From positions 274,197-338,196 of the forward strand of contig PYIZ01000034.1 in the NCBI GenBank assembly GCA_003635265.1: DNA of 64,000 nucleotides, given 5' to 3'. This stretch comes from Candidatus Poribacteria bacterium. Its GTDB lineage: Bacteria > Poribacteria > WGA-4E > PCPOR2b. Position numbers and translations under genes: made by a program. The notes under the pieces were generated by a model, which did not search any database, was not told the DNA's origin, and saw only the letters and a program-made list of their open reading frames with translations. Shown in pieces: positions 1 through 64,000 of the stretch (position 1 is its first letter; each line of letters starts with the position of its first letter).

Positions 1-1153
1 CACGGTTCGCGTACTCAGCGGAATCTTTGGCTTCCTGCAATGCGATCTCAGCTTGCACTCGATCGGCGATGTTAGTATTAATACCAACCCAGTTGATAAT
101 TTGTCCCGAATCGTCCCGAACAGGGGTGCCAATAAAAATGAAAGTTTCATAGGAACCATCTTTTGCCTGAAACCGACACTCGCCACTATATGTCTCGCCG
201 TGCGTGTATGCACGTTCCCATTTTGCGAGTACGTCCGGCAGATCTTCCGGATGTAATGCTTCTGCCCACCGGGTGCCCAGTGATTCCTCGTCGGTGCGTC
301 CGGAAAATTCATGCCAAGCTTTGTTCAGGAGGGCAACTTGACCATCAGCGTCTGCGACCCAAATCACCTGTGGCGCCGCTTGAATGAGCGCCCGATAGAG
401 TGCTTCTTGGGAAGCGAGTGCCCTTTCGGCTTCCTTCTGCTGGGTCACGTCCCGCCAAGTTGACCGACTTGCCACAATCTTGCCGGTTTCATCGCGCATC
501 GGTGTAGCTTGCAGAAGCACGTCAATAGTACTGCCGTCTGCTCGGCGCAATGTTCGTTCTTGCCTGATAACCTCGCCTGTTTCGACGAATGCTTGGGATG
601 TTTGCTGTGCAGCATCTATTGATTCAGAAGCATATAGTTCCAAGAAGGAATTGCCCACAATCTCCTCTTTGCTGCGACCGATAACATCTGCAAGGGTTTG
701 GTTACATTCTAAAATGTTTGAAGAAACCAGATCAACGACAGCCATCATATCCGGTGCGTTTTCGTACAGGTCACGATAGTGAACTTCTGCCCGCTTGCGT
801 TCGGTAATGTCTCGTGCGACGGCATAATATAACTGCTCCTCCATGGATACCGTTGAACTCCACAAGAGCCACTTATACGAACCATCTTTGCACAAGTAAC
901 GATTTTCAAAGGAAACGACATCTTCACCGGTTGTCATGATTTTCTGGGCTTCGGCGATTGTCGCTTCTTGGTCTTCAGGGTGAACAAACTCGATGAATGG
1001 TTTGGTTTTAAGTTCGTCCATTGTAAAGCCGAGCGTTTTTTCCCACATTGGGTTCAGTTCCTTGAAGTAACCATCGAAACCGGCGATACACAGCATATCC
1101 AGCGATAGGGTAAAAAAACGGTCGCGCTCAGTGGTATCGGCAGGAATAGTCAT
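1..1153 (-). CDS. PAS-domain sensor protein (3' end truncated by window edge), probably a multi-PAS histidine kinase
   Basis: Manual reverse translation from ATG at 1153: [43 protein letters not shown]... with repeated PAS/PAC motifs ([11 protein letters not shown]), open to base 1 (...[19 protein letters not shown]). Missing from the ORF track because it has no stop in the window. Confidence 0.85.
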
Positions 1154-1359
1154 GGCGGTTTATCTCCTTCATTTTTCGGTCTCGAATTTTGCTAATCCGG
1201 GAAGCGAAAGTCCGAACTTTTAGCGCTTTTTGGAGAGGAATAACGAGGCTCCCCAAAGATCGATTAGGCAAAAATTACGCTACGCACACTCTGAATATTT
1301 TTTAATGTCGCAGGTTCTCAATTTTTCTTGCACCGAAATAGGTAACAACTCAAGCGGTT

Positions 1360-3186
1360 TCATTTCTTTTTCAGCACCATCAAGGTCAAATCATCAAAGC
1401 GTTGGGCTTCTCCTTGGAATTCTAGCGTTGACTCATAAATTTCCGAGCAGATTTCACTGGCATCTGCGTCACGGAGTTGTTTCACAAGTTCCTCTAATCG
1501 TTCTTCGTCGTACATTTCGTCATGGATATTTTGTGTTTCGGTAACGCCATCAGTAAAAAATATAACCGTATCACCGCTGTAAAGTTGAATTGTTTCATCT
1601 TCAAACTCTGCTGACATCTGGCGGATCATCTCGTCAGGATACATGCCTATCATTAAGCCACCTGCTTCTAGCCGTTGTAAGCTGCCATCCTGCCGGATAA
1701 CGAGGGGGAACGTATGTCCCGCATTCAGCGAAGTGAGTTTACCTGTCGCTGGATGCAACCGCGCATAAACGAGTGTCGCATATTTGTCCAACGGACTGCT
1801 CTCACGGATAAGAGCATTCAGTGCCATTGCTCTCGTTGGCAGATCTGCTTGCTTTGCAACCTCTGAGAGTAAAGCTGCACGAAGCGTTGCCATCAACAAA
1901 GCTGCCTGCATGCCCTTGCCAGCAACATCAGCAATGACCAATCCCCACGAGCCATCTGGCTCCTGAATGTAACCGTAGTAGTCTCCGCCGACGCCGTCAT
2001 GATGCGGTATGCTCATACCCGTAATTTCATAACCGGGAATCTCCGGAGGTGCTTTTGGCAGAAGATTTGCTTGAATTTGTGCTGCTTCCTCCATTTCCGC
2101 CTGTAATCGACGCTTCTCAATTGCTTCCTGATAAAGCCTCGCATTTTCGATTGCCACGCCGACTTGCGTACCAAAAGCCTCAAGCAAAATGCCATCTTCA
2201 TCGGTAAACTCCAGTGTGACGCCAGCTCTACCCTCCTTACCGAAAACAACGAGTATTCCCAGAATTTCACGTCCAAAGACTGGAACTGCTATCAGATTCT
2301 TTCCGCCAAATAGTGCAGCCGCCTCTTGATCATTGCGAATCTGCGTCCGTCCTTCCGTCGCTACTGCACGAAGCATAGAAAGTGTAGGGTGAATCCTCTG
2401 GTCGGAATCCAAGGGAATAGAAAAACTTTCTAGGTCGGAAGGAAATTGTAAACCAGGTGCGAAGGGATTTCTGATTTCAAGCTGTTGTGTAATCGGATTA
2501 ATAAGCATCAGACAACCCGCGCTGGCATCTAGAAGACTGACAGCATGATTGACGACCTCCTCCTCCAATTGTTCTGTATCTAACAGCTTGGCAATTTGGG
2601 CGGTTGTGTCGGACAGCATAAAAAGGCGAAATTTAGCGGCACGCATATCTTCTTGCGAGCGTGAATGTGCAATCGCAACCGAGATATGGTCAGCTAGGAC
2701 ATTTAATAATTCTTGAATCCATTTTGCCTCTTCAGAATCGTCGGCAAATTCGCCGAGACTGATAACACCTAGAAATTCCTCGTGAATCTTTAGTGGAGCC
2801 CAGAGAGTTGCCTTTAGACCCCGTAACTGTAGCTGAATTTCATCCAAGAACGGTTTCAGTAGGGAAGGAGGTCGGGAAAAATCGAGGGGCGAGCACTGAA
2901 GCAAGATTCCGATTTCATTGGGCGTAATCGGGATGACCAACGCTTCATCCGCAGACGCATCTGCGATATTAATTGATGATTCAACAGCAAGCAGACTTTC
3001 TGCAGGATTGAAGCGCAATATGGCACCTGCGGCTGCTTGCAACGTCTTGAGAACTATTCGCAGATAGGTCTGGCTTGATGCATTAAAGCTGCTCTGCCCG
3101 GAAACGATGGCTTTACCAACCTCTTCAATCTCAGACAGACCCAGAATTAGTCGCTGCGTGGTTTGTTCAGCTAAACCAGTCTGCAT
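1360..3186 (-). CDS. GAF domain(s) + SpoIIE/PP2C-type serine phosphatase (RsbU-like)
   Basis: 608 aa; C-terminal GVGGDYYGYI...LVIADVAGKGMQAALLMATLRAAL...LYSGDTVIFFTDGVTE typical of SpoIIE phosphatases; upstream GAF-like segments. Confidence 0.9.
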   Translation of the reverse strand: MQTGLAEQTTQRLILGLSEIEEVGKAIVSGQSSFNASSQTYLRIVLKTLQAAAGAILRFNPAESLLAVESSINIADASADEALVIPITPNEIGILLQCSPLDFSRPPSLLKPFLDEIQLQLRGLKATLWAPLKIHEEFLGVISLGEFADDSEEAKWIQELLNVLADHISVAIAHSRSQEDMRAAKFRLFMLSDTTAQIAKLLDTEQLEEEVVNHAVSLLDASAGCLMLINPITQQLEIRNPFAPGLQFPSDLESFSIPLDSDQRIHPTLSMLRAVATEGRTQIRNDQEAAALFGGKNLIAVPVFGREILGILVVFGKEGRAGVTLEFTDEDGILLEAFGTQVGVAIENARLYQEAIEKRRLQAEMEEAAQIQANLLPKAPPEIPGYEITGMSIPHHDGVGGDYYGYIQEPDGSWGLVIADVAGKGMQAALLMATLRAALLSEVAKQADLPTRAMALNALIRESSPLDKYATLVYARLHPATGKLTSLNAGHTFPLVIRQDGSLQRLEAGGLMIGMYPDEMIRQMSAEFEDETIQLYSGDTVIFFTDGVTETQNIHDEMYDEERLEELVKQLRDADASEICSEIYESTLEFQGEAQRFDDLTLMVLKKK

Positions 3187-3279
3187 TTAAGGACCTTTGT
3201 TCTGATGTAGCCACTCGCTTAAGGGAAAGAAGCGAGTTTTTAACACAGGAAAATGCCCATGTTTTCGTAAAACTGCATC

Positions 3280-3388
3280 TGTCCAACAGGATAGTAGGTT
3301 GTGCTCAAGGCGAAGCCATAGCCTTAACTCAGGCTGCTATACCCAAATGAGAGCCTCTGCCCCCAAGTACCTACTATCGCACTGGACA
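3280..3388. repeat. Intergenic element bounded by imperfect inverted repeats
   Basis: TGTCCA-N4-GATAGTAGGT (3280-3299) and ACCTACTATC-N4-TGGACA (3369-3388), with an internal AAGGC...GCCTT hairpin. Confidence 0.6.
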
Positions 3389-3495
3389 ATACATTTTCTG
3401 CGCTTAGTGTGAATGTTGGCAGCTAATTTCCCAACTCTTCACATTGGCAAGGCAAGAGATAAACATATCGGTCTCAACGAGAAGACCAAACACTA

Positions 3496-3843
3496 TTAAC
3501 CGGTAAGTGCGGCGATTGCTTCGTCCTCACTCTCAAAATGCTCAAATGTGGAGATTAATCGGCTCCTGATAATGAGGCTCTTGACGTTCTTTTCGCTGAC
3601 GTTGATGACCGCAACTCGACCGCCCTTTTGTACAATGGCTACGTGTGCTCCGAGCAGAGTTCCAAGCCCGGAACTGTCCATCATTGAAACATCAGCAAAA
3701 TCAAATAAAAATTTCGGCGCATCGGAAATCTTTGCGCTTTCCTCATTAATCGCACTGCTGAGATCGCGAACAGATCTTCCAATAACCTTGCCCTTGGGTT
3801 TTAAGATGATGACATCATCTCTTTGACGAATATCGACAGCCAT
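3496..3843 (-). CDS. STAS-domain anti-sigma factor antagonist
   Basis: 115 aa; FLFDFADVSMMDSSGLGTLLGAH matches the STAS phosphoserine motif. Confidence 0.92.
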   Translation of the reverse strand: MAVDIRQRDDVIILKPKGKVIGRSVRDLSSAINEESAKISDAPKFLFDFADVSMMDSSGLGTLLGAHVAIVQKGGRVAVINVSEKNVKSLIIRSRLISTFEHFESEDEAIAALTG

Positions 3844-4313
3844 TAGTTTTCCTCCTATATCTCAATATTAAATATTATAGTCATATCACTGTCTGCCGCC
3901 AGAAACTGTGCTTTTCGCCTGCTATATTGAGGCTTGAAACCCCTCATTGAACAAAGTCAAGACTCTCAGCGTCAGAGATACTTCGCGAAACCTGCCCTTG
4001 AATGCTCTTCAGGTTTCAGAGCCTGAACAGCACTTGTTGAAGCGATGAGCGTTGTCTACGAAAGCGCAATTTTACCCGACGCGGAGTATAGTTTTTTGTT
4101 CCGCTAAGCATCTCTTATTCTAAAGGAGATATAACTTTTTGTCAAGCGTTTAATTTCCATAGTAGGGTCATCTAGTGAAGGTCGGGATTCGGAAATCGCC
4201 TCTACAGGCGCAAGAAATGTCCCGATTTCAAATGAGCATTCCGCTTGACAAGGGGTTGTAAGGTATAATAGAATCTATGCAATGGGGAAACAGTCAGCAG
4301 AAGGGAAAACATC

Positions 4314-4991
4314 ATGGCGAAGATGAAACAGACTGATGCGACATGGGATGCCGTCTTTGATAGAAAGAGTAAAGCAAAGGTTGAACGGAGTACTATTGAT
4401 GTCCTCAAGGGAGTTCTTGTTTTCGAAGAACTGAGCCGCCGCGAAATTCAAAACATTGCACGCATTGCTTACCAGCGCCATTATAGTGCAGGGGAAGTCA
4501 TTATCCATGAAGGGCAGAATGCGGCAGGAATGTATATCATGGTGGACGGCCAAGCAGAGGTCACGAAAGTCTTAGAAGATGGCACCCTCCTCCATCTAAC
4601 AACCCTAGAAAATAGCGAATTATTCGGTGACGTTGGGCTGTTGGATAGTTCGCCACGGACAGCTACAGTTAGAGCAACTCGTGACTCAAGTGTTATCGGT
4701 TTTTTTCGTCCAGAACTACTTGAGCTAATGAACTCAAATCCAAGATTAGCCTCCAAAATCATCTTTAAACTGGGTCAAATTCTCACGGCACGTTTCCGGT
4801 TTATGCACAGCGAATTTGAAAAGGCACAGGCAGAAATTGGTCGTTTGAAGGCACAACTCTCGGCAGCATCAAGCACAAAAAAGGAGGATACACATGTAAC
4901 CTCCAATGGACCTTTCACCAGCGGATCAGGGTTGGAGATTGAAAAATCGGATTCTATCAACCCGGATGCCTCCAGAGAGGAAGAACAGTAA
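4314..4991 (+). CDS. Cyclic nucleotide-binding domain protein
   Basis: YSAGEVIIHEGQNAAGMYIMVDGQAEVTK...ELFGDVGLLDSSPRTATVRA is a cNMP-binding fold; C-terminal coiled coil, no obvious HTH. Confidence 0.85.
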   Translation: MAKMKQTDATWDAVFDRKSKAKVERSTIDVLKGVLVFEELSRREIQNIARIAYQRHYSAGEVIIHEGQNAAGMYIMVDGQAEVTKVLEDGTLLHLTTLENSELFGDVGLLDSSPRTATVRATRDSSVIGFFRPELLELMNSNPRLASKIIFKLGQILTARFRFMHSEFEKAQAEIGRLKAQLSAASSTKKEDTHVTSNGPFTSGSGLEIEKSDSINPDASREEEQ

Positions 4992-6613
4992 TGAACGGTT
5001 CTGCTAATCAGGACATGACGACCCACCCACCTACTGAAGAAGCACCTTCTAAGACGGTTGATCCCCCTACTCAAATCAATACGGAACAGTTACACGCCCA
5101 AACGGCTACGCTAGCCAGAGAGACGATCATACCGCTGACACAAAATGTTGAGACAATGACATCGGATATCCGGTTGGTTGTCCGTGAAAGCCGTGAACAG
5201 ACACGCCAAGCGCGAGTAGCAAATGCCTCCTTGAAAATCATCGCCTTGGGGACAACGTTGATTTCGCTGGCAATTCTTATCGGTGTTGTCTATCTGCTCA
5301 AGGATATCCTCGCACTAGTAGTGATTTCGTTCCTGATCGCTTACATCTTTAGCCCACTTGTAGATCTAATGGAGCGAAAGGGGATCAATCGGACACTGTT
5401 GGTCATTATCATAACGCTATTAATGCTCAGCGGTTTTGCTTTCCTTTCAACAGTGACAGTCAGTAGCATCACCGGACAGATTTGGAAGTTATTACCGGTG
5501 ACTGTGGAACTGGATTTTGAAGATGAATTGGATCGTGGCGAAATACCGGAGGTTTTACGCCAGAAGTTTGTGGAGGGCGGTATCGCACTTTCTCAAAATG
5601 CAATGATCGCTGTTGAAGAGACAGGCAACAGATGGAAGCTGACCGATACAGAGAATCGCCAGACATACGATTTGAGAAAAGAAGAAAACCAACTCAAGGT
5701 TTACGAAACGCTTGGACCTCTTGTCGATCTTGAAAATTTTCATGAACGTCTTGTCGATATAACTACAATAGTATTGAATCAAACCCCAGAATTCCTCCGC
5801 ACACCCCTGCTTAACTATCTTGAGGGCACCGAATATGGGTCAACCTCGACGGAAGTTTCTGACAACAGGTCTATTCAAGCGCTCAACTATGAACAAGTGA
5901 ATGCTCTTGTTGGGCGGATGGAAGAAAGAATTTCGGGATTTGTGCTTGGGCACTCTCAGTCGATTTTCAGTGCAATTGGTAGTTCTGCGAGAGGCGCGTT
6001 TTCAGCATTCACAACCGGTGTTATCATCCTATTTTTAACCTTTTTTCTTCTTAACAGTGGGCACCAGATGAAGAAAGCTTTTATTCAGATTGTGCCAAAT
6101 CGCTTCTTTGAAGTTGCTCTGGTACTGATTCAGGGACTCGACCGGCAATTGGGCGATTACCTTCGTAGCCGTTTGATTCAGACAATAATCATCTCGATAA
6201 TCGCTGCAATTGGGTATTGGATTTTGGGATTGCGGTTTGCACTCCTTATCGGGATTATCGCTGGACTAGCGAATTTGATTCCGTATATTGGTCCATTCAT
6301 TGGGGCAATTCCTGCAATCATTGTTGTCTTTCTAGGCTCCCGATTCGGGCCTGGTTGGAGCCTACTGGCTGTTATCATGCTGACGCTTGTGATACAGATT
6401 ATTGACAACGCGGTTATTACGCCATTGATAATAGGTAAAAGTGTTGAGCTAGGACCCGTAACAACAATTGTCGTGGTATTGCTTGGTGAGCAGTTACTCG
6501 GTTTAATGGGTTTACTGATGGCGGTTCCGATTGCAGCAATGTGCAAGTTAATCATCGAGGAAGTGTGGACAGAATTTAAGGGTTACTCCCAGTCGATTCT
6601 TGTGGGACACTGA
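4991..6613 (+). CDS. AI-2E/PerM family membrane transporter
   Basis: Multiple TM segments and GLANLIPYIGPFIGAIPAIIVVFL, typical of the AI-2E family; start overlaps the previous stop (TAATG). Confidence 0.88.
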   Translation: MNGSANQDMTTHPPTEEAPSKTVDPPTQINTEQLHAQTATLARETIIPLTQNVETMTSDIRLVVRESREQTRQARVANASLKIIALGTTLISLAILIGVVYLLKDILALVVISFLIAYIFSPLVDLMERKGINRTLLVIIITLLMLSGFAFLSTVTVSSITGQIWKLLPVTVELDFEDELDRGEIPEVLRQKFVEGGIALSQNAMIAVEETGNRWKLTDTENRQTYDLRKEENQLKVYETLGPLVDLENFHERLVDITTIVLNQTPEFLRTPLLNYLEGTEYGSTSTEVSDNRSIQALNYEQVNALVGRMEERISGFVLGHSQSIFSAIGSSARGAFSAFTTGVIILFLTFFLLNSGHQMKKAFIQIVPNRFFEVALVLIQGLDRQLGDYLRSRLIQTIIISIIAAIGYWILGLRFALLIGIIAGLANLIPYIGPFIGAIPAIIVVFLGSRFGPGWSLLAVIMLTLVIQIIDNAVITPLIIGKSVELGPVTTIVVVLLGEQLLGLMGLLMAVPIAAMCKLIIEEVWTEFKGYSQSILVGH

Positions 6614-6702
6614 CTTCGGCAGACTCAGTCTACTCTCCAAAATCGGCAATACGAGATCGATCAGGAGACCGTGGGCTACGTTAACCAATTCAGATTTGGC
6701 GG

Positions 6703-8439
6703 ATGACTAGTCACATGACGAACGAAGAAGTAAAATCTGCGCTGCATCGTGGAACCGATTTTTTAATGCAGCAGCAAAACTCGGCGGGCAATTTTGAGGG
6801 GCAACTCTCTTCAAGTACCTTCCCCACTTGTGCTTACGCTTGGGTGCTCTTTGCCCAAGATCAGTCGCCGGATGAAGCATTAATCGATTGGTTGATTAAA
6901 CACCAGAATCCCGATGGCACATGGGGACTTGATGCAGCCAATCAGCCGAATCGAGAAGCCACACTGTTTGCACAACTAATTTTGGAGCAGGTGTGGCAAC
7001 AGCAACCCAACCCGCAACTTGCTGGAGTCCTTGCACGTATCCCTCCGTATCCGCTGAACCTTGCCCTGATAAAACTATCCTACGCAGCCTTCGGCGACTT
7101 CGATTGGAACAAGCTAACTATTCCGAAACGTATGCTCCCTGTGATGACGCTGGCGAAAAAGCTGCTGACGAAGTTCCCCTTCCTCCAATCGTTCCTCAAG
7201 CCACCAACTAATGTCCTTCCACCAGTTGACCTATTCCACACCCGAACCTTTGAGACCCTGTTCATCGCGGAGCAGCACACGCTTGTGCCAGTCTTCATCC
7301 TGATTGAACTCAATACCACTCGACGACCAGAGATGATTGCTTCATTGGTCAGTTGGCTCATAGAACATAAGCTTTCCGATAATAGTTGGTTTCGCGTGAA
7401 TTACATCACCGCGTTGTCGGTGTTAGCACTCATTGAACTTCAAAAGCATATAACAGGTCGCCAAGACACCTTTAATCCTGAACCAACGGAGTCTGCTCAA
7501 TCAGAGGAGATTCAGAGGTTAATCGACGGCGGAATCGCATGGCTGCAATCGACACGGAACCCAGACGGTGGTTGTCGAGAGGCGTTAAATCTCAATATTT
7601 GGGACACGGCACTAAGCGTACTCACGCTCATTGATATTGGCAATGTAGACGCGAATAACACCATTCAACGCGCAGGCAGGTGGTTTATTGACAACCAGAA
7701 TCCGGATGGCGGTTGGGCATTCTCGGCGATGGGAAGGACCGGTAGTCTTCTGAGCGACGCTGATGACACGGCGTTAGCCACACTTTCATTACTGCGAGCA
7801 AAGATACCCAGCGGTGCTGAAGCGATTCAGCGAGGACTTGATTGGTTGAAGGCACACCAAAGTCCCGACGGAAGTTGTAGCACATATCTGCCGGGCCAAG
7901 GTGATGTAGGGTGTGTGAGTCTTACCGCTCACGCAATCGAAGCATGGTGCGAAGCGACAGGCATGGAAGTAGAAATAGATCGAGCCTGTCGGTGGCTGGA
8001 AGGTCAAATTTCCAAAGAGGGATATTGGTCGGATCTTTGGCTTGCCAAACGGACTTATGGAACAGCTTGTGCTATTGTCGGTTTGATCAAAGCAGGGAAG
8101 GCTACCTCTCCGGCGATTGCGCGTGGGGTTCGTTGGCTTGAGTCGGTGCAAAACAGTGATGGTGGTTGGGGCGAGGATATGTTCGGCAATCTGACCGATA
8201 GCACGGTCGAACAGACGGGTTGGTGTACCTATGCCCTATTGCTTGTTGATCCCGAGAGTGCCGCTGCTCGAAAGGGATTGGAGTTTCTCCTTAATCGTCA
8301 GCGTCCGGAGGGTTCATGGGATGCTAGTTGTGTCGGTATCTATTGGGAGATTATCGGCGGTTACGCGGATCCCATTTACGCCGTGGTTTTCCCGCTGCTT
8401 GCGCTGAATCAGTATTTGAAGGGGACCAACGGCATCTAA
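6703..8439 (+). CDS. Squalene-hopene cyclase-like class II terpene cyclase
   Basis: Several QW repeats (QNPDGTWGL, QNPDGGWAF, QNSDGGWGED, RPEGSW) and a DXDDTA motif (SDADDTALATLSLL). Confidence 0.85.
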   Translation: MTSHMTNEEVKSALHRGTDFLMQQQNSAGNFEGQLSSSTFPTCAYAWVLFAQDQSPDEALIDWLIKHQNPDGTWGLDAANQPNREATLFAQLILEQVWQQQPNPQLAGVLARIPPYPLNLALIKLSYAAFGDFDWNKLTIPKRMLPVMTLAKKLLTKFPFLQSFLKPPTNVLPPVDLFHTRTFETLFIAEQHTLVPVFILIELNTTRRPEMIASLVSWLIEHKLSDNSWFRVNYITALSVLALIELQKHITGRQDTFNPEPTESAQSEEIQRLIDGGIAWLQSTRNPDGGCREALNLNIWDTALSVLTLIDIGNVDANNTIQRAGRWFIDNQNPDGGWAFSAMGRTGSLLSDADDTALATLSLLRAKIPSGAEAIQRGLDWLKAHQSPDGSCSTYLPGQGDVGCVSLTAHAIEAWCEATGMEVEIDRACRWLEGQISKEGYWSDLWLAKRTYGTACAIVGLIKAGKATSPAIARGVRWLESVQNSDGGWGEDMFGNLTDSTVEQTGWCTYALLLVDPESAAARKGLEFLLNRQRPEGSWDASCVGIYWEIIGGYADPIYAVVFPLLALNQYLKGTNGI

Positions 8440-8504
8440 ATGTGCTTATGAGTTTGGAGGCCCCCGACTTATCGTTTTTCGCTCATGTTAAGATTTAGTG
8501 CAAA

Positions 8505-8615
8505 GAAACCGAGTTTTGAAGTCCCGATTCTCGGTATCCTCGACGAGTCGGCAAAAAACTCGGTTTCTCTTCGTGTTCCGCTCGTTCCGCAAGGCGGAAT
8601 CCCGATGTATCGGGA
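8505..8615. repeat. Cluster of three consecutive inverted repeats
   Basis: GAAACCGAGTTTT (8505-8517)/AAAACTCGGTTTC (8555-8567); TTCCGC-AAG-GCGGAA (8585-8599); TCCCGAT-GT-ATCGGGA (8600-8615). Confidence 0.75.
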
Positions 8616-8665
8616 CTTGCACTTTCTTTTTATATGAGCCTCGTTTTTCTTACGGTTCACGTCGT

Positions 8666-9337
8666 ATGATTTCTGTTATTATTCCGGTTCTCAACGAAGC
8701 GAAGATTTTAGACCAATCGCTATCTCGACTCACACCTCAACTAAAGGGTCATGAGTTGATTATTGTTGATGGGGGCAGCATCGACGAAACCTCGTTGATT
8801 GCAAAAAGGTATGGACAGGTAATTGCCGCTGAATGTGGCAGGGCTCGTCAGTCAAATGTAGGTGCCGCAGCGGCAAGGGGAGATATTCTACTTTTTTTGC
8901 ACGCAGATGTGTGGCTCGACTCTGGAGCCATTGAAGGCGTTGAAACCGCAATCTCAGTGGGTTATATCGGCGGAGCGTTCAAACAGCGAATTGAAGGAAA
9001 CCATCCCTTGTATCGGTTGATTGAGCGTGCAGCCAACTTCCGAGCAAAACGGCTGCGAATTTTCTACGGCGACGGTGGAATTTTCGTTCGCCGCACCTAC
9101 TTCGATCAAATTGGTGGATTTCCCGATATTCCAATCATGGAAGAGGTTAGATTTTCTCGGAAACTCTGTCAACATGGCGAGGTAACGCTTGTCGAACCGA
9201 GAATCCACATCTCCGCCCGCCGCTGGCAAAAGAACGGCATCCTCCGCACGACCCTAACAAACTGGCTTATCACCTTGCTCTATCTACTACGAATTCCCCC
9301 GCATCACCTTGCAAAGCTGTATCGCCATATTCGGTGA
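8666..9337 (+). CDS. Family 2 glycosyltransferase (TIGR04283-like)
   Basis: MISVIIPVLNEAKILDQSLSRL...HELIIVDGGSIDET...GDILLFLHADVWL. The ORF-track start at 8498 runs through hairpin repeats, so ATG 8666 is preferred. Confidence 0.85.
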   Translation: MISVIIPVLNEAKILDQSLSRLTPQLKGHELIIVDGGSIDETSLIAKRYGQVIAAECGRARQSNVGAAAARGDILLFLHADVWLDSGAIEGVETAISVGYIGGAFKQRIEGNHPLYRLIERAANFRAKRLRIFYGDGGIFVRRTYFDQIGGFPDIPIMEEVRFSRKLCQHGEVTLVEPRIHISARRWQKNGILRTTLTNWLITLLYLLRIPPHHLAKLYRHIR

Positions 9338-9382
9338 TCCGCGATCCAACCAAATGACCTACCAACATCGATCTTGGTGAAT

Positions 9383-10633
9383 CTACTCCCGATATCCCTG
9401 CTTTGCCCAGATCTCTTTCGCATATGCGACTGTTGCCTCCGAAGGCTGAATATCACCGAGGATGCTACTTGACGGTTGACCCTCTTTCTTACGTTTTGGA
9501 TCTGGGGACCAGTCATCATTTTCATACGACTTACGCACCGATTCTGAGCGAAAATCGGGGACTTCGATTGGGACAGAATCAGTGAGGGTAGAACGCCACG
9601 CAAGAATACCGACGATGCTCATATCGATCCCTCGATAAACGTCCAAGTATGGTTGTTCACCTGTCCGGATCGCTTCTGCAAAGTGATAAGTGGTAAAGAA
9701 ATCGCCGCCACCATGCCCTGCGGTTGTTGCTTCGTTATGATGGGTTGGAAAATCGGGTTTGTAGACGATTTCGGTTTCTTCCCCTTCATCTTTCTCCCAC
9801 GGCTCACGCCACACCCGCAGACGTTGTTTGTCGCCATGACGGCTGTTTTCCATCAATCCCTTATTGCCGTGGATACGGACGTAGTTACCGTGCCCGCGCA
9901 ATGCACCATGCAGGGATTTCATTACCGCACCGTTATCCATCCGGCAAATAATGACAGCGCAGGTGTCGCTGCGTTTCATGTGCATCGTCTGGGTTGAATC
10001 GTCGAAATCGTAGGGCACTACAAATCCATTCACCTTCACAGGACGGGTGTCTGTGATATACATCACCGGCGCAATGGAGTGGGTACAGTAGTAGGTAGAT
10101 GGAATCCAATTACGCCAGTGGTTGGTCCCGCAGCTGCGAGCGAGTTTGACTTCGGCAGGATCTGGGTGTACATACTCCCCTTCACCGTACTTAAATTCAC
10201 CGATCCGCCCCGCTCTGTACAGGCGATGCATCTCCTGATTATAGGCCATATACGGATAGTTCTCGGCAAACAGATAAATCTTTCCACTTTTTTCAAATGC
10301 ACGTGCCAATGCTACCGCTTCTGCCAACGTGTGACAGGCAGCACACTCACTCATCACATGCTTGTCCGCGGCAAATGCCCTGATTGCGAAAGGCGCGTGC
10401 TCGTGAAAATAGTTAGCAAGCACAACTGCATCCATGTCGTGTTCAAGGAATTTGTCATAGTTAGTGTAAGTGGTTACGCCGAGTTGGTCACCGACCTGTT
10501 GCAGTTTCTCCTCCCACGTATCGCAGATAGCCACCAACTCAAGCCCGACCGCTATTGCGGATCGCATAAAGGATTGCCCGCGTCCTGCCCCGACAACCCC
10601 CACGCGGATGGACTTATTTCCAGAAGTCTCCAT
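9383..10633 (-). CDS. Gfo/Idh/MocA family oxidoreductase
   Basis: VGVVGAGRGQSFMRSA Rossmann N-terminus; DKHVMSECAACHTLAEAVALARA corresponds to the GKHVxxEKP region. Confidence 0.85.
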   Translation of the reverse strand: METSGNKSIRVGVVGAGRGQSFMRSAIAVGLELVAICDTWEEKLQQVGDQLGVTTYTNYDKFLEHDMDAVVLANYFHEHAPFAIRAFAADKHVMSECAACHTLAEAVALARAFEKSGKIYLFAENYPYMAYNQEMHRLYRAGRIGEFKYGEGEYVHPDPAEVKLARSCGTNHWRNWIPSTYYCTHSIAPVMYITDTRPVKVNGFVVPYDFDDSTQTMHMKRSDTCAVIICRMDNGAVMKSLHGALRGHGNYVRIHGNKGLMENSRHGDKQRLRVWREPWEKDEGEETEIVYKPDFPTHHNEATTAGHGGGDFFTTYHFAEAIRTGEQPYLDVYRGIDMSIVGILAWRSTLTDSVPIEVPDFRSESVRKSYENDDWSPDPKRKKEGQPSSSILGDIQPSEATVAYAKEIWAKQGYRE

Positions 10634-10650
10634 ATCATATACCTCCCATA

Positions 10651-10692
10651 GAACAAAAAAACCTTGCGAAGGCTCGAAACCTTCGCAAGGTT
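10651..10692 (-). terminator. Rho-independent terminator for dnaK
   Basis: AACCTTGCGAAGG (10660-10672) CTCGAAA CCTTCGCAAGGTT (10680-10692); on the minus strand followed by a T run. Confidence 0.85.
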
Positions 10693-10774
10693 ATGATTTT
10701 CAACTTAATCTGGTTTTTTAAGTGCCTGACACGTTAGCAAAAACACGAATATCAAAACACTTGAGTCCAACATC

Positions 10775-12733
10775 CTACTTCTTGTCCCCATCAGCTTTCT
10801 TGTCGTCATCAACAACTTCATAATCAGCGTCGATGACTTCACCGTCAGCCGATGAAGATGTGGGCTGCGGTTCATCTGTTGGTGCGCTCTGATACTCTGG
10901 TCCTGCAGATGGATCGCCACCAGCCTCAGCGGTCCGCTTATAGAGCTCTTCCGAAGCCTGATGCCAGACCTGCATTAGACTTTCAGTTTTAGCTTTAATA
11001 TCCTCGGTGTTCTGGCTTTCTAGGGCTTTCTTGAGTTCATCGACAGCATTTTCAACATTACTCTTGATTGCCGCATCAACCTGATCGCCAAACTCACCGA
11101 GATTTTTCTCCGTCTCGTAGATCAGCGAATCTGCTTGATTATGTACCTCTACCTCTTCGCGCTTTTGCTGGTCTTCAGCGGCGTGGGTTTCGGCATCCTT
11201 GACCATCTGGTCAATTTCGGCTTCGGACAGTCCCGACGAAGCGGTAATGGTAATGTGTTGTTCCTTACCTGTCGCCTGATCCTTTGCTGAAACATTGAGA
11301 ATACCGTTTGCGTCAATGTCAAACGCCACCTCAATCTGTGGCATACTGCGCGGTGCAGGTGGGATGCCATCGAGTTGAAAACGACCAATCGTTTTGTTGT
11401 AGACTGCTTGCTCCCGTTCACCCTGCAATACATGTACATCGACAGTAGTCTGATTGTCTTGCGATGTTGTAAAGATTTGCGATTTCTTGGCTGGAATCGT
11501 TGTATTCCGCTCAATGAGTCGAGTGAATATTCCGCCCAGCGTTTCGACACCCAACGACAGAGGAGTTACATCAAGCAGCAAAATATCTTTCACGCCCTCA
11601 TCGCCAGAAAGGACACCGCCTTGAATTGCGGCACCAATTGCAACAACCTCGTCGGGATTCACCCCCTTATGGGGTTCCCTACCAAACAGTCGCTGGACAG
11701 CCTCTTGGACCTTCGGCATCCGTGTTTGTCCACCAACCAATATGACCTCTTCAATATCACTTGCAGATAGCCCTGCATCGGCAATGGCTTTCCGACACGG
11801 TTCAAGCGATCGTTCAACAAGATCGTCGGTAATCTGCTCAAGTTTTGCACGGGTCAGATTGACATTGAGGTGTTTCGGTCCGCTTGCATCTGCAGTAATA
11901 AAAGGCAGATTAATATCGGTTTGCATAGCAGCTGAGAGTTCACACTTCGCTTTCTCCGCAGCCTCTTTCAACCTTTGCAGTGCCATGTTGTCCTTACGGA
12001 GATCTATTCCTTGCTCCCGCTGAAACTCTTCAGCGAGCCAGTCGATGATCTTTTGGTCGAAATCGTCACCACCGAGGTGGGTATCGCCGTTGGTGCTCTT
12101 GACTTCAAACACACCATCACCGATCTCAAGGATTGAGATATCAAAAGTACCCCCGCCCAGATCGTATACTGCAATATTTTTGTCTTTCTGATTGTCGAGT
12201 CCGTAAGCTAATGATGCAGCTGTTGGCTCATTGATAATACGAAGCACTTCCAAGCCGGCGATTCTACCTGCGTCCTTTGTTGCCTGACGCTGCGAATCGT
12301 TAAAATAAGCAGGGACTGTGATGACAGCTTGCGTCACCGAATCACCAAGGTAGGATTCCGCGGTCTCTTTCATTTTCTGAAGAATCATCGCGGAAATTTC
12401 AGGTGGTGCGTGCTGCTTATCCGCAACTTTTATGGAGACATCCCCGTCTTTATCGCTCTCAGCCTCATAGGGAACACGGTTTATTTCTTCACTAACCTCG
12501 TTGTACTTACGTCCCATAAATCGCTTGACGGAGAAGATAGTATTTTTCGGATTGGTGACAGCTTGCCTTTTGGCAACTTGCCCAACCAATCGCTCACCCT
12601 CTTTCGTAACAGCAACAACAGAGGGCGTTGTTCTGGTGCCTTCGGCATTTTCGAGCACTTTCGGCTCACCGCCTTCTAAAACAGCGACACACGAATTTGT
12701 GGTTCCCAAATCAATTCCAATGACTTTACTCAT
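10775..12733 (-). CDS. dnaK: Chaperone DnaK (Hsp70)
   Basis: [39 protein letters not shown]-terminus [14 protein letters not shown]. Start moved from 12748 to the canonical MSKVIGIDL. Confidence 0.98.
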
Positions 12734-12798
12734 CCGAAATCCCTCCATAACAAATTAATGATAATTGTTGATTGATTATTGATGTAGGTATCTGCTCA

Positions 12799-13293
12799 CT
12801 ACTTATGTCTGATAATCCGAATCCATCGGAAAATACTTAATCTCTTCACCTGAAGCGTCTGGGTGTTCCGACCTGTTGAAACCTCCCGCCTGCTATTTTG
12901 ATGACGCGATATCGATTGTTGTTTAAGGTCTAACGCGCGGGAAACGAATCCCAACAGCTGTGGCAAATCTATCGGTTTTGATATGAATGTGTAGGCACCC
13001 GCTTCAAAAACGTCAAATTTTACACCCTGTGATGTGTTTGCGCTCATAATGATCGCAGGCACGCTTGGCTGAAACCGCTTAATCTGTTGAAGCAGTTCTG
13101 CGCCCGTTGTATCTGGAAGATTAAAATCTAGGAGAGCAAGATCTATCGACACTTCCCGAACAATTTCTAAGGCTTCATACCCAGTCTCTGCGGACACAGC
13201 ATCGTAGCCGGCACGACTTAAAACCTCATCTAAGACCTCTAAAGAAGCCATATCATCATCAACTAGTAGAATTCGATAACTGTGCCGGATCAT
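12799..13293 (-). CDS. Response regulator receiver-domain protein
   Basis: RILLVDDDMASLEVLDEVL...IDLALLDFNLPDTTGAELL...FISKPIDLPQLL; no recognisable output domain. Confidence 0.85.
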   Translation of the reverse strand: MIRHSYRILLVDDDMASLEVLDEVLSRAGYDAVSAETGYEALEIVREVSIDLALLDFNLPDTTGAELLQQIKRFQPSVPAIIMSANTSQGVKFDVFEAGAYTFISKPIDLPQLLGFVSRALDLKQQSISRHQNSRREVSTGRNTQTLQVKRLSIFRWIRIIRHK

Positions 13294-13509
13294 CTTTTAG
13301 TGCCCTTTCCTTCCACTTCCAACGATACACATCTTCTCACGGACGAAATCCGTGTTTACGTAGCAGATTATCAGGCAATATACATGCCAACCTAATAATC
13401 ATAGACAGCAACGCACACAACAGCCGGAGGTTTCCTATAAATGTCAGAATGGCAACATCGTATTTGGAAATGCTTGTCAATATGACGCACCATACCTAAT
13501 GAACTATCG

Positions 13510-16212
13510 CTACTTTGCTTCCAGCCAACTCGCACCCGCATGGCTATCAACCTTGATGGGCACATCGATCTGACAGGCATTCTCCATCAGGTGTGTGATC
13601 TCGGTCAAGACCTCCTCCTGCTCGGATTTTGGTGCTTCAAACACCAACTCGTCATGGACTTGTAGCAGCAATTTTGTCCGCTTACCACTCTTCGTCAGAT
13701 AATCATGAATCCCAAGCATAGCAAGTTTAATGAGTTCTGCGGCTGTGCCTTGCATTGGGGCGTTAATAGCGACACGTTTGCCAAACTCTTGCGTGTTTCG
13801 ATCAGCAGCTTGGATTTCTGGGACATAGCAGCGTCGTCCGAGGAGCGTTGTGACATATTCTTGTTCTTGTGCTTTCGCAACAATCCTGTCAAAATAGTCC
13901 TTGACCCCAGCATAGGTCTGAAAGTAGTTGTCGATTAATTGTTGAGCTTCGCTAAATTCGATCTGAAGTTCGTTGGACAGACGGAACGCACCTACACCGT
14001 AGACGATGCCGTAATTCATCGTTTTTGCCTGACGACGCATATGATCGTCAATCTCCTCCGGCGGTAGACCAAAGATGAGAGAAGCGGATTGTGCATGGAT
14101 ATCCAGATCTTGCTCAAAGGCTTCCCGAAGGCGGTCATCCCCGGAGAGGTGGGCGAGGATACGTAGTTCGATCTGCGAGTAGTCTGCAACAATCAGTGCA
14201 TGATCATCATCGCTAGCGACGAATGCCCGGCGAATCTCCCGCCCTTCAGCGGTTCGTACCGGGATATTCTGTAGGTTTGGATCGCTGCTGCTGAGGCGTC
14301 CTGTCCTTACCCCGGCTTGGTGGAACGATGTGTGGATGCGTCTTGTATCCGGGTTAATCAACCCAACGAGTGCGTCGGTGTACGTGGATTTAAGTTTGGA
14401 AAAAGACCGATATTCCAAAATCAACTCTGGCAATGGGTGGTGTGGAGCTAACCTTTGTAAAACTCTAATATCAGTTGAATAGCCGGTTTTGGTTCGACGC
14501 GTCAGATTCTTCGGCAGATCGAGCTCTTCAAATAAAAGCTGCCCAAGTTGTTTTGGCGAATTGATATTAAATTCCTGTCCTGCTTCTGCGTAGATCTGAT
14601 CCATTTTCTGATCGAGACGCTCTTGGAATTCACCCGATAATTGTCTGAGGTAATCGCCATCCACCTGAATACCTGTCAACTCCATATCGGCAAGCACAGG
14701 GATTAATGGCATTTCAATATCGTGGAAAATATCCGTCAGTCCTTCTGCCGTTAGCTCCGATTCAAATTTGTTCTTGAGTTGCAGCGTGATGTCCACATCT
14801 TCGCAAGCATACTCTGTAATCTGTGGGAGCGGCACCAGATCCATCGTGATCTGTTTCGAGCCTGTGCCGATAAGGTCTTTAATCGGAATCATCTTGTGGT
14901 TCAGATGGGTGAAGGCGAGGTCATTCAGACCGTGGCTGGATGATGCTGGATGCAACAACCCAGAAGCGAGCATCGTGTCGAACGAGATGCCTTTCAAGTC
15001 TGCGCCGTGACGTTTGAACACCTTCAGGTCATATTTTATATTCTGCCCGACTTTTTGGTGAGAAGCCTCCTCAAGAATGGGGCGGAGCACCTCTAAAACC
15101 TGATCTTGGGAGAGCAAAGATGGTGTATCGAGCAGGGAACTCAGAATCGGAATGTAATATCCCTCATGCGGAGTGGTGGTGATGGCAATACCAACAATCT
15201 GAGCATCAATTGGATTGGTTGAGGTTGTCTCCAAATCTACGGAAAACTCCCCATCCTCCTTGAGTTTCTCAACAAGATGCGTCAAGCCAACTTCATCCGT
15301 AATCATTTGATAGTCTGCATCCGGTTTCGGCATTTCCTGGTCTGTTGTAACTTGGTCAAGTAGGCTGCGGAACTCAAGCTCGCGGAAAAGTGCTACCAAC
15401 ACTTTGTTGTTTCTCTGTTCAACTTTACACCCTTCAGGTGTGATAGGCAGTTCAAGAGCGGTTTCGAGGGTTGCCAGTTTCTTGCTCAGTAGTGCGTCGC
15501 TCTCCCCTGCCTCCAGCTTGGTGCGGAACCGATCTGGTACTTCATCAAGGCGCTGGAGGAGGATTTCGATCTCACCAAATTCAGAGAGCAGCTTAGGAGC
15601 GGTCTTTTCTCCAATGCCGCTGACGCCGGGGATCTGATCAACACTATCGCCTGCAAGCGCAAGGTAATCGGGGATTTGATACGGTTCTATCCCGTAACGC
15701 CTTTTGCAGGCTGCCGCATCGTAGATTTCGTATCCACCACGCGGATTGACGCGATGCACCTTAATCTTTGGTGAGATCAGCTGAAGCATATCCTTGTCGT
15801 TGGTCATAATCATCACATCGAATCCCGCTGCTTCGGCTTGCTTCGCCAACGTTCCAGCGACATCATCTGCTTCGTATTCGTCCATTTCCACGGTCGGGAT
15901 ACCCAGTGCCTCGACAATTTTCCGCACATACGGGAATTGGGAAATGAGTGCATCCGGGGTTGGCGGGCGATCTGCCTTATAGGCGGCATAAAGTTCATCT
16001 CTTTTGCTTTTACCACCGCGATCGAAACATATCGCTATGTAATCATTACCTTCTTCAAGCAATTTCAGCAGCGTTCTTGTGAAGCTAAGGATTGCAGCGG
16101 TCGGTTGACCTTGGGAGTTAGTCAGTTGTTGCTGCATTCCATAAAATGCGCGATAGACAAACGCTGTACCGTCAATGATTAGCAACTGTTTCGTGTCGTT
16201 TTGTTCTGCCAT
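13510..16212 (-). CDS. polA: DNA polymerase I
   Basis: 900 aa; 5'-3' exo N-terminus (LLIIDGTAFVYRAFYGM), DxE proofreading motif (FSVDLETTSTNP), polymerase motifs (ADYSQIELRILAHLSGD, QVHDELVFE). Confidence 0.98.
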   Translation of the reverse strand: MAEQNDTKQLLIIDGTAFVYRAFYGMQQQLTNSQGQPTAAILSFTRTLLKLLEEGNDYIAICFDRGGKSKRDELYAAYKADRPPTPDALISQFPYVRKIVEALGIPTVEMDEYEADDVAGTLAKQAEAAGFDVMIMTNDKDMLQLISPKIKVHRVNPRGGYEIYDAAACKRRYGIEPYQIPDYLALAGDSVDQIPGVSGIGEKTAPKLLSEFGEIEILLQRLDEVPDRFRTKLEAGESDALLSKKLATLETALELPITPEGCKVEQRNNKVLVALFRELEFRSLLDQVTTDQEMPKPDADYQMITDEVGLTHLVEKLKEDGEFSVDLETTSTNPIDAQIVGIAITTTPHEGYYIPILSSLLDTPSLLSQDQVLEVLRPILEEASHQKVGQNIKYDLKVFKRHGADLKGISFDTMLASGLLHPASSSHGLNDLAFTHLNHKMIPIKDLIGTGSKQITMDLVPLPQITEYACEDVDITLQLKNKFESELTAEGLTDIFHDIEMPLIPVLADMELTGIQVDGDYLRQLSGEFQERLDQKMDQIYAEAGQEFNINSPKQLGQLLFEELDLPKNLTRRTKTGYSTDIRVLQRLAPHHPLPELILEYRSFSKLKSTYTDALVGLINPDTRRIHTSFHQAGVRTGRLSSSDPNLQNIPVRTAEGREIRRAFVASDDDHALIVADYSQIELRILAHLSGDDRLREAFEQDLDIHAQSASLIFGLPPEEIDDHMRRQAKTMNYGIVYGVGAFRLSNELQIEFSEAQQLIDNYFQTYAGVKDYFDRIVAKAQEQEYVTTLLGRRCYVPEIQAADRNTQEFGKRVAINAPMQGTAAELIKLAMLGIHDYLTKSGKRTKLLLQVHDELVFEAPKSEQEEVLTEITHLMENACQIDVPIKVDSHAGASWLEAK

Positions 16213-16340
16213 TGTTTCTTACCTACGCTTTTCCTATGTGCTGTGTAATAAATTATGATTCATTGAAGTCAAGCCAACCAACAAGCGATGCGTTTTATTG
16301 GACGGTTCTGGCTGTTTCGGCGGTCCCCGATATAGCCCTA

Positions 16341-16973
16341 TTATAATGCCAACTGAAGTACTACCGCAGTACTTGCAACAGCGATCGGTGCGGCGATGAT
16401 AGTTTGCAGGTAGGTGTGCCTTTTCCGGTGCACCCTCGCCCACGCAATGAACGGCAACAGGATGAACAGATAGACAAACTGGCTGCTGATTAGTGTCACC
16501 AGCCCTGTCATACACCCTGCGGCAACCCCGCTATGGAAGCTGATTTTCCACACCTGTGTGATTAGGGTAAGCACAAGTCCGTTGATGACGCAGGCAATAC
16601 AGAGCCAGACAATCTCTCGCGGCACATTGAGGAAGTATAAAATGCCGATGCCGACAAGGGCACTTACAAGCGAGAATATTAGCGGTTTAGCGCGTTGTTC
16701 TCTGACCGTTAGTCGGAAATCGCTCAGTTGCCCCAAACGAAAAAGTAACAGGATAAAGAGCATCGGCAGCACGCTGGCAAACAGTATGACAATCACCATC
16801 CACAACAATCCCTGCTGCGTCGTCGCGACGGATGTACGGACGATTAGCAGGATTGACGCAAGTGGCAATAGGAATGGATTGAAGAGCACGGATATAGTAA
16901 CCGCAATTCGATCGAGTATTTGTGTGTTTAGCGCATGACGCATTATTTTAGAATCAGAGTTGGTATCAGGCAT
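16341..16973 (-). CDS. PAP2-like integral membrane protein
   Basis: About six TM segments; WKISFHSGVAAGCMTGL resembles a degenerate C-terminal phosphatase motif. Confidence 0.5.
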   Translation of the reverse strand: MPDTNSDSKIMRHALNTQILDRIAVTISVLFNPFLLPLASILLIVRTSVATTQQGLLWMVIVILFASVLPMLFILLLFRLGQLSDFRLTVREQRAKPLIFSLVSALVGIGILYFLNVPREIVWLCIACVINGLVLTLITQVWKISFHSGVAAGCMTGLVTLISSQFVYLFILLPFIAWARVHRKRHTYLQTIIAAPIAVASTAVVLQLAL

Positions 16974-16979
16974 GATTGA

Positions 16980-17378
16980 CTATTTCTGGGGATTTATCTG
17001 GTTCCAACGAATCTTCTCATGACTCCATTCTCGATAGATTAGGAAGACACCCAATATCAACAATCCGTTGTATGGTAGAATCGAGACATAATGATACAAC
17101 ACTATGAACTGCCCGACTGTCATGTGCTGAGTCAACCAGTTATTTAGTTCACCATTACTCCACTGGTCCAAGAATGGCTTCATAACAAAGTCTGGAATCA
17201 AGCCGATGGTAGAACGGCAAATAAGCACTGCTGTGATAAGTATCAAGCCCTTTGAGCGTGTCCGGATACATAGCAATACTAGTAAAACTGGCAACGCTAA
17301 CATTAAGACCAAATTAATGGCTACGAGTGTGGATTGTACAAAATCAAACATCGGCAAACCCTCCTCGTTTTTTCGCAC
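16980..17378 (-). CDS. Hypothetical membrane protein
   Basis: 132 aa with three or four TM segments; directly upstream of and co-oriented with the PAP2-like gene. Confidence 0.55.
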   Translation of the reverse strand: MRKNEEGLPMFDFVQSTLVAINLVLMLALPVLLVLLCIRTRSKGLILITAVLICRSTIGLIPDFVMKPFLDQWSNGELNNWLTQHMTVGQFIVLYHYVSILPYNGLLILGVFLIYREWSHEKIRWNQINPQK

Positions 17379-17564
17379 ACAACGAAAGTATGTTATCTAT
17401 TGTATCATATCATCCGTATCTGTGCACATTCAAATACACTGTTTTCTCTTGACACTCGCCCCTTATTTTTGCGACAATAATTTGAAAAGAACCTGTATCT
17501 TGAAGTTTCCCTGAATTGTTGACATCTTTAGACCTTAATTTTATCAATATAGGAGTGGCTTTAC

Positions 17565-19139
17565 ATGAAATTACTGTATCGATACATCTTTGCAATTTTT
17601 CTGTTTTTAATATCTGCTATCTATGTTGTAGATGCCCAAGTGATTGGCGGCACACTGATTTTTGGACGTGGCGGCGATTCTGTAGGACTTGATCCGGCAC
17701 AGGAAGAGGATGGCGAATCCTTCAAGGTATGTGAAAATATCTATGACAGGCTCGTACAGTACAAAAACGAGAGTACGGACATCGAGCCAGCGTTGGCAGA
17801 ATCGTGGGAGTCATCGGAGGATGGGCTGACATGGCGATTTAATCTCCGCAAGGGGGTTAAGTTCCACGATGGTACGCCTTTCAACGCAGATGCAGTGCTT
17901 TTTTCTCTGAACCGTCAGCATGATCCAAGTCACCCTTTCCACAATGTTGGTGGTTCCTATACTTACTGGTCCTACACCGGATTAGCGAAGATTGTAGAGG
18001 AAATCACTGCGCCTGATCCCTATACAGTCCAATTCACCCTTACACGTCCCTATGCTCCTTTCATCTACACCATCGCGATGACACCTTTTTCAATCGTCAG
18101 TCCAACCGCTCTCCAGAAATGGGGAGTGGATTTTAAGAATCACCCGGTCGGCACGGGACCTTTTAAGTTTGTGCGTTGGGATCGTGAGGACAAGGTTGTC
18201 TTGGAAGTGAACAAAGACTATTGGGAAGGACGCCCACCGCTTGACAGAATCATCTTCCGATCTATCCCCGATAACTCAGTACGTCTTATCGAGTTACAAA
18301 ACGGGAGCATTCACGCAATGGAATTTCCGAATCCGGATGACCTGCCCCAGATCCGTGAAGACTCTCAACTCAGGATCATCGAACAACCCGGCATGAATAT
18401 CGGTTATCTGGCGATGAATTTCGACAAAAAACCTTTCGATAATCTCAAGGTCCGTCTCGCCGTCAACCATGCGATTAACAAGCACGAAATTGTCACAGAA
18501 CTTTATCAAGGCATGGGCATCCCCGCCAAAAACCCCATCCCACCGACGATGTGGAGTTATGATGACTCGATAGAGGAGTACACCTATGATCCCGCAAGAG
18601 CGAAAGCGTTGCTCGCAGAGGCAGGTTACGCAGACGGTTTCGAGACAACGTTGTGGGCACTGCCGGTACCACGACCATATATCCCCGATGGGAGTGCCCT
18701 TGCCGCAGCGATTCAATCAGATTTGCGCCATGTTGGGATCATAGCGAAGATTGTGACCTTTGATTGGGGAACGTATCTGGAAAAGACCAAACACGGTGAG
18801 CACGATACAGCAATGCTCGGTTGGTCTGCCGATCTCGGCGACCCAGATAACTTCTTCTACTACCTGTTGAGCAAGGAAGCAGCGAAAAAACCGGCGGGAA
18901 ATATTGCGTTCTATCGTAGCGATGAGATGCAGGAACTTCTGGTAGAAGCGCAGTCGACTATGGATCAAGCCAAGCGAATCGAACTGTATAAAAAAGCCCA
19001 GGCACTTTTTCACCGCGATGTCCCTTGGGTCCCACTAGCACACTCCAAACAGATCTTAATCATCAACAAACAGATTAAGAATCTCAGACTTCACCCAACA
19101 TCGTGGAAGTATTTTCGACAGATCTGGCTTGAAAAGTGA
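17565..19139 (+). CDS. ABC transporter substrate-binding protein, family 5 (dipeptide/oligopeptide type)
   Basis: Signal peptide; GGTLIFGRGGDSVGLDPAQEEDGESFKVCENIYDRLV and WRFNLRKGVKFHDGTPFNADAVLFSL. Confidence 0.93.
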   Translation: MKLLYRYIFAIFLFLISAIYVVDAQVIGGTLIFGRGGDSVGLDPAQEEDGESFKVCENIYDRLVQYKNESTDIEPALAESWESSEDGLTWRFNLRKGVKFHDGTPFNADAVLFSLNRQHDPSHPFHNVGGSYTYWSYTGLAKIVEEITAPDPYTVQFTLTRPYAPFIYTIAMTPFSIVSPTALQKWGVDFKNHPVGTGPFKFVRWDREDKVVLEVNKDYWEGRPPLDRIIFRSIPDNSVRLIELQNGSIHAMEFPNPDDLPQIREDSQLRIIEQPGMNIGYLAMNFDKKPFDNLKVRLAVNHAINKHEIVTELYQGMGIPAKNPIPPTMWSYDDSIEEYTYDPARAKALLAEAGYADGFETTLWALPVPRPYIPDGSALAAAIQSDLRHVGIIAKIVTFDWGTYLEKTKHGEHDTAMLGWSADLGDPDNFFYYLLSKEAAKKPAGNIAFYRSDEMQELLVEAQSTMDQAKRIELYKKAQALFHRDVPWVPLAHSKQILIINKQIKNLRLHPTSWKYFRQIWLEK

Positions 19140-19147
19140 TGTGACGT

Positions 19148-20170
19148 ATGATTGTCTACATCCTGCATCGACTCCTCTCAATGGGATTATCGCTCTTCGG
19201 TGTTTCGCTGCTCGTTTTTTTTATGGTGCACCTCATCCCCGGTGACGCCGCCCTCGCAATCCTTGGTGAGCGTGCGACAGAGGAGGCGTTGACGGAACTC
19301 CGGCGCCAGATGGGGCTAGATCAACCGCTGCATAAGCAGTACGGAGTGTTCCTGTGGGATTTGGTGCATTTCGATCTGGGCCGCTCGTTCAAGACAAACC
19401 AACCGGTCATTGAAGAAATTCTCCGCAAATTCCCTGCGACAGTAGAATTGACGCTTGCAGCAATGATTTTCTCAGTCTTCTTCGGTATCGCTGCAGGGAT
19501 TGTCGCTGCCATCAATCGCGGGAAATTTTGGGACTACACGACGATGTTCGGATCATTAGCAGGGATCTCAATGCCAATCTTCTGGCTTGGTTTGATGCTC
19601 ATCCTGCTGCTTGCTTATACCTTCCCAATTTTTCCCAGTTCACAACGACTCGACGCTGTATTGGATCTTGACATTCAGCACCGTACCCACTTTTATCTGA
19701 TTGATACCCTGCTCGCTGGCAACTTTGCTGCGTTTCAAAATGCAATAGCGCATCTCATCCTCCCTGCGATAACCCTTGGCACAATACCGTTAGCGATAAT
19801 CGCTCGTATGACGCGGTCTAGCCTCCTAGAAGTCCTTAACCAGCAGTATATCGTAACTGCTTATGCAAAGGGACTTCCCAAATGGGTCGTGATCCTTAAA
19901 CATGCCCTAAAAAATAGCATCATCCCTGTGTTGACAGTCATTGGTCTCCAGTTTGGCTACCTGATGGGCGGCGCGATCTTAACGGAGCATATTTTTTCTT
20001 GGCCCGGATTGGGTTCGTGGCTGCGGGCTGCTGTTGAAGCACGCGATATTCGTCCGGTACAAGGTGGTGTTCTCTTTGTTGCTACAGTTTTTATGACGGT
20101 GAACCTGATTGTCGATCTGCTCTACGCATATTTTGATCCGCGTATCCGAATCGGAGAGGAAGCAACATGA
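19148..20170 (+). CDS. ABC transporter permease (DppB type)
   Basis: MIVYILHRLLSMGLSLFGVSLLVFFMVHLIPGDAA; EAA loop region. Confidence 0.93.
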   Translation: MIVYILHRLLSMGLSLFGVSLLVFFMVHLIPGDAALAILGERATEEALTELRRQMGLDQPLHKQYGVFLWDLVHFDLGRSFKTNQPVIEEILRKFPATVELTLAAMIFSVFFGIAAGIVAAINRGKFWDYTTMFGSLAGISMPIFWLGLMLILLLAYTFPIFPSSQRLDAVLDLDIQHRTHFYLIDTLLAGNFAAFQNAIAHLILPAITLGTIPLAIIARMTRSSLLEVLNQQYIVTAYAKGLPKWVVILKHALKNSIIPVLTVIGLQFGYLMGGAILTEHIFSWPGLGSWLRAAVEARDIRPVQGGVLFVATVFMTVNLIVDLLYAYFDPRIRIGEEAT

Positions 20171-21009
20171 GGGAACATCGTCGCCAATTTTATCGAGAGC
20201 TGCTGCGTCAGAAATCGGCGGTGATTGGTGCGTCAATCTTAATCTTTTTTATTATCACTGCAATCTTTGCCCCCCTGATCGCAACACATGACCCTCGCAA
20301 TGCAGATGTGACCGCACGGCTCAAGGGCTGGTCTCAAGAGCATTACTTTGGAACCGATAAGGTCGGCAGGGATATTTTCAGTCGTATTGTCTACGGTTCG
20401 CGGATTTCGATCAAAGTTGGGTTAGTTGCGATGACATTCTCAATCTCGATTGGCGCACTGTTGGGCGTTATCGCTGGCTATTATGGAGGGTGGCTCGATA
20501 ACACCATCATGCGGGTGATGGATATGATGCTTGCCATGCCGAGTATCCTATTGGCAATGGTTATCGTCACCATCTTGGGACAGAGTCTGACAAATGCGAT
20601 TATTGCTGTCTCGATTGTTTACATCCCGCAATATGCTAGAATCTTGCGGGCATCCGTCCTCACTATCCGCGAGCAGGATTATGTAACCGCTGCCCATGCC
20701 ATCGGGGTGAGCGACTTTCGCATTCTGACCCGCGCGATTTTGCCTAACTGTCTTGCGCCCCTGATCGTGCAAGCAACACTGGGAATGGGTGCGGCGATTT
20801 TGGATGCTGCTGGTCTTAGCTTTCTTGGCCTTGGCGCTGAGATTGGTGAACCGGAGTGGGGGGCGATGCTCAACGAGAATCGGGCGTTGATCCGTCGCGC
20901 GCCGTGGGCTGTCATGACACCGGGGATCGCAATTTTTCTGATTGTTTTAGGATTCAACCTGCTGGGGGATGCATTGAGAGATGTGCTGGATCCACAGGTG
21001 AAGACGTAA
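20167..21009 (+). CDS. ABC transporter permease (DppC type)
   Basis: AVIGASILIFFIITAIFAPLIATHDP...HYFGTDKVGRDIFSRIVYGSRISI; ATGA overlap with the upstream permease. Confidence 0.93.
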   Translation: MREHRRQFYRELLRQKSAVIGASILIFFIITAIFAPLIATHDPRNADVTARLKGWSQEHYFGTDKVGRDIFSRIVYGSRISIKVGLVAMTFSISIGALLGVIAGYYGGWLDNTIMRVMDMMLAMPSILLAMVIVTILGQSLTNAIIAVSIVYIPQYARILRASVLTIREQDYVTAAHAIGVSDFRILTRAILPNCLAPLIVQATLGMGAAILDAAGLSFLGLGAEIGEPEWGAMLNENRALIRRAPWAVMTPGIAIFLIVLGFNLLGDALRDVLDPQVKT

Positions 21010-21108
21010 ACGCAGAGTGAAACGTGATGCGTGAAACGTAATTATGGTGAATTAAAAAAATAAGTAGACATTTGCCAATAACTCCGACCATCGCGAAGAT
21101 TCTAAAGT

Positions 21109-21124
21109 CCCCCTGATAAGGGGG
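21109..21124. repeat. Short G/C-run inverted repeat
   Basis: CCCCCT-GATA-AGGGGG followed by ATTTAGGGGG in noncoding sequence. Confidence 0.5.
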
Positions 21125-21241
21125 ATTTAGGGGGTTGGCTGTGCATTGAGAGTGTTTAAGTAATTCTAAAATTTACCATAGTTCGTTAGTTGATTGGTTC
21201 ATCGCTTACAAATCACACAAAGTATACAAGAAAGGATAAAA

Positions 21242-22375
21242 ATGAAAATTACAGATATAAAACCTTTGCCGGTATGGGGAGGTGCTAGGAATTTCTTCTT
21301 TGTCAAAGTTGAAACCGATGAAGGTATCTATGGAATTGGTGAAGGCGGCATTACTTGGCGGGAACTCGCAGCGACGGAATGCGTCAACCACCTCAAATCC
21401 GTCCTAATCGGTGAAGATCCACGGCGTATCGAACATCTGTGGCAGGTGATGTTCCGAGGCGGTTTTTTCCCTGCTGGACGGATTGCTTGCTCTGCAATCA
21501 GTGCTATCGACATCGCACTGTGGGATATTCGCGGAAAAGTCTTAGGTGTTCCAGTCTACGACCTGCTCGGTGGGCTAGTCCGTCAGAAAGCGGTGTGTTA
21601 TCCTCACGCTGTCGGCAATTCCGCTGAACAACTCGCTGAACACGCACGGTCACTCGTGGAAGATGGTTGGAAATTTGTGCGTTGGGGTGTGCCTCAGCAG
21701 GGAGATGTCCTCGATCCGTCGTGGGCGGTCCGGGAAACTATCAAGCAGTGCGAAGCAGTTCGGGAGGTTGTCGGGGAGGAGATTGAGATCTTGATTGACG
21801 TTCACACGCGGCTCGACCCACCCCACGTGATCCCACTCTGCCGCGCTTTGGAACAGTATCGCCCCTATTTCATAGAAGATCCGCTGCGCTCCGAAAACAT
21901 GTCCACGTATCATCAATTAGCGCGCCACGTTGCTGTGCCGTTGGCGGTGGGAGAGCAGTATGCCACGAAGTGGGAATTCCGCGAATTGGTTGAACAGGAA
22001 CTGATGCAGTATGCACGGATTGATCTCTGCATTGTTGGTGGGATTACAGAGGCGAAGAAGATTGCGGGTTGGTGTGAAGCACACTACATTGATTTGGCCC
22101 CACACAATCCGCTCGGTCCCGTTTCGACAGCGGCATGTCTGCACCTCGACCTCGCGTCAACGAATTTCGGGGTACAAGAACTCCCAAGCAAGCCGGGGAC
22201 GACGCTGCCGGATGTCTTTCCAGTGCAGCTAGAGTGGGAGGATGGTTATCTACTGCCACCAACGAGTCCAGGGTTGGGGATTGAGTTTGATGAGGAGGCA
22301 GCACTGGCTAATCCCTACCGCGAGGTTGATGCACCGCAGTTGCGTCGCCCCGATGGGGCGTTTACGAATTGGTAG
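21242..22375 (+). CDS. Mandelate racemase/muconate lactonizing enzyme (enolase superfamily) dehydratase-like protein
   Basis: MKITDIKPLPVWGGARNFFFVKVETDEGIYGIGEGG; ...FIEDPLRSENM...PLAVGEQYATKWEFRELVEQ. Start at MKITDIK (21242). Confidence 0.9.
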   Translation: MKITDIKPLPVWGGARNFFFVKVETDEGIYGIGEGGITWRELAATECVNHLKSVLIGEDPRRIEHLWQVMFRGGFFPAGRIACSAISAIDIALWDIRGKVLGVPVYDLLGGLVRQKAVCYPHAVGNSAEQLAEHARSLVEDGWKFVRWGVPQQGDVLDPSWAVRETIKQCEAVREVVGEEIEILIDVHTRLDPPHVIPLCRALEQYRPYFIEDPLRSENMSTYHQLARHVAVPLAVGEQYATKWEFRELVEQELMQYARIDLCIVGGITEAKKIAGWCEAHYIDLAPHNPLGPVSTAACLHLDLASTNFGVQELPSKPGTTLPDVFPVQLEWEDGYLLPPTSPGLGIEFDEEAALANPYREVDAPQLRRPDGAFTNW

Positions 22376-22389
22376 GTGTTACAGTAGGA

Positions 22390-22442
22390 GTAGGGGCAAC
22401 CACAAGTGCTTGCATCCCGATCTATCGGGGGGTTGCCCCTAC
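22390..22442. repeat. Nested inverted repeat element
   Basis: GTAGGGGCAACC (22390-22401)/GGTTGCCCCTAC (22431-22442) enclosing CCCGAT-CT-ATCGGG (22416-22429). Confidence 0.75.
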
Positions 22443-22455
22443 TAAACGATTACTT

Positions 22456-23304
22456 TCAGTGCGCTTTCATTCGCGCCCACGTTGTCGTCAGTTTGTCGGT
22501 TGGCTCAACTGATAGTTTACCTGTGATGTTTTGGAGCAGCTCGTCTCTACTCAACGGTCTATCGTAAATACGAAGGATAGCGATTGAGCCGTTGAAGTTT
22601 CGATCCCTGTCATGAGAAGTAAATATTGAAAGCCACATAGGCTCTTCAGGATCATAATCCTGATCCATCTCAACCATCCCAACCTTTTCACCATTTTGGT
22701 AGGTTTCAACCATTTTCTGATCGGTGAAGACAAAGGCGATCCAGTGCCACTCCTTTTCCTTAATATCAATGCCGAGATCTTCCGGGATTAACCACCTTCC
22801 TTTTTTATTAGGGCTACCCTTAAACCTCGCGATGAGTTCGCCGGTATCCGGTCCGAAGAGAGAAACCTGAAACTGTTGTAATTCCCTGTCACGCGCTCTA
22901 AATCCAAGGACTTGGGAAGCAACAACGAGATCGGGCCATTTGGGACCGTTGCGTCTGATGAGAACCTCCATTGTCCAATCTTCAAGCTGCATTTTGGGGA
23001 CTAGATCCGGCAGTCCCCCAAAAGTCTCCGACTTTCGTGTGGCAGTATACCACTTTGCATCCTCATTGATACCGAGTGCGGGGATTCTGATTTTTCCATC
23101 TTCAAATTCAGGCACCTCATTGTTGGCTGGCATTTTGCCCCCGGCTAAACCGAGATTCCTCCAAGCAATCTCCCGTCTATTCTGCTCTCTGGCGTCGAGG
23201 TGGATCACTGCACCGGGAACCACCTTCTGCACTGCTATCGCAAAACTAGTGAAACCCAAGACAAAAATCACGCTGTAAATTGCAATTTTATTTATATAGC
23301 TCAT
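22456..23304 (-). CDS. Secreted LamG/concanavalin-like protein
   Basis: Signal peptide; VIHLDAREQNRREIAWRNLG...WHWIAFVFTDQKMVETYQNGEKVG; C-terminal tail GKLSVEPTDKLTTTWARMKAH. Confidence 0.75.
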   Translation of the reverse strand: MSYINKIAIYSVIFVLGFTSFAIAVQKVVPGAVIHLDAREQNRREIAWRNLGLAGGKMPANNEVPEFEDGKIRIPALGINEDAKWYTATRKSETFGGLPDLVPKMQLEDWTMEVLIRRNGPKWPDLVVASQVLGFRARDRELQQFQVSLFGPDTGELIARFKGSPNKKGRWLIPEDLGIDIKEKEWHWIAFVFTDQKMVETYQNGEKVGMVEMDQDYDPEEPMWLSIFTSHDRDRNFNGSIAILRIYDRPLSRDELLQNITGKLSVEPTDKLTTTWARMKAH

Positions 23305-23336
23305 GTGAAAATATCCCTCTGGGCAAAAGCTAGGAG

Positions 23337-24176
23337 TTAATGATTACTTTTCATCGCAGCCCACGATGTAGCAAGCTTCCCCGATGGAGAAACCGCGAAG
23401 ATTGCTATATCAAGTCCTTTTCCGAGCTGTTTTACATCCGCATCGGTCAATGCAACATTGAATATCGCCAGTTCATCAATGAGGCTTTTACTGAACGAGT
23501 CAAATCGCGCTGGCAACAACGCACCAATGTACATCGATTGTCCGTGTGGGGGTGCCAATCCCATCTTCTTCACCCCATCGCCGTGCTCAATAGGTTTTGA
23601 CTCGCCATCGATATAGAGCGTTGGTGCCCTTTCTCCATCTTTGGCAACAACGACATAGTGGTGCCACTGATCGTCCTTTATACCGCTGACACCCTGCCAT
23701 CCATTTTCATACCAGAAATAGAACATATTGTTAAAAACTTTGTGCAGCGCAATGCCGTATCCCGCCCCGTGCCATTGCCATTCTCCACCCCTATGTAGAA
23801 TGAAATAAGGTGCCACATCGGTCGCTTGTAGCCGCGGAGGTCGTTTCACCCAAACTGAAATCGAGATGACCCCTTCAAGGTTTAAGCCCACATCGTCTGA
23901 CACTTCCAAGTAGTTTTTTCTGGTATCACTAAACTCTATTGCTCTACCGAATTTCCCATCAACCAGCGCAGGTTTATTTATCAATTTAGCATCATGACCG
24001 TTGCCGGTAATATCTGGGATGCCCTTCATGCCAGCCTCTTCAAAGGTCCATATTGCGACAGCTTTCTCCAGAAATTTACGTCCTGTCAATTGCGCATCAC
24101 TCACTACCGTGAATTCTAAATTCAGAATGATTAAACCAAGACTAATTGAGATTAATTTTGCAGTCGAAATTCTCAT
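23337..24176 (-). CDS. Secreted LamG domain protein
   Basis: AVAIWTFEEAGMKGIPDITGNGHDAKLIN...DDQWHHYVVVAKDGERAPTLYIDGE; tail AVSPSGKLATSWAAMKSNH. Likely start MRISTAKLIS (24176). Confidence 0.85.
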   Translation of the reverse strand: MRISTAKLISISLGLIILNLEFTVVSDAQLTGRKFLEKAVAIWTFEEAGMKGIPDITGNGHDAKLINKPALVDGKFGRAIEFSDTRKNYLEVSDDVGLNLEGVISISVWVKRPPRLQATDVAPYFILHRGGEWQWHGAGYGIALHKVFNNMFYFWYENGWQGVSGIKDDQWHHYVVVAKDGERAPTLYIDGESKPIEHGDGVKKMGLAPPHGQSMYIGALLPARFDSFSKSLIDELAIFNVALTDADVKQLGKGLDIAIFAVSPSGKLATSWAAMKSNH

Positions 24177-24202
24177 GATTACCCAGTTCCTGTTTAGCCA
24201 AC

Positions 24203-25057
24203 TCATCGACTCTGTTTCAGTATTGCCCACGTTGTGGCAAGTTTGCCCAATGGAGAAACCGCGAAGATTGAGTTATCAACCCCTTTCCCAAGCCGTTCAA
24301 CATCTGCTGGACTCAGCGCAACGTTGAAGATGGCAAGATCATCTATGGTGTTATTGGTCCACGAATCGAATCGTTCGGGCAACGCTGCTCCGATGTGCAA
24401 TGCGCGCCCCGGTGAAGGTTCCAACGCGATCACCCGCTGGCCATCCAAATGCTCAACCTCTTTTAATTCCCCATCAATATACATGGCGGCGTCTCTTTCC
24501 CGATCTTTGGCAACCACAACGTAGTGGTGCCACTGATCATCCTTTATCCCGTTTACTCCTTGGTATCCACCTTTATACCAGAAATAGAACATATTGTTAA
24601 AAACCTTATGCAGGGCGATTCCAAAAGTTGGGCGACCGTGTTGCCATTCTCCGCCCTTTTCAAGGATAAAATAGGGCGCGGTATCGAGTGCTTGTAAGCG
24701 CGGTGGCCGCTTCACCCATACCGAAATCGAGATGGCTTCATCCAGATCGAAATCCTCATGGTGTGGCACTTCCAAGTAATTTTTTCTGCCGGCATTAAAC
24801 TCTACCGCTTTGCCGAATTTTCCCTCAACCAATGCGGGCTTATTCAACATCACCGCATCATGCCCGTTGCCAGAAACGTCCTTGACAAAAGGATCATTCT
24901 CCTCGTTTCTATCCGTCCTCTCAAAGGTCCATATCGCAACAGCCGCTTCTAGAAGCTCCGGTCCCGTCAACTTAGCATCGCTTACACTTGCGAACATCCA
25001 GTGCATGACCATTAAACCGAGTCCAACCCTGCCTATCCCATTAACGAAAGTGTTCAT
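24203..25057 (-). CDS. Secreted LamG domain protein, paralog of the neighbouring gene
   Basis: AVAIWTFERTDRNEENDPFVKDVSGNGHDAVMLNKPALVEGKFGKAVEF; tail AVSPLGKLATTWAILKQSR. Likely start MNTFVNGIG (25057). Confidence 0.85.
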   Translation of the reverse strand: MNTFVNGIGRVGLGLMVMHWMFASVSDAKLTGPELLEAAVAIWTFERTDRNEENDPFVKDVSGNGHDAVMLNKPALVEGKFGKAVEFNAGRKNYLEVPHHEDFDLDEAISISVWVKRPPRLQALDTAPYFILEKGGEWQHGRPTFGIALHKVFNNMFYFWYKGGYQGVNGIKDDQWHHYVVVAKDRERDAAMYIDGELKEVEHLDGQRVIALEPSPGRALHIGAALPERFDSWTNNTIDDLAIFNVALSPADVERLGKGVDNSIFAVSPLGKLATTWAILKQSR

Positions 25058-25182
25058 CTCCACTTCCTCCTTGTACGATACTCTGCACAGTATATACACC
25101 AACGCATTTCCTCAAGCCAAATAGCCCTTACAGTGTATCGGTAAAAGAATTGAATGTCAACGCAAAAGTGATTTCTTTGCGC

Positions 25183-25212
25183 TTGACTTGTTTAGCAGAA
25201 AAATGTTATTAT
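25183..25212 (+). promoter_or_regulatory. Putative sigma-70-type promoter upstream of a LamG gene
   Basis: TTGACT - 18 bp - TATTAT. Confidence 0.4.
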
Positions 25213-25420
25213 GTTAGTAATGAACTGTCTTTCTATAGGCTCTCCTAATCCTACGATGTTACGTCAAAATTGAATCCTAATTATAGATCGGTTTTCTAAA
25301 TTGACTATAACAGCCCGTGGTGATTGAAGCGAAACAAGACAGGATGTTGGACCAAAGTTGTGGGTTTTGCTGTAGCATTCCATCAGAATCTCAAACCTCT
25401 ATCAAAGGAAGGGTATTACG

Positions 25421-26221
25421 ATGCAAAAAGGTCGATTAATCTCTATAGCCTTGGTGCTAGTATTCGCGTTTTCATTGACACAAATCGCTTTTGCTGCGCC
25501 AAAGAATTTTGCACTCAAGTTTGATGCGAAAAAGGATAATGGAGAGAAAGGAACACGGATTATTGTTGATCATAGCGAGGAATTGAACCTTGCAGATAAA
25601 CTAACGCTCGAAGCATGGATTTATGCCACCGCTCTAGATTCAGGCGGCGGGAGAATGATGATTACCGGGAAGGCAGATACTTGGATGCATGCCCTCCTTA
25701 ACGATGGGGGTGCTTACCAAGGAGCAGTCAACGCTGCCCAGTGGGCTTGGGAAGGCTCAGGCAGGGTCAGTCTAGAGAGATGGACCCATGTTGCGCTGTC
25801 CTTCGATGGTCGTGCCTACCTGCTTCACGTCGATGGTAAGCTGAAAGATGAGATCGAAGATCCGGGGAAAATTAACACATCTTTGTCAGATGTTTATATC
25901 GGTTGGCTCCCCCAATGGAATGAAGCGTTTTCCGGATTAATCGATGAAGTTCGGATTTCTAATATTCCCAGATACCCAGCTGCTAACTTTCCGCGACCGA
26001 CGACTGAGTTTGAAGAGCGGGATCGCAATACCGTTCTCCTCTTGCACCTTAACGAGGGCAACGGTGGCGAAGCGAAGGATTCTTCCGCTTTTGAACATCA
26101 CGGTTTAATTGACGGCGCGACATGGGAAGAGGTGGACGATGCCCCCTTCAAAGCGTTAGCGGTCGAGCCGGGTGTGGGCAAGCTGTCGACAACATGGGGT
26201 CAACTCAAACGTAATTACTAA
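25421..26221 (+). CDS. Secreted LamG domain protein
   Basis: Signal peptide; LTLEAWIYATALDSGGGRMMITGK...WTHVALSFDGRAYLLHVDGK; tail AVEPGVGKLSTTWGQLKRNY. Confidence 0.87.
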   Translation: MQKGRLISIALVLVFAFSLTQIAFAAPKNFALKFDAKKDNGEKGTRIIVDHSEELNLADKLTLEAWIYATALDSGGGRMMITGKADTWMHALLNDGGAYQGAVNAAQWAWEGSGRVSLERWTHVALSFDGRAYLLHVDGKLKDEIEDPGKINTSLSDVYIGWLPQWNEAFSGLIDEVRISNIPRYPAANFPRPTTEFEERDRNTVLLLHLNEGNGGEAKDSSAFEHHGLIDGATWEEVDDAPFKALAVEPGVGKLSTTWGQLKRNY

Positions 26222-26290
26222 ATTTTATCCAAAGCGTAGGGAATAACGATCGTTGTTCCTTACAAGCAACATGGGATCTTCTGATTATTT

Positions 26291-26351
26291 GCCTCCTGAT
26301 CTCCGATTGAATCATCATATTTTCTATCGGTCTCAGGAGGCTTTTCTTTTT
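26291..26351 (+). terminator. Rho-independent terminator downstream of a LamG gene
   Basis: GCCTCCTGA-TCT-CCGAT ... ATCGG-TC-TCAGGAGGC followed by TTTTCTTTTT. Confidence 0.85.
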
Positions 26352-26409
26352 GGGTTAAAGCGGGATTCATGGGCAATTATATTTCGGTAGATATTAACTG
26401 AGGTGTCAA

Positions 26410-27294
26410 ATGATTTTAATGAGTCCGTCTGTGCGCTTGGGAAAGACATCGGAGGAACGCGCCGCCTTCCTCCAAAAAGTGAAGTTAATGGAAGTGAAGA
26501 CTGTGACCACAAATACGCCGGCCGATTGGAGCGATGCGGATGTTGAGGAAGCCAAGCGATTCCTTGATGACCACGGCATCCGAGTCGGAGAGTTTAGTGG
26601 GCATCAGGGCGGATTTGGTTCGGCGGATCCGGCTGAATATCGATCTGCCATTGAAGGACATCGCCGTCAATTGCGCCATGCCCACATCATAGGTGCACAC
26701 TGCATCGCCTGCGCAATACTGATCGGTAGAGTTTGGATTGACGAAATGCCGAAAACCTTTGCGGAGCGGGGCGGAACCATCCCCTCAATGTGGTCTGAGG
26801 AGACGTGGAAACGATGCATCGGCGCGGTCGAGGAACTCATGCCCTATGCTGAAGAGTTTGAGATGGACGTGGCGATACATCCTCACATCATTACACCAGT
26901 CTATTCTGTCGAGCGATATCAGGAACTCTTTGATGCAGTTCCCTCCCCGAGACTGAAGGCGCTTTTTGACCCTGTGAATATGACAGGACCCCACATGTTC
27001 CTTAGAATGACGGACTTTATCAATGAGATTTTCGATGGAATTGGGGATAAAATTGTCACAATGCACGCAAAAGATGCTACAATGTGGTCGGCAAAACCGA
27101 TCAGCATTATTAGCCGTGTAGATGAAGCTGTACCGGGCACCGGTATGATGGACTATGCGACAATACTTCGGCGGTTAGATGAATTAGACAATGATGTTCC
27201 GGTGCACGTTGAGCATTTCCCTGAGCTAGAGACAATTGCGGGCCAGCAGTATATTCGGCATGTTGGGCGGGAAATTGGTGTAACTATTGGTTAG
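26410..27294 (+). CDS. Sugar phosphate isomerase/epimerase (xylose isomerase-like TIM barrel)
   Basis: VKTVTTNTPADWSDADVEEAKRFLDDHGIRVGEFSGHQGG...ALFDPVNMTGP...TMHAKDATM...VPGTGMMDYATILRRL. Confidence 0.85.
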   Translation: MILMSPSVRLGKTSEERAAFLQKVKLMEVKTVTTNTPADWSDADVEEAKRFLDDHGIRVGEFSGHQGGFGSADPAEYRSAIEGHRRQLRHAHIIGAHCIACAILIGRVWIDEMPKTFAERGGTIPSMWSEETWKRCIGAVEELMPYAEEFEMDVAIHPHIITPVYSVERYQELFDAVPSPRLKALFDPVNMTGPHMFLRMTDFINEIFDGIGDKIVTMHAKDATMWSAKPISIISRVDEAVPGTGMMDYATILRRLDELDNDVPVHVEHFPELETIAGQQYIRHVGREIGVTIG

Positions 27295-27340
27295 CAGCGC
27301 TCCTTACGCTAGTGATTGGTGAATAAACTAAGGAGAGGTT

Positions 27341-28750
27341 ATGACTGAAAAAGCGGCATCAGGTTGGAATATCGTGGTTGTGGTTTCGGATACGCTTAGA
27401 ACAGCGTATCTGGGAGCGTATGGGAATAAATGGATTCATACACCCAATCTGGACCGGTTCGCCCAAGATAGTGTACGATTTACAAATGCACATCCGGAAT
27501 GTTTGCCAACGATTCCTACGCGTCGCACCTTGCACAGCGGTCGGCGGGCGTTCCCGTTTCGGAATTATCGTCCTGTACCTTGGGATAATGTCTATATCCC
27601 GGGCTGGCAGCCGTTATCATCGGACGAAAGCACGATAGCGGAAGCGCTCGTCCGTCAGAATTATCACACCGGTTTCTTTGCGGATGTGCCCCACTACTTC
27701 GTGCCGGGGATGAATTTTACGCGTGGATTTCGACAATGGGAGTTTATCCGCGGTCAAGCAGAAGACCGATACAACGCCATAGCACATGCGGATGAGACGC
27801 TGCTCTCGCGCTACCGGGGCGGTCCGGATCGGATTCGGGCGCATCTCGTCAATGTGCAGCCGGAACGGGCAGAAGAGACGTGGCCCACAGCACGCACGTT
27901 TCGAGCTGCGACAAAATTTGTTGAGCAGAATTATAACAACTGTCCATTCTATCTGTACATTGATAGCTTCACACCGCATGAAACTTGGGAAGCACCACTT
28001 CACTACTACGATCTCTACGGAAGCCGAGACGACCGAGAACCAATCTATCTCTCTGCACCCTATGGACCACTTGATCGCAATCCCGAAGTCGAAGAGCGCT
28101 TGCCCAGCATTCGGGCAAATTATGCCGGTTTGGTAACGATGGTAGATACATGGTTTGGGAAGCTGATTGATACCATCGACAGGTTGGGGCTGAAAGAGAA
28201 TACACTCGTGATATTTCTAAGCGATCACGGGACCAACTTCGGTGAAAATCCCGATCGTGTCACTGGAAAACCGGCGGATTTCATGTATCCGGGAACAATG
28301 GACCTCCCGATGCTGCTACGTCACCCGAAAGGGAACGGTGCTGGCAACACGCGCGATGAATTTGTCTACAGTTTGGATGTACCGGCAACCGTTATTGCCG
28401 CCGCCGATGTTGAACCAATCGGCAAAATGGAGGGACAAAGTCTGCTTCCACTGGTAGAGGAAGGTAGTGGATTTAAGGAGCGGGAGTATTTGACCTGCCG
28501 TTACGGCAACTCTGTTTGGTACAAAGATTCAAAGAATTGGTTCTTCAGCGGTGTGGACTTCCAGAATTCACGTCTCTTTGATCTAGAAGCGGATCCGACG
28601 TGTCAGCATAACATCGCAGCGAGTGCAGGAGATCGCATTGCCCTTGCACAGGAACGGATCTTGGCAGATGCTGGCGGTGAGCTGCAGCGGTATGAACGAC
28701 AGGAAAAGACCGATGCACTGGGAAGACCTGAATTTGCGGAGGGGAGATAA
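27341..28750 (+). CDS. Sulfatase-like alkaline phosphatase superfamily hydrolase
   Basis: NIVVVVSDTLRTAYLGAYGNKWIHTPNLDRFAQDSVRFTNAHPECLPTIPTRRTLHSGRR; FLSDHGTNFGE. Confidence 0.88.
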   Translation: MTEKAASGWNIVVVVSDTLRTAYLGAYGNKWIHTPNLDRFAQDSVRFTNAHPECLPTIPTRRTLHSGRRAFPFRNYRPVPWDNVYIPGWQPLSSDESTIAEALVRQNYHTGFFADVPHYFVPGMNFTRGFRQWEFIRGQAEDRYNAIAHADETLLSRYRGGPDRIRAHLVNVQPERAEETWPTARTFRAATKFVEQNYNNCPFYLYIDSFTPHETWEAPLHYYDLYGSRDDREPIYLSAPYGPLDRNPEVEERLPSIRANYAGLVTMVDTWFGKLIDTIDRLGLKENTLVIFLSDHGTNFGENPDRVTGKPADFMYPGTMDLPMLLRHPKGNGAGNTRDEFVYSLDVPATVIAAADVEPIGKMEGQSLLPLVEEGSGFKEREYLTCRYGNSVWYKDSKNWFFSGVDFQNSRLFDLEADPTCQHNIAASAGDRIALAQERILADAGGELQRYERQEKTDALGRPEFAEGR

Positions 28751-28811
28751 GTATGCGGATATCACACCATTTCTCTAATCCCAAGTTTTTAGGCGTGATG
28801 GAGGTATAAAA

Positions 28812-29597
28812 ATGAACCCACATTTCTTTGAAGGAATCAACGGAATCGAACGACAAGGGAAACCGAGAGACTGTGGCCTGACGATGGTTATCGATTGGGG
28901 TATTGGGATGCATGAACAGGAGGACCTGATCGAGACTGGGGCAGACCACTTCGACTTCGCAAAGATCGCCGTCGGCATCTCCCGTCTGTTGTCAAATGAT
29001 GTACTGGCAGGGAAGTTGAAAAGGTATCGGGAGCACCAGATTGAGCCATTTGCGGGAGGTATGTTTCTCGAATACGCAGAGGTGTCTGGGAAGGCAGATC
29101 TCTACTTTCCTGCGATCGTTGAGGCGGGTTATCGTTGGGTGGAGGTATCGGATAACCTAGGAACTGTTTCGGTTGAATGGAAGCGGAAGATGATTTGTCA
29201 AGCAGTCGATGAATACGGTTTGCAGGTTATGGGTGAGGTCGGAAAGAAGGAGGGGCTTGCAAGTGAAATCCCTTTTCCTGACGATGCACAGGGGTGTCTC
29301 GACGCAGGCGCAGCACTCGTGCTCCTAGAGGCCGCTGAGTTGGTCAGCGAAGACGTTGGTACAGCGAAGGCAGTCGAAGGAGTTGTGGAGCTCGTTGGGC
29401 TGGATAAAGTCATGTTTGAGTTGCCCGGTCCGTGGATCGCTGGGGTGACTGCACATGGCATTCATCATCTTCGCCGCCAACTGATTGGCCGATACGGTCC
29501 AGAGGTCAACCTAGGCAACGTCGCCCCCGGTGACCTTGTGTCATTGGAGGCGTATCGCCGAGGGTTGGGGGTTAATGCTGGCGAGGTTAAAACGTGA
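28812..29597 (+). CDS. Phosphosulfolactate synthase (ComA)-like protein, divergent
   Basis: GLTMVIDWGIG...FAKIAVGIS...FAGGMFLEYAEVSGKADLYF...VEVSDNLG...VMGEVGKKEG follows the ComA layout with substitutions. Confidence 0.7.
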   Translation: MNPHFFEGINGIERQGKPRDCGLTMVIDWGIGMHEQEDLIETGADHFDFAKIAVGISRLLSNDVLAGKLKRYREHQIEPFAGGMFLEYAEVSGKADLYFPAIVEAGYRWVEVSDNLGTVSVEWKRKMICQAVDEYGLQVMGEVGKKEGLASEIPFPDDAQGCLDAGAALVLLEAAELVSEDVGTAKAVEGVVELVGLDKVMFELPGPWIAGVTAHGIHHLRRQLIGRYGPEVNLGNVAPGDLVSLEAYRRGLGVNAGEVKT

Positions 29598-29651
29598 TGC
29601 GTAAATGATTAAAGGTTCATTATTGGTTCATTATGAGGAGGGACAATAAGT

Positions 29652-30497
29652 ATGGTTTATGGAAATGGTGATTATCGATACGAAGTTGTGGAAGGTTGGG
29701 GGCAGATACCGCAGCTGGGGCTTGCCTCCGCTGTTGCTTGTGACTCCCAAGATCGCGTCTATGTATTCAATCGGAGTCCTAACCCCGCCATGCTTGTTTT
29801 TGAGCGAGATGGTCGGTTCATCGGTTCTTGGGGAGAAGATATCTTCAAGGCACCACACGGGATTTGGATAAGTCCCGATGATGAAATCTATACGACAGAC
29901 ACCGAAGATCACACCGTTCGGAGATTTTCGCTTTCTGGGGAACTCTTACAAACGTGGGGAACTGTGGATGAACCGGGTCCGCCAGGGCAGCCATTTAATC
30001 GACCAACCCGTGCTGTTTTATCCGAATCCGGCGAAATGTACGTCTCGGACGGCTACGGACAATCACGGGTTCACCGTATGACACTTGATGGTGAAGTTAT
30101 CGTTTCGTGGGGCACACCGGGGTCGGGACCTAGCGAATTTAACCTGCCACATGATGTCACAGTGGATAAAAATGACAAGGTCTATATCCTAGATCGTGGA
30201 AACCTTCGGTGTCAGATTTTCGACTCAAATGGAGAATATCTGACGGAGTGGGGCGATCTTCGTTCTCCCAATGATCTGTTCATTGATTCGGACGATGTTA
30301 TCCATATAGCGGAGGGTGGGCAGCGCATCACTGTCATGACGCTTGACGGCGAGATTATCACCCAGTGGGGAGAGAAAGGCGAACAACCCGGACAATTTAG
30401 CAACTCGCCGCACGGTATCTGGGTTGATTCCCACGGCGATGTCTATATCAGCGAGGTCATCGCGGAAAAACGGTTCCAGAAATTTGTTCGGGTTTAA
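29652..30497 (+). CDS. NHL-repeat beta-propeller protein
   Basis: Repeated NHL motifs (FKAPHGIWISPDDEIYTTDTEDHTVRRFSLSGELLQTWG; FNLPHDVTVDKNDKVYILDRGNLRCQIF). No signal peptide seen. Confidence 0.88.
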   Translation: MVYGNGDYRYEVVEGWGQIPQLGLASAVACDSQDRVYVFNRSPNPAMLVFERDGRFIGSWGEDIFKAPHGIWISPDDEIYTTDTEDHTVRRFSLSGELLQTWGTVDEPGPPGQPFNRPTRAVLSESGEMYVSDGYGQSRVHRMTLDGEVIVSWGTPGSGPSEFNLPHDVTVDKNDKVYILDRGNLRCQIFDSNGEYLTEWGDLRSPNDLFIDSDDVIHIAEGGQRITVMTLDGEIITQWGEKGEQPGQFSNSPHGIWVDSHGDVYISEVIAEKRFQKFVRV

Positions 30498-30506
30498 TTC
30501 AGTAAG

Positions 30507-30536
30507 TCAAGGCGACGCATTATTGCGTCGCTTTGA
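30507..30536. terminator. Shared hairpin at convergent gene ends
   Basis: TCAA-G-GCGACGCA-TTAT-TGCGTCGC-T-TTGA between the stop at 30497 (+) and the glcB stop at 30520 (-). Confidence 0.65.
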
Positions 30537-32700
30537 CCTCTCTTCGACGAGCGTGTAGCACAGGTTCAGTATAGCCGTTGGGGACCGTTCCACCCTTAAA
30601 GACCAAATCAAGCGCCGCCTGAAAGGCGATATTGTTATCAAATTCGGGTGCCATGTTTCGATAGTTGGCATCCCCCTCATTCTGCCTATCAACAATTGCA
30701 GCCATTCGCTTAAAGGTTTCTATGATCTGTTCCCTCGTCACAACCCCGTGATGTAGCCAGTTCGCGATATGTTGACTCGATATACGTAACGTTGCTCGGT
30801 CTTCCATCAGTCCAACGTCGTGGATGTCTGGCACTTTTGAACAGCCAATCCCCTGATTGACCCACCGTACCACATAGCCCAGTATCCCTTGGGCATTATT
30901 ATCCAATTCCTGCTGGATTTCCATCTCACCGAATTCCCCGTCCGATAACGGCGGTGTCAGGATATCCGACAGACTGGCACGTTCCCTGCTTGCAAGTTCG
31001 GCGTGTCTGTTTTTGACGTTCACTTCATGATAATGCAGGGCGTGGAGTGTGGCAGCTCTCGGCGAAGGCACCCAAGCGGTCGTCGCACCCGCTTGCGGAT
31101 GAGCTATCTTTGTCTCCATCATTGCTGCCATCTCATCCGGCATTGCCCACATCCCTTTACCGATCTGTGCCCTACCGGGAAGACCTGTCTCAATGCCAAT
31201 ATCCACATTCCAGTCTTCATAAGCAAGCATCCAAGGTTGGCTTTTGATGTCAGGCTTGGGTATCATCGGTCCCGCTTCCATGCTCGTGTGGATTTCATCG
31301 CCCGTCCGATCGAGGAATCCGGTATTGATAAACACGACCCGTTCTTTCGCGGCGCGGATGGCCTCTTTCAAATTAATAGTGGTCCGACGTTCCTCATCCA
31401 TAATTCCAATCTTTAGCGTATTTCGTTCAAGTCCAAGTGCATGTTCTACTCGTTCAAACAGTTCGACTGTTGCCGCAGCTTCTTCGGGACCGTGGAGTTT
31501 GGGTTTAACAATGTAAACGCTGCCCGCCTGGCTGTTGACGTACTGCCCATTTCTTTTGAGATCGTGTATGGCTGCCAGCGATGTGATCATCGCATCAAGG
31601 AAGCCTTCGGGAATTTCCTGATCAGCCGCCGTCGTGACTGCATCGGTGTACATGTGCACCCCAACGTTCCGAATTAGCAGGAGACTTCTCCCCGGAAGCG
31701 TTAGGGTTGTCCCATCGGGTGCTTTAAAGGTCCTATCTGCATTTAGTCTACGGGTCATCTGTTGCCCGTCCTTCTCAAAGGTCACTTCCAGCGTACCCTG
31801 CATGATGCCGTTCCAGTTGCTGTAGACCCTTGTCTTGTCCTCAGCATCAACGGCGGCAACAGAATCTTCGCAGTCTTGAATTGTGGTGATGGCAGACTCT
31901 AGCAGCACGTCTTTTACGCCTGCCGGATGGTCTTTTCCAACAGAATGATCGCGATCAATTTGAATCTCAATGTGCAATTCATTATTTTTCAGTAAAACAC
32001 TGGACAGTTCACCATCTTTTTCATTAAACCCGGCAAATTTACTGGGGGCGGCTAAACCTACCTCGCTGCCATCATTAAGTTTTGCAACTAATTGGTTGGT
32101 CCCACCAGCATCTCTGAGAGCGAATTGCGTAATGTCTGAAAACTGTCCCCGTTCAAGACCGATTGCTTCATCGAGAAATGCCTCCACTTGGGCGATGACG
32201 GCCGCGCCGCGCATCGGGTTGTAAGCCGCATCCTTCTCATCGCGCCCTTCTTCCGAAAGCAGATACGTGCCGTACAACGCATCATACAGACTGCCCCAGC
32301 GAGCATTGGCGGCATTCAGCGCATAGCGGGCGTTATCCACTGGCACCACTAGTTGGGGACCAGAAACCGCTGCAATTTCAGGGTCTACATTCGCCGTGGT
32401 CGCTTGGAAATCTGCACCTTCAGGGAGGAGGTAACCGATTTTTGCAAGAAATTCCTCATATTCATTTGGCTCAACTGGTTCGCCTTTTGTAGATAAATAC
32501 CATTCGTCAATTCGCTGCTGCAATGCGTCCCGTTTGTCCAGAAGTGCGCGGTTTTTGGGTGCAAGGTCAGCAACAATTTCACCTAGCGATGTCCAAAAAG
32601 CATCTGCTTCCACACCTGTGCCGGGTGCGATCTCGTCTTGTACCAAGCGATACAATCCCTCGTCAATTTTAAGCTGACCAATTTCAATTCTGTTTGCCAT
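30520..32700 (-). CDS. glcB: Malate synthase G
   Basis: 726 aa from [81 protein letters not shown]. Confidence 0.95.
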
Positions 32701-32950
32701 TCTTTCATATGCCTCCACGTTTTAGGGCTTCCCAAACAATCAACTTTTGAACAATTCTGTATCTGATTCCTATTTTAACCCGATCTGTCTTAGCGTGTCA
32801 AGATGCTTACATTCCAACCGGGGATTTTTGTGATATATTTTACCAACTTCTGTAGAACATACAACTCCATCCCAAGATTCTGAGAACAGGATTAAGACAT
32901 ATTGACAAACTGAATCAACACATCGCGTGACATGCCTTTTTCTTTCACTT

Positions 32951-32979
32951 TTGACAATACGGATCGAGTATGGTATTAT
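32951..32979 (+). promoter_or_regulatory. Near-consensus sigma-70-type promoter upstream of hisG
   Basis: TTGACA - 17 bp - TATTAT, about 200 bp before the hisG ATG. Confidence 0.55.
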
Positions 32980-33182
32980 ACAACCTTAGACTAATTCTCG
33001 ATCAGGGTGTTGCAGACCACACAGAAAGAACGACTGAAACCTGCCTGTAGCTTATCCTCAAATGGAGTGAAGCAAGTGCAGCAAAAGGCGTTCCATTGCA
33101 AAGCAATCCGTGTAACAATGAGAGTTGGATTTCGTGTCAGAACAGAGCAATCGAAAAACTTGGAGGCAGGACATAAAAACCG

Positions 33183-34055
33183 ATGAACAAACTCAAATTA
33201 GGCATTCCTAAAGGATCTCTACAGGAATTCACCATAGACCTGTTCAAACAAGCAGGCTACACAATTACGATCAGCGGCAGGTCATACTATCCACCCATTG
33301 ATGATGACGAGATTGAGGCGATGCTGCTGCGCCCACAGGAGATGGCGCTTTACGTGGAACGCGGGGTCATTGATGTGGGGTTAGCGGGGCGAGATTGGGT
33401 CCGTGAATGCAACGTTGATGTGCTAGAAGTCGCATCGCTGACCTACGGCAAGATGACCACGCAGCCAGCGCGGTGGGTGCTAGCAGTTGCGGAAGACTCC
33501 CCCATCCAGTCTGTCGCGGATCTGGAAGGGAAAATCATCTTTACCGAATTGGTTGAAGCAACAAAATCATACCTCAAGGATAATGGAGTCAATGCAACTG
33601 TCAAATTCTCACACGGCGCAACAGAGGCGAAGGTTCCTCATCTCTGCGATGCAATTGTAGATATTACGGAGACTGGGAGCACCTTGCGCGCCAACCAGTT
33701 AAGAATCGTCGATGTCGTGATTGAATCGGTCACGATGTTGATTGCCAATAAAGAGAGTTGGGCGGATGAATGGAAGCGGCACAAGGCAGAAAGCCTGTAT
33801 ATACTCCTTTCCGGCGCATTGGCGGCACAAAACAAAGTTGGACTTAAGATGAACATTGCCAAAGAAAACTTGCAGTCCTTGCTTGCTATTTTGCCGGCGA
33901 TGAGAAATCCAACGATTTCCCAACTTAGTCAAGATGGATGGTATGCCGTCGAAACGATTGTCGATGAGCACATTGTCCGAGACTTTATCCCAGAGCTTAG
34001 GAGCGTAGGCGCAGAAGGTATTATTGAGTACCCTTTGAGCAAAGTAATTCCGTGA
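33183..34055 (+). CDS. hisG: ATP phosphoribosyltransferase, long form with C-terminal regulatory domain
   Basis: LKLGIPKGSLQEFTIDLFKQAGY...DVGLAGRDWVREC...GATEAKVPHLCDAIVDITETGSTLRANQL; C-terminal domain MRNPTISQLSQDGWYAVETIV. Confidence 0.95.
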   Translation: MNKLKLGIPKGSLQEFTIDLFKQAGYTITISGRSYYPPIDDDEIEAMLLRPQEMALYVERGVIDVGLAGRDWVRECNVDVLEVASLTYGKMTTQPARWVLAVAEDSPIQSVADLEGKIIFTELVEATKSYLKDNGVNATVKFSHGATEAKVPHLCDAIVDITETGSTLRANQLRIVDVVIESVTMLIANKESWADEWKRHKAESLYILLSGALAAQNKVGLKMNIAKENLQSLLAILPAMRNPTISQLSQDGWYAVETIVDEHIVRDFIPELRSVGAEGIIEYPLSKVIP

Positions 34056-34141
34056 TGGGTGGATCGTAAAACATGCGTTAATTCCGCATACTATTTCGGC
34101 ACGGTTCATTCTGTAACGTGCATTAAATGGAGGTAAATTGA

Positions 34142-35194
34142 ATGAAATTTCAGATCAATCTATGTTTTTTAGTTATTCTGATTTGGGTGGTTACTGGTCT
34201 TGGGTGCAGCGAAGATTCGTCTTCTCCTACCGGCGAAACTGGAGAAGAATCTGAGCAGAGACTAGATATAGAAGAAGATCACCGATCTGGAATGGTATTG
34301 GGAATTATCACTGATGTTAAAACGGGAACCCCGATTCAGGGCGTAACGGTTAGTTTGTTAGATCAAAAGGTGGAGACTGGAGAAGACGGCAGCTATGCTT
34401 TCACCGGAATCCGTTACTCGGATAATCACAAGCTAATCGTCATGGGCACAGATCACCAACCCAAAATGAAGCCATTTGCACTTAGGGCTGAACAGGTACA
34501 ATTAAATATCGCTCTCGATCCGAAGTTAGGAGCGGTCTCCGGTATTGTTACCGACGGTACAACGCGAAATCCGATTCAGGGAGCAACTGTCAAGTTATTA
34601 GATTGGTCAGTAACAACCGAAGCAAACGGCAGATACACTTTTACAGGGATTCCTTATTCGGAGCACCTTAGCTTAATGATTATAGCAGACGATTACCAGC
34701 CCAAAATGGAAAGCATCCAACTTAGGGGTCCCCGCGTTGGATTGAACATCCCACTTATGCCTTCGACGGATCCCGAAATGGAGATTATTCAGTTCTTGGA
34801 CCGCTTCTCAGCGCTAATAGAATCATTGGATATCGGTAAATTGGGGACAATCCAAGAACTCTTTTCGGAAACGTACGTCGCATCAGATGATCCCATCACA
34901 CTCCTTGGTTTAGCAACAGGCGTTATTCCCGCAAAATTCGATGACGTTAGTCAAACGATTATCATAGTGTTTGAGAAGTATGATGCGCTCCAGTTTCAGT
35001 TCAAAGAAATTGACGTGGATGTGGTTAATTCACGCCAAGCGTCGGCACGCTTTACCCTACACATTATCAGCGAAGAGGGTCCGCGACCCAACAGACGAGA
35101 AATTATCGTTGATTGCCTAATAGATTTCCGTAAAGAGGACTTAATCTGGAAAATAGTCTTCTGGCAACTTTTCAATGTAGAATTTCTTCTGTGA
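34142..35194 (+). CDS. Exported protein with two CarboxypepD-reg-like repeats and an NTF2/SnoaL-like C-terminal region
   Basis: Signal peptide (Cys at VTGLGC possible lipidation site); repeats GIITDVKTGTPIQGVTVSLLD... and GIVTDGTTRNPIQGATVKLLD.... Confidence 0.7.
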   Translation: MKFQINLCFLVILIWVVTGLGCSEDSSSPTGETGEESEQRLDIEEDHRSGMVLGIITDVKTGTPIQGVTVSLLDQKVETGEDGSYAFTGIRYSDNHKLIVMGTDHQPKMKPFALRAEQVQLNIALDPKLGAVSGIVTDGTTRNPIQGATVKLLDWSVTTEANGRYTFTGIPYSEHLSLMIIADDYQPKMESIQLRGPRVGLNIPLMPSTDPEMEIIQFLDRFSALIESLDIGKLGTIQELFSETYVASDDPITLLGLATGVIPAKFDDVSQTIIIVFEKYDALQFQFKEIDVDVVNSRQASARFTLHIISEEGPRPNRREIIVDCLIDFRKEDLIWKIVFWQLFNVEFLL

Positions 35195-35289
35195 TTTGAT
35201 GGATTCGACCCTGACATCATGCAAGATGTGAGTTCTCCGCTTGGACAAGGATACAGAGGCACGTGACCTAATGAAGTCGTCAATTGTAA

Positions 35290-38056
<2,767 letters not shown>

Positions 38057-38322
38057 CTATACTCCCAATCAATACTTGAAAATAGATCGATTTTTTTTAT
38101 TAAAGGGTAGATTTTACAGAATCACCTCGCACATTACAGACATACCGGTCCACTTAGAGGATACAACTCAAAATACAAAGTTATAGTTGAACTCAGATCG
38201 TGTTTGAGTCCATCATGTTTAAAGTAACAGTTGTTCTGGAACAGGCTTGTGAGGTGAGGACCGGTTGCCTTGCACTCTAATTTGTCGGCTAATGACAGAA
38301 CAATAGAATAGGAGAATGAAAA

Positions 38323-38460
38323 ATGAGAGGTAATAGGGGAAAAGGCAATAAGTCATTAGACAGCGCAAACAAAGGCGTTGTCAAAAAGACAGCAACCAAA
38401 AAAGGACGTAAAGAGAAGAAACTCGCCAAACAAGAAAAGCGAGCGAAAAAGACGTATTAG
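38323..38460 (+). CDS. Small highly basic protein, 45 aa
   Basis: Manual translation MRGNRGKGNKSLDSANKGVVKKTATKKGRKEKKLAKQEKRAKKTY*, preceded by AGGAG (AATAGGAGAATGAAAAATG). Below the length cutoff of the ORF track. Confidence 0.6.
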   Translation: MRGNRGKGNKSLDSANKGVVKKTATKKGRKEKKLAKQEKRAKKTY

Positions 38461-38611
38461 ACAAATCGGGCGATAGCTCACAAACGAACAGACCCATAGT
38501 CAGTAGGGGCTAACTAAGTTGCCTCTACAATCCGGGGCAAGAAAAGATTGGAACCCACATCACGGTCTTCTGTTTGTGCTATCGCTCTTTTTTTTAGGGA
38601 GTTACTGCATC

Positions 38612-41600
38612 GTGGAATTTACACGGAACCAGAAGAAAGCACATGACCTCAATCGCCACCTCAGCGTGACCGCTGGCGCCGGATCTGGGAAAACGGCGGT
38701 ATTGGTTCATCGATACCTCAAGATTTTGCTTGAAAAGGATTTACCTCCCAACCAGGTTGTCGCAATTACGTTTACTGAGAAAGCTGCGGCAGAACTCAAA
38801 CAGCGCATCGTTAACGAGGTCAATGCGAGATTGCAGGCAGAGCCTCATAACACACAGTTAGAAAGAATCAAGACAGGAATGCTCTCCGCACAGATCTCAA
38901 CGATTCATGCGTTTTGTGCGCGAATTCTGCGAGAGTATCCGGTTGAAGCGGGTGTTGATGCAGGCTTTAGGGTGCTGCAAGGGATACAGCAGCGGTTGAT
39001 TCTCCGTGAAACCATTGATTCCGCGCTCAGAGAGATCGCTGACCGTTCCGATGAGGACGAAACCCGTGAGAAATTGGTAAATCTGCTGCGAATCTTTGGT
39101 AAAACCCGGCTTGAGCAGTACTTACAAGAACTGATTAATCAACGTGAGGTGGTGGACCGACTGATCGACCAATTGTACTGCCAAACAGACTCAGAAGTAT
39201 TAGATAGTTGGCATAAGTCTGTAGAATCACAATTTCCTGTCAAGGATTGGTTACGTTGTCTGAGGATAGTCTTGGCAGAAGCTAGAGGCAGAGATAAGGC
39301 GCAGGTACAAGAATTAACAGATCAGATCCAACCAAATATGACTGTACAGGACGCTGCTCCGTTCTTGACACAAATCGCTTCTCTCATCATAACCCAAGGT
39401 GGAACAATTAGCAGACAGAAATTTCTCGGCTCCCGTGTTGATACGGACGCGATTGAGGAGGAAATTGATTTTCTTGTTCGTGCAGCAAAATACTTTAGAA
39501 ACTACGCGATTCTTACTAGTGATAATGAATTACTCATTCGTGTGACTCGCCCGTTGATACAGGTCTATGACGAAGTTCAACGCGCCTACGAAAATCGCAA
39601 ACGCCAAGCGGGGCAACTCGATTTCGATGATCTTCAGATCAAGGTCAGGGACCTATTACAACATGAGGCGTCGATCCGTGAACAACTCGCCGAAAGATAC
39701 CCTTATATCATGGTCGACGAATATCAAGACACAGATCATCTACAATATGAGATTCTTAGACCGTTAATCTCGAATTACAAATCGGGCAATCTGTTCATTG
39801 TCGGCGATCAGAACCAGAGCATCTACAGGTTTCGCGGGGCAGACGTGCAGATATTCGATCAAACACGGCAGGATATAACCGAATATCAACGTGCATTGAC
39901 CAAAGATTTTACTTGGAAGGGACAGATACTTGAGGCAAGTGACTCAGAGAAACCCGGCGATCTCCGTCTTCCTGAAAATTTCCGACTGTTACGAAACCTT
40001 GTGGGCTTTGTCAACCTGGTTTTTGAGTCACTCATGCAGGGACGTAATGAGTTTGAGGTTGAGTATGATCCGCTGGTCCAAGGGAGAACTACTGACTCGC
40101 TCGGCAACGTAGAGCTGCTCATCGGTTCAAAGGAAGAAACAGTGGGGGAATCAGAACCCTCCGCTGATGAACACAAACTGATTGTAAAACGGATCCAACA
40201 CTTGGTTGGGACAGATGAAACGGTTTGGAAGGACGAAGGCGACGGTGAAAAACTCCGGCCGATCCGATATGGTGATATCGCCATCCTCATCCGTAGCCGG
40301 ACGCGCTTGCCGGAGATTGAATCTGCTTTGCTCAGAGCAGAGATTCCATACAAAATCACAGGAGGTATTGGCTTTTATCAGCGTCAAGAAATTTACGACA
40401 TCGGTAACTACCTACAATTCCTTACCAATACCGATAACGACGTGGCACTCGCAGGGATTCTCCGTGCGCCATTCTTCGGTATTTCAGATGTAGAATTGTA
40501 TGAAATAGCGCAACAATCTTCCAAAAAACCATTCTGGGAGAAAATCCAAGATTACATCGATCGGACAGATCAATCTTCGACTTTTCCAATACGTGATGCA
40601 ATCCAGATACTACGAAGTCATCTTGAAATCTGTCACCGTATCCCGCCGAGCGAACTGATCCGAAAAATTGTCAATGATACGGGCATGGTAGGAGTGCTTC
40701 CTGTTGGGCAGAGCGGGGAGCAGCGATGGGCAAATTACGAAAAGCTATTAGGCATTGCAAGGGAGTTTGAAAGGTTAGGAATCACCAATCTCCACGATTT
40801 CTTGGAACAATTGAACCTACTGATTGAGGAGGAAGAACGCGAAGGACAAGCGACAACGCAATTGACAGCGGACGCCGTCGAGATAATGACTATCCATGCT
40901 GCGAAAGGGCTTGAGTTTCCGGTAATCATTCTCCCAAACTTGGACCGAAGGGCTACCAGGTATGATCAAGAACCGTTCATCGATGATCTGTTAGGTATCG
41001 GCTTTAGCCCCGCAAACCCGGACAAAAACTACACAGAAAGTGATCCGGGGGCAACCCGTTTGATGAGGGAACGTGTAAATAATAAGAGGACGGCAGAGGA
41101 ACAGCGTCTCTTTTACGTGGCAACAACCCGCGCTCGTGATCGTCTGATCTTATCGGGAACACTCAACGAAAAAGGAGAATCGAAAGGTTGGTTCGAGTGG
41201 TTGTTCAATGCTCTAGGGATTTCAGGGCTGCCATCGGAGGGTGAACTTCGATATCCAACAACAATTTCAGTTCTGTCGGGCGCGGAAGAGACGACAATCC
41301 CCTTCAATCTACTGATCCGAATCATTAAATCCCCTAATGAACTCGATTATGATGAGGCGGAAGAACCTACTTCATCACTGGCCTCCGAATTTCCGGCAGT
41401 CCAGATCGATCCATTGATCCCTTCCTCTGTCGGCGAAATCATCTCGGTGACAGAACTTGCAACGTATGCCCACTGTCCAACGCGGTTCTATCTACAGCAC
41501 CGGATTCAGGTGCCGTCCTCGGAACCCCAGTCCGATGAGGTTGCTGAGACAATTCGCGAAGATGCCAATCGCTTTCTGGATTCAAGAGTTAGGGAGACAG

Positions 41601-42058
41601 CGTTAAACGCAGGCGAGGTTTATCGTGAATGGCACATTCACGCTGAGATTGATTCTCATATAGTCGAGGGAACTGCGGATCGGCTTTTCAAGGATTCGAG
41701 GGGGTTGTGGCAGATTATCAATTACGAAAGAGATAGAATTAATTGGGAAGAAATCGCCGATCCAGCGGATTACTACCGATCACAAATCGAATTGTACGCT
41801 CTACTTGTGCACCGGCTCTATCCCGAACAGCAGGTCATACCGGTGACAGTCTACGTTACAGATCCCGCCACGGCATACTCAGCGGAGATAATGAGAGAAG
41901 AATTCATGGATATTGAGAGCACATGGTTGGAACGGGTTAAGGCGATACAGGAAGCTGTGAACGTAGATGCAATCGGGGCGGGAAGGTTTGAAAAGAATAG
42001 GGACCATTGTCCATCGTGTCCCTATTTTGTTGACGGGGAGTGTATGGTTGCAGACTAG
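38612..42058 (+). CDS. UvrD/AddA-like ATP-dependent helicase with C-terminal PD-(D/E)XK-like domain and four-Cys cluster
   Basis: VTAGAGSGKTAVLVHRYL, VAITFTEKAAAELKQRI, YIMVDEYQDTDHLQYEIL, VEIMTIHAAKGLEFPVII; C-terminus YAHCPTRFYL...HCPSCPYFVDGEC. GTG at 38612 with AGGGAG is a more plausible start than TTG at 38519. Confidence 0.9.
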   Translation: MEFTRNQKKAHDLNRHLSVTAGAGSGKTAVLVHRYLKILLEKDLPPNQVVAITFTEKAAAELKQRIVNEVNARLQAEPHNTQLERIKTGMLSAQISTIHAFCARILREYPVEAGVDAGFRVLQGIQQRLILRETIDSALREIADRSDEDETREKLVNLLRIFGKTRLEQYLQELINQREVVDRLIDQLYCQTDSEVLDSWHKSVESQFPVKDWLRCLRIVLAEARGRDKAQVQELTDQIQPNMTVQDAAPFLTQIASLIITQGGTISRQKFLGSRVDTDAIEEEIDFLVRAAKYFRNYAILTSDNELLIRVTRPLIQVYDEVQRAYENRKRQAGQLDFDDLQIKVRDLLQHEASIREQLAERYPYIMVDEYQDTDHLQYEILRPLISNYKSGNLFIVGDQNQSIYRFRGADVQIFDQTRQDITEYQRALTKDFTWKGQILEASDSEKPGDLRLPENFRLLRNLVGFVNLVFESLMQGRNEFEVEYDPLVQGRTTDSLGNVELLIGSKEETVGESEPSADEHKLIVKRIQHLVGTDETVWKDEGDGEKLRPIRYGDIAILIRSRTRLPEIESALLRAEIPYKITGGIGFYQRQEIYDIGNYLQFLTNTDNDVALAGILRAPFFGISDVELYEIAQQSSKKPFWEKIQDYIDRTDQSSTFPIRDAIQILRSHLEICHRIPPSELIRKIVNDTGMVGVLPVGQSGEQRWANYEKLLGIAREFERLGITNLHDFLEQLNLLIEEEEREGQATTQLTADAVEIMTIHAAKGLEFPVIILPNLDRRATRYDQEPFIDDLLGIGFSPANPDKNYTESDPGATRLMRERVNNKRTAEEQRLFYVATTRARDRLILSGTLNEKGESKGWFEWLFNALGISGLPSEGELRYPTTISVLSGAEETTIPFNLLIRIIKSPNELDYDEAEEPTSSLASEFPAVQIDPLIPSSVGEIISVTELATYAHCPTRFYLQHRIQVPSSEPQSDEVAETIREDANRFLDSRVRETALNAGEVYREWHIHAEIDSHIVEGTADRLFKDSRGLWQIINYERDRINWEEIADPADYYRSQIELYALLVHRLYPEQQVIPVTVYVTDPATAYSAEIMREEFMDIESTWLERVKAIQEAVNVDAIGAGRFEKNRDHCPSCPYFVDGECMVAD

Positions 42059-42120
42059 TAGCAGTCAATTGCTTGTGTCCTTACCTGCTCTCCCCGCGCT
42101 GTGTTTGCTGAATTCTTTGT

Positions 42121-42360
42121 TTACTGAACTACATCTCCTTCGATCGGCTCAACTTGCACCTTCACGTTCGTGAGATGCTCAACAACCCGTTCAAGCTCGT
42201 CAGGCTCACCTCTAATCTCCAAGATGACCCACCCACGGTCAGCCGTAACGTCGGCACGCCGAATGCTCGTGATCACATTGTACTGTTGACCGATGTTGTG
42301 GATGATGGGCTCAGTGATTAGATCCGGCGGGAAGGTCAAACGAAGTCTTAAAGATGCCAT
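42121..42360 (-). CDS. NIL domain protein
   Basis: LRLRLTFPPDLITEPIIHNIGQQYNVITSIRRADVTADRGWVILEIRGEPDELERVVEHL. Confidence 0.83.
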   Translation of the reverse strand: MASLRLRLTFPPDLITEPIIHNIGQQYNVITSIRRADVTADRGWVILEIRGEPDELERVVEHLTNVKVQVEPIEGDVVQ

Positions 42361-42393
42361 ATTCACCGCTCCTTTCTAAATTAACAAATCCTA

Positions 42394-42879
42394 TTACGCA
42401 TCACGCTTCGCGTGTATCGGCACCTCTACAAAATCTGTATCATCCTCATTCCAAGCGAAAGCCTTTGTGGTTTTGACCTCCCGGTCGTAGACGGAAACCA
42501 CAACATAAGCTGCACCGGGATACACCGGTTCGTCCCAAGCAGTTGCATCCGCTTTATCTTTCTCCGAAAAATAGGCATCGTGATTTGGGTGCGAATGATA
42601 AAATGCCTTGATCGGTCGATCTTTGGTTTCGGATTCTTTGTGCACGCGGATTAAGTCATTTGGGTCTATTAGATATGCGGTGCGTGCATTGCGGGGATAC
42701 GTATCCGGATCTTCGGCGTGACGTTCATTTTGTATATTCCGGCATTCCCGGACGAATTCTTGGGTTTCGTCGCTCAAGATGATGCCACAGCACTCATCGG
42801 GAAATTCGACCTTAGCGTGCGCGTAGATTTGATCCAGCGTTTCGCTTTGTAATTCTAATACTTCAGTCTCTCTCATCAT
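42394..42879 (-). CDS. JAMM/MPN+ metalloprotease
   Basis: AHAKVEFPDECCGIILSD...IKAFYHSHPNHDAYFSEKDKADA (HxHP...S..D). Probable start at the ATGATG at 42879/42876, inside the carrier gene. Confidence 0.87.
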   Translation of the reverse strand: MMRETEVLELQSETLDQIYAHAKVEFPDECCGIILSDETQEFVRECRNIQNERHAEDPDTYPRNARTAYLIDPNDLIRVHKESETKDRPIKAFYHSHPNHDAYFSEKDKADATAWDEPVYPGAAYVVVSVYDREVKTTKAFAWNEDDTDFVEVPIHAKRDA

Positions 42880-43159
42880 CTGATGAACCGCCTGCGATTG
42901 CAGGGATGACTGAGATTTCGTCGCCATCCTTAACTGCCGTTGCATTGCCATCTAAAAAGCGAATATCTTCGTCGTTGAGGTAGATATTAACAAAACGGCG
43001 AATATTACCGGATTCATCGCAGATACGCTCTTTGATTCCCGGATAGTTTGCCTCAAGGTTTTCGATGAGGGCTTCAATAGTATCTCCCTCTGCTTCAACT
43101 TCCGGTTGATTTTGTGTGAGTCTTCTGAGAGGGGTTGGAATACGTACGGTAACAGCCAT
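42863..43159 (-). CDS. ThiS/MoaD-family sulfur-carrier protein (CysO-like) with C-terminal extension
   Basis: MAVTVRIPTPLRRLTQNQPEVEAEGDTIEALIENLEANYPGI...VKDGDEISVIPAIAGGSSDDERD*. Confidence 0.87.
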   Translation of the reverse strand: MAVTVRIPTPLRRLTQNQPEVEAEGDTIEALIENLEANYPGIKERICDESGNIRRFVNIYLNDEDIRFLDGNATAVKDGDEISVIPAIAGGSSDDERD

Positions 43160-43274
43160 TGCAAAACTCCCTTCTGTGTCAGGTTAAATAAAACGAAACC
43201 AAAAATTCTTCGGTCTTAATTGTAACAGGTTCTATATTTGCGAGGTGAAACTTACATACCTACCGTTTTAGGTT

Positions 43275-44039
43275 CTAGATTGAGTAGTGAATCCCACATT
43301 CTTTCTTATTATCTTCATTGGCTGACGGTGCGTTTTGCCATCGCCACCGTCCTGCTCTTTTCGGTTCACCGGGCAAGATCGGCGTTGTGCAGATGATGCA
43401 GCCGAGCGATTCATAGTACTGCCCGTATTTCTGCGGCTCCATCAGCGGATTCATAGGGATGTCGTGTTTGTGAATGTACTCCCAAATCTGCGCTTCGGGC
43501 CAATCCGCTAGCGGGTTGACTTTCAGTATAGGACGACCGTTGTGCTCGATGATTTCTGCTTTGGGGGTGCTTTGTCGATTACTGGATTGATCTCTTCGAA
43601 GCCCGGAAAACCAGACATCTAGCGTATTCAGCAATCGTTGCATCGGCTGCACTTTCCTGATATTACAGCAATACTCCTGTTTTTGTTTGCTGTCGAAGAA
43701 CAGGAACTCTCCATGATTTGTGACCATTCGATTTACTGCTTCGAGATCTGGGGTGATCCTCTCAATACTAATGTTGTAATGCGTTTCGACATGCTCGAAG
43801 AATTCATAGGTTTCAGGAAACAGACGCAGCGTGTCGATTGTACAGGCTCTGAATGGCAGCTTATTTTCGTAAGCCATGTGGAGCAGGATCATTCCGGACA
43901 ATTGTCCGCTCGTAACAATCGCAGCACGCTCCTTAAAACGCTTTATAAGGTTGAATAGGATCTCCTGCGGCTCTTCGAGCAGACGAATTTCGTAGCAAAG
44001 CTCTTCATTTATCAGATCTTGATTTGTTAGTTCATTCAA
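43275..44039 (-). CDS. cysH: Assimilatory APS/PAPS reductase, APS type
   Basis: CCNIRKVQPMQRLL plus GCIICTTP (Fe-S CC...CxxC) and C-terminal KKECGIHY. Confidence 0.9.
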   Translation of the reverse strand: MNELTNQDLINEELCYEIRLLEEPQEILFNLIKRFKERAAIVTSGQLSGMILLHMAYENKLPFRACTIDTLRLFPETYEFFEHVETHYNISIERITPDLEAVNRMVTNHGEFLFFDSKQKQEYCCNIRKVQPMQRLLNTLDVWFSGLRRDQSSNRQSTPKAEIIEHNGRPILKVNPLADWPEAQIWEYIHKHDIPMNPLMEPQKYGQYYESLGCIICTTPILPGEPKRAGRWRWQNAPSANEDNKKECGIHYSI

Positions 44040-44138
44040 GGGATACCCAATCCTTCCTGTTTACGTGGCACATGACCATTGAGGGATGAGTTAATTGATG
44101 AGTCGAAGCACTTTTGACCTTTCAAGTTTATTTTTATT

Positions 44139-45089
44139 TTACTCAAAACCGGCTTCCGCGCCGATTTCTGATTCAAAATACTGGGCGAGACTAAAATAAC
44201 GGTCTCCTGTATCCGGCAAAATTGTGACAACAGTTTGATCCTTGCCAAGCCCTCGTGCCACTTCTAATGCTGCATGGACATTTGCCCCTGACGACATCCC
44301 AACGAGTAAACCCTCAGCTTTTGAAATCCGCCGCATCATCTGATAAGCCTCTCCGTCAGAGACAGTAATCACCCGATCGATCACATTAACGTTTAACACA
44401 TCTGGAATTCTGCCTGCCCCAATACCATCAATACGGGTTGGACCCGGCTGACCGCCGGACAACACTGGAGAGATGCTCGGTTCCACTGCAACCACTTGAG
44501 TCTTCGGTCGATGGGTTTTGAGAACTTCCCCAACACCTGTTAGGGTTCCCCCGGTCCCCACGCCGGCGACAAAAAAATCAATCTCACGGTCAATGTCGTC
44601 CAGAATCTCACGCGCTGTTGTTTGTCGGTGAATTTCAGGATTCACCGGATTTTCAAACTGGTTGGGCATAAAGTTGTGTGGATTCCGTGAGATAATCTCC
44701 TCAGCCTCCCAGATTGCCCCACCCATCCCAGCGTCTTCGGGTGTTAGTATAATCTCTGCACCAAAAGAGGCAAGCAGGGTATATTTTTCCCGGCTGACGT
44801 TCTCTGGCATGGTCAAAGTAACGCGGTATCCTTTTGCGATGGCAACAATCGAAAGCCCAATTCCTGTATTGCCAGCAGTTGGTTCAACAATAGTGCAGCC
44901 CGGCTTGAGCAATCCTCGTTCTTCGGCATCGGCTATCATGGCATAGCCAATCCGATCTTTGATACTGCCGCCGGGATTATACGATTCCAACTTTGCTAAG
45001 ATTGTTGCGTCGTCTGGACCGGGTAAGTAGTTCAGATGAACAAGTGGGGTATTGCCGATGAGGCCAATGAGGTTTTCAGCAATCTTCAT
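44139..45089 (-). CDS. cysK: Cysteine synthase (O-acetyl/phosphoserine sulfhydrylase family)
   Basis: LIGNTPLVHLNYLPGPDDATILAKLESYNPGGSIKDRIGYAMI; EPTAGNTGIGLSIVA; GTGGTLTGVGEVLK. Confidence 0.94.
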   Translation of the reverse strand: MKIAENLIGLIGNTPLVHLNYLPGPDDATILAKLESYNPGGSIKDRIGYAMIADAEERGLLKPGCTIVEPTAGNTGIGLSIVAIAKGYRVTLTMPENVSREKYTLLASFGAEIILTPEDAGMGGAIWEAEEIISRNPHNFMPNQFENPVNPEIHRQTTAREILDDIDREIDFFVAGVGTGGTLTGVGEVLKTHRPKTQVVAVEPSISPVLSGGQPGPTRIDGIGAGRIPDVLNVNVIDRVITVSDGEAYQMMRRISKAEGLLVGMSSGANVHAALEVARGLGKDQTVVTILPDTGDRYFSLAQYFESEIGAEAGFE

Positions 45090-45159
45090 ATTTCTCTTCG
45101 CTTACAGTTCAAAAAAGAACAGTGCGAAAAATCTTCCTCCATAGCTTAGGAATTGGTAA

Positions 45160-45191
45160 TATTCGCCAATTTTAGTATTCGCCAATTTTAG
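45160..45191. repeat. Perfect 16-bp tandem direct repeat upstream of cysK
   Basis: TATTCGCCAATTTTAG at 45160-45175 and 45176-45191. Confidence 0.85.
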
Positions 45192-45255
45192 ACAACCTTA
45201 TAAATGTAGCACACTTTATCTTGGTGCGTCAAGTTTATTTCCCTCCTCCACAACC

Positions 45256-46866
45256 TCAAAGATCCTCTTCGGACGCTTTTCCTTCCTCTTTCGACTTTGC
45301 AGCGTAGGAGTCGCGGATCCAACGCTCAAGCATGACATCCGGGTTGTCCACCACCGCTTTAGTAAAGGTGAACACAAACTGTCCCGTATTTTGTTTGATA
45401 AGGTTCAGACCGTGTTGGTAACTCTGCAATAGCTCATCACAAATCTCTTTTGGCGCTCGACCTTGGTTAATCGCCTTCTGGCATAAGAGTTCTGTCGCCT
45501 CATCGTCAAACTGGATTTGCATCTGATGTTCGATCTGGAAATCCTCTTCGTACCGGCGAACCCGCTCACGCATCACAATTTGGCGGTTGTAGTCGGCATC
45601 CTCCAGAATCCGCTGCAGTTCACCTACCGGATTCTCAACGACCGCTTCGGTTACAACGAACTCTCGGATGCTAGAGGACGGTAGTTCAAACTTATATTCG
45701 CGCAGCGTTTTTTCGCAAACTGTCATCAACGCACGCGCTCCTGTTTCTTGGGCGTATGCCTGTTCAGCGATTTGATGGAGCCCAGCATCCGAAAACACTA
45801 CCTCAATCCCATACGCCCCGAACGCCCGTTCATACTGACGGACAATCGATCCCTCGGAATGTTTTAGGATATGGTAGAGATCAGCCGCGGAAAGGTTTTG
45901 ACATATAACGTGGACAGGAAGTCGCCCGATTAATTCTGGCTCAAATCCAAACTCGATGAAATCCTGTGGTGTAACAAATTGAAAGGGATCTTCTAACTCC
46001 GTTTGACTTTTTACTGTCGCGTTAAAGCCAATATTGCTCTGATTCATGCGTTTGTTGACAATCTCTTTCAACCCATTGAATGCTCCACTAATAATGAACA
46101 GAATATGGCGCGTGTTGATGATGCGCTTTTCAACCTTGCCTTTCTGTTGGAACTCCATCATGGCTTGCATCTGAGAAGCTGCATCGTAACCAGCCCGGAG
46201 ATCGACCTCTGTCTCCTCCATCAGCTTGAGGAGGCCAATCTGCACCCCTCGTCCACTGACATCACGACCGATGATGTTCGGTGGCGTTGCAATTTTGTCC
46301 ACTTCGTCGAGGTAAATGATACCGTATTGTGCAAGTTCAATATCGTCGTCTGCCTGTGTGACTAGGTCTCGGATCATGTCATCAACATTTGCACCGACGT
46401 AACCGGTTTCGCTAAACCGGGTCGCATCCGCTTTGACAAACGGCACACCGATCAACTTGGCAATGTGGCGAATTAGGTAGGTTTTTCCAACGCCTGTCGG
46501 TCCGAGCATGACAATATTCTGTTTCGAGTAATCGGTGTCAGCAACTTTCGGATTTTCGTGGACTTCACGCACATGATTGTAGTGATCGCACACGGCGATT
46601 GCCAATGCTTTTTTTGCATCATCCTGTTTGATGACATAACGGTCGAGATATTGTTTGACTTCCTTCGGTTTGAGGTCAAATTTCAGATCGAACGTCTTTT
46701 TTTCAGGCTCGGAGGTACTTGTATCGTCAGTTGCAGTTGTATCTGGCCTTGCCTGTGACATTGTAAAGTTGACAGTACCCCCGTATTTCCGTTTAACGAA
46801 ATCCTCAAACTCTTTCTGAATTTCCTCAATGGTCGGTATTTTTTTGTTCAACCTTTGGTGGGACAT
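45256..46866 (-). CDS. ClpX-like AAA+ unfoldase lacking the zinc-binding domain
   Basis: GPTGVGKTYLIRHIA, GYVGANVDDMIRDL, IIYLDEVDKIA, NIGFNATVKSQTELEDP; no N-terminal C4 zinc finger. Confidence 0.87.
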   Translation of the reverse strand: MSHQRLNKKIPTIEEIQKEFEDFVKRKYGGTVNFTMSQARPDTTATDDTSTSEPEKKTFDLKFDLKPKEVKQYLDRYVIKQDDAKKALAIAVCDHYNHVREVHENPKVADTDYSKQNIVMLGPTGVGKTYLIRHIAKLIGVPFVKADATRFSETGYVGANVDDMIRDLVTQADDDIELAQYGIIYLDEVDKIATPPNIIGRDVSGRGVQIGLLKLMEETEVDLRAGYDAASQMQAMMEFQQKGKVEKRIINTRHILFIISGAFNGLKEIVNKRMNQSNIGFNATVKSQTELEDPFQFVTPQDFIEFGFEPELIGRLPVHVICQNLSAADLYHILKHSEGSIVRQYERAFGAYGIEVVFSDAGLHQIAEQAYAQETGARALMTVCEKTLREYKFELPSSSIREFVVTEAVVENPVGELQRILEDADYNRQIVMRERVRRYEEDFQIEHQMQIQFDDEATELLCQKAINQGRAPKEICDELLQSYQHGLNLIKQNTGQFVFTFTKAVVDNPDVMLERWIRDSYAAKSKEEGKASEEDL

Positions 46867-46925
46867 ATTTCACCTCTGAATTTAATTTCACGATGCTCCT
46901 ATAACACGCAACCAACTCGCCGATT

Positions 46926-48473
46926 TCATTGAACATTGACATAAAGAAACGGCGGCATCGTCAAAGCGACAACATCATCTTCGCCGGAAATCTCCTTCGC
47001 GACTCCCAGTGCGTCCTCTAAATTTTTCGCCCAATCCACCCCTAACCTCTTCGCAACGCGGTCATCTTTGGGACCAACCAAAATGACCCTGGACAGATAT
47101 TTCAGTGCATAGGTCGCCCAATACCAGACGGTGAAGGGATGAAATCCGTGATACGCGAACTTGTTGCGATAGCAATCTATTAAATGAGGGTCATGGGCGT
47201 ATTGCTCTTGAAACTGATTTTGCATTTCAAAAGGCTCGGTGGTTTCGGCGAGGACTTCATCAAAGAACTTCTTGTAAGCGACGTGGTATTCTTCGTGGAA
47301 GACTTCAAAGGTTGGATTCAAGATAATCACGACACCACCCTCTTTGATCAGCGGTTTGTTATAAAACCAGTTGAAAACATATCCCAATATGTCGCTGACA
47401 ACCAGAACGGGATTAATTCTAGCACCGATAGCATACGGGCTCATATCGGGCAACCCAAAGACCATAGTGCTGAACTGTTTCGGCACATCTATCATCAACT
47501 GATTTTTCATGGCTTCGAGGGTTTTGGGATGAACGCCATCAATGGTGCCGGCATTGATCTCAATCGGCTCATAATCGGTTCGGATGCCTTTGAAGATTTT
47601 GTACCGTAAAGCCTCCGGCAGCAGGGACAGTGCAGGTGGTGTCAATGTTTTTAACATTTTTTCAAAGCCATTGCATTGCGCGTTTGGCTTACCCAACTGT
47701 CGAAAACCTGTGGGATAAATCTGGTTATTCATGGCAGCTTCGATAACCATGATTTTACTATGATCCTGAATAACTCGGCTCATCCGCTCGATGCAATCGT
47801 GCATGTTTGACCCCCCAGGTTGCATAACATGCGGACTCTCCGCAGTCATGTGTGGGGAGTGATGTGGGGCGATTGAATTATACGTCCCCATTCCCACAGC
47901 GACCGACTTGTGCCCACCGTTGAGGGGAATTTGGATGGTGTCAACATAAATCACGAGATCACTTTCCACGACAGCACGTTCGACCTCAACGATTTCGTCT
48001 TGCCCCGTCTTGCCTAAATCAACGATATTATCCCGATCTTCCGCATCAAAGTTTCTCAACTGATATGGATAAAACTCGTTCATAATTTTGCGACCTAACA
48101 TATATGCCAATTCATGTGTCTTCATTTTGCGATGAAGTCCGCCAGCACAAATTAACTGTATATTATTCTTCACAACTCCGTAGGAGTCGAGCAAAGGCAG
48201 CAATGTTTCGAGCATAATCTGGCGCATATCAGGCTTTTTTGTCATCGGAAAGGGCTGACAGTTATTATCGAAAGCGATCAGGACCTTACTGTTTCCGTTG
48301 ACAAGTTCCTTCAGCGGAGGCATCCCTAGCGGGTTTTCGACAGCCTTTGTGAGCTGCGCTGGAATTTCGGCGCGGCTCACCCCCGGTTTTGCCGGTTGTG
48401 GATAGTAGATTTCCGAGTTATCGGGTAATTTTGCGTTAATCAGGTGATTGCCAGAGTAGGTCAAATATTTCAT
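46926..48473 (-). CDS. LarA-like (DUF2088, lactate racemase family) protein
   Basis: KVLIAFDNNCQPFP...NIQLICAGGLHRKMKTHELAYMLG...GGHKSVAVGMGTYNSIAPHHSP. Confidence 0.75.
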   Translation of the reverse strand: MKYLTYSGNHLINAKLPDNSEIYYPQPAKPGVSRAEIPAQLTKAVENPLGMPPLKELVNGNSKVLIAFDNNCQPFPMTKKPDMRQIMLETLLPLLDSYGVVKNNIQLICAGGLHRKMKTHELAYMLGRKIMNEFYPYQLRNFDAEDRDNIVDLGKTGQDEIVEVERAVVESDLVIYVDTIQIPLNGGHKSVAVGMGTYNSIAPHHSPHMTAESPHVMQPGGSNMHDCIERMSRVIQDHSKIMVIEAAMNNQIYPTGFRQLGKPNAQCNGFEKMLKTLTPPALSLLPEALRYKIFKGIRTDYEPIEINAGTIDGVHPKTLEAMKNQLMIDVPKQFSTMVFGLPDMSPYAIGARINPVLVVSDILGYVFNWFYNKPLIKEGGVVIILNPTFEVFHEEYHVAYKKFFDEVLAETTEPFEMQNQFQEQYAHDPHLIDCYRNKFAYHGFHPFTVWYWATYALKYLSRVILVGPKDDRVAKRLGVDWAKNLEDALGVAKEISGEDDVVALTMPPFLYVNVQ

Positions 48474-48570
48474 GGCCAGTTTTCCTTTGTGTGCTGTGAC
48501 TATTTAATTTTTGATGGATGTATATTTTTTCTCAGTTTGGGGTTGACTTTGGCAAAATTATATAGTATTA

Positions 48571-48608
48571 TATCGTATACAATAGAATTATATCCGTTAT
48601 ACGACATA
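48571..48608. promoter_or_regulatory. Putative operator in the larA-like/marR intergenic region
   Basis: AT-rich imperfect inverted repeat TATCGTATAC ... GTTATACGACATA just upstream of the MarR-type gene. Confidence 0.35.
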
Positions 48609-48639
48609 ATTCTAAAAATCCGAAAGAGATATAAAGAAA

Positions 48640-49506
48640 ATGTCTAAGTACGCCGAAAATACGATGCTGATTATGCGCGTGATGCGACATGCGCAAGCTG
48701 CGGTGAAATCACGTTTTGTGCAGCAGGTTGTACCGAAGAAACTCACGATCGTGCAGTTTAACGCTTTATTGCACCTCCATTGGTATGGGGGTGAATCCGG
48801 TATGACCATCAGCGAACTGGGAGAACATCTTGGACTCGCTCACAGCACCGCCTCTGGTCTTGTAGACCGCCTAGAGCGCGATGGATGGACTGTTCGTCGC
48901 AAATGCGATACAGATCGTCGACAGAATCGCATCCAATTGACGGAAAAGTCACAGCAGCTTTTTCAGGACAGAACAGATAGCGCGACTGATTTCTGGCACC
49001 AAACAATTGGACAACTGACCCCTGAAGAACAGGATGATCTAATCAAAAGTTTAACGCGCTTGAAACAAGTGATGGACAAACCTGTTTGGCCAAGTTATGA
49101 TCAACTTCACCCTCGCGATCCGGGGCATGTGAAAGAACGTCTCGAAGCTGAATTAGACGAATTGGCACATGCAAAGTTGACTTCAATGGGTACGCGGTTT
49201 ATCTTGGCAGAGATGGCGGAACAGCAAAATCAACATGAACTCGCAGCTTACCTAAAGCAGGTGGCTTCAGAGGAGATTCGCCACGCTAATCAAATCTTTG
49301 AACTGCTCGGACATGAACAAGGTCTCAAGGCAGCGCTGTCTGATCTTATTCGCCAAGATCGGGTCGTGCTTGAAGAATTATTAGATCTTGTGGATACCGC
49401 CCAGACTGTGAATCACAAAGAGAGTTTAGAACTGTTGCAGCGGATAGTTCAAGATAATAAGAGATACAAACGTTGGTTTTCTAATATGTTCAAACAGATA
49501 GATTAA
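48640..49506 (+). CDS. MarR-family regulator fused to a rubrerythrin/ferritin-like domain
   Basis: wHTH GMTISELGEHLGLAHSTASGLVDRLERDGWTVRRKCDTDRRQNRIQLTEKS; C-terminal FILAEMAEQQNQHELAAYLKQVASEEIRHANQIFELLG. Confidence 0.82.
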   Translation: MSKYAENTMLIMRVMRHAQAAVKSRFVQQVVPKKLTIVQFNALLHLHWYGGESGMTISELGEHLGLAHSTASGLVDRLERDGWTVRRKCDTDRRQNRIQLTEKSQQLFQDRTDSATDFWHQTIGQLTPEEQDDLIKSLTRLKQVMDKPVWPSYDQLHPRDPGHVKERLEAELDELAHAKLTSMGTRFILAEMAEQQNQHELAAYLKQVASEEIRHANQIFELLGHEQGLKAALSDLIRQDRVVLEELLDLVDTAQTVNHKESLELLQRIVQDNKRYKRWFSNMFKQID

Positions 49507-49641
49507 TCCGGTGTTTTACTATCCCTTTAGTCTATTGGCTGTCAAAACGTAGTGATCAGTTAGTTATTTTAAAATTGATGACTAAATACGTCGAATCGGT
49601 CACAATCCTCGAAGGAGAATGTCTCTATTCCGGCATTTTTT

Positions 49642-50268
49642 GTGAAAGACAAAATGCAAGAAGAACATTACGACAAAATATTACCACGATGTGTACAAGC
49701 ATTTCCTGATGACGCGAAGCTGATTGAGCAGTTTCAACAGGGAGATAAATCGGTTTTCGATGAATTGGTGGTCCGCTATCATGACCGGACCTACCGGCTC
49801 GCGCAACGTTTTGTCCCGAATACCGAAGATGCCCTCGATATCACTCAAGATGCTTTTATCAGAGCCTATCAGGGACTCCCAGACTTCAAGAGAAAGTCTC
49901 AGTTTTATAGCTGGCTTTATCGCATCACTGTCAATCTTTGCATCGATTTCTTGCGTAAGAACGCACGGCGCGAAACGGTGAATTATGCGTTGGAATCTGA
50001 TGACCTCCCGATGATGAATATCGCAGATATTAATCTGAAACCTCCAACGCAAGCAGTTGAGGACAAAGAGCTATTGGTCTATCTCCGGCGGGCAATCATG
50101 CAACTAGCTCCCAAGCAGCGTGAGATTTTCATCCTTCGCCACTGGGAAGGCTTGTCGCTCAAAGAGATCGCCAATACATTGGGACGCTCAAGCGGTACTG
50201 TGAAAGCACATCTCTTCCACGCACACCGTAACTTGAGAAAGCTGCTTCGCCACTATCTTCAGGCGTAA
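49642..50268 (+). CDS. RNA polymerase sigma-70 family (ECF-type) sigma factor
   Basis: FDELVVRYHDRTYRLAQRFVPNTEDALDITQDAFIRAYQGL; REIFILRHWEGLSLKEIANTLGRSSGTVKAHLFHAHRNLRKLL. Confidence 0.95.
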   Translation: MKDKMQEEHYDKILPRCVQAFPDDAKLIEQFQQGDKSVFDELVVRYHDRTYRLAQRFVPNTEDALDITQDAFIRAYQGLPDFKRKSQFYSWLYRITVNLCIDFLRKNARRETVNYALESDDLPMMNIADINLKPPTQAVEDKELLVYLRRAIMQLAPKQREIFILRHWEGLSLKEIANTLGRSSGTVKAHLFHAHRNLRKLLRHYLQA

Positions 50269-50276
50269 TTCACTCA

Positions 50277-50329
50277 ATGGTGGCTGAAATATCAAAATTG
50301 AGCGGTAAGAACCGCTTGTCACCCACCAT
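50277..50329. other. Nested stem-loop after the sigma factor gene
   Basis: ATGGTGG (50277-50283)/CCACCAT (50323-50329) enclosing AGCGGT-AAGA-ACCGCT (50301-50316). Confidence 0.45.
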
Positions 50330-51031
50330 CTGCCGAACGCTAGCTGTTCTCTGAGTTAATCTATGCCCTGCATCAGATTCAAGCACTTCCTTGTCACGCT
50401 TGATGGTCTTACCCGTATTATCCTCCTCTTTAAGCGATCCTGCCTCTGGAGTGAAAAACCTTACCCCGTCAGATTTCTCATTTCGTCTTAACGGTTTCTG
50501 AGCCTCCTTGACGTAGTCCCAATATAATCAAACAGGACCTCGCAAACAACCTTATTATGTCGATTTATCAGGTGCTAATCAAGCAGTTTGAAGATCACCC
50601 AATATGTATTGGAAGCGGTATTAGTAAAGGTGATGCAAGCATATCAAAAAGGAAACTGTGTGTCAAGATGAAAAATCTGTTTTAGAGGGCAATCGCATGT
50701 AAATATTGTGTAGGAATTACGCACTCCGACGGTGAGAATCATCTCCTATTTCATGCGCAGCATGACCTTGACTGTAGTAGATGATACCCTAAATCCCCTC
50801 GTGGGTACAGGTTTCCAACCTGTGCTTGCCCGGAGGTTAGCCAATCTGCGCGACGACAGCGGTTCACCCAGCGTTCTAATTGCTCCGCTGCCTAATTCCT
50901 AAACAGATGCAATTGTCCTCTCTGCTTTATCCTATGCGTCTCTCGCACGATTTTTTCGGTTGACCGCATTTTCTGACTGATGTATCATATCGGACGCACT
51001 TAATGCTGTAGACTAACAGGAGGCGCCAAAG

Positions 51032-52498
51032 ATGGCAAAAGCTGACATTGGGCTCATTGGATTAGCTGTGATGGGCGAAAATTTGACTCTCAATATTGAG
51101 AGTCAAGGGTTTCGGATCTCGGTATTCAATCGTACGGTTTCAAAGGTTGATAATTTCGTCGCAGGAGGAGCAAAGGGCAAGAATATTGTTGGCACACACT
51201 CAATCGAAGAGTTCATTGGTTCGCTGAGTACACCGAGGAAGATGATCCTAATGGTGCAGGCTGGTGCTGCGGTTGACGCATGTATTAACGAATTGACCCC
51301 ACATCTCTCGGAAGGCGATCTGATCATTGATGGTGGAAACTCAAATTTCCAAGACACCATCCGCCGTAACAAGGACCTCGCAGCGAAGGGAATATGGTTT
51401 ATGGGAACAGGCATATCGGGTGGAGAGGAAGGGGCTCGATATGGACCTGCGATGATGCCCGGCGGCACTCCTGAATCCTATGCACTTGTCGAACCTATCT
51501 TTACAAAAATTGCAGCCCAAGTCGATGGCACTCCGTGTGTGTCTCACATAGGTTCCGATGGTGCAGGACACTATGTCAAAATGGTGCATAATGGTATTGA
51601 ATACGGCGACATGCAGATCATCTGTGAGGCGTACGCACTGATGAAACACGTCCTCGGCATGAGTGCTGAAGAGATGCACCAGACTTTCAAGAAATGGAAT
51701 GAAGGTGAACTGGATTCATACCTAATTGAGATTACAGCCGACATCTTTACCCAGACGGATAAATCGGGTGTTCCCCTTGTGGAAGTTATCCTAGATGCTG
51801 CAGGACAAAAGGGCACAGGAAAATGGACAAGTATCTCTGCCCTAGATACCGGTATCGCCGCTCCAACCATCGCCGAGGCGGTCTTCGCACGGTGTATCTC
51901 CGCAGTGAAGGAAGAACGGGTCACAGCCTCGAAAATTATCCGCGGTCCAAGTGGCAAATATGAAGGTGATAAATTAGAGTTGCTAGAGGCTATCCATGAT
52001 GCTATGTATGCCTCCAAGATTTGCTCCTACGCCCAAGGATTTGCATTAATGCGTGAAGCAAGCAGCGAGTATAATTGGGATCTCGATCTGGGAACAATCG
52101 CTCTCGGCTGGCGCGGTGGGTGCATTATTCGCGCCCGTTTTCTGCATCGAATCGCCGAAGCCTATGAGAACGACCCCAACCTGCCAAATCTGTTACTTGA
52201 TCCCTACTTCCTCGAAGTAATTGAACGGACTCAAGACAACTGGCGGCATGTGGTGGCAACTGCTATGCAGCTCGGCATTCCGATACCAGCGTGCAGCTCG
52301 GCACTGGCTTACTTCGATAGCTACCGCAGCGCTCGTGTCTCCGCCAACCTGATTCAAGCACAACGGGATTACTTTGGCGCCCACACCTACAACCGAATTG
52401 ATGCCGATGGCAAGACAGTTGTGGACACAGATGGGCAGCCGACCGTTTTCCACACGGAGTGGATGGTGGAAGGTAGACCAGAAGTCGTTGTTGACTAA
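51032..52498 (+). CDS. gnd: 6-phosphogluconate dehydrogenase, decarboxylating
   Basis: [81 protein letters not shown]. Confidence 0.97.
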
Positions 52499-52592
52499 AA
52501 TATGATTCACGGATTCATGAATTCAATGAAGAAACCTATTAACGCTTGAACTCATGCCTATCTGACACCCTGAATTGAAAGGAGAGAATTGA

Positions 52593-53489
52593 ATGGATCA
52601 AGATGCAGCGGCAGCGTTGAAAAACTTCCAACCGAAACACGACTATTTTGTCGGAATTGATTCGGACGGTTGTGCGTTCAATTCGATGGAAGTCAAGCAC
52701 AACGACTGCTTCAGCGTCAACCTGATTAAGTACTTTGGTCTGCCTACTATTTCACGGCAAGTCCATCAAGCGTGGGATTTTGTGAACCTTTATTCCACAA
52801 CGCGCGGCTGCAATCGTTTCAAAGCGATCCTCCTTGTCTGTGATCTTCTCCGTGAGATACCGAAGGTTCAAAAGGCTGGTGTATCGGTCCCCGATTTTCC
52901 GTATCTTAGGGAATGGTCGGAAACGGAGACCAAACTCGGTAATCCCACACTTGAGGCAGTGATTGAAACCGCAACGGGCGCACAGCGGGAGGAGTTGAGC
53001 CAAGTACTTGAGTGGAGTCTCGCTGTCAATGAGAGTATTGCTGAGATTGTCCACAATCTGCCGCCCTTCCCCGGTGTCCGGGAGACGTTGCAGCGCCTAC
53101 AGGGTTGCGCTGATGCAATTGTCGTTTCAGCGACCCCCAACGAAGCACTCAGACGGGAATGGGCTGAACACAACATCGACCAATATGTCGCGGTGATTGC
53201 AGGACAGGAGATGGGATCTAAAACGGAGCATCTCACGTTGACAGCAAAAGGGAGGTATCCATCGGACCACATCCTGATGATTGGCGACGCTCCCGGCGAT
53301 TTGAAAGCGGCCCGAGACGTCGGTGCGCTGTTTTTTCCCGTCAATCCTGGATACGAGGAGGAATCGTGGGAACGTCTCGTGGATGTAGGAATGGATAAGT
53401 TCTTCAACAATGAGTATGCCGGAGCGTATGAAACTGGGCTAATTGAGGAGTTTGAAGCGTTGTTGCCCGAATCACCACCGTGGGGATGA
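52593..53489 (+). CDS. HAD superfamily hydrolase
   Basis: FVGIDSDGCAFNSMEVKH; FPGVRETLQRLQGCADAIVVSATPNEALRREW; HILMIGDAPGDLKAARDVGALFFPV. Confidence 0.85.
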   Translation: MDQDAAAALKNFQPKHDYFVGIDSDGCAFNSMEVKHNDCFSVNLIKYFGLPTISRQVHQAWDFVNLYSTTRGCNRFKAILLVCDLLREIPKVQKAGVSVPDFPYLREWSETETKLGNPTLEAVIETATGAQREELSQVLEWSLAVNESIAEIVHNLPPFPGVRETLQRLQGCADAIVVSATPNEALRREWAEHNIDQYVAVIAGQEMGSKTEHLTLTAKGRYPSDHILMIGDAPGDLKAARDVGALFFPVNPGYEEESWERLVDVGMDKFFNNEYAGAYETGLIEEFEALLPESPPWG

Positions 53490-53588
53490 AGTACCTATGA
53501 TGGGCGACGCAAAGGTAACTTTCGGAAAACAGGATTTCTTGCTTTTCTTCGTTTTTCTATTTTTTAATTTTTTGAATGGAGACGATGT

Positions 53589-54536
53589 ATGAAAATTTTG
53601 GTACAAAGGCCAAATTCAGATGAAGAATTGAATCAGATCATCCGGGATGCTGCGGGTGAGGAAAATAGTGTTGTATTCGCAACCTCGCAAGAAGAGTACG
53701 TCAGAGAAGCTGCGGACGCAGAAATCCTTTTTGGCAGCTGTAGCGAGGAACTGTTCAAACAGATGCCGAACTTGAAGTGGATTCAATCCTCTAGCGCAGG
53801 GATGGATAGTACGCTGCATCCTGCACTCATAAATAGCGATGTCATTTTGACGAATGCGGCGGGATTGTATGGTTCCCACGTGGCAGATCAAGGTTTTGCG
53901 CTGCTGCTTGCTCTCGCACGAGGTATAGACCAATTCACCCGTAATCAGGATCAGCGTAAATGGGGCGGTGGAGGGCCCATGATCGAGATTGGCGGCTTCA
54001 CGATCGGTATCGTTGGCATGGGCGGGATTGGTCAACACATGGCGAGACGCGCCAAAGGCTTTGAGATGTATGTTATCTCTGTCGATGCCTACCGCACAGA
54101 TAAGCCAGATGTCGTTGACGAGTTGATGCCGATTGATCAGCTTCCCGATCTCATGAGTCGTGCGGATGTAGTGATGATTGCCTGCCCACTCACAGATGAG
54201 ACACGAGGGCTAATCAACGCCGAAAACCTCGCACTGATGAAGCCGACCGCCTATTTCATCAATGTTGCCCGCGGTCCAATTGTTGATGAGCCTGCCCTCA
54301 TCGAAGTTCTTAGAGCAGGAAAGATTGCTGCCGCAGGGTTAGACGTTACGGAAATTGAACCGCTTCCGCAGGATAGCCCTTTGTGGGATATGAAGAACGT
54401 GATCCTCACGCCGCACGCCGCTGGGGGGTCACAACATCGGCCACGCCGTACTATCGAGTTTTTCTGCGATAATATCAGACGGTATAGATCGGGCGAACCA
54501 CTAAAGAATGTGGTCAGGAAAACACTCGGATTTTAG
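53589..54536 (+). CDS. D-2-hydroxyacid dehydrogenase (NAD-binding)
   Basis: FTIGIVGMGGIGQHMARRAKGFEM; ADVVMIACPLTDETRGLINAENLALMKPTAYFINVARGPIVDEPALIEVL. Confidence 0.92.
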   Translation: MKILVQRPNSDEELNQIIRDAAGEENSVVFATSQEEYVREAADAEILFGSCSEELFKQMPNLKWIQSSSAGMDSTLHPALINSDVILTNAAGLYGSHVADQGFALLLALARGIDQFTRNQDQRKWGGGGPMIEIGGFTIGIVGMGGIGQHMARRAKGFEMYVISVDAYRTDKPDVVDELMPIDQLPDLMSRADVVMIACPLTDETRGLINAENLALMKPTAYFINVARGPIVDEPALIEVLRAGKIAAAGLDVTEIEPLPQDSPLWDMKNVILTPHAAGGSQHRPRRTIEFFCDNIRRYRSGEPLKNVVRKTLGF

Positions 54537-54544
54537 GAGAGATC

Positions 54545-54573
54545 AAGGGACTGGGCAAAACAGTCCCTTTTTT
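54545..54573 (+). terminator. Rho-independent terminator
   Basis: AAGGGACTG-GGCAAAA-CAGTCCCTT followed by a T run, directly after the 54536 stop. Confidence 0.9.
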
Positions 54574-54702
54574 GTTGGCACAGAAGCGTTACCCATTTCT
54601 CACTAGATTCGACTAGGAAGAATAGGAAGTGAAAAAAGTTTGAACCTTGAAGCGGGTATCTGTGTGATATATCGTGATACCGGCGAATTGTAGGAAAAGG
54701 GG

Positions 54703-55494
54703 TTGTGTACCGTGGCATTGACACCAGCGCAATGCGAATTTTTCAAACTGTTCGGGTATCTCTATCTTCCCAACCTACTAACGGAAGAGATTGCGTGGAT
54801 GACTGAGGAACATCGAGCAGTCTTTGAAAAGAAGGGAATGGTGCATGATGGGACAAAGCGTTCTCAAATTGTTCCCTTTATCGACCAAAGCGAGCGTCTC
54901 TGCACCCTTTTGGACCATCTAAAAGTGCTTGAGGTGATAGGGTCGCTGTTGGGCGAGGACTTCAATTACGTGGGTGGAGATGGGAATTACTACAGTGGGG
55001 ATACCGGCTGGCATTCCGATGGCGCACACGAGGTTGGGCTTTACGCCAAGTTCCATCTTTATCTTGATTCACTCACACGCGATACGGGGTGTATCCGCGT
55101 GATACCGGGAAGCCACCTATTTGGGGAGTGGCGCAAGCGTATTGAGCAGGTGCGTGGTTCAAATGAAGTGTTGGGCATCGATGGGAGCGATGTTCCGTGC
55201 GTCGCTGTTGAAACTGAACCGGGTGATGTCGTGGTTTTCAACCACAACATTTATCACGCCTCGTTCGGTGGAGGACGTAGTCGCCGCCACTTTGACCTCA
55301 ATGTGGCAAGTAGAGCAAAAACAGATGCTGAGATTGCTGGACTCGATAATTATCTGCAGCGGGATGGCAAGCCACGGTATTATCCAAGGTCAGAAAGCGT
55401 CCACTCAGAGGTTATGCGCCAAACCGCTTCGTCTGAGCGAATGTATCATTTGGAACAGGTCATCGAACGCGAAACATATCTCTCGAAAGCATGA
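54703..55494 (+). CDS. Phytanoyl-CoA dioxygenase (PhyH) family protein
   Basis: FFKLFGYLYLPNLLTEEIAWM; GWHSDGAHEVG (HxD); GCIRVIPGSH; VVVFNHNIYHASFGGGRSRRHF. Confidence 0.9.
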   Translation: MCTVALTPAQCEFFKLFGYLYLPNLLTEEIAWMTEEHRAVFEKKGMVHDGTKRSQIVPFIDQSERLCTLLDHLKVLEVIGSLLGEDFNYVGGDGNYYSGDTGWHSDGAHEVGLYAKFHLYLDSLTRDTGCIRVIPGSHLFGEWRKRIEQVRGSNEVLGIDGSDVPCVAVETEPGDVVVFNHNIYHASFGGGRSRRHFDLNVASRAKTDAEIAGLDNYLQRDGKPRYYPRSESVHSEVMRQTASSERMYHLEQVIERETYLSKA

Positions 55495-55519
55495 ACTGAG
55501 ACTAAGAGGAGAACAAGCT

Positions 55520-56320
55520 ATGGGGGATCGCTTAAAAGATAAGGTGGCAATCGTGACCGGCGCAGGATCTGTCGGACCGGGTTGGGGGAATGGTAAGGCG
55601 ACCTCCGTTCTCTTCGCACGCGAAGGGGCGAAAGTCTTCGCTATTGACATAAACCTCGCCGCTGCCGAGGAGACAAAGGGAATCATCGACCAAGAGGGTG
55701 GCGATTGTACCGCCCATCAGACAGATGTTTCCAAGTCTGAGGCGGTTGAGGAAATGGTGGAACGCTGCCTTGAAACCTACGGTCACATCGACATTCTTCA
55801 CAATAATGTCGGTATTCTTGAACTCGGCGGTCCGGTTGAGGCAAGCGAAGAAAGCTGGGATTTCGTCAACAACGTCAATCTCAAGAGCATCTTTTTGACT
55901 TGCAAATATGTGCTCCCTCAGATGGAACAGCAGGGAGGCGGTGCTATCGTGAACATCTCCTCTATCGCTGGAATCCGCTGGCTGGGAGTACCCTACATCT
56001 CTTACAGCACGACCAAAGGAGCAATCAGGCAGTTCACCCAGAGTATTGCCCTCCAGTACGCTCAAAAGAACATCCGAGCCAACAGTATTCTGCCCGGTTT
56101 CATGAACACACCGATGGTCATTAAATCGCTTGTCGATAGCTATGGGGACGGAGATGTAGAGAAACTGATCGAGGTTCGAAATAACCTCTGTCCTACCGGG
56201 AAGATGGGCGATGCTTGGGATGTGGCGTACGCTGCCCTGTTTCTCGCCTCGGATGAGGCGAAATACATCACCGGGACAGAACTCGTCGTCGATGGTGGAG
56301 CGAGTTGTAAATGCGTCTAA
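55520..56320 (+). CDS. Short-chain dehydrogenase/reductase
   Basis: MGDRLKDKVAIVTGAGSV; DILHNNVG; YISYSTTKGAIRQFTQSIALQYA; ELVVDGG. The ORF-track start at 55121 overlaps PhyH; ATG 55520 is preferred. Confidence 0.92.
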   Translation: MGDRLKDKVAIVTGAGSVGPGWGNGKATSVLFAREGAKVFAIDINLAAAEETKGIIDQEGGDCTAHQTDVSKSEAVEEMVERCLETYGHIDILHNNVGILELGGPVEASEESWDFVNNVNLKSIFLTCKYVLPQMEQQGGGAIVNISSIAGIRWLGVPYISYSTTKGAIRQFTQSIALQYAQKNIRANSILPGFMNTPMVIKSLVDSYGDGDVEKLIEVRNNLCPTGKMGDAWDVAYAALFLASDEAKYITGTELVVDGGASCKCV

Positions 56321-56333
56321 GGAGGATGGCGAC

Positions 56334-57437
56334 ATGGCGAAGTATCGCGCTGGAGTCATCGGGTTGGGCTGGATGGGAATGCTCTCTGATCTCGCCGGGC
56401 GGATTTGGGATCCGTATAATGTCGATGACGTAGATCGTCCCACACCTGAACTTGATATCCATCGTAGATTTCACCTCCACGAGTATCACAGCACAGGGAC
56501 TGTGCCTCATAGCTGGGCAGAAGTGATGTGGGATCGGCCGGAGATTGATTTAGTCGCCGGCGCAGATCGGGATCGGAAACGGTTGGAAGCATTCGGTGAA
56601 CGCTACGGTGAGGTGGCACTTTACACTGACGCAGCTGAGATGTTGCACACGGAGACACTCGATCTTGTTGCCATTGCTACCAACACGAAAGGTCGTGCTG
56701 ACTTAACCTGCTTGGCGGTTGCATGCGGTGTAAAGGGAATTGCAACGGAAAAACCGATGGTGCATACACTGGAGGAAGCCGATCGAATGGTCGACGCCTG
56801 TGCCGCTGCTGGCGTGCCACTTTGCTGCGGTGCTATCCCGGTGAATCACCCCTCTTACGCCAAAGCGAAGGAACTAGTCAACAGTAACACCATCGGCGAG
56901 ATCCTCTCCATTGAGACAGAAGCATCAAACTCACAGAAACAATACTGGTCCTATTTTGTTGATAGCGCACCTGCATGGGTTATCGGCGTTGGCGACCAAC
57001 CCCGACGTGAGTCGGGTAGCGATGAGTTCGCCGGACAGGGGATGATGGTCACTGAAGATAGTAAATCCATCCATTTTAGAAAGGGAGCAGGTGTAATCCG
57101 TCTGACCGGTACTGATGGCGAGATACAATTTCATTCGGGACCTCCGGGCGGTTGGCGATTATGGCAGGATATGGATACCCCCGAAGGACAGCGGCGCGTA
57201 GAGATGACGTGGCACCCTCCCCAATTTTTCGGTGGGTACAACGCTGTCTACGGACTCGCGGACATCATTGACTGCCTCGAAGGTAGACTCAATGAACCAA
57301 AGAACTCAGGCAGAAGAGTTGCTGTGGCACTTGAAGTTGAACTCGGACTAAAGCAGTCCTCCGCACAGGGAGGTGTGCGTGTCGATCTCCCACTTAAAGA
57401 CCGCTCATTGGGCCTTCATTACGATTGGTTCAGATAG
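56334..57437 (+). CDS. Gfo/Idh/MocA family oxidoreductase
   Basis: MAKYRAGVIGLGWMGMLSD...VKGIATEKPMVHTLEEADRMVDACAAAGV. ATG 56334 is preferred. Confidence 0.9.
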   Translation: MAKYRAGVIGLGWMGMLSDLAGRIWDPYNVDDVDRPTPELDIHRRFHLHEYHSTGTVPHSWAEVMWDRPEIDLVAGADRDRKRLEAFGERYGEVALYTDAAEMLHTETLDLVAIATNTKGRADLTCLAVACGVKGIATEKPMVHTLEEADRMVDACAAAGVPLCCGAIPVNHPSYAKAKELVNSNTIGEILSIETEASNSQKQYWSYFVDSAPAWVIGVGDQPRRESGSDEFAGQGMMVTEDSKSIHFRKGAGVIRLTGTDGEIQFHSGPPGGWRLWQDMDTPEGQRRVEMTWHPPQFFGGYNAVYGLADIIDCLEGRLNEPKNSGRRVAVALEVELGLKQSSAQGGVRVDLPLKDRSLGLHYDWFR

Positions 57438-57528
57438 AAGTACTGCCCAAACTTTACTATTTGACGTGTAGTCGCGCGTTAAAATTAAATTGAAGTAGAG
57501 TAAGGAAGGCGCATTTCCACAAAGCTGC

Positions 57529-59169
57529 ATGACAATCAGTATTAGGAGGAAGCATATGAAGACGATGAAAATCTTATGCCAGACACGAAATAATTTATTG
57601 AATGGTTTACTGGTCTTGATTGGTATAAGTATTCTGCTATTGCTGTGGAGCTTCAGCACCGGCGTCGAGGGACGTATTTGGTCTGGCACAAAGTATATAG
57701 ATCAACTTATTGATGCTCGATTGAAAGAAGAAGGAATTAAACCATCGAAACAATCCAGTGACGCCGAATTTTTGCGGCGTGTGCATCTGGATCTGACAGG
57801 AAAAATTCCCACCGTCGAAGCGGTTGTCAGTTTCCTCGAAGACGGTTCTAGGAATAAACGTGAAAAAAAGATTGATGAACTGATTGGCAGCGAACTTTAC
57901 CTCGACTACTGGACGCGATTGTGGACCAATTGGCTCATCGGTCGAGACGATAATGATATGGAGCGGCGCTTAGGATTGGAGCGGTGGATCCGTGCAAGCC
58001 TCGCACGAAATATGCCTTATAACCAATTTGTTACAGCCTTGATTGCAGCAGAAGGCAATATTGAAGAAAATGGTGCGGCGAACTATCTGCTACGCTACGA
58101 ACTCTCGCCGGTAGATCTCGCTTCTCACACCTCCCGGTTGTTCCTTGGGTTACCGATGCAGTGTGCCCAATGTCATGACCATAAAACCGAAGCATGGTAT
58201 CAGGAGGACTTCTACGGGTTGGCGGCGTTTTTTGCCAACATTCGTGTTGAAGAGGCCTTCAAAATGGACAAAGACAGCGGAGAACGCGTTACAGAGCGTT
58301 ACTTGAAAAATGTCCCCAAAGGCTCGGTCTATATGCCGGAAACTGATGAACCCACTCCACCAAGTTTTCTCGATGGCACACGCCCCACGACGCCAACGGT
58401 TAAGCAAAGACAAGCCCTGAGTAAATGGATGACTGCCAAGGATAATCCGTATTTCTGCCACGCTATTGTTAACCGGATCTGGGCGCACTTTATGGGAAGA
58501 GGATTTGTAGAACCGCTAGACGGATTTGGGGAGGAGTATCCACCATCCAATCCCGCATTGCTTGATTGGCTGGCAAAAGATTTTATGATTCATGGATATG
58601 ATCTACGCTACTTGATGCGCACCCTCCTCAACACCAAAACCTACCAACGCACCTCTGAAACAAACAAAAGCAATCAAAATGACGATCTCTATTACTCACA
58701 CGCCTATGTTAAACCGCTGACAGCGGAACAATTCTTCTATTCGATGTTAGAATCTACCGGTTTTGAGCGACTTCAAAAACGGCGAGATCGTGGTCAACTG
58801 GAAGAGATGAAACGCCGCTATTTGGAACGTTTTCTCTTCTTGATTGATAACGGTGAAATGGAGGAAGTTGAGGCATTCAACGGCACTGTTCCGCAAGCCT
58901 TGATGATGATTAATGGACCGCTGGTCAATGACAGTGGATCTCACAAAGAGCGGGGTGGTCTCCTCCACTATATTCTCAAAACGAAGCGTACGAAGCGGGC
59001 ACGACTCGATCAGATTTACCTTACGACCCTGTCGCGCTACCCTCGGACCTCAGAAAGGACCTATTTCGATCGATACTTACGGTCAAGTCTGTATCGCAAC
59101 GATGCGCTTGCGTATGAAGATCTTTACTGGGCACTGCTCAATTCCGCCGAATTCGCGTTGAACCATTAG
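57529..59169 (+). CDS. DUF1549/DUF1553 domain protein
   Basis: IDQLIDARLKEEGIKPSKQSSDAEFLRRVHLDLTGKIPTVEAVVSFL; FLGLPMQCAQCHDHKTEAW; VNRIWAHFMGRGFVEPLDGFGEEYPPSNPALLDWLAKDFM. Confidence 0.92.
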   Translation: MTISIRRKHMKTMKILCQTRNNLLNGLLVLIGISILLLLWSFSTGVEGRIWSGTKYIDQLIDARLKEEGIKPSKQSSDAEFLRRVHLDLTGKIPTVEAVVSFLEDGSRNKREKKIDELIGSELYLDYWTRLWTNWLIGRDDNDMERRLGLERWIRASLARNMPYNQFVTALIAAEGNIEENGAANYLLRYELSPVDLASHTSRLFLGLPMQCAQCHDHKTEAWYQEDFYGLAAFFANIRVEEAFKMDKDSGERVTERYLKNVPKGSVYMPETDEPTPPSFLDGTRPTTPTVKQRQALSKWMTAKDNPYFCHAIVNRIWAHFMGRGFVEPLDGFGEEYPPSNPALLDWLAKDFMIHGYDLRYLMRTLLNTKTYQRTSETNKSNQNDDLYYSHAYVKPLTAEQFFYSMLESTGFERLQKRRDRGQLEEMKRRYLERFLFLIDNGEMEEVEAFNGTVPQALMMINGPLVNDSGSHKERGGLLHYILKTKRTKRARLDQIYLTTLSRYPRTSERTYFDRYLRSSLYRNDALAYEDLYWALLNSAEFALNH

Positions 59170-59224
59170 ATATGCAGCGTGAGGATTAATTAACAAAATA
59201 GAGACAAAAGGAGAATCGCCTATC

Positions 59225-59635
59225 ATGGAAGCCAATCCGGAAACAACTGAACTGAAGAATATGGTTCAGAACCTCAGCAATCTGGTGGTACAAGTCTCCA
59301 AAGATGTTAATCAAATGCGTGGTGAGCTGAACCAGATTAACGAGCGTCTCGGTTCATTGGAGGGACGCATGAGCACACTCGAAACACGAATGAGTGCACT
59401 CGAAACACGAGTCGAACAGCGAATGAGTGCGCTCGAAACACGAGTCGAACAACGAATGAGTGCGCTCGAAACACAAATGAGTGCGCTCGAAACACGAGTC
59501 GAGACACGGATGAGTGCGATGGAAACACGACTTGAAAGACGAATCACGGATGTTTTCAAGTGGATGGTCGGCATGACGGTGCCAGTTTGGATCACTATCC
59601 TCGTCCTCATTATTACCCAATTTATCAAGGGATAG
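59225..59635 (+). CDS. Tandem-repeat coiled-coil protein with C-terminal TM anchor
   Basis: Repeats MSALETR/VEQR; C-terminal WMVGMTVPVWITILVLIITQFIKG. Confidence 0.8.
   Translation: MEANPETTELKNMVQNLSNLVVQVSKDVNQMRGELNQINERLGSLEGRMSTLETRMSALETRVEQRMSALETRVEQRMSALETQMSALETRVETRMSAMETRLERRITDVFKWMVGMTVPVWITILVLIITQFIKG
59367..59535 (+). repeat. In-frame 33-/21-nt tandem repeats
   Basis: Near-identical units CGAATGAGTGCRCTCGAAACACGAGTCGAACAR (33 nt), with shorter 21-nt units. Confidence 0.8.
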
Positions 59636-59648
59636 GAAAAGGATTGCT

Positions 59649-60953
59649 ATGAAAGCACAGATTAGAATACCTGATAGTGAAATATTCGATTTCCGGCAGC
59701 AAGGTGTTTCAAGACGTGATTTTCTCAAAGTTGGGGTGAGCAGTTTTTTAGGACTGATAGCGATGCAACATCTGCAATCATTGGCGTTGACGCCGCTGGA
59801 GGGAATTGCAGCCCGCGCTAAACATTGCATTGTCCTATTCATGAACGGCGGCGCAAGTCAATTGGATACCTTTGACCCCAAGCCGGATACGCTTAACGCT
59901 GGACCCTTCGCAGCGATTCCAACAAGCGTTGAGGACGTCCAGTTTTCCGAACACCTGCCTCAACTCGCGGAACAGGCGCACCATCTGTCGATCATTCGGT
60001 CAATGGTTTCGCGTGAAGGCAACCACGAACGGGCACGCTATCTGCTCCACACCGGCTACGCGCCAACGGGTTCTGTGAGGCATCCGACCTTCGGTTCGAT
60101 CGCCTCCCACTATTTGAATGATGAAGATTTTGAACTGCCCAACTGCGTCAACATCAATACCCCCGCTTTTACGAGCGGGTTCCTCAGCGCCGAACACGAT
60201 CCCTTCGTTGTCAACAACCCGATGAAACCGATTGAGGACCTCAAATATCCCCCACAGATGGACGCACGCCGATTTGAGCAGCGCCTCCGGATGCTGGCAG
60301 ACCTAGAAAAGGATTTCCTCAAGAAGCATGCGAATCGGAGTACGGAATCGCATCAAGCTATCTACAAGAAAGCAGATAAGCTGATTAATTCGCCGCACGC
60401 GAAGGCGTTTGACCTCTCACAAGAACCGCTAGCTGTGAGAGAAGCCTACGGCATGAATGCATTTGGCGATGGCTGCGTGATGGCGCGACGGTTGGTTGAG
60501 GCTGGCGTGAAATTTGTCGAAGTGTCCCTCGACGGTTGGGATACGCATGACAATAACTTTGAGCAACACAAAAACCTGCTCGAAACGCTTGACCCTGCCT
60601 TCTCAATGCTTGTGAAAGACCTTGCCGATCGGGACCTGTTGGAGGAAACTATCGTCTTGTGGCTCGGCGAATTTGGGCGCACCCCCAAAATTAATGATAA
60701 TGATGGACGTGACCATTTCCCCAACGGTTGGTCGGTTGTTCTCGGGGGAGGCGGGATTCACGGTGGACAGGTGATTGGCGCTACGAGTGAAGATGGGTTG
60801 GAGGTTGTGGATCGACCCGTTTCTGTTCCTGATCTGTTTGCGTCGCTCTGCTATTCTCTTGGCATTGATGACACTGACCAAAATTACTCCAGAGGTGGGC
60901 GACCGATTCGGGTGGTGAACGACGGGAGCGTTATTAAGGAGTTGTTTGCTTAA
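59649..60953 (+). CDS. DUF1501 protein with Tat-type signal
   Basis: VSRRDFLKVGVSSFLGLIAMQHL; CIVLFMNGGASQLDTFDPKP; LGEFGRTPKINDNDGRDHFPNGWSVVLGGGGIHGGQVIG. Confidence 0.93.
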   Translation: MKAQIRIPDSEIFDFRQQGVSRRDFLKVGVSSFLGLIAMQHLQSLALTPLEGIAARAKHCIVLFMNGGASQLDTFDPKPDTLNAGPFAAIPTSVEDVQFSEHLPQLAEQAHHLSIIRSMVSREGNHERARYLLHTGYAPTGSVRHPTFGSIASHYLNDEDFELPNCVNINTPAFTSGFLSAEHDPFVVNNPMKPIEDLKYPPQMDARRFEQRLRMLADLEKDFLKKHANRSTESHQAIYKKADKLINSPHAKAFDLSQEPLAVREAYGMNAFGDGCVMARRLVEAGVKFVEVSLDGWDTHDNNFEQHKNLLETLDPAFSMLVKDLADRDLLEETIVLWLGEFGRTPKINDNDGRDHFPNGWSVVLGGGGIHGGQVIGATSEDGLEVVDRPVSVPDLFASLCYSLGIDDTDQNYSRGGRPIRVVNDGSVIKELFA

Positions 60954-61030
60954 CTTGGCGGTGTCCGGGAGTCTGGTGCAACACCTAAAGTTGCAGCAGA
61001 CTCCTGTTGTGCTGGATTTCTTCGAAAGTC

Positions 61031-62149
61031 CTATGTAACCTCTGGCGGTCCGGTATAGCCGATGCTCGTCCAACCTGCGACATCGCCACCCTTCAGGCGG
61101 TAGGGATGGGGATAGATCTTGAGAGAACGATCCTCCAACGGCAAGGAAATTCGCTGATGTCCATGGTGAGCGGACTGCTTCAGGGCGATTGCGATTTCCA
61201 GAGCTTGACGGTAGTCGTGTCCACTGCAAACGGCATCTTCGCCGGTATCCACCGCTCGCATGAGCCGTTCAATGGCTGATGTAAACCCGTCTTTTCGAGG
61301 GCTATCCAGAAACTCAGGCTGAACTGGTGTTGAAGCAGCACCTTGACCTTGGATCAGGATAGGTCTAGGAGAGCTCGTCCATACCCGCCCATTCTCTCCG
61401 GTGACCGAAGCGGGGCAGAACCCTTTCTGCTCTGTTGGTGGCTTGACAATTTCGCAGACGATTCCGCCTGATAATCCCAAGCGACCATAAGCCGGGGAAT
61501 CAGTTTCGACTGCTGCAAATTCGACAGGAGGCATCCAGCCGGCTTGTGGCGGCAACGCCCATCCCTCCGCCCATTCCACTTCCATACCCGTGAGCAAGCG
61601 CATGATGGTCAGCTGGACGCAGCCACCACCCGATACTTCTGTCGGCAGCCCACCGGGAATTGCGGCACCGGTTAGTTGACCGATATTACCCGCACGGATC
61701 CAATCCGCAATCTCTAGCAGGTAGGGCGCATCCCAGTACCCAGTCCCACAGCCGAAAGCGGTTCCACGTTCCCGGCAGACATGCACCATTTCATCCGCCT
61801 CCGATAGTTCAACGGCTATCGGCTTTTCGCATGACACCGCCTTGACACCGGCTTCGGCACAAGCGATTACCGTCTCAGGATTGTGGCCGACGGGCAGAAT
61901 AATTGAGACAATGTCGGGTACCTCTTTGGCAAAGAGTTCGTCCACTGTATCAAAGACGGTTTCGACACCGTAACGCTCGGCGAAGGCACCCCGCCGATCC
62001 CGGGCACGGTCTACCAGCGCGACAATTTCGCAGTCTGGATGGCTGGCGTAGGCGCGCAAATAGAAACGTCCCCAAGTCCCTGCGCCCCCAACAACTGCAA
62101 CTCTGTATTTTTTCGTTGGCAAAATGGAATTCCTTTCGTATGTTAGCAC
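61031..62149 (-). CDS. Gfo/Idh/MocA family oxidoreductase
   Basis: KKYRVAVVGGAGTWGRFYLRAYASHPDCEIVALVDRARDRRGAFAERYGV; VKAVSCEKPIAVELSEADEMV. Confidence 0.92.
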   Translation of the reverse strand: MLTYERNSILPTKKYRVAVVGGAGTWGRFYLRAYASHPDCEIVALVDRARDRRGAFAERYGVETVFDTVDELFAKEVPDIVSIILPVGHNPETVIACAEAGVKAVSCEKPIAVELSEADEMVHVCRERGTAFGCGTGYWDAPYLLEIADWIRAGNIGQLTGAAIPGGLPTEVSGGGCVQLTIMRLLTGMEVEWAEGWALPPQAGWMPPVEFAAVETDSPAYGRLGLSGGIVCEIVKPPTEQKGFCPASVTGENGRVWTSSPRPILIQGQGAASTPVQPEFLDSPRKDGFTSAIERLMRAVDTGEDAVCSGHDYRQALEIAIALKQSAHHGHQRISLPLEDRSLKIYPHPYRLKGGDVAGWTSIGYTGPPEVT

Positions 62150-62185
62150 GTGTGTGGAAGTAAAGATTAGGCTGAACCACCTGCA

Positions 62186-63307
62186 TCAAAATCGGTCGGG
62201 CCACCAGACGTGTGGATAACCGAGTGGAAAAAGGGTTTCCAGAATGGGAATAATCCCTCCAGTTACCGAAACATCGGGCTCAACCGCAAGATCTTCAATG
62301 CTTCGCCGTCCCATCATCAGTTGGATCAGCTTGTCCTGTGGTATCTCAAGCTGGAAGGCGTTCGCCTTACTGCTAGTGTGTGCAACGCGTCCCCGATCAA
62401 TTCCCAAGCAGTCCTGCCCTAGCTCTGTTGAGATCAGAATCTTCCCGCTCCACTGTGAGAGATGTGCAGAACGGCGTAGCCGTTTTTCTAACTCGCCGGT
62501 AATCCTTTGTAACGTGCTCGATTGGTTGATAATTCGCATCATACCTCCGCGGTTCTTCGGGTTTTGGATATTTGTGCGGCATCCATAGCGTCGGCAGAAG
62601 ATAGCGAATGGATGATCGGCGGGCATTGAGCATTCAATTTGCGCTGCACCAATGTGTTTGGCGCGATCCCCAAGAAAGCAAACGATTGTCTCAAAAATCG
62701 TCCTATCCTGAAACCCAATATCGCAAAGGAGGCATTTTTCTTCCGTTTCATCGCAGACGAAATAGCCGATTACCTCACCGGCTTCGTTCAGGACAACAAA
62801 CGGGTCAGCAACAACGCCAAAGCCGCTTCCCATCTTGAAGTCTTTCCAACGGGTTTCGTCTCTCAACGGTGTACCCGTGCGTTCGGCGTTGTTCGCTGCG
62901 TAGAGAGCCAATATTTTCGGCACGTCCCCCGTTTCAAATTTTCGGATCTGATATGTGGAGACAGCCGCCTGTGCTTCCGCTGTATCAAATTCCACCCATG
63001 TTTCCGGCAGCGCTGTTGCATAACCGAATTTGGGATAGAAGTCCGCGATACCAAAGAGCATAGCAACATCGAACCCATTCTCTGTCATGAACGCCGTGGA
63101 GTCCTCCATGACGCGTCGAGAATATCCTCTGTTGCGATGCTCCTCTTTTGTGCCGACACCAGCGATACCGCCCAATTTGAGTCGGGCTGTCCCGAATCGC
63201 ATCTGGTATTCGTGGATCCAGAGGCGACTCACATCTTGCTCGTCTTCGGTCGAAAGCGAGATCTTCCAAACACTGTCAGTCTGTGATAATCGGTCAATTT
63301 TCATCAA
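62186..63307 (-). CDS. GNAT N-acetyltransferase, Eis-like
   Basis: LKLGGIAGVGTKEEHRNRGYSRRVMEDSTAFMTENGFDVAMLFGIADFYPKFGYATA; C-terminal SCP2-like segment. Confidence 0.83.
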   Translation of the reverse strand: MMKIDRLSQTDSVWKISLSTEDEQDVSRLWIHEYQMRFGTARLKLGGIAGVGTKEEHRNRGYSRRVMEDSTAFMTENGFDVAMLFGIADFYPKFGYATALPETWVEFDTAEAQAAVSTYQIRKFETGDVPKILALYAANNAERTGTPLRDETRWKDFKMGSGFGVVADPFVVLNEAGEVIGYFVCDETEEKCLLCDIGFQDRTIFETIVCFLGDRAKHIGAAQIECSMPADHPFAIFCRRYGCRTNIQNPKNRGGMMRIINQSSTLQRITGELEKRLRRSAHLSQWSGKILISTELGQDCLGIDRGRVAHTSSKANAFQLEIPQDKLIQLMMGRRSIEDLAVEPDVSVTGGIIPILETLFPLGYPHVWWPDRF

Positions 63308-63341
63308 AATCCCTCAATTTTCCAATTTCTACCTTTATACA

Positions 63342-64000
63342 TCACGCATCACGCCACTGCTCCAGTGGGTGCCGACGATCGGCGAGTGGCAACTCTACCC
63401 GACGTCCACCTTCGCGATGGGACTGATAAATCGCCATCATCATTTCAAACGCCCAACGTCCTTCCTCACCGCTACTCGGCGGCTGTGTGTCAGTTTCGAT
63501 CGCATGAATCAGCCGTCGGTACATGGTGACGACTGGCTCCTCAAGCCCGACATCTGATAAATCAACCTGCTGCCAATCTGAGAAGTGCGTCGGCGCACCT
63601 TCCATCGGACGGGGCAGATGCCACAGGTTGTCCCTCACGCTTGCTGACGCACGCACCGCTAACTGTCCTTCCGTTCCGAGGACATCCACACCGTAATTCT
63701 CGCTCATCGTCTTGGCATAGTTGATAAAGTGCGTCTCACCCCAGATCCCGCCTTGGAAACCGTAGTGTGCTATTGCGCGTGTCCCCATCACCAATCCAGA
63801 GTCCCGATCTCGCGGAGACATCTCCTTCGCCTCCATAATATCCGTCGGTCCGGCGGGTTGGTTCTCGTTGTAAACCGTCCCCGAACACCACTCCGGAACC
63901 CCACCGAAGCAGAGCATCATGTCCGCGACGTGCGTTCCCATCTCCATGAACTCGTTCCCACTTTTGCGTCCGGCTTTGTTTCTACCGCGCACCAAAATAA
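63342..64000 (-). CDS. Gfo/Idh/MocA family oxidoreductase (5' truncated by window edge)
   Basis: GNEFMEMGTHVADMMLCFGGVPEW...FEMMMAIYQSHREGGRRVELPL. The frame reads through the listed start (ILVRGRNKAGRK) to the window end. Confidence 0.85.
   Translation of the reverse strand, partial: ILVRGRNKAGRKSGNEFMEMGTHVADMMLCFGGVPEWCSGTVYNENQPAGPTDIMEAKEMSPRDRDSGLVMGTRAIAHYGFQGGIWGETHFINYAKTMSENYGVDVLGTEGQLAVRASASVRDNLWHLPRPMEGAPTHFSDWQQVDLSDVGLEEPVVTMYRRLIHAIETDTQPPSSGEEGRWAFEMMMAIYQSHREGGRRVELPLADRRHPLEQWRDA

Follow-up and report, generated by a model that had tools for sequence, protein, structure and literature searches.

MarR autorepressors such as MepR, MexR, and ST1710 are characterized by a winged helix and by a dimer that binds a palindromic operator, and activation by MarR proteins is also possible. 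Rv0737, a MarR regulator of Mycobacterium, binds the sigL-rslA promoter and is a precedent for the control of an ECF sigma operon by a MarR protein (PMC13002591). Sulerythrin, symerythrin, and ferriperoxin, together with the stand-alone poribacterial rubrerythrin L139, are built of four helices with alignable ligand helices, and in rubrerythrin-like proteins a short loop between helices B and C is associated with domain-swapped dimers (PMC3317640). In the R2 protein of class Ie ribonucleotide reductase, three ligand glutamates are substituted, one of them by lysine, and the site is metal-free (PMC11846895).

The window analyzed in this study, a 64,000-nucleotide stretch of contig PYIZ01000034.1 from a Candidatus Poribacteria bacterium, encodes a MarR protein fused to a ferritin-like domain; no description of such a fusion was found in the open-access literature searched. 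As in the MarR autorepressors, a MarR winged helix is present, and the fusion gene has a conserved palindrome at its own promoter, whereas approximately 140 extra residues form the predicted ferritin-like domain, and the presumed downstream target is an ECF sigma factor rather than a transporter or a peroxidase. The proposed role is similar to that of Rv0737, although the target operon of the latter encodes an anti-sigma factor and is a different two-gene unit, and no ferritin-like fusion is described in that report (PMC13002591). The ferritin-like domain shares the four helices and the alignable ligand helices of sulerythrin, symerythrin, ferriperoxin, and L139, and its B-C loop is short, like those of the domain-swapped members; in contrast to these single-domain proteins, four of its six diiron ligands are replaced and it is joined to a DNA-binding domain. 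Class Ie R2 is likewise ferritin-like with a Glu-to-Lys ligand change, but it is an enzyme and functionally unrelated, and it suggests by analogy only that changes in the glutamate ligands, one of them to lysine, can leave a ferritin-like site without metal. We consider that the fusion protein is probably a dedicated autorepressor of its own repressor-ECF sigma operon, in which the ferritin-like domain would be a largely metal-free dimerization or allosteric module.

Architecture, descent, and occurrence of the fusion protein

48640-49506, + strand: MarR/ferritin-like fusion gene, 288 amino acids (open reading frame list, Pfam, AlphaFold2)
48640-49080, + strand: MarR winged-helix domain, residues 1-147 (Pfam MarR_2 and MarR above cut-off, Foldseek)
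49081-49119, + strand: highly conserved linker P-x-WPSY-x-QLHP, residues 148-160
49120-49503, + strand: ferritin-like four-helix domain, residues 161-288 (homology, AlphaFold2 helices, L139 alignment)

The open reading frame is intact, starts with ATG, and matches its earlier description. The N-terminal winged helix of the MarR type, which had been assigned from the letters of the sequence in a first-pass annotation, was confirmed by two Pfam profiles that exceed their cut-offs (MarR_2, PF12802, 43.4 bits, cut-off 27; MarR, PF01047, 42.3 bits, cut-off 24.6), and the top 50 PDB matches of the protein model in Foldseek all belong to the MarR family. The linker has a mean pairwise identity of 94%, with Pro148, Trp150, Pro151, His157, and Pro158 invariant. 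In the AlphaFold2 model, the C-terminal domain consists of helices at residues 161-195, 199-223, 229-256, and 260-287 (mean pLDDT = 83) with a helix B-C loop of approximately 5 residues, and the arrangement of the MarR domain relative to the ferritin-like domain is of low interdomain confidence (pTM = 0.39).

The first-pass annotation had also compared the C-terminal half with rubrerythrin helices, quoting the stretch FILAEMAEQQNQHELAAYLKQVASEEIRHANQIFELLG, which corresponds to residues 187 to 224. This half scores below the Pfam cut-offs for Ferritin (20.4 against 24.5 bits; E = 5e-4) and Rubrerythrin (14.0 against 22.8 bits), values that are suggestive of kinship. L034, an ortholog from the same phylum, exceeds the Rubrerythrin cut-off (37.1 bits), and its C-terminal domain used as a query matched the window domain (E = 7.7e-13) as well as L139 (E = 4.6e-12), which itself scores 56.2 bits in Pfam. 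Because L034 links the window domain to the Rubrerythrin profile and to L139, the homology is established, and with the four predicted helices the resemblance goes beyond chance; by sequence, the C-terminal domain is of rubrerythrin-like diiron protein ancestry. The structure model of L034 is of low confidence (mean pLDDT = 69). The fold searches were silent on this half, since the PDB matches shown were those to MarR proteins and the viral library gave no significant match; the ferritin-like fold therefore rests on sequence and predicted helices. Other than the fusion protein, the window genome contains no Rubrerythrin-family match. In another poribacterial family (L139:994-1866), a Fur-family regulator gene is located directly 5' of the stand-alone rubrerythrin gene, an arrangement that resembles a PerR-rubrerythrin operon.

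Of the 85 Poribacteria genomes, 64 carry the fusion, with one match per genome. When two peptide patterns were run against 84,980 species genomes, all the relatives picked up were in Poribacteria; the patterns are strict and bear on close relatives only, so that distant fusions could escape them. A plasmid search gave weak partial matches only, which are annotated as MarR proteins. Poribacteria are sponge-associated and, to our knowledge, form a phylum without isolates; the window genome is an assembly of 5.3 Mb in 53 contigs, and the Candidatus Poribacteria assemblies nearest to it are all metagenome-assembled genomes.

Promoter, predicted operator, and proposed mechanism

48543-48571, + strand: sigma70-type promoter, TTGACT-N17-TATTAT
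48563-48614: predicted operator, inverted repeat of TCGTATACaa (48573-48582) and TATACGA (48598-48604)
49642-50268, + strand: ECF sigma factor gene, 208 amino acids, the conserved downstream partner (Pfam Sigma70_r2 and Sigma70_r4_2, adjacency)

The predicted operator overlaps the -10 element and extends past it, with arms of 17 nucleotides that are 88% complementary. Relatives of family f3 nearly all have the promoter TTGACA-17-TATAAT. In the genus of the window, the TCGTATACGA palindrome is imperfect, and TCGTATACaa is paired with a second half-site. Directly after the sigma70 promoter, TCGTATACGA is exact in 26 of 48 upstream regions and has at most one mismatch in 43 of 48, compared with 0.05% and 1.3%, respectively, in mononucleotide shuffles; neighboring families share ancestry and this conservation is not fully independent, yet it persists at only 38% protein identity in L035, whose site is a perfect 22-bp palindrome, AATATTTCGTATACGAAATATT. 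A conserved palindrome, a candidate site for a MarR dimer, is present at the promoter of the fusion gene itself.

A wider TCGTATACGA regulon was considered and rejected on the copies inspected. The exact core occurs in 1 to 6 copies per genome, which is close to the reversed-pattern control. Among 18 loci inspected, 3 are the promoter of the fusion gene (L165, L169, and L178), and the other 15 are within open reading frames, which points to autoregulation of one operon; these counts come from an exact 10-mer search with a subset inspected, and a regulon with weaker sites could escape it.

In the mechanism that we propose, a repressor dimer would sit on TCGTATACGA, immediately past the -10 box in the strong sigma70 promoter of its own gene, and keep the two-gene operon, in which the repressor gene precedes the ECF sigma gene and is presumably co-transcribed with it, switched off. 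Some signal would release the repressor from the operator, whereupon the ECF sigma factor, which has no adjacent anti-sigma gene, could accumulate and turn its regulon on. We infer DNA binding, repression, dimerization, and the allosteric role from the sequence features described here. A concrete candidate operator and promoter are now at hand for Poribacteria, and if the mechanism is right, it represents a candidate route by which an ECF sigma factor is controlled without an adjacent anti-sigma gene.

The former metal-ligand positions

49174-49176, + strand: Lys179, replacing the helix A ligand Glu (Lys in 46 of 48 sequences, Glu only in L034 and L036)
49273-49284, + strand: helix B ExxH, Glu212 to His215, intact ligand pair (47 of 48 each)
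49357-49359, + strand: Asp240 at the helix C ligand position (Asp in 45 of 48, Glu in L034 and L036)
49456-49467, + strand: helix D Asn273 to Tyr276, replacing Glu and His (Ser or Asn in 45 of 48, Tyr in 44 of 48)

The ligand columns were read from 48 sequences, 45 of which constitute the main clade (without L034, L035, and L036). In the alignment with L139, the six canonical ligand positions of the window protein are occupied by Lys179, Glu212, His215, Asp240, Asn273, and Tyr276, so that four of the six residues by which rubrerythrins and erythrins are recognized (E, ExxH, E, ExxH) are replaced. The ExxH motif pointed out in the first-pass annotation is present once, at Glu212 to His215, and the second one, located on helix D in true rubrerythrins, is missing. 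The ligand count that it had proposed as a check gives an incomplete set in the sequence, in which only Glu212 and His215 are intact, and its suggestion that iron or peroxide is sensed through a diiron-type domain finds no support in the window protein, where Glu is changed to Lys179, Glu to Asp240, and the Glu..His pair to Asn273..Tyr276. In the main clade, Lys179, Glu212, and Asp240 are found in 45 of 45 sequences and His215 and Tyr276 in 44 of 45, while position 273 is Ser or Asn. The full E/ExxH/E/ExxH set is kept among the 48 sequences by L034 and L036 only, which are also the only two with the Glu..His pair on helix D. L035 shares Lys179 with the main clade, but its residues at 212, 240, and 273 are Leu, Arg, and Val, respectively.

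These columns led us to reject the possibility that the diiron site of the window protein is complete. That a diiron center of the ferritin-like domain senses iron, O2, or peroxide and alters DNA binding by the MarR domain is therefore hardly credible for this protein, even though its ancestry is rubrerythrin-like and the helix B ExxH is intact: besides the four replaced ligands, with Glu changed to Lys in 45 of 45 and His to Tyr in 44 of 45 main-clade sequences, the domain is under both the Ferritin and the Rubrerythrin cut-offs. The idea would fit L034 and L036, in which the set of two histidines and four carboxylates is complete. It is rather improbable that Glu212, His215, and Asp240, perhaps with Tyr276, form a residual mononuclear site whose occupancy or oxidation by Fe, Mn, or Zn is the signal. 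The nearly fixed state of these four residues, which come from three helices and lie where the metal used to be, is consistent with such a site; however, Lys179 at the same place would compete with a cation, and L035 has Leu212 and Arg240 despite the common sigma partner and operator, from which it follows that the site is dispensable for the conserved role.

The domain of the window protein is thus likely to be largely metal-free. In the proposed autorepressor, the former diiron site would be replaced by a fixed polar core of Lys179, Glu212, His215, Asp240, Ser or Asn273, and Tyr276, in which the amine of Lys179 plausibly takes the role of the metal charge. Rather than storing iron or acting as a peroxidase, the domain probably serves as a dimerization or allosteric module; to judge from its short B-C loop, it most likely stabilizes the dimer, and it would also pass on the signal. 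A different reading of the same residues, that a diiron domain captured by a MarR protein became a metal-free core of Lys and Tyr that senses an oxidant or a small molecule and has direct control of an ECF sigma factor without an anti-sigma factor, seems to us unlikely.

Sensing through cysteines is well documented for MarR-family proteins, as in OhrR and in the copper oxidation of E. coli MarR, and Cys89 in the DNA-binding wing is the sole cysteine of the window protein and is kept in 44 of 45 main-clade sequences. We nevertheless regard thiol or copper sensing by Cys89, with a purely structural ferritin-like domain, as quite improbable, given that the residue is Ser in L008 and absent from L034, L035, and L036, although the operator and the sigma partner are common to L035 and the window. 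The reactive cysteine of OhrR-type regulators is in the N-terminal helix region, away from the position of Cys89, and the window protein has none there.

The ferritin-like domain has a dN/dS of 0.03-0.09, which indicates purifying selection, and it is therefore no decaying remnant. In the tree of the fusion proteins, which has long branches and an assumed root, a fully supported split sets L034 and L036 apart from the rest, and L035 falls with the main clade. L034 and L036 are 35-38% identical to the window protein and have the same MarR plus ferritin-like architecture; since all six of their ligands are retained, loss of the iron site probably took place within the fusion family. The sequences are most simply read as a single early Glu-to-Lys change, after which the site was further eroded or reshaped. 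If this is right, an enzyme-to-regulator transition is recorded inside one bacterial phylum, with relatives that still have the diiron ligands alongside a large clade that lost them and was tied to an ECF sigma factor.

The ECF sigma partner and the gene neighborhood

Neither the sigma partner nor the conserved operator had been noted in the first-pass annotation. In 61 of the 64 carriers, the ECF sigma gene is located 48-273 bp downstream of the fusion gene and in the same orientation; the other three are the genomes of L034 and L036 and one in which the locus is interrupted by a contig end. This sigma factor is present in none of the fusion-less Poribacteria genomes, where the best paralogs are approximately 43-52% identical, and the sigma paralogs of family f2 (approximately 50% identity) have no adjoining fusion gene. 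The outer neighbors of the pair vary among families f1, f3, and f8 with no other conserved gene, and the pair is therefore kept beyond general gene order. Downstream of the sigma gene, FtsY is encoded on the opposite strand at most f3 loci; in the window, gnd lies 764 bp away, and no + strand open reading frame of at least 60 amino acids was found between them. In genome G007, the ECF sigma gene has an additional close copy (L181:2133-2804; 66% identical) with no fusion gene beside it.

No anti-sigma gene adjoining the ECF sigma gene was found at the inspected loci. The one-to-one co-inheritance of fusion and sigma in a unit without a further conserved gene would suit a fusion protein that is itself the anti-sigma factor, its ferritin-like domain holding the ECF sigma factor directly and its MarR domain adding autoregulation. 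This is very unlikely, as Pfam gave no resemblance to known anti-sigma domains and the regulator precedes the sigma factor, which is an unusual order for sigma/anti-sigma operons.

L034 and L036 differ from the fusion of the window not only in their six ligands but also in the absence of TCGTATACGA upstream of their genes and in what follows, an ABC exporter gene and a DUF1854 gene in place of the sigma gene (L034:4988-7785 and L036:3396-6162, both - strand; assigned by Pfam in L034, with the same clusters in L036). An ABC-transporter neighbor common to several families was discarded, because cluster c2 had merged the ABC-F proteins of f3 with the ABC exporters of f5.

Upstream of the fusion gene, a LarA-like protein is encoded divergently (46926-48473, - strand; LarAH14/15/16 profile, 516 bits, cut-off 740), and a likely sulfur-carrier cysteine-synthesis cluster occupies 42124-45089 on the - strand (42124-44039 and 44139-45089):

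42124-42366, - strand: NIL-domain protein
42394-42951, - strand: JAB-domain protein
42866-43159, - strand: ThiS-family protein
43275-44039, - strand: PAPS/APS reductase
44139-45089, - strand: cysteine synthase

LarA and the cysteine operon were rejected as functional partners, being upstream of the fusion gene only in the genus of the window. Between them, at 45256-46866 on the - strand, is a gene for a ClpX-like ATPase of 536 amino acids that scores just under the ClpX cut-offs.
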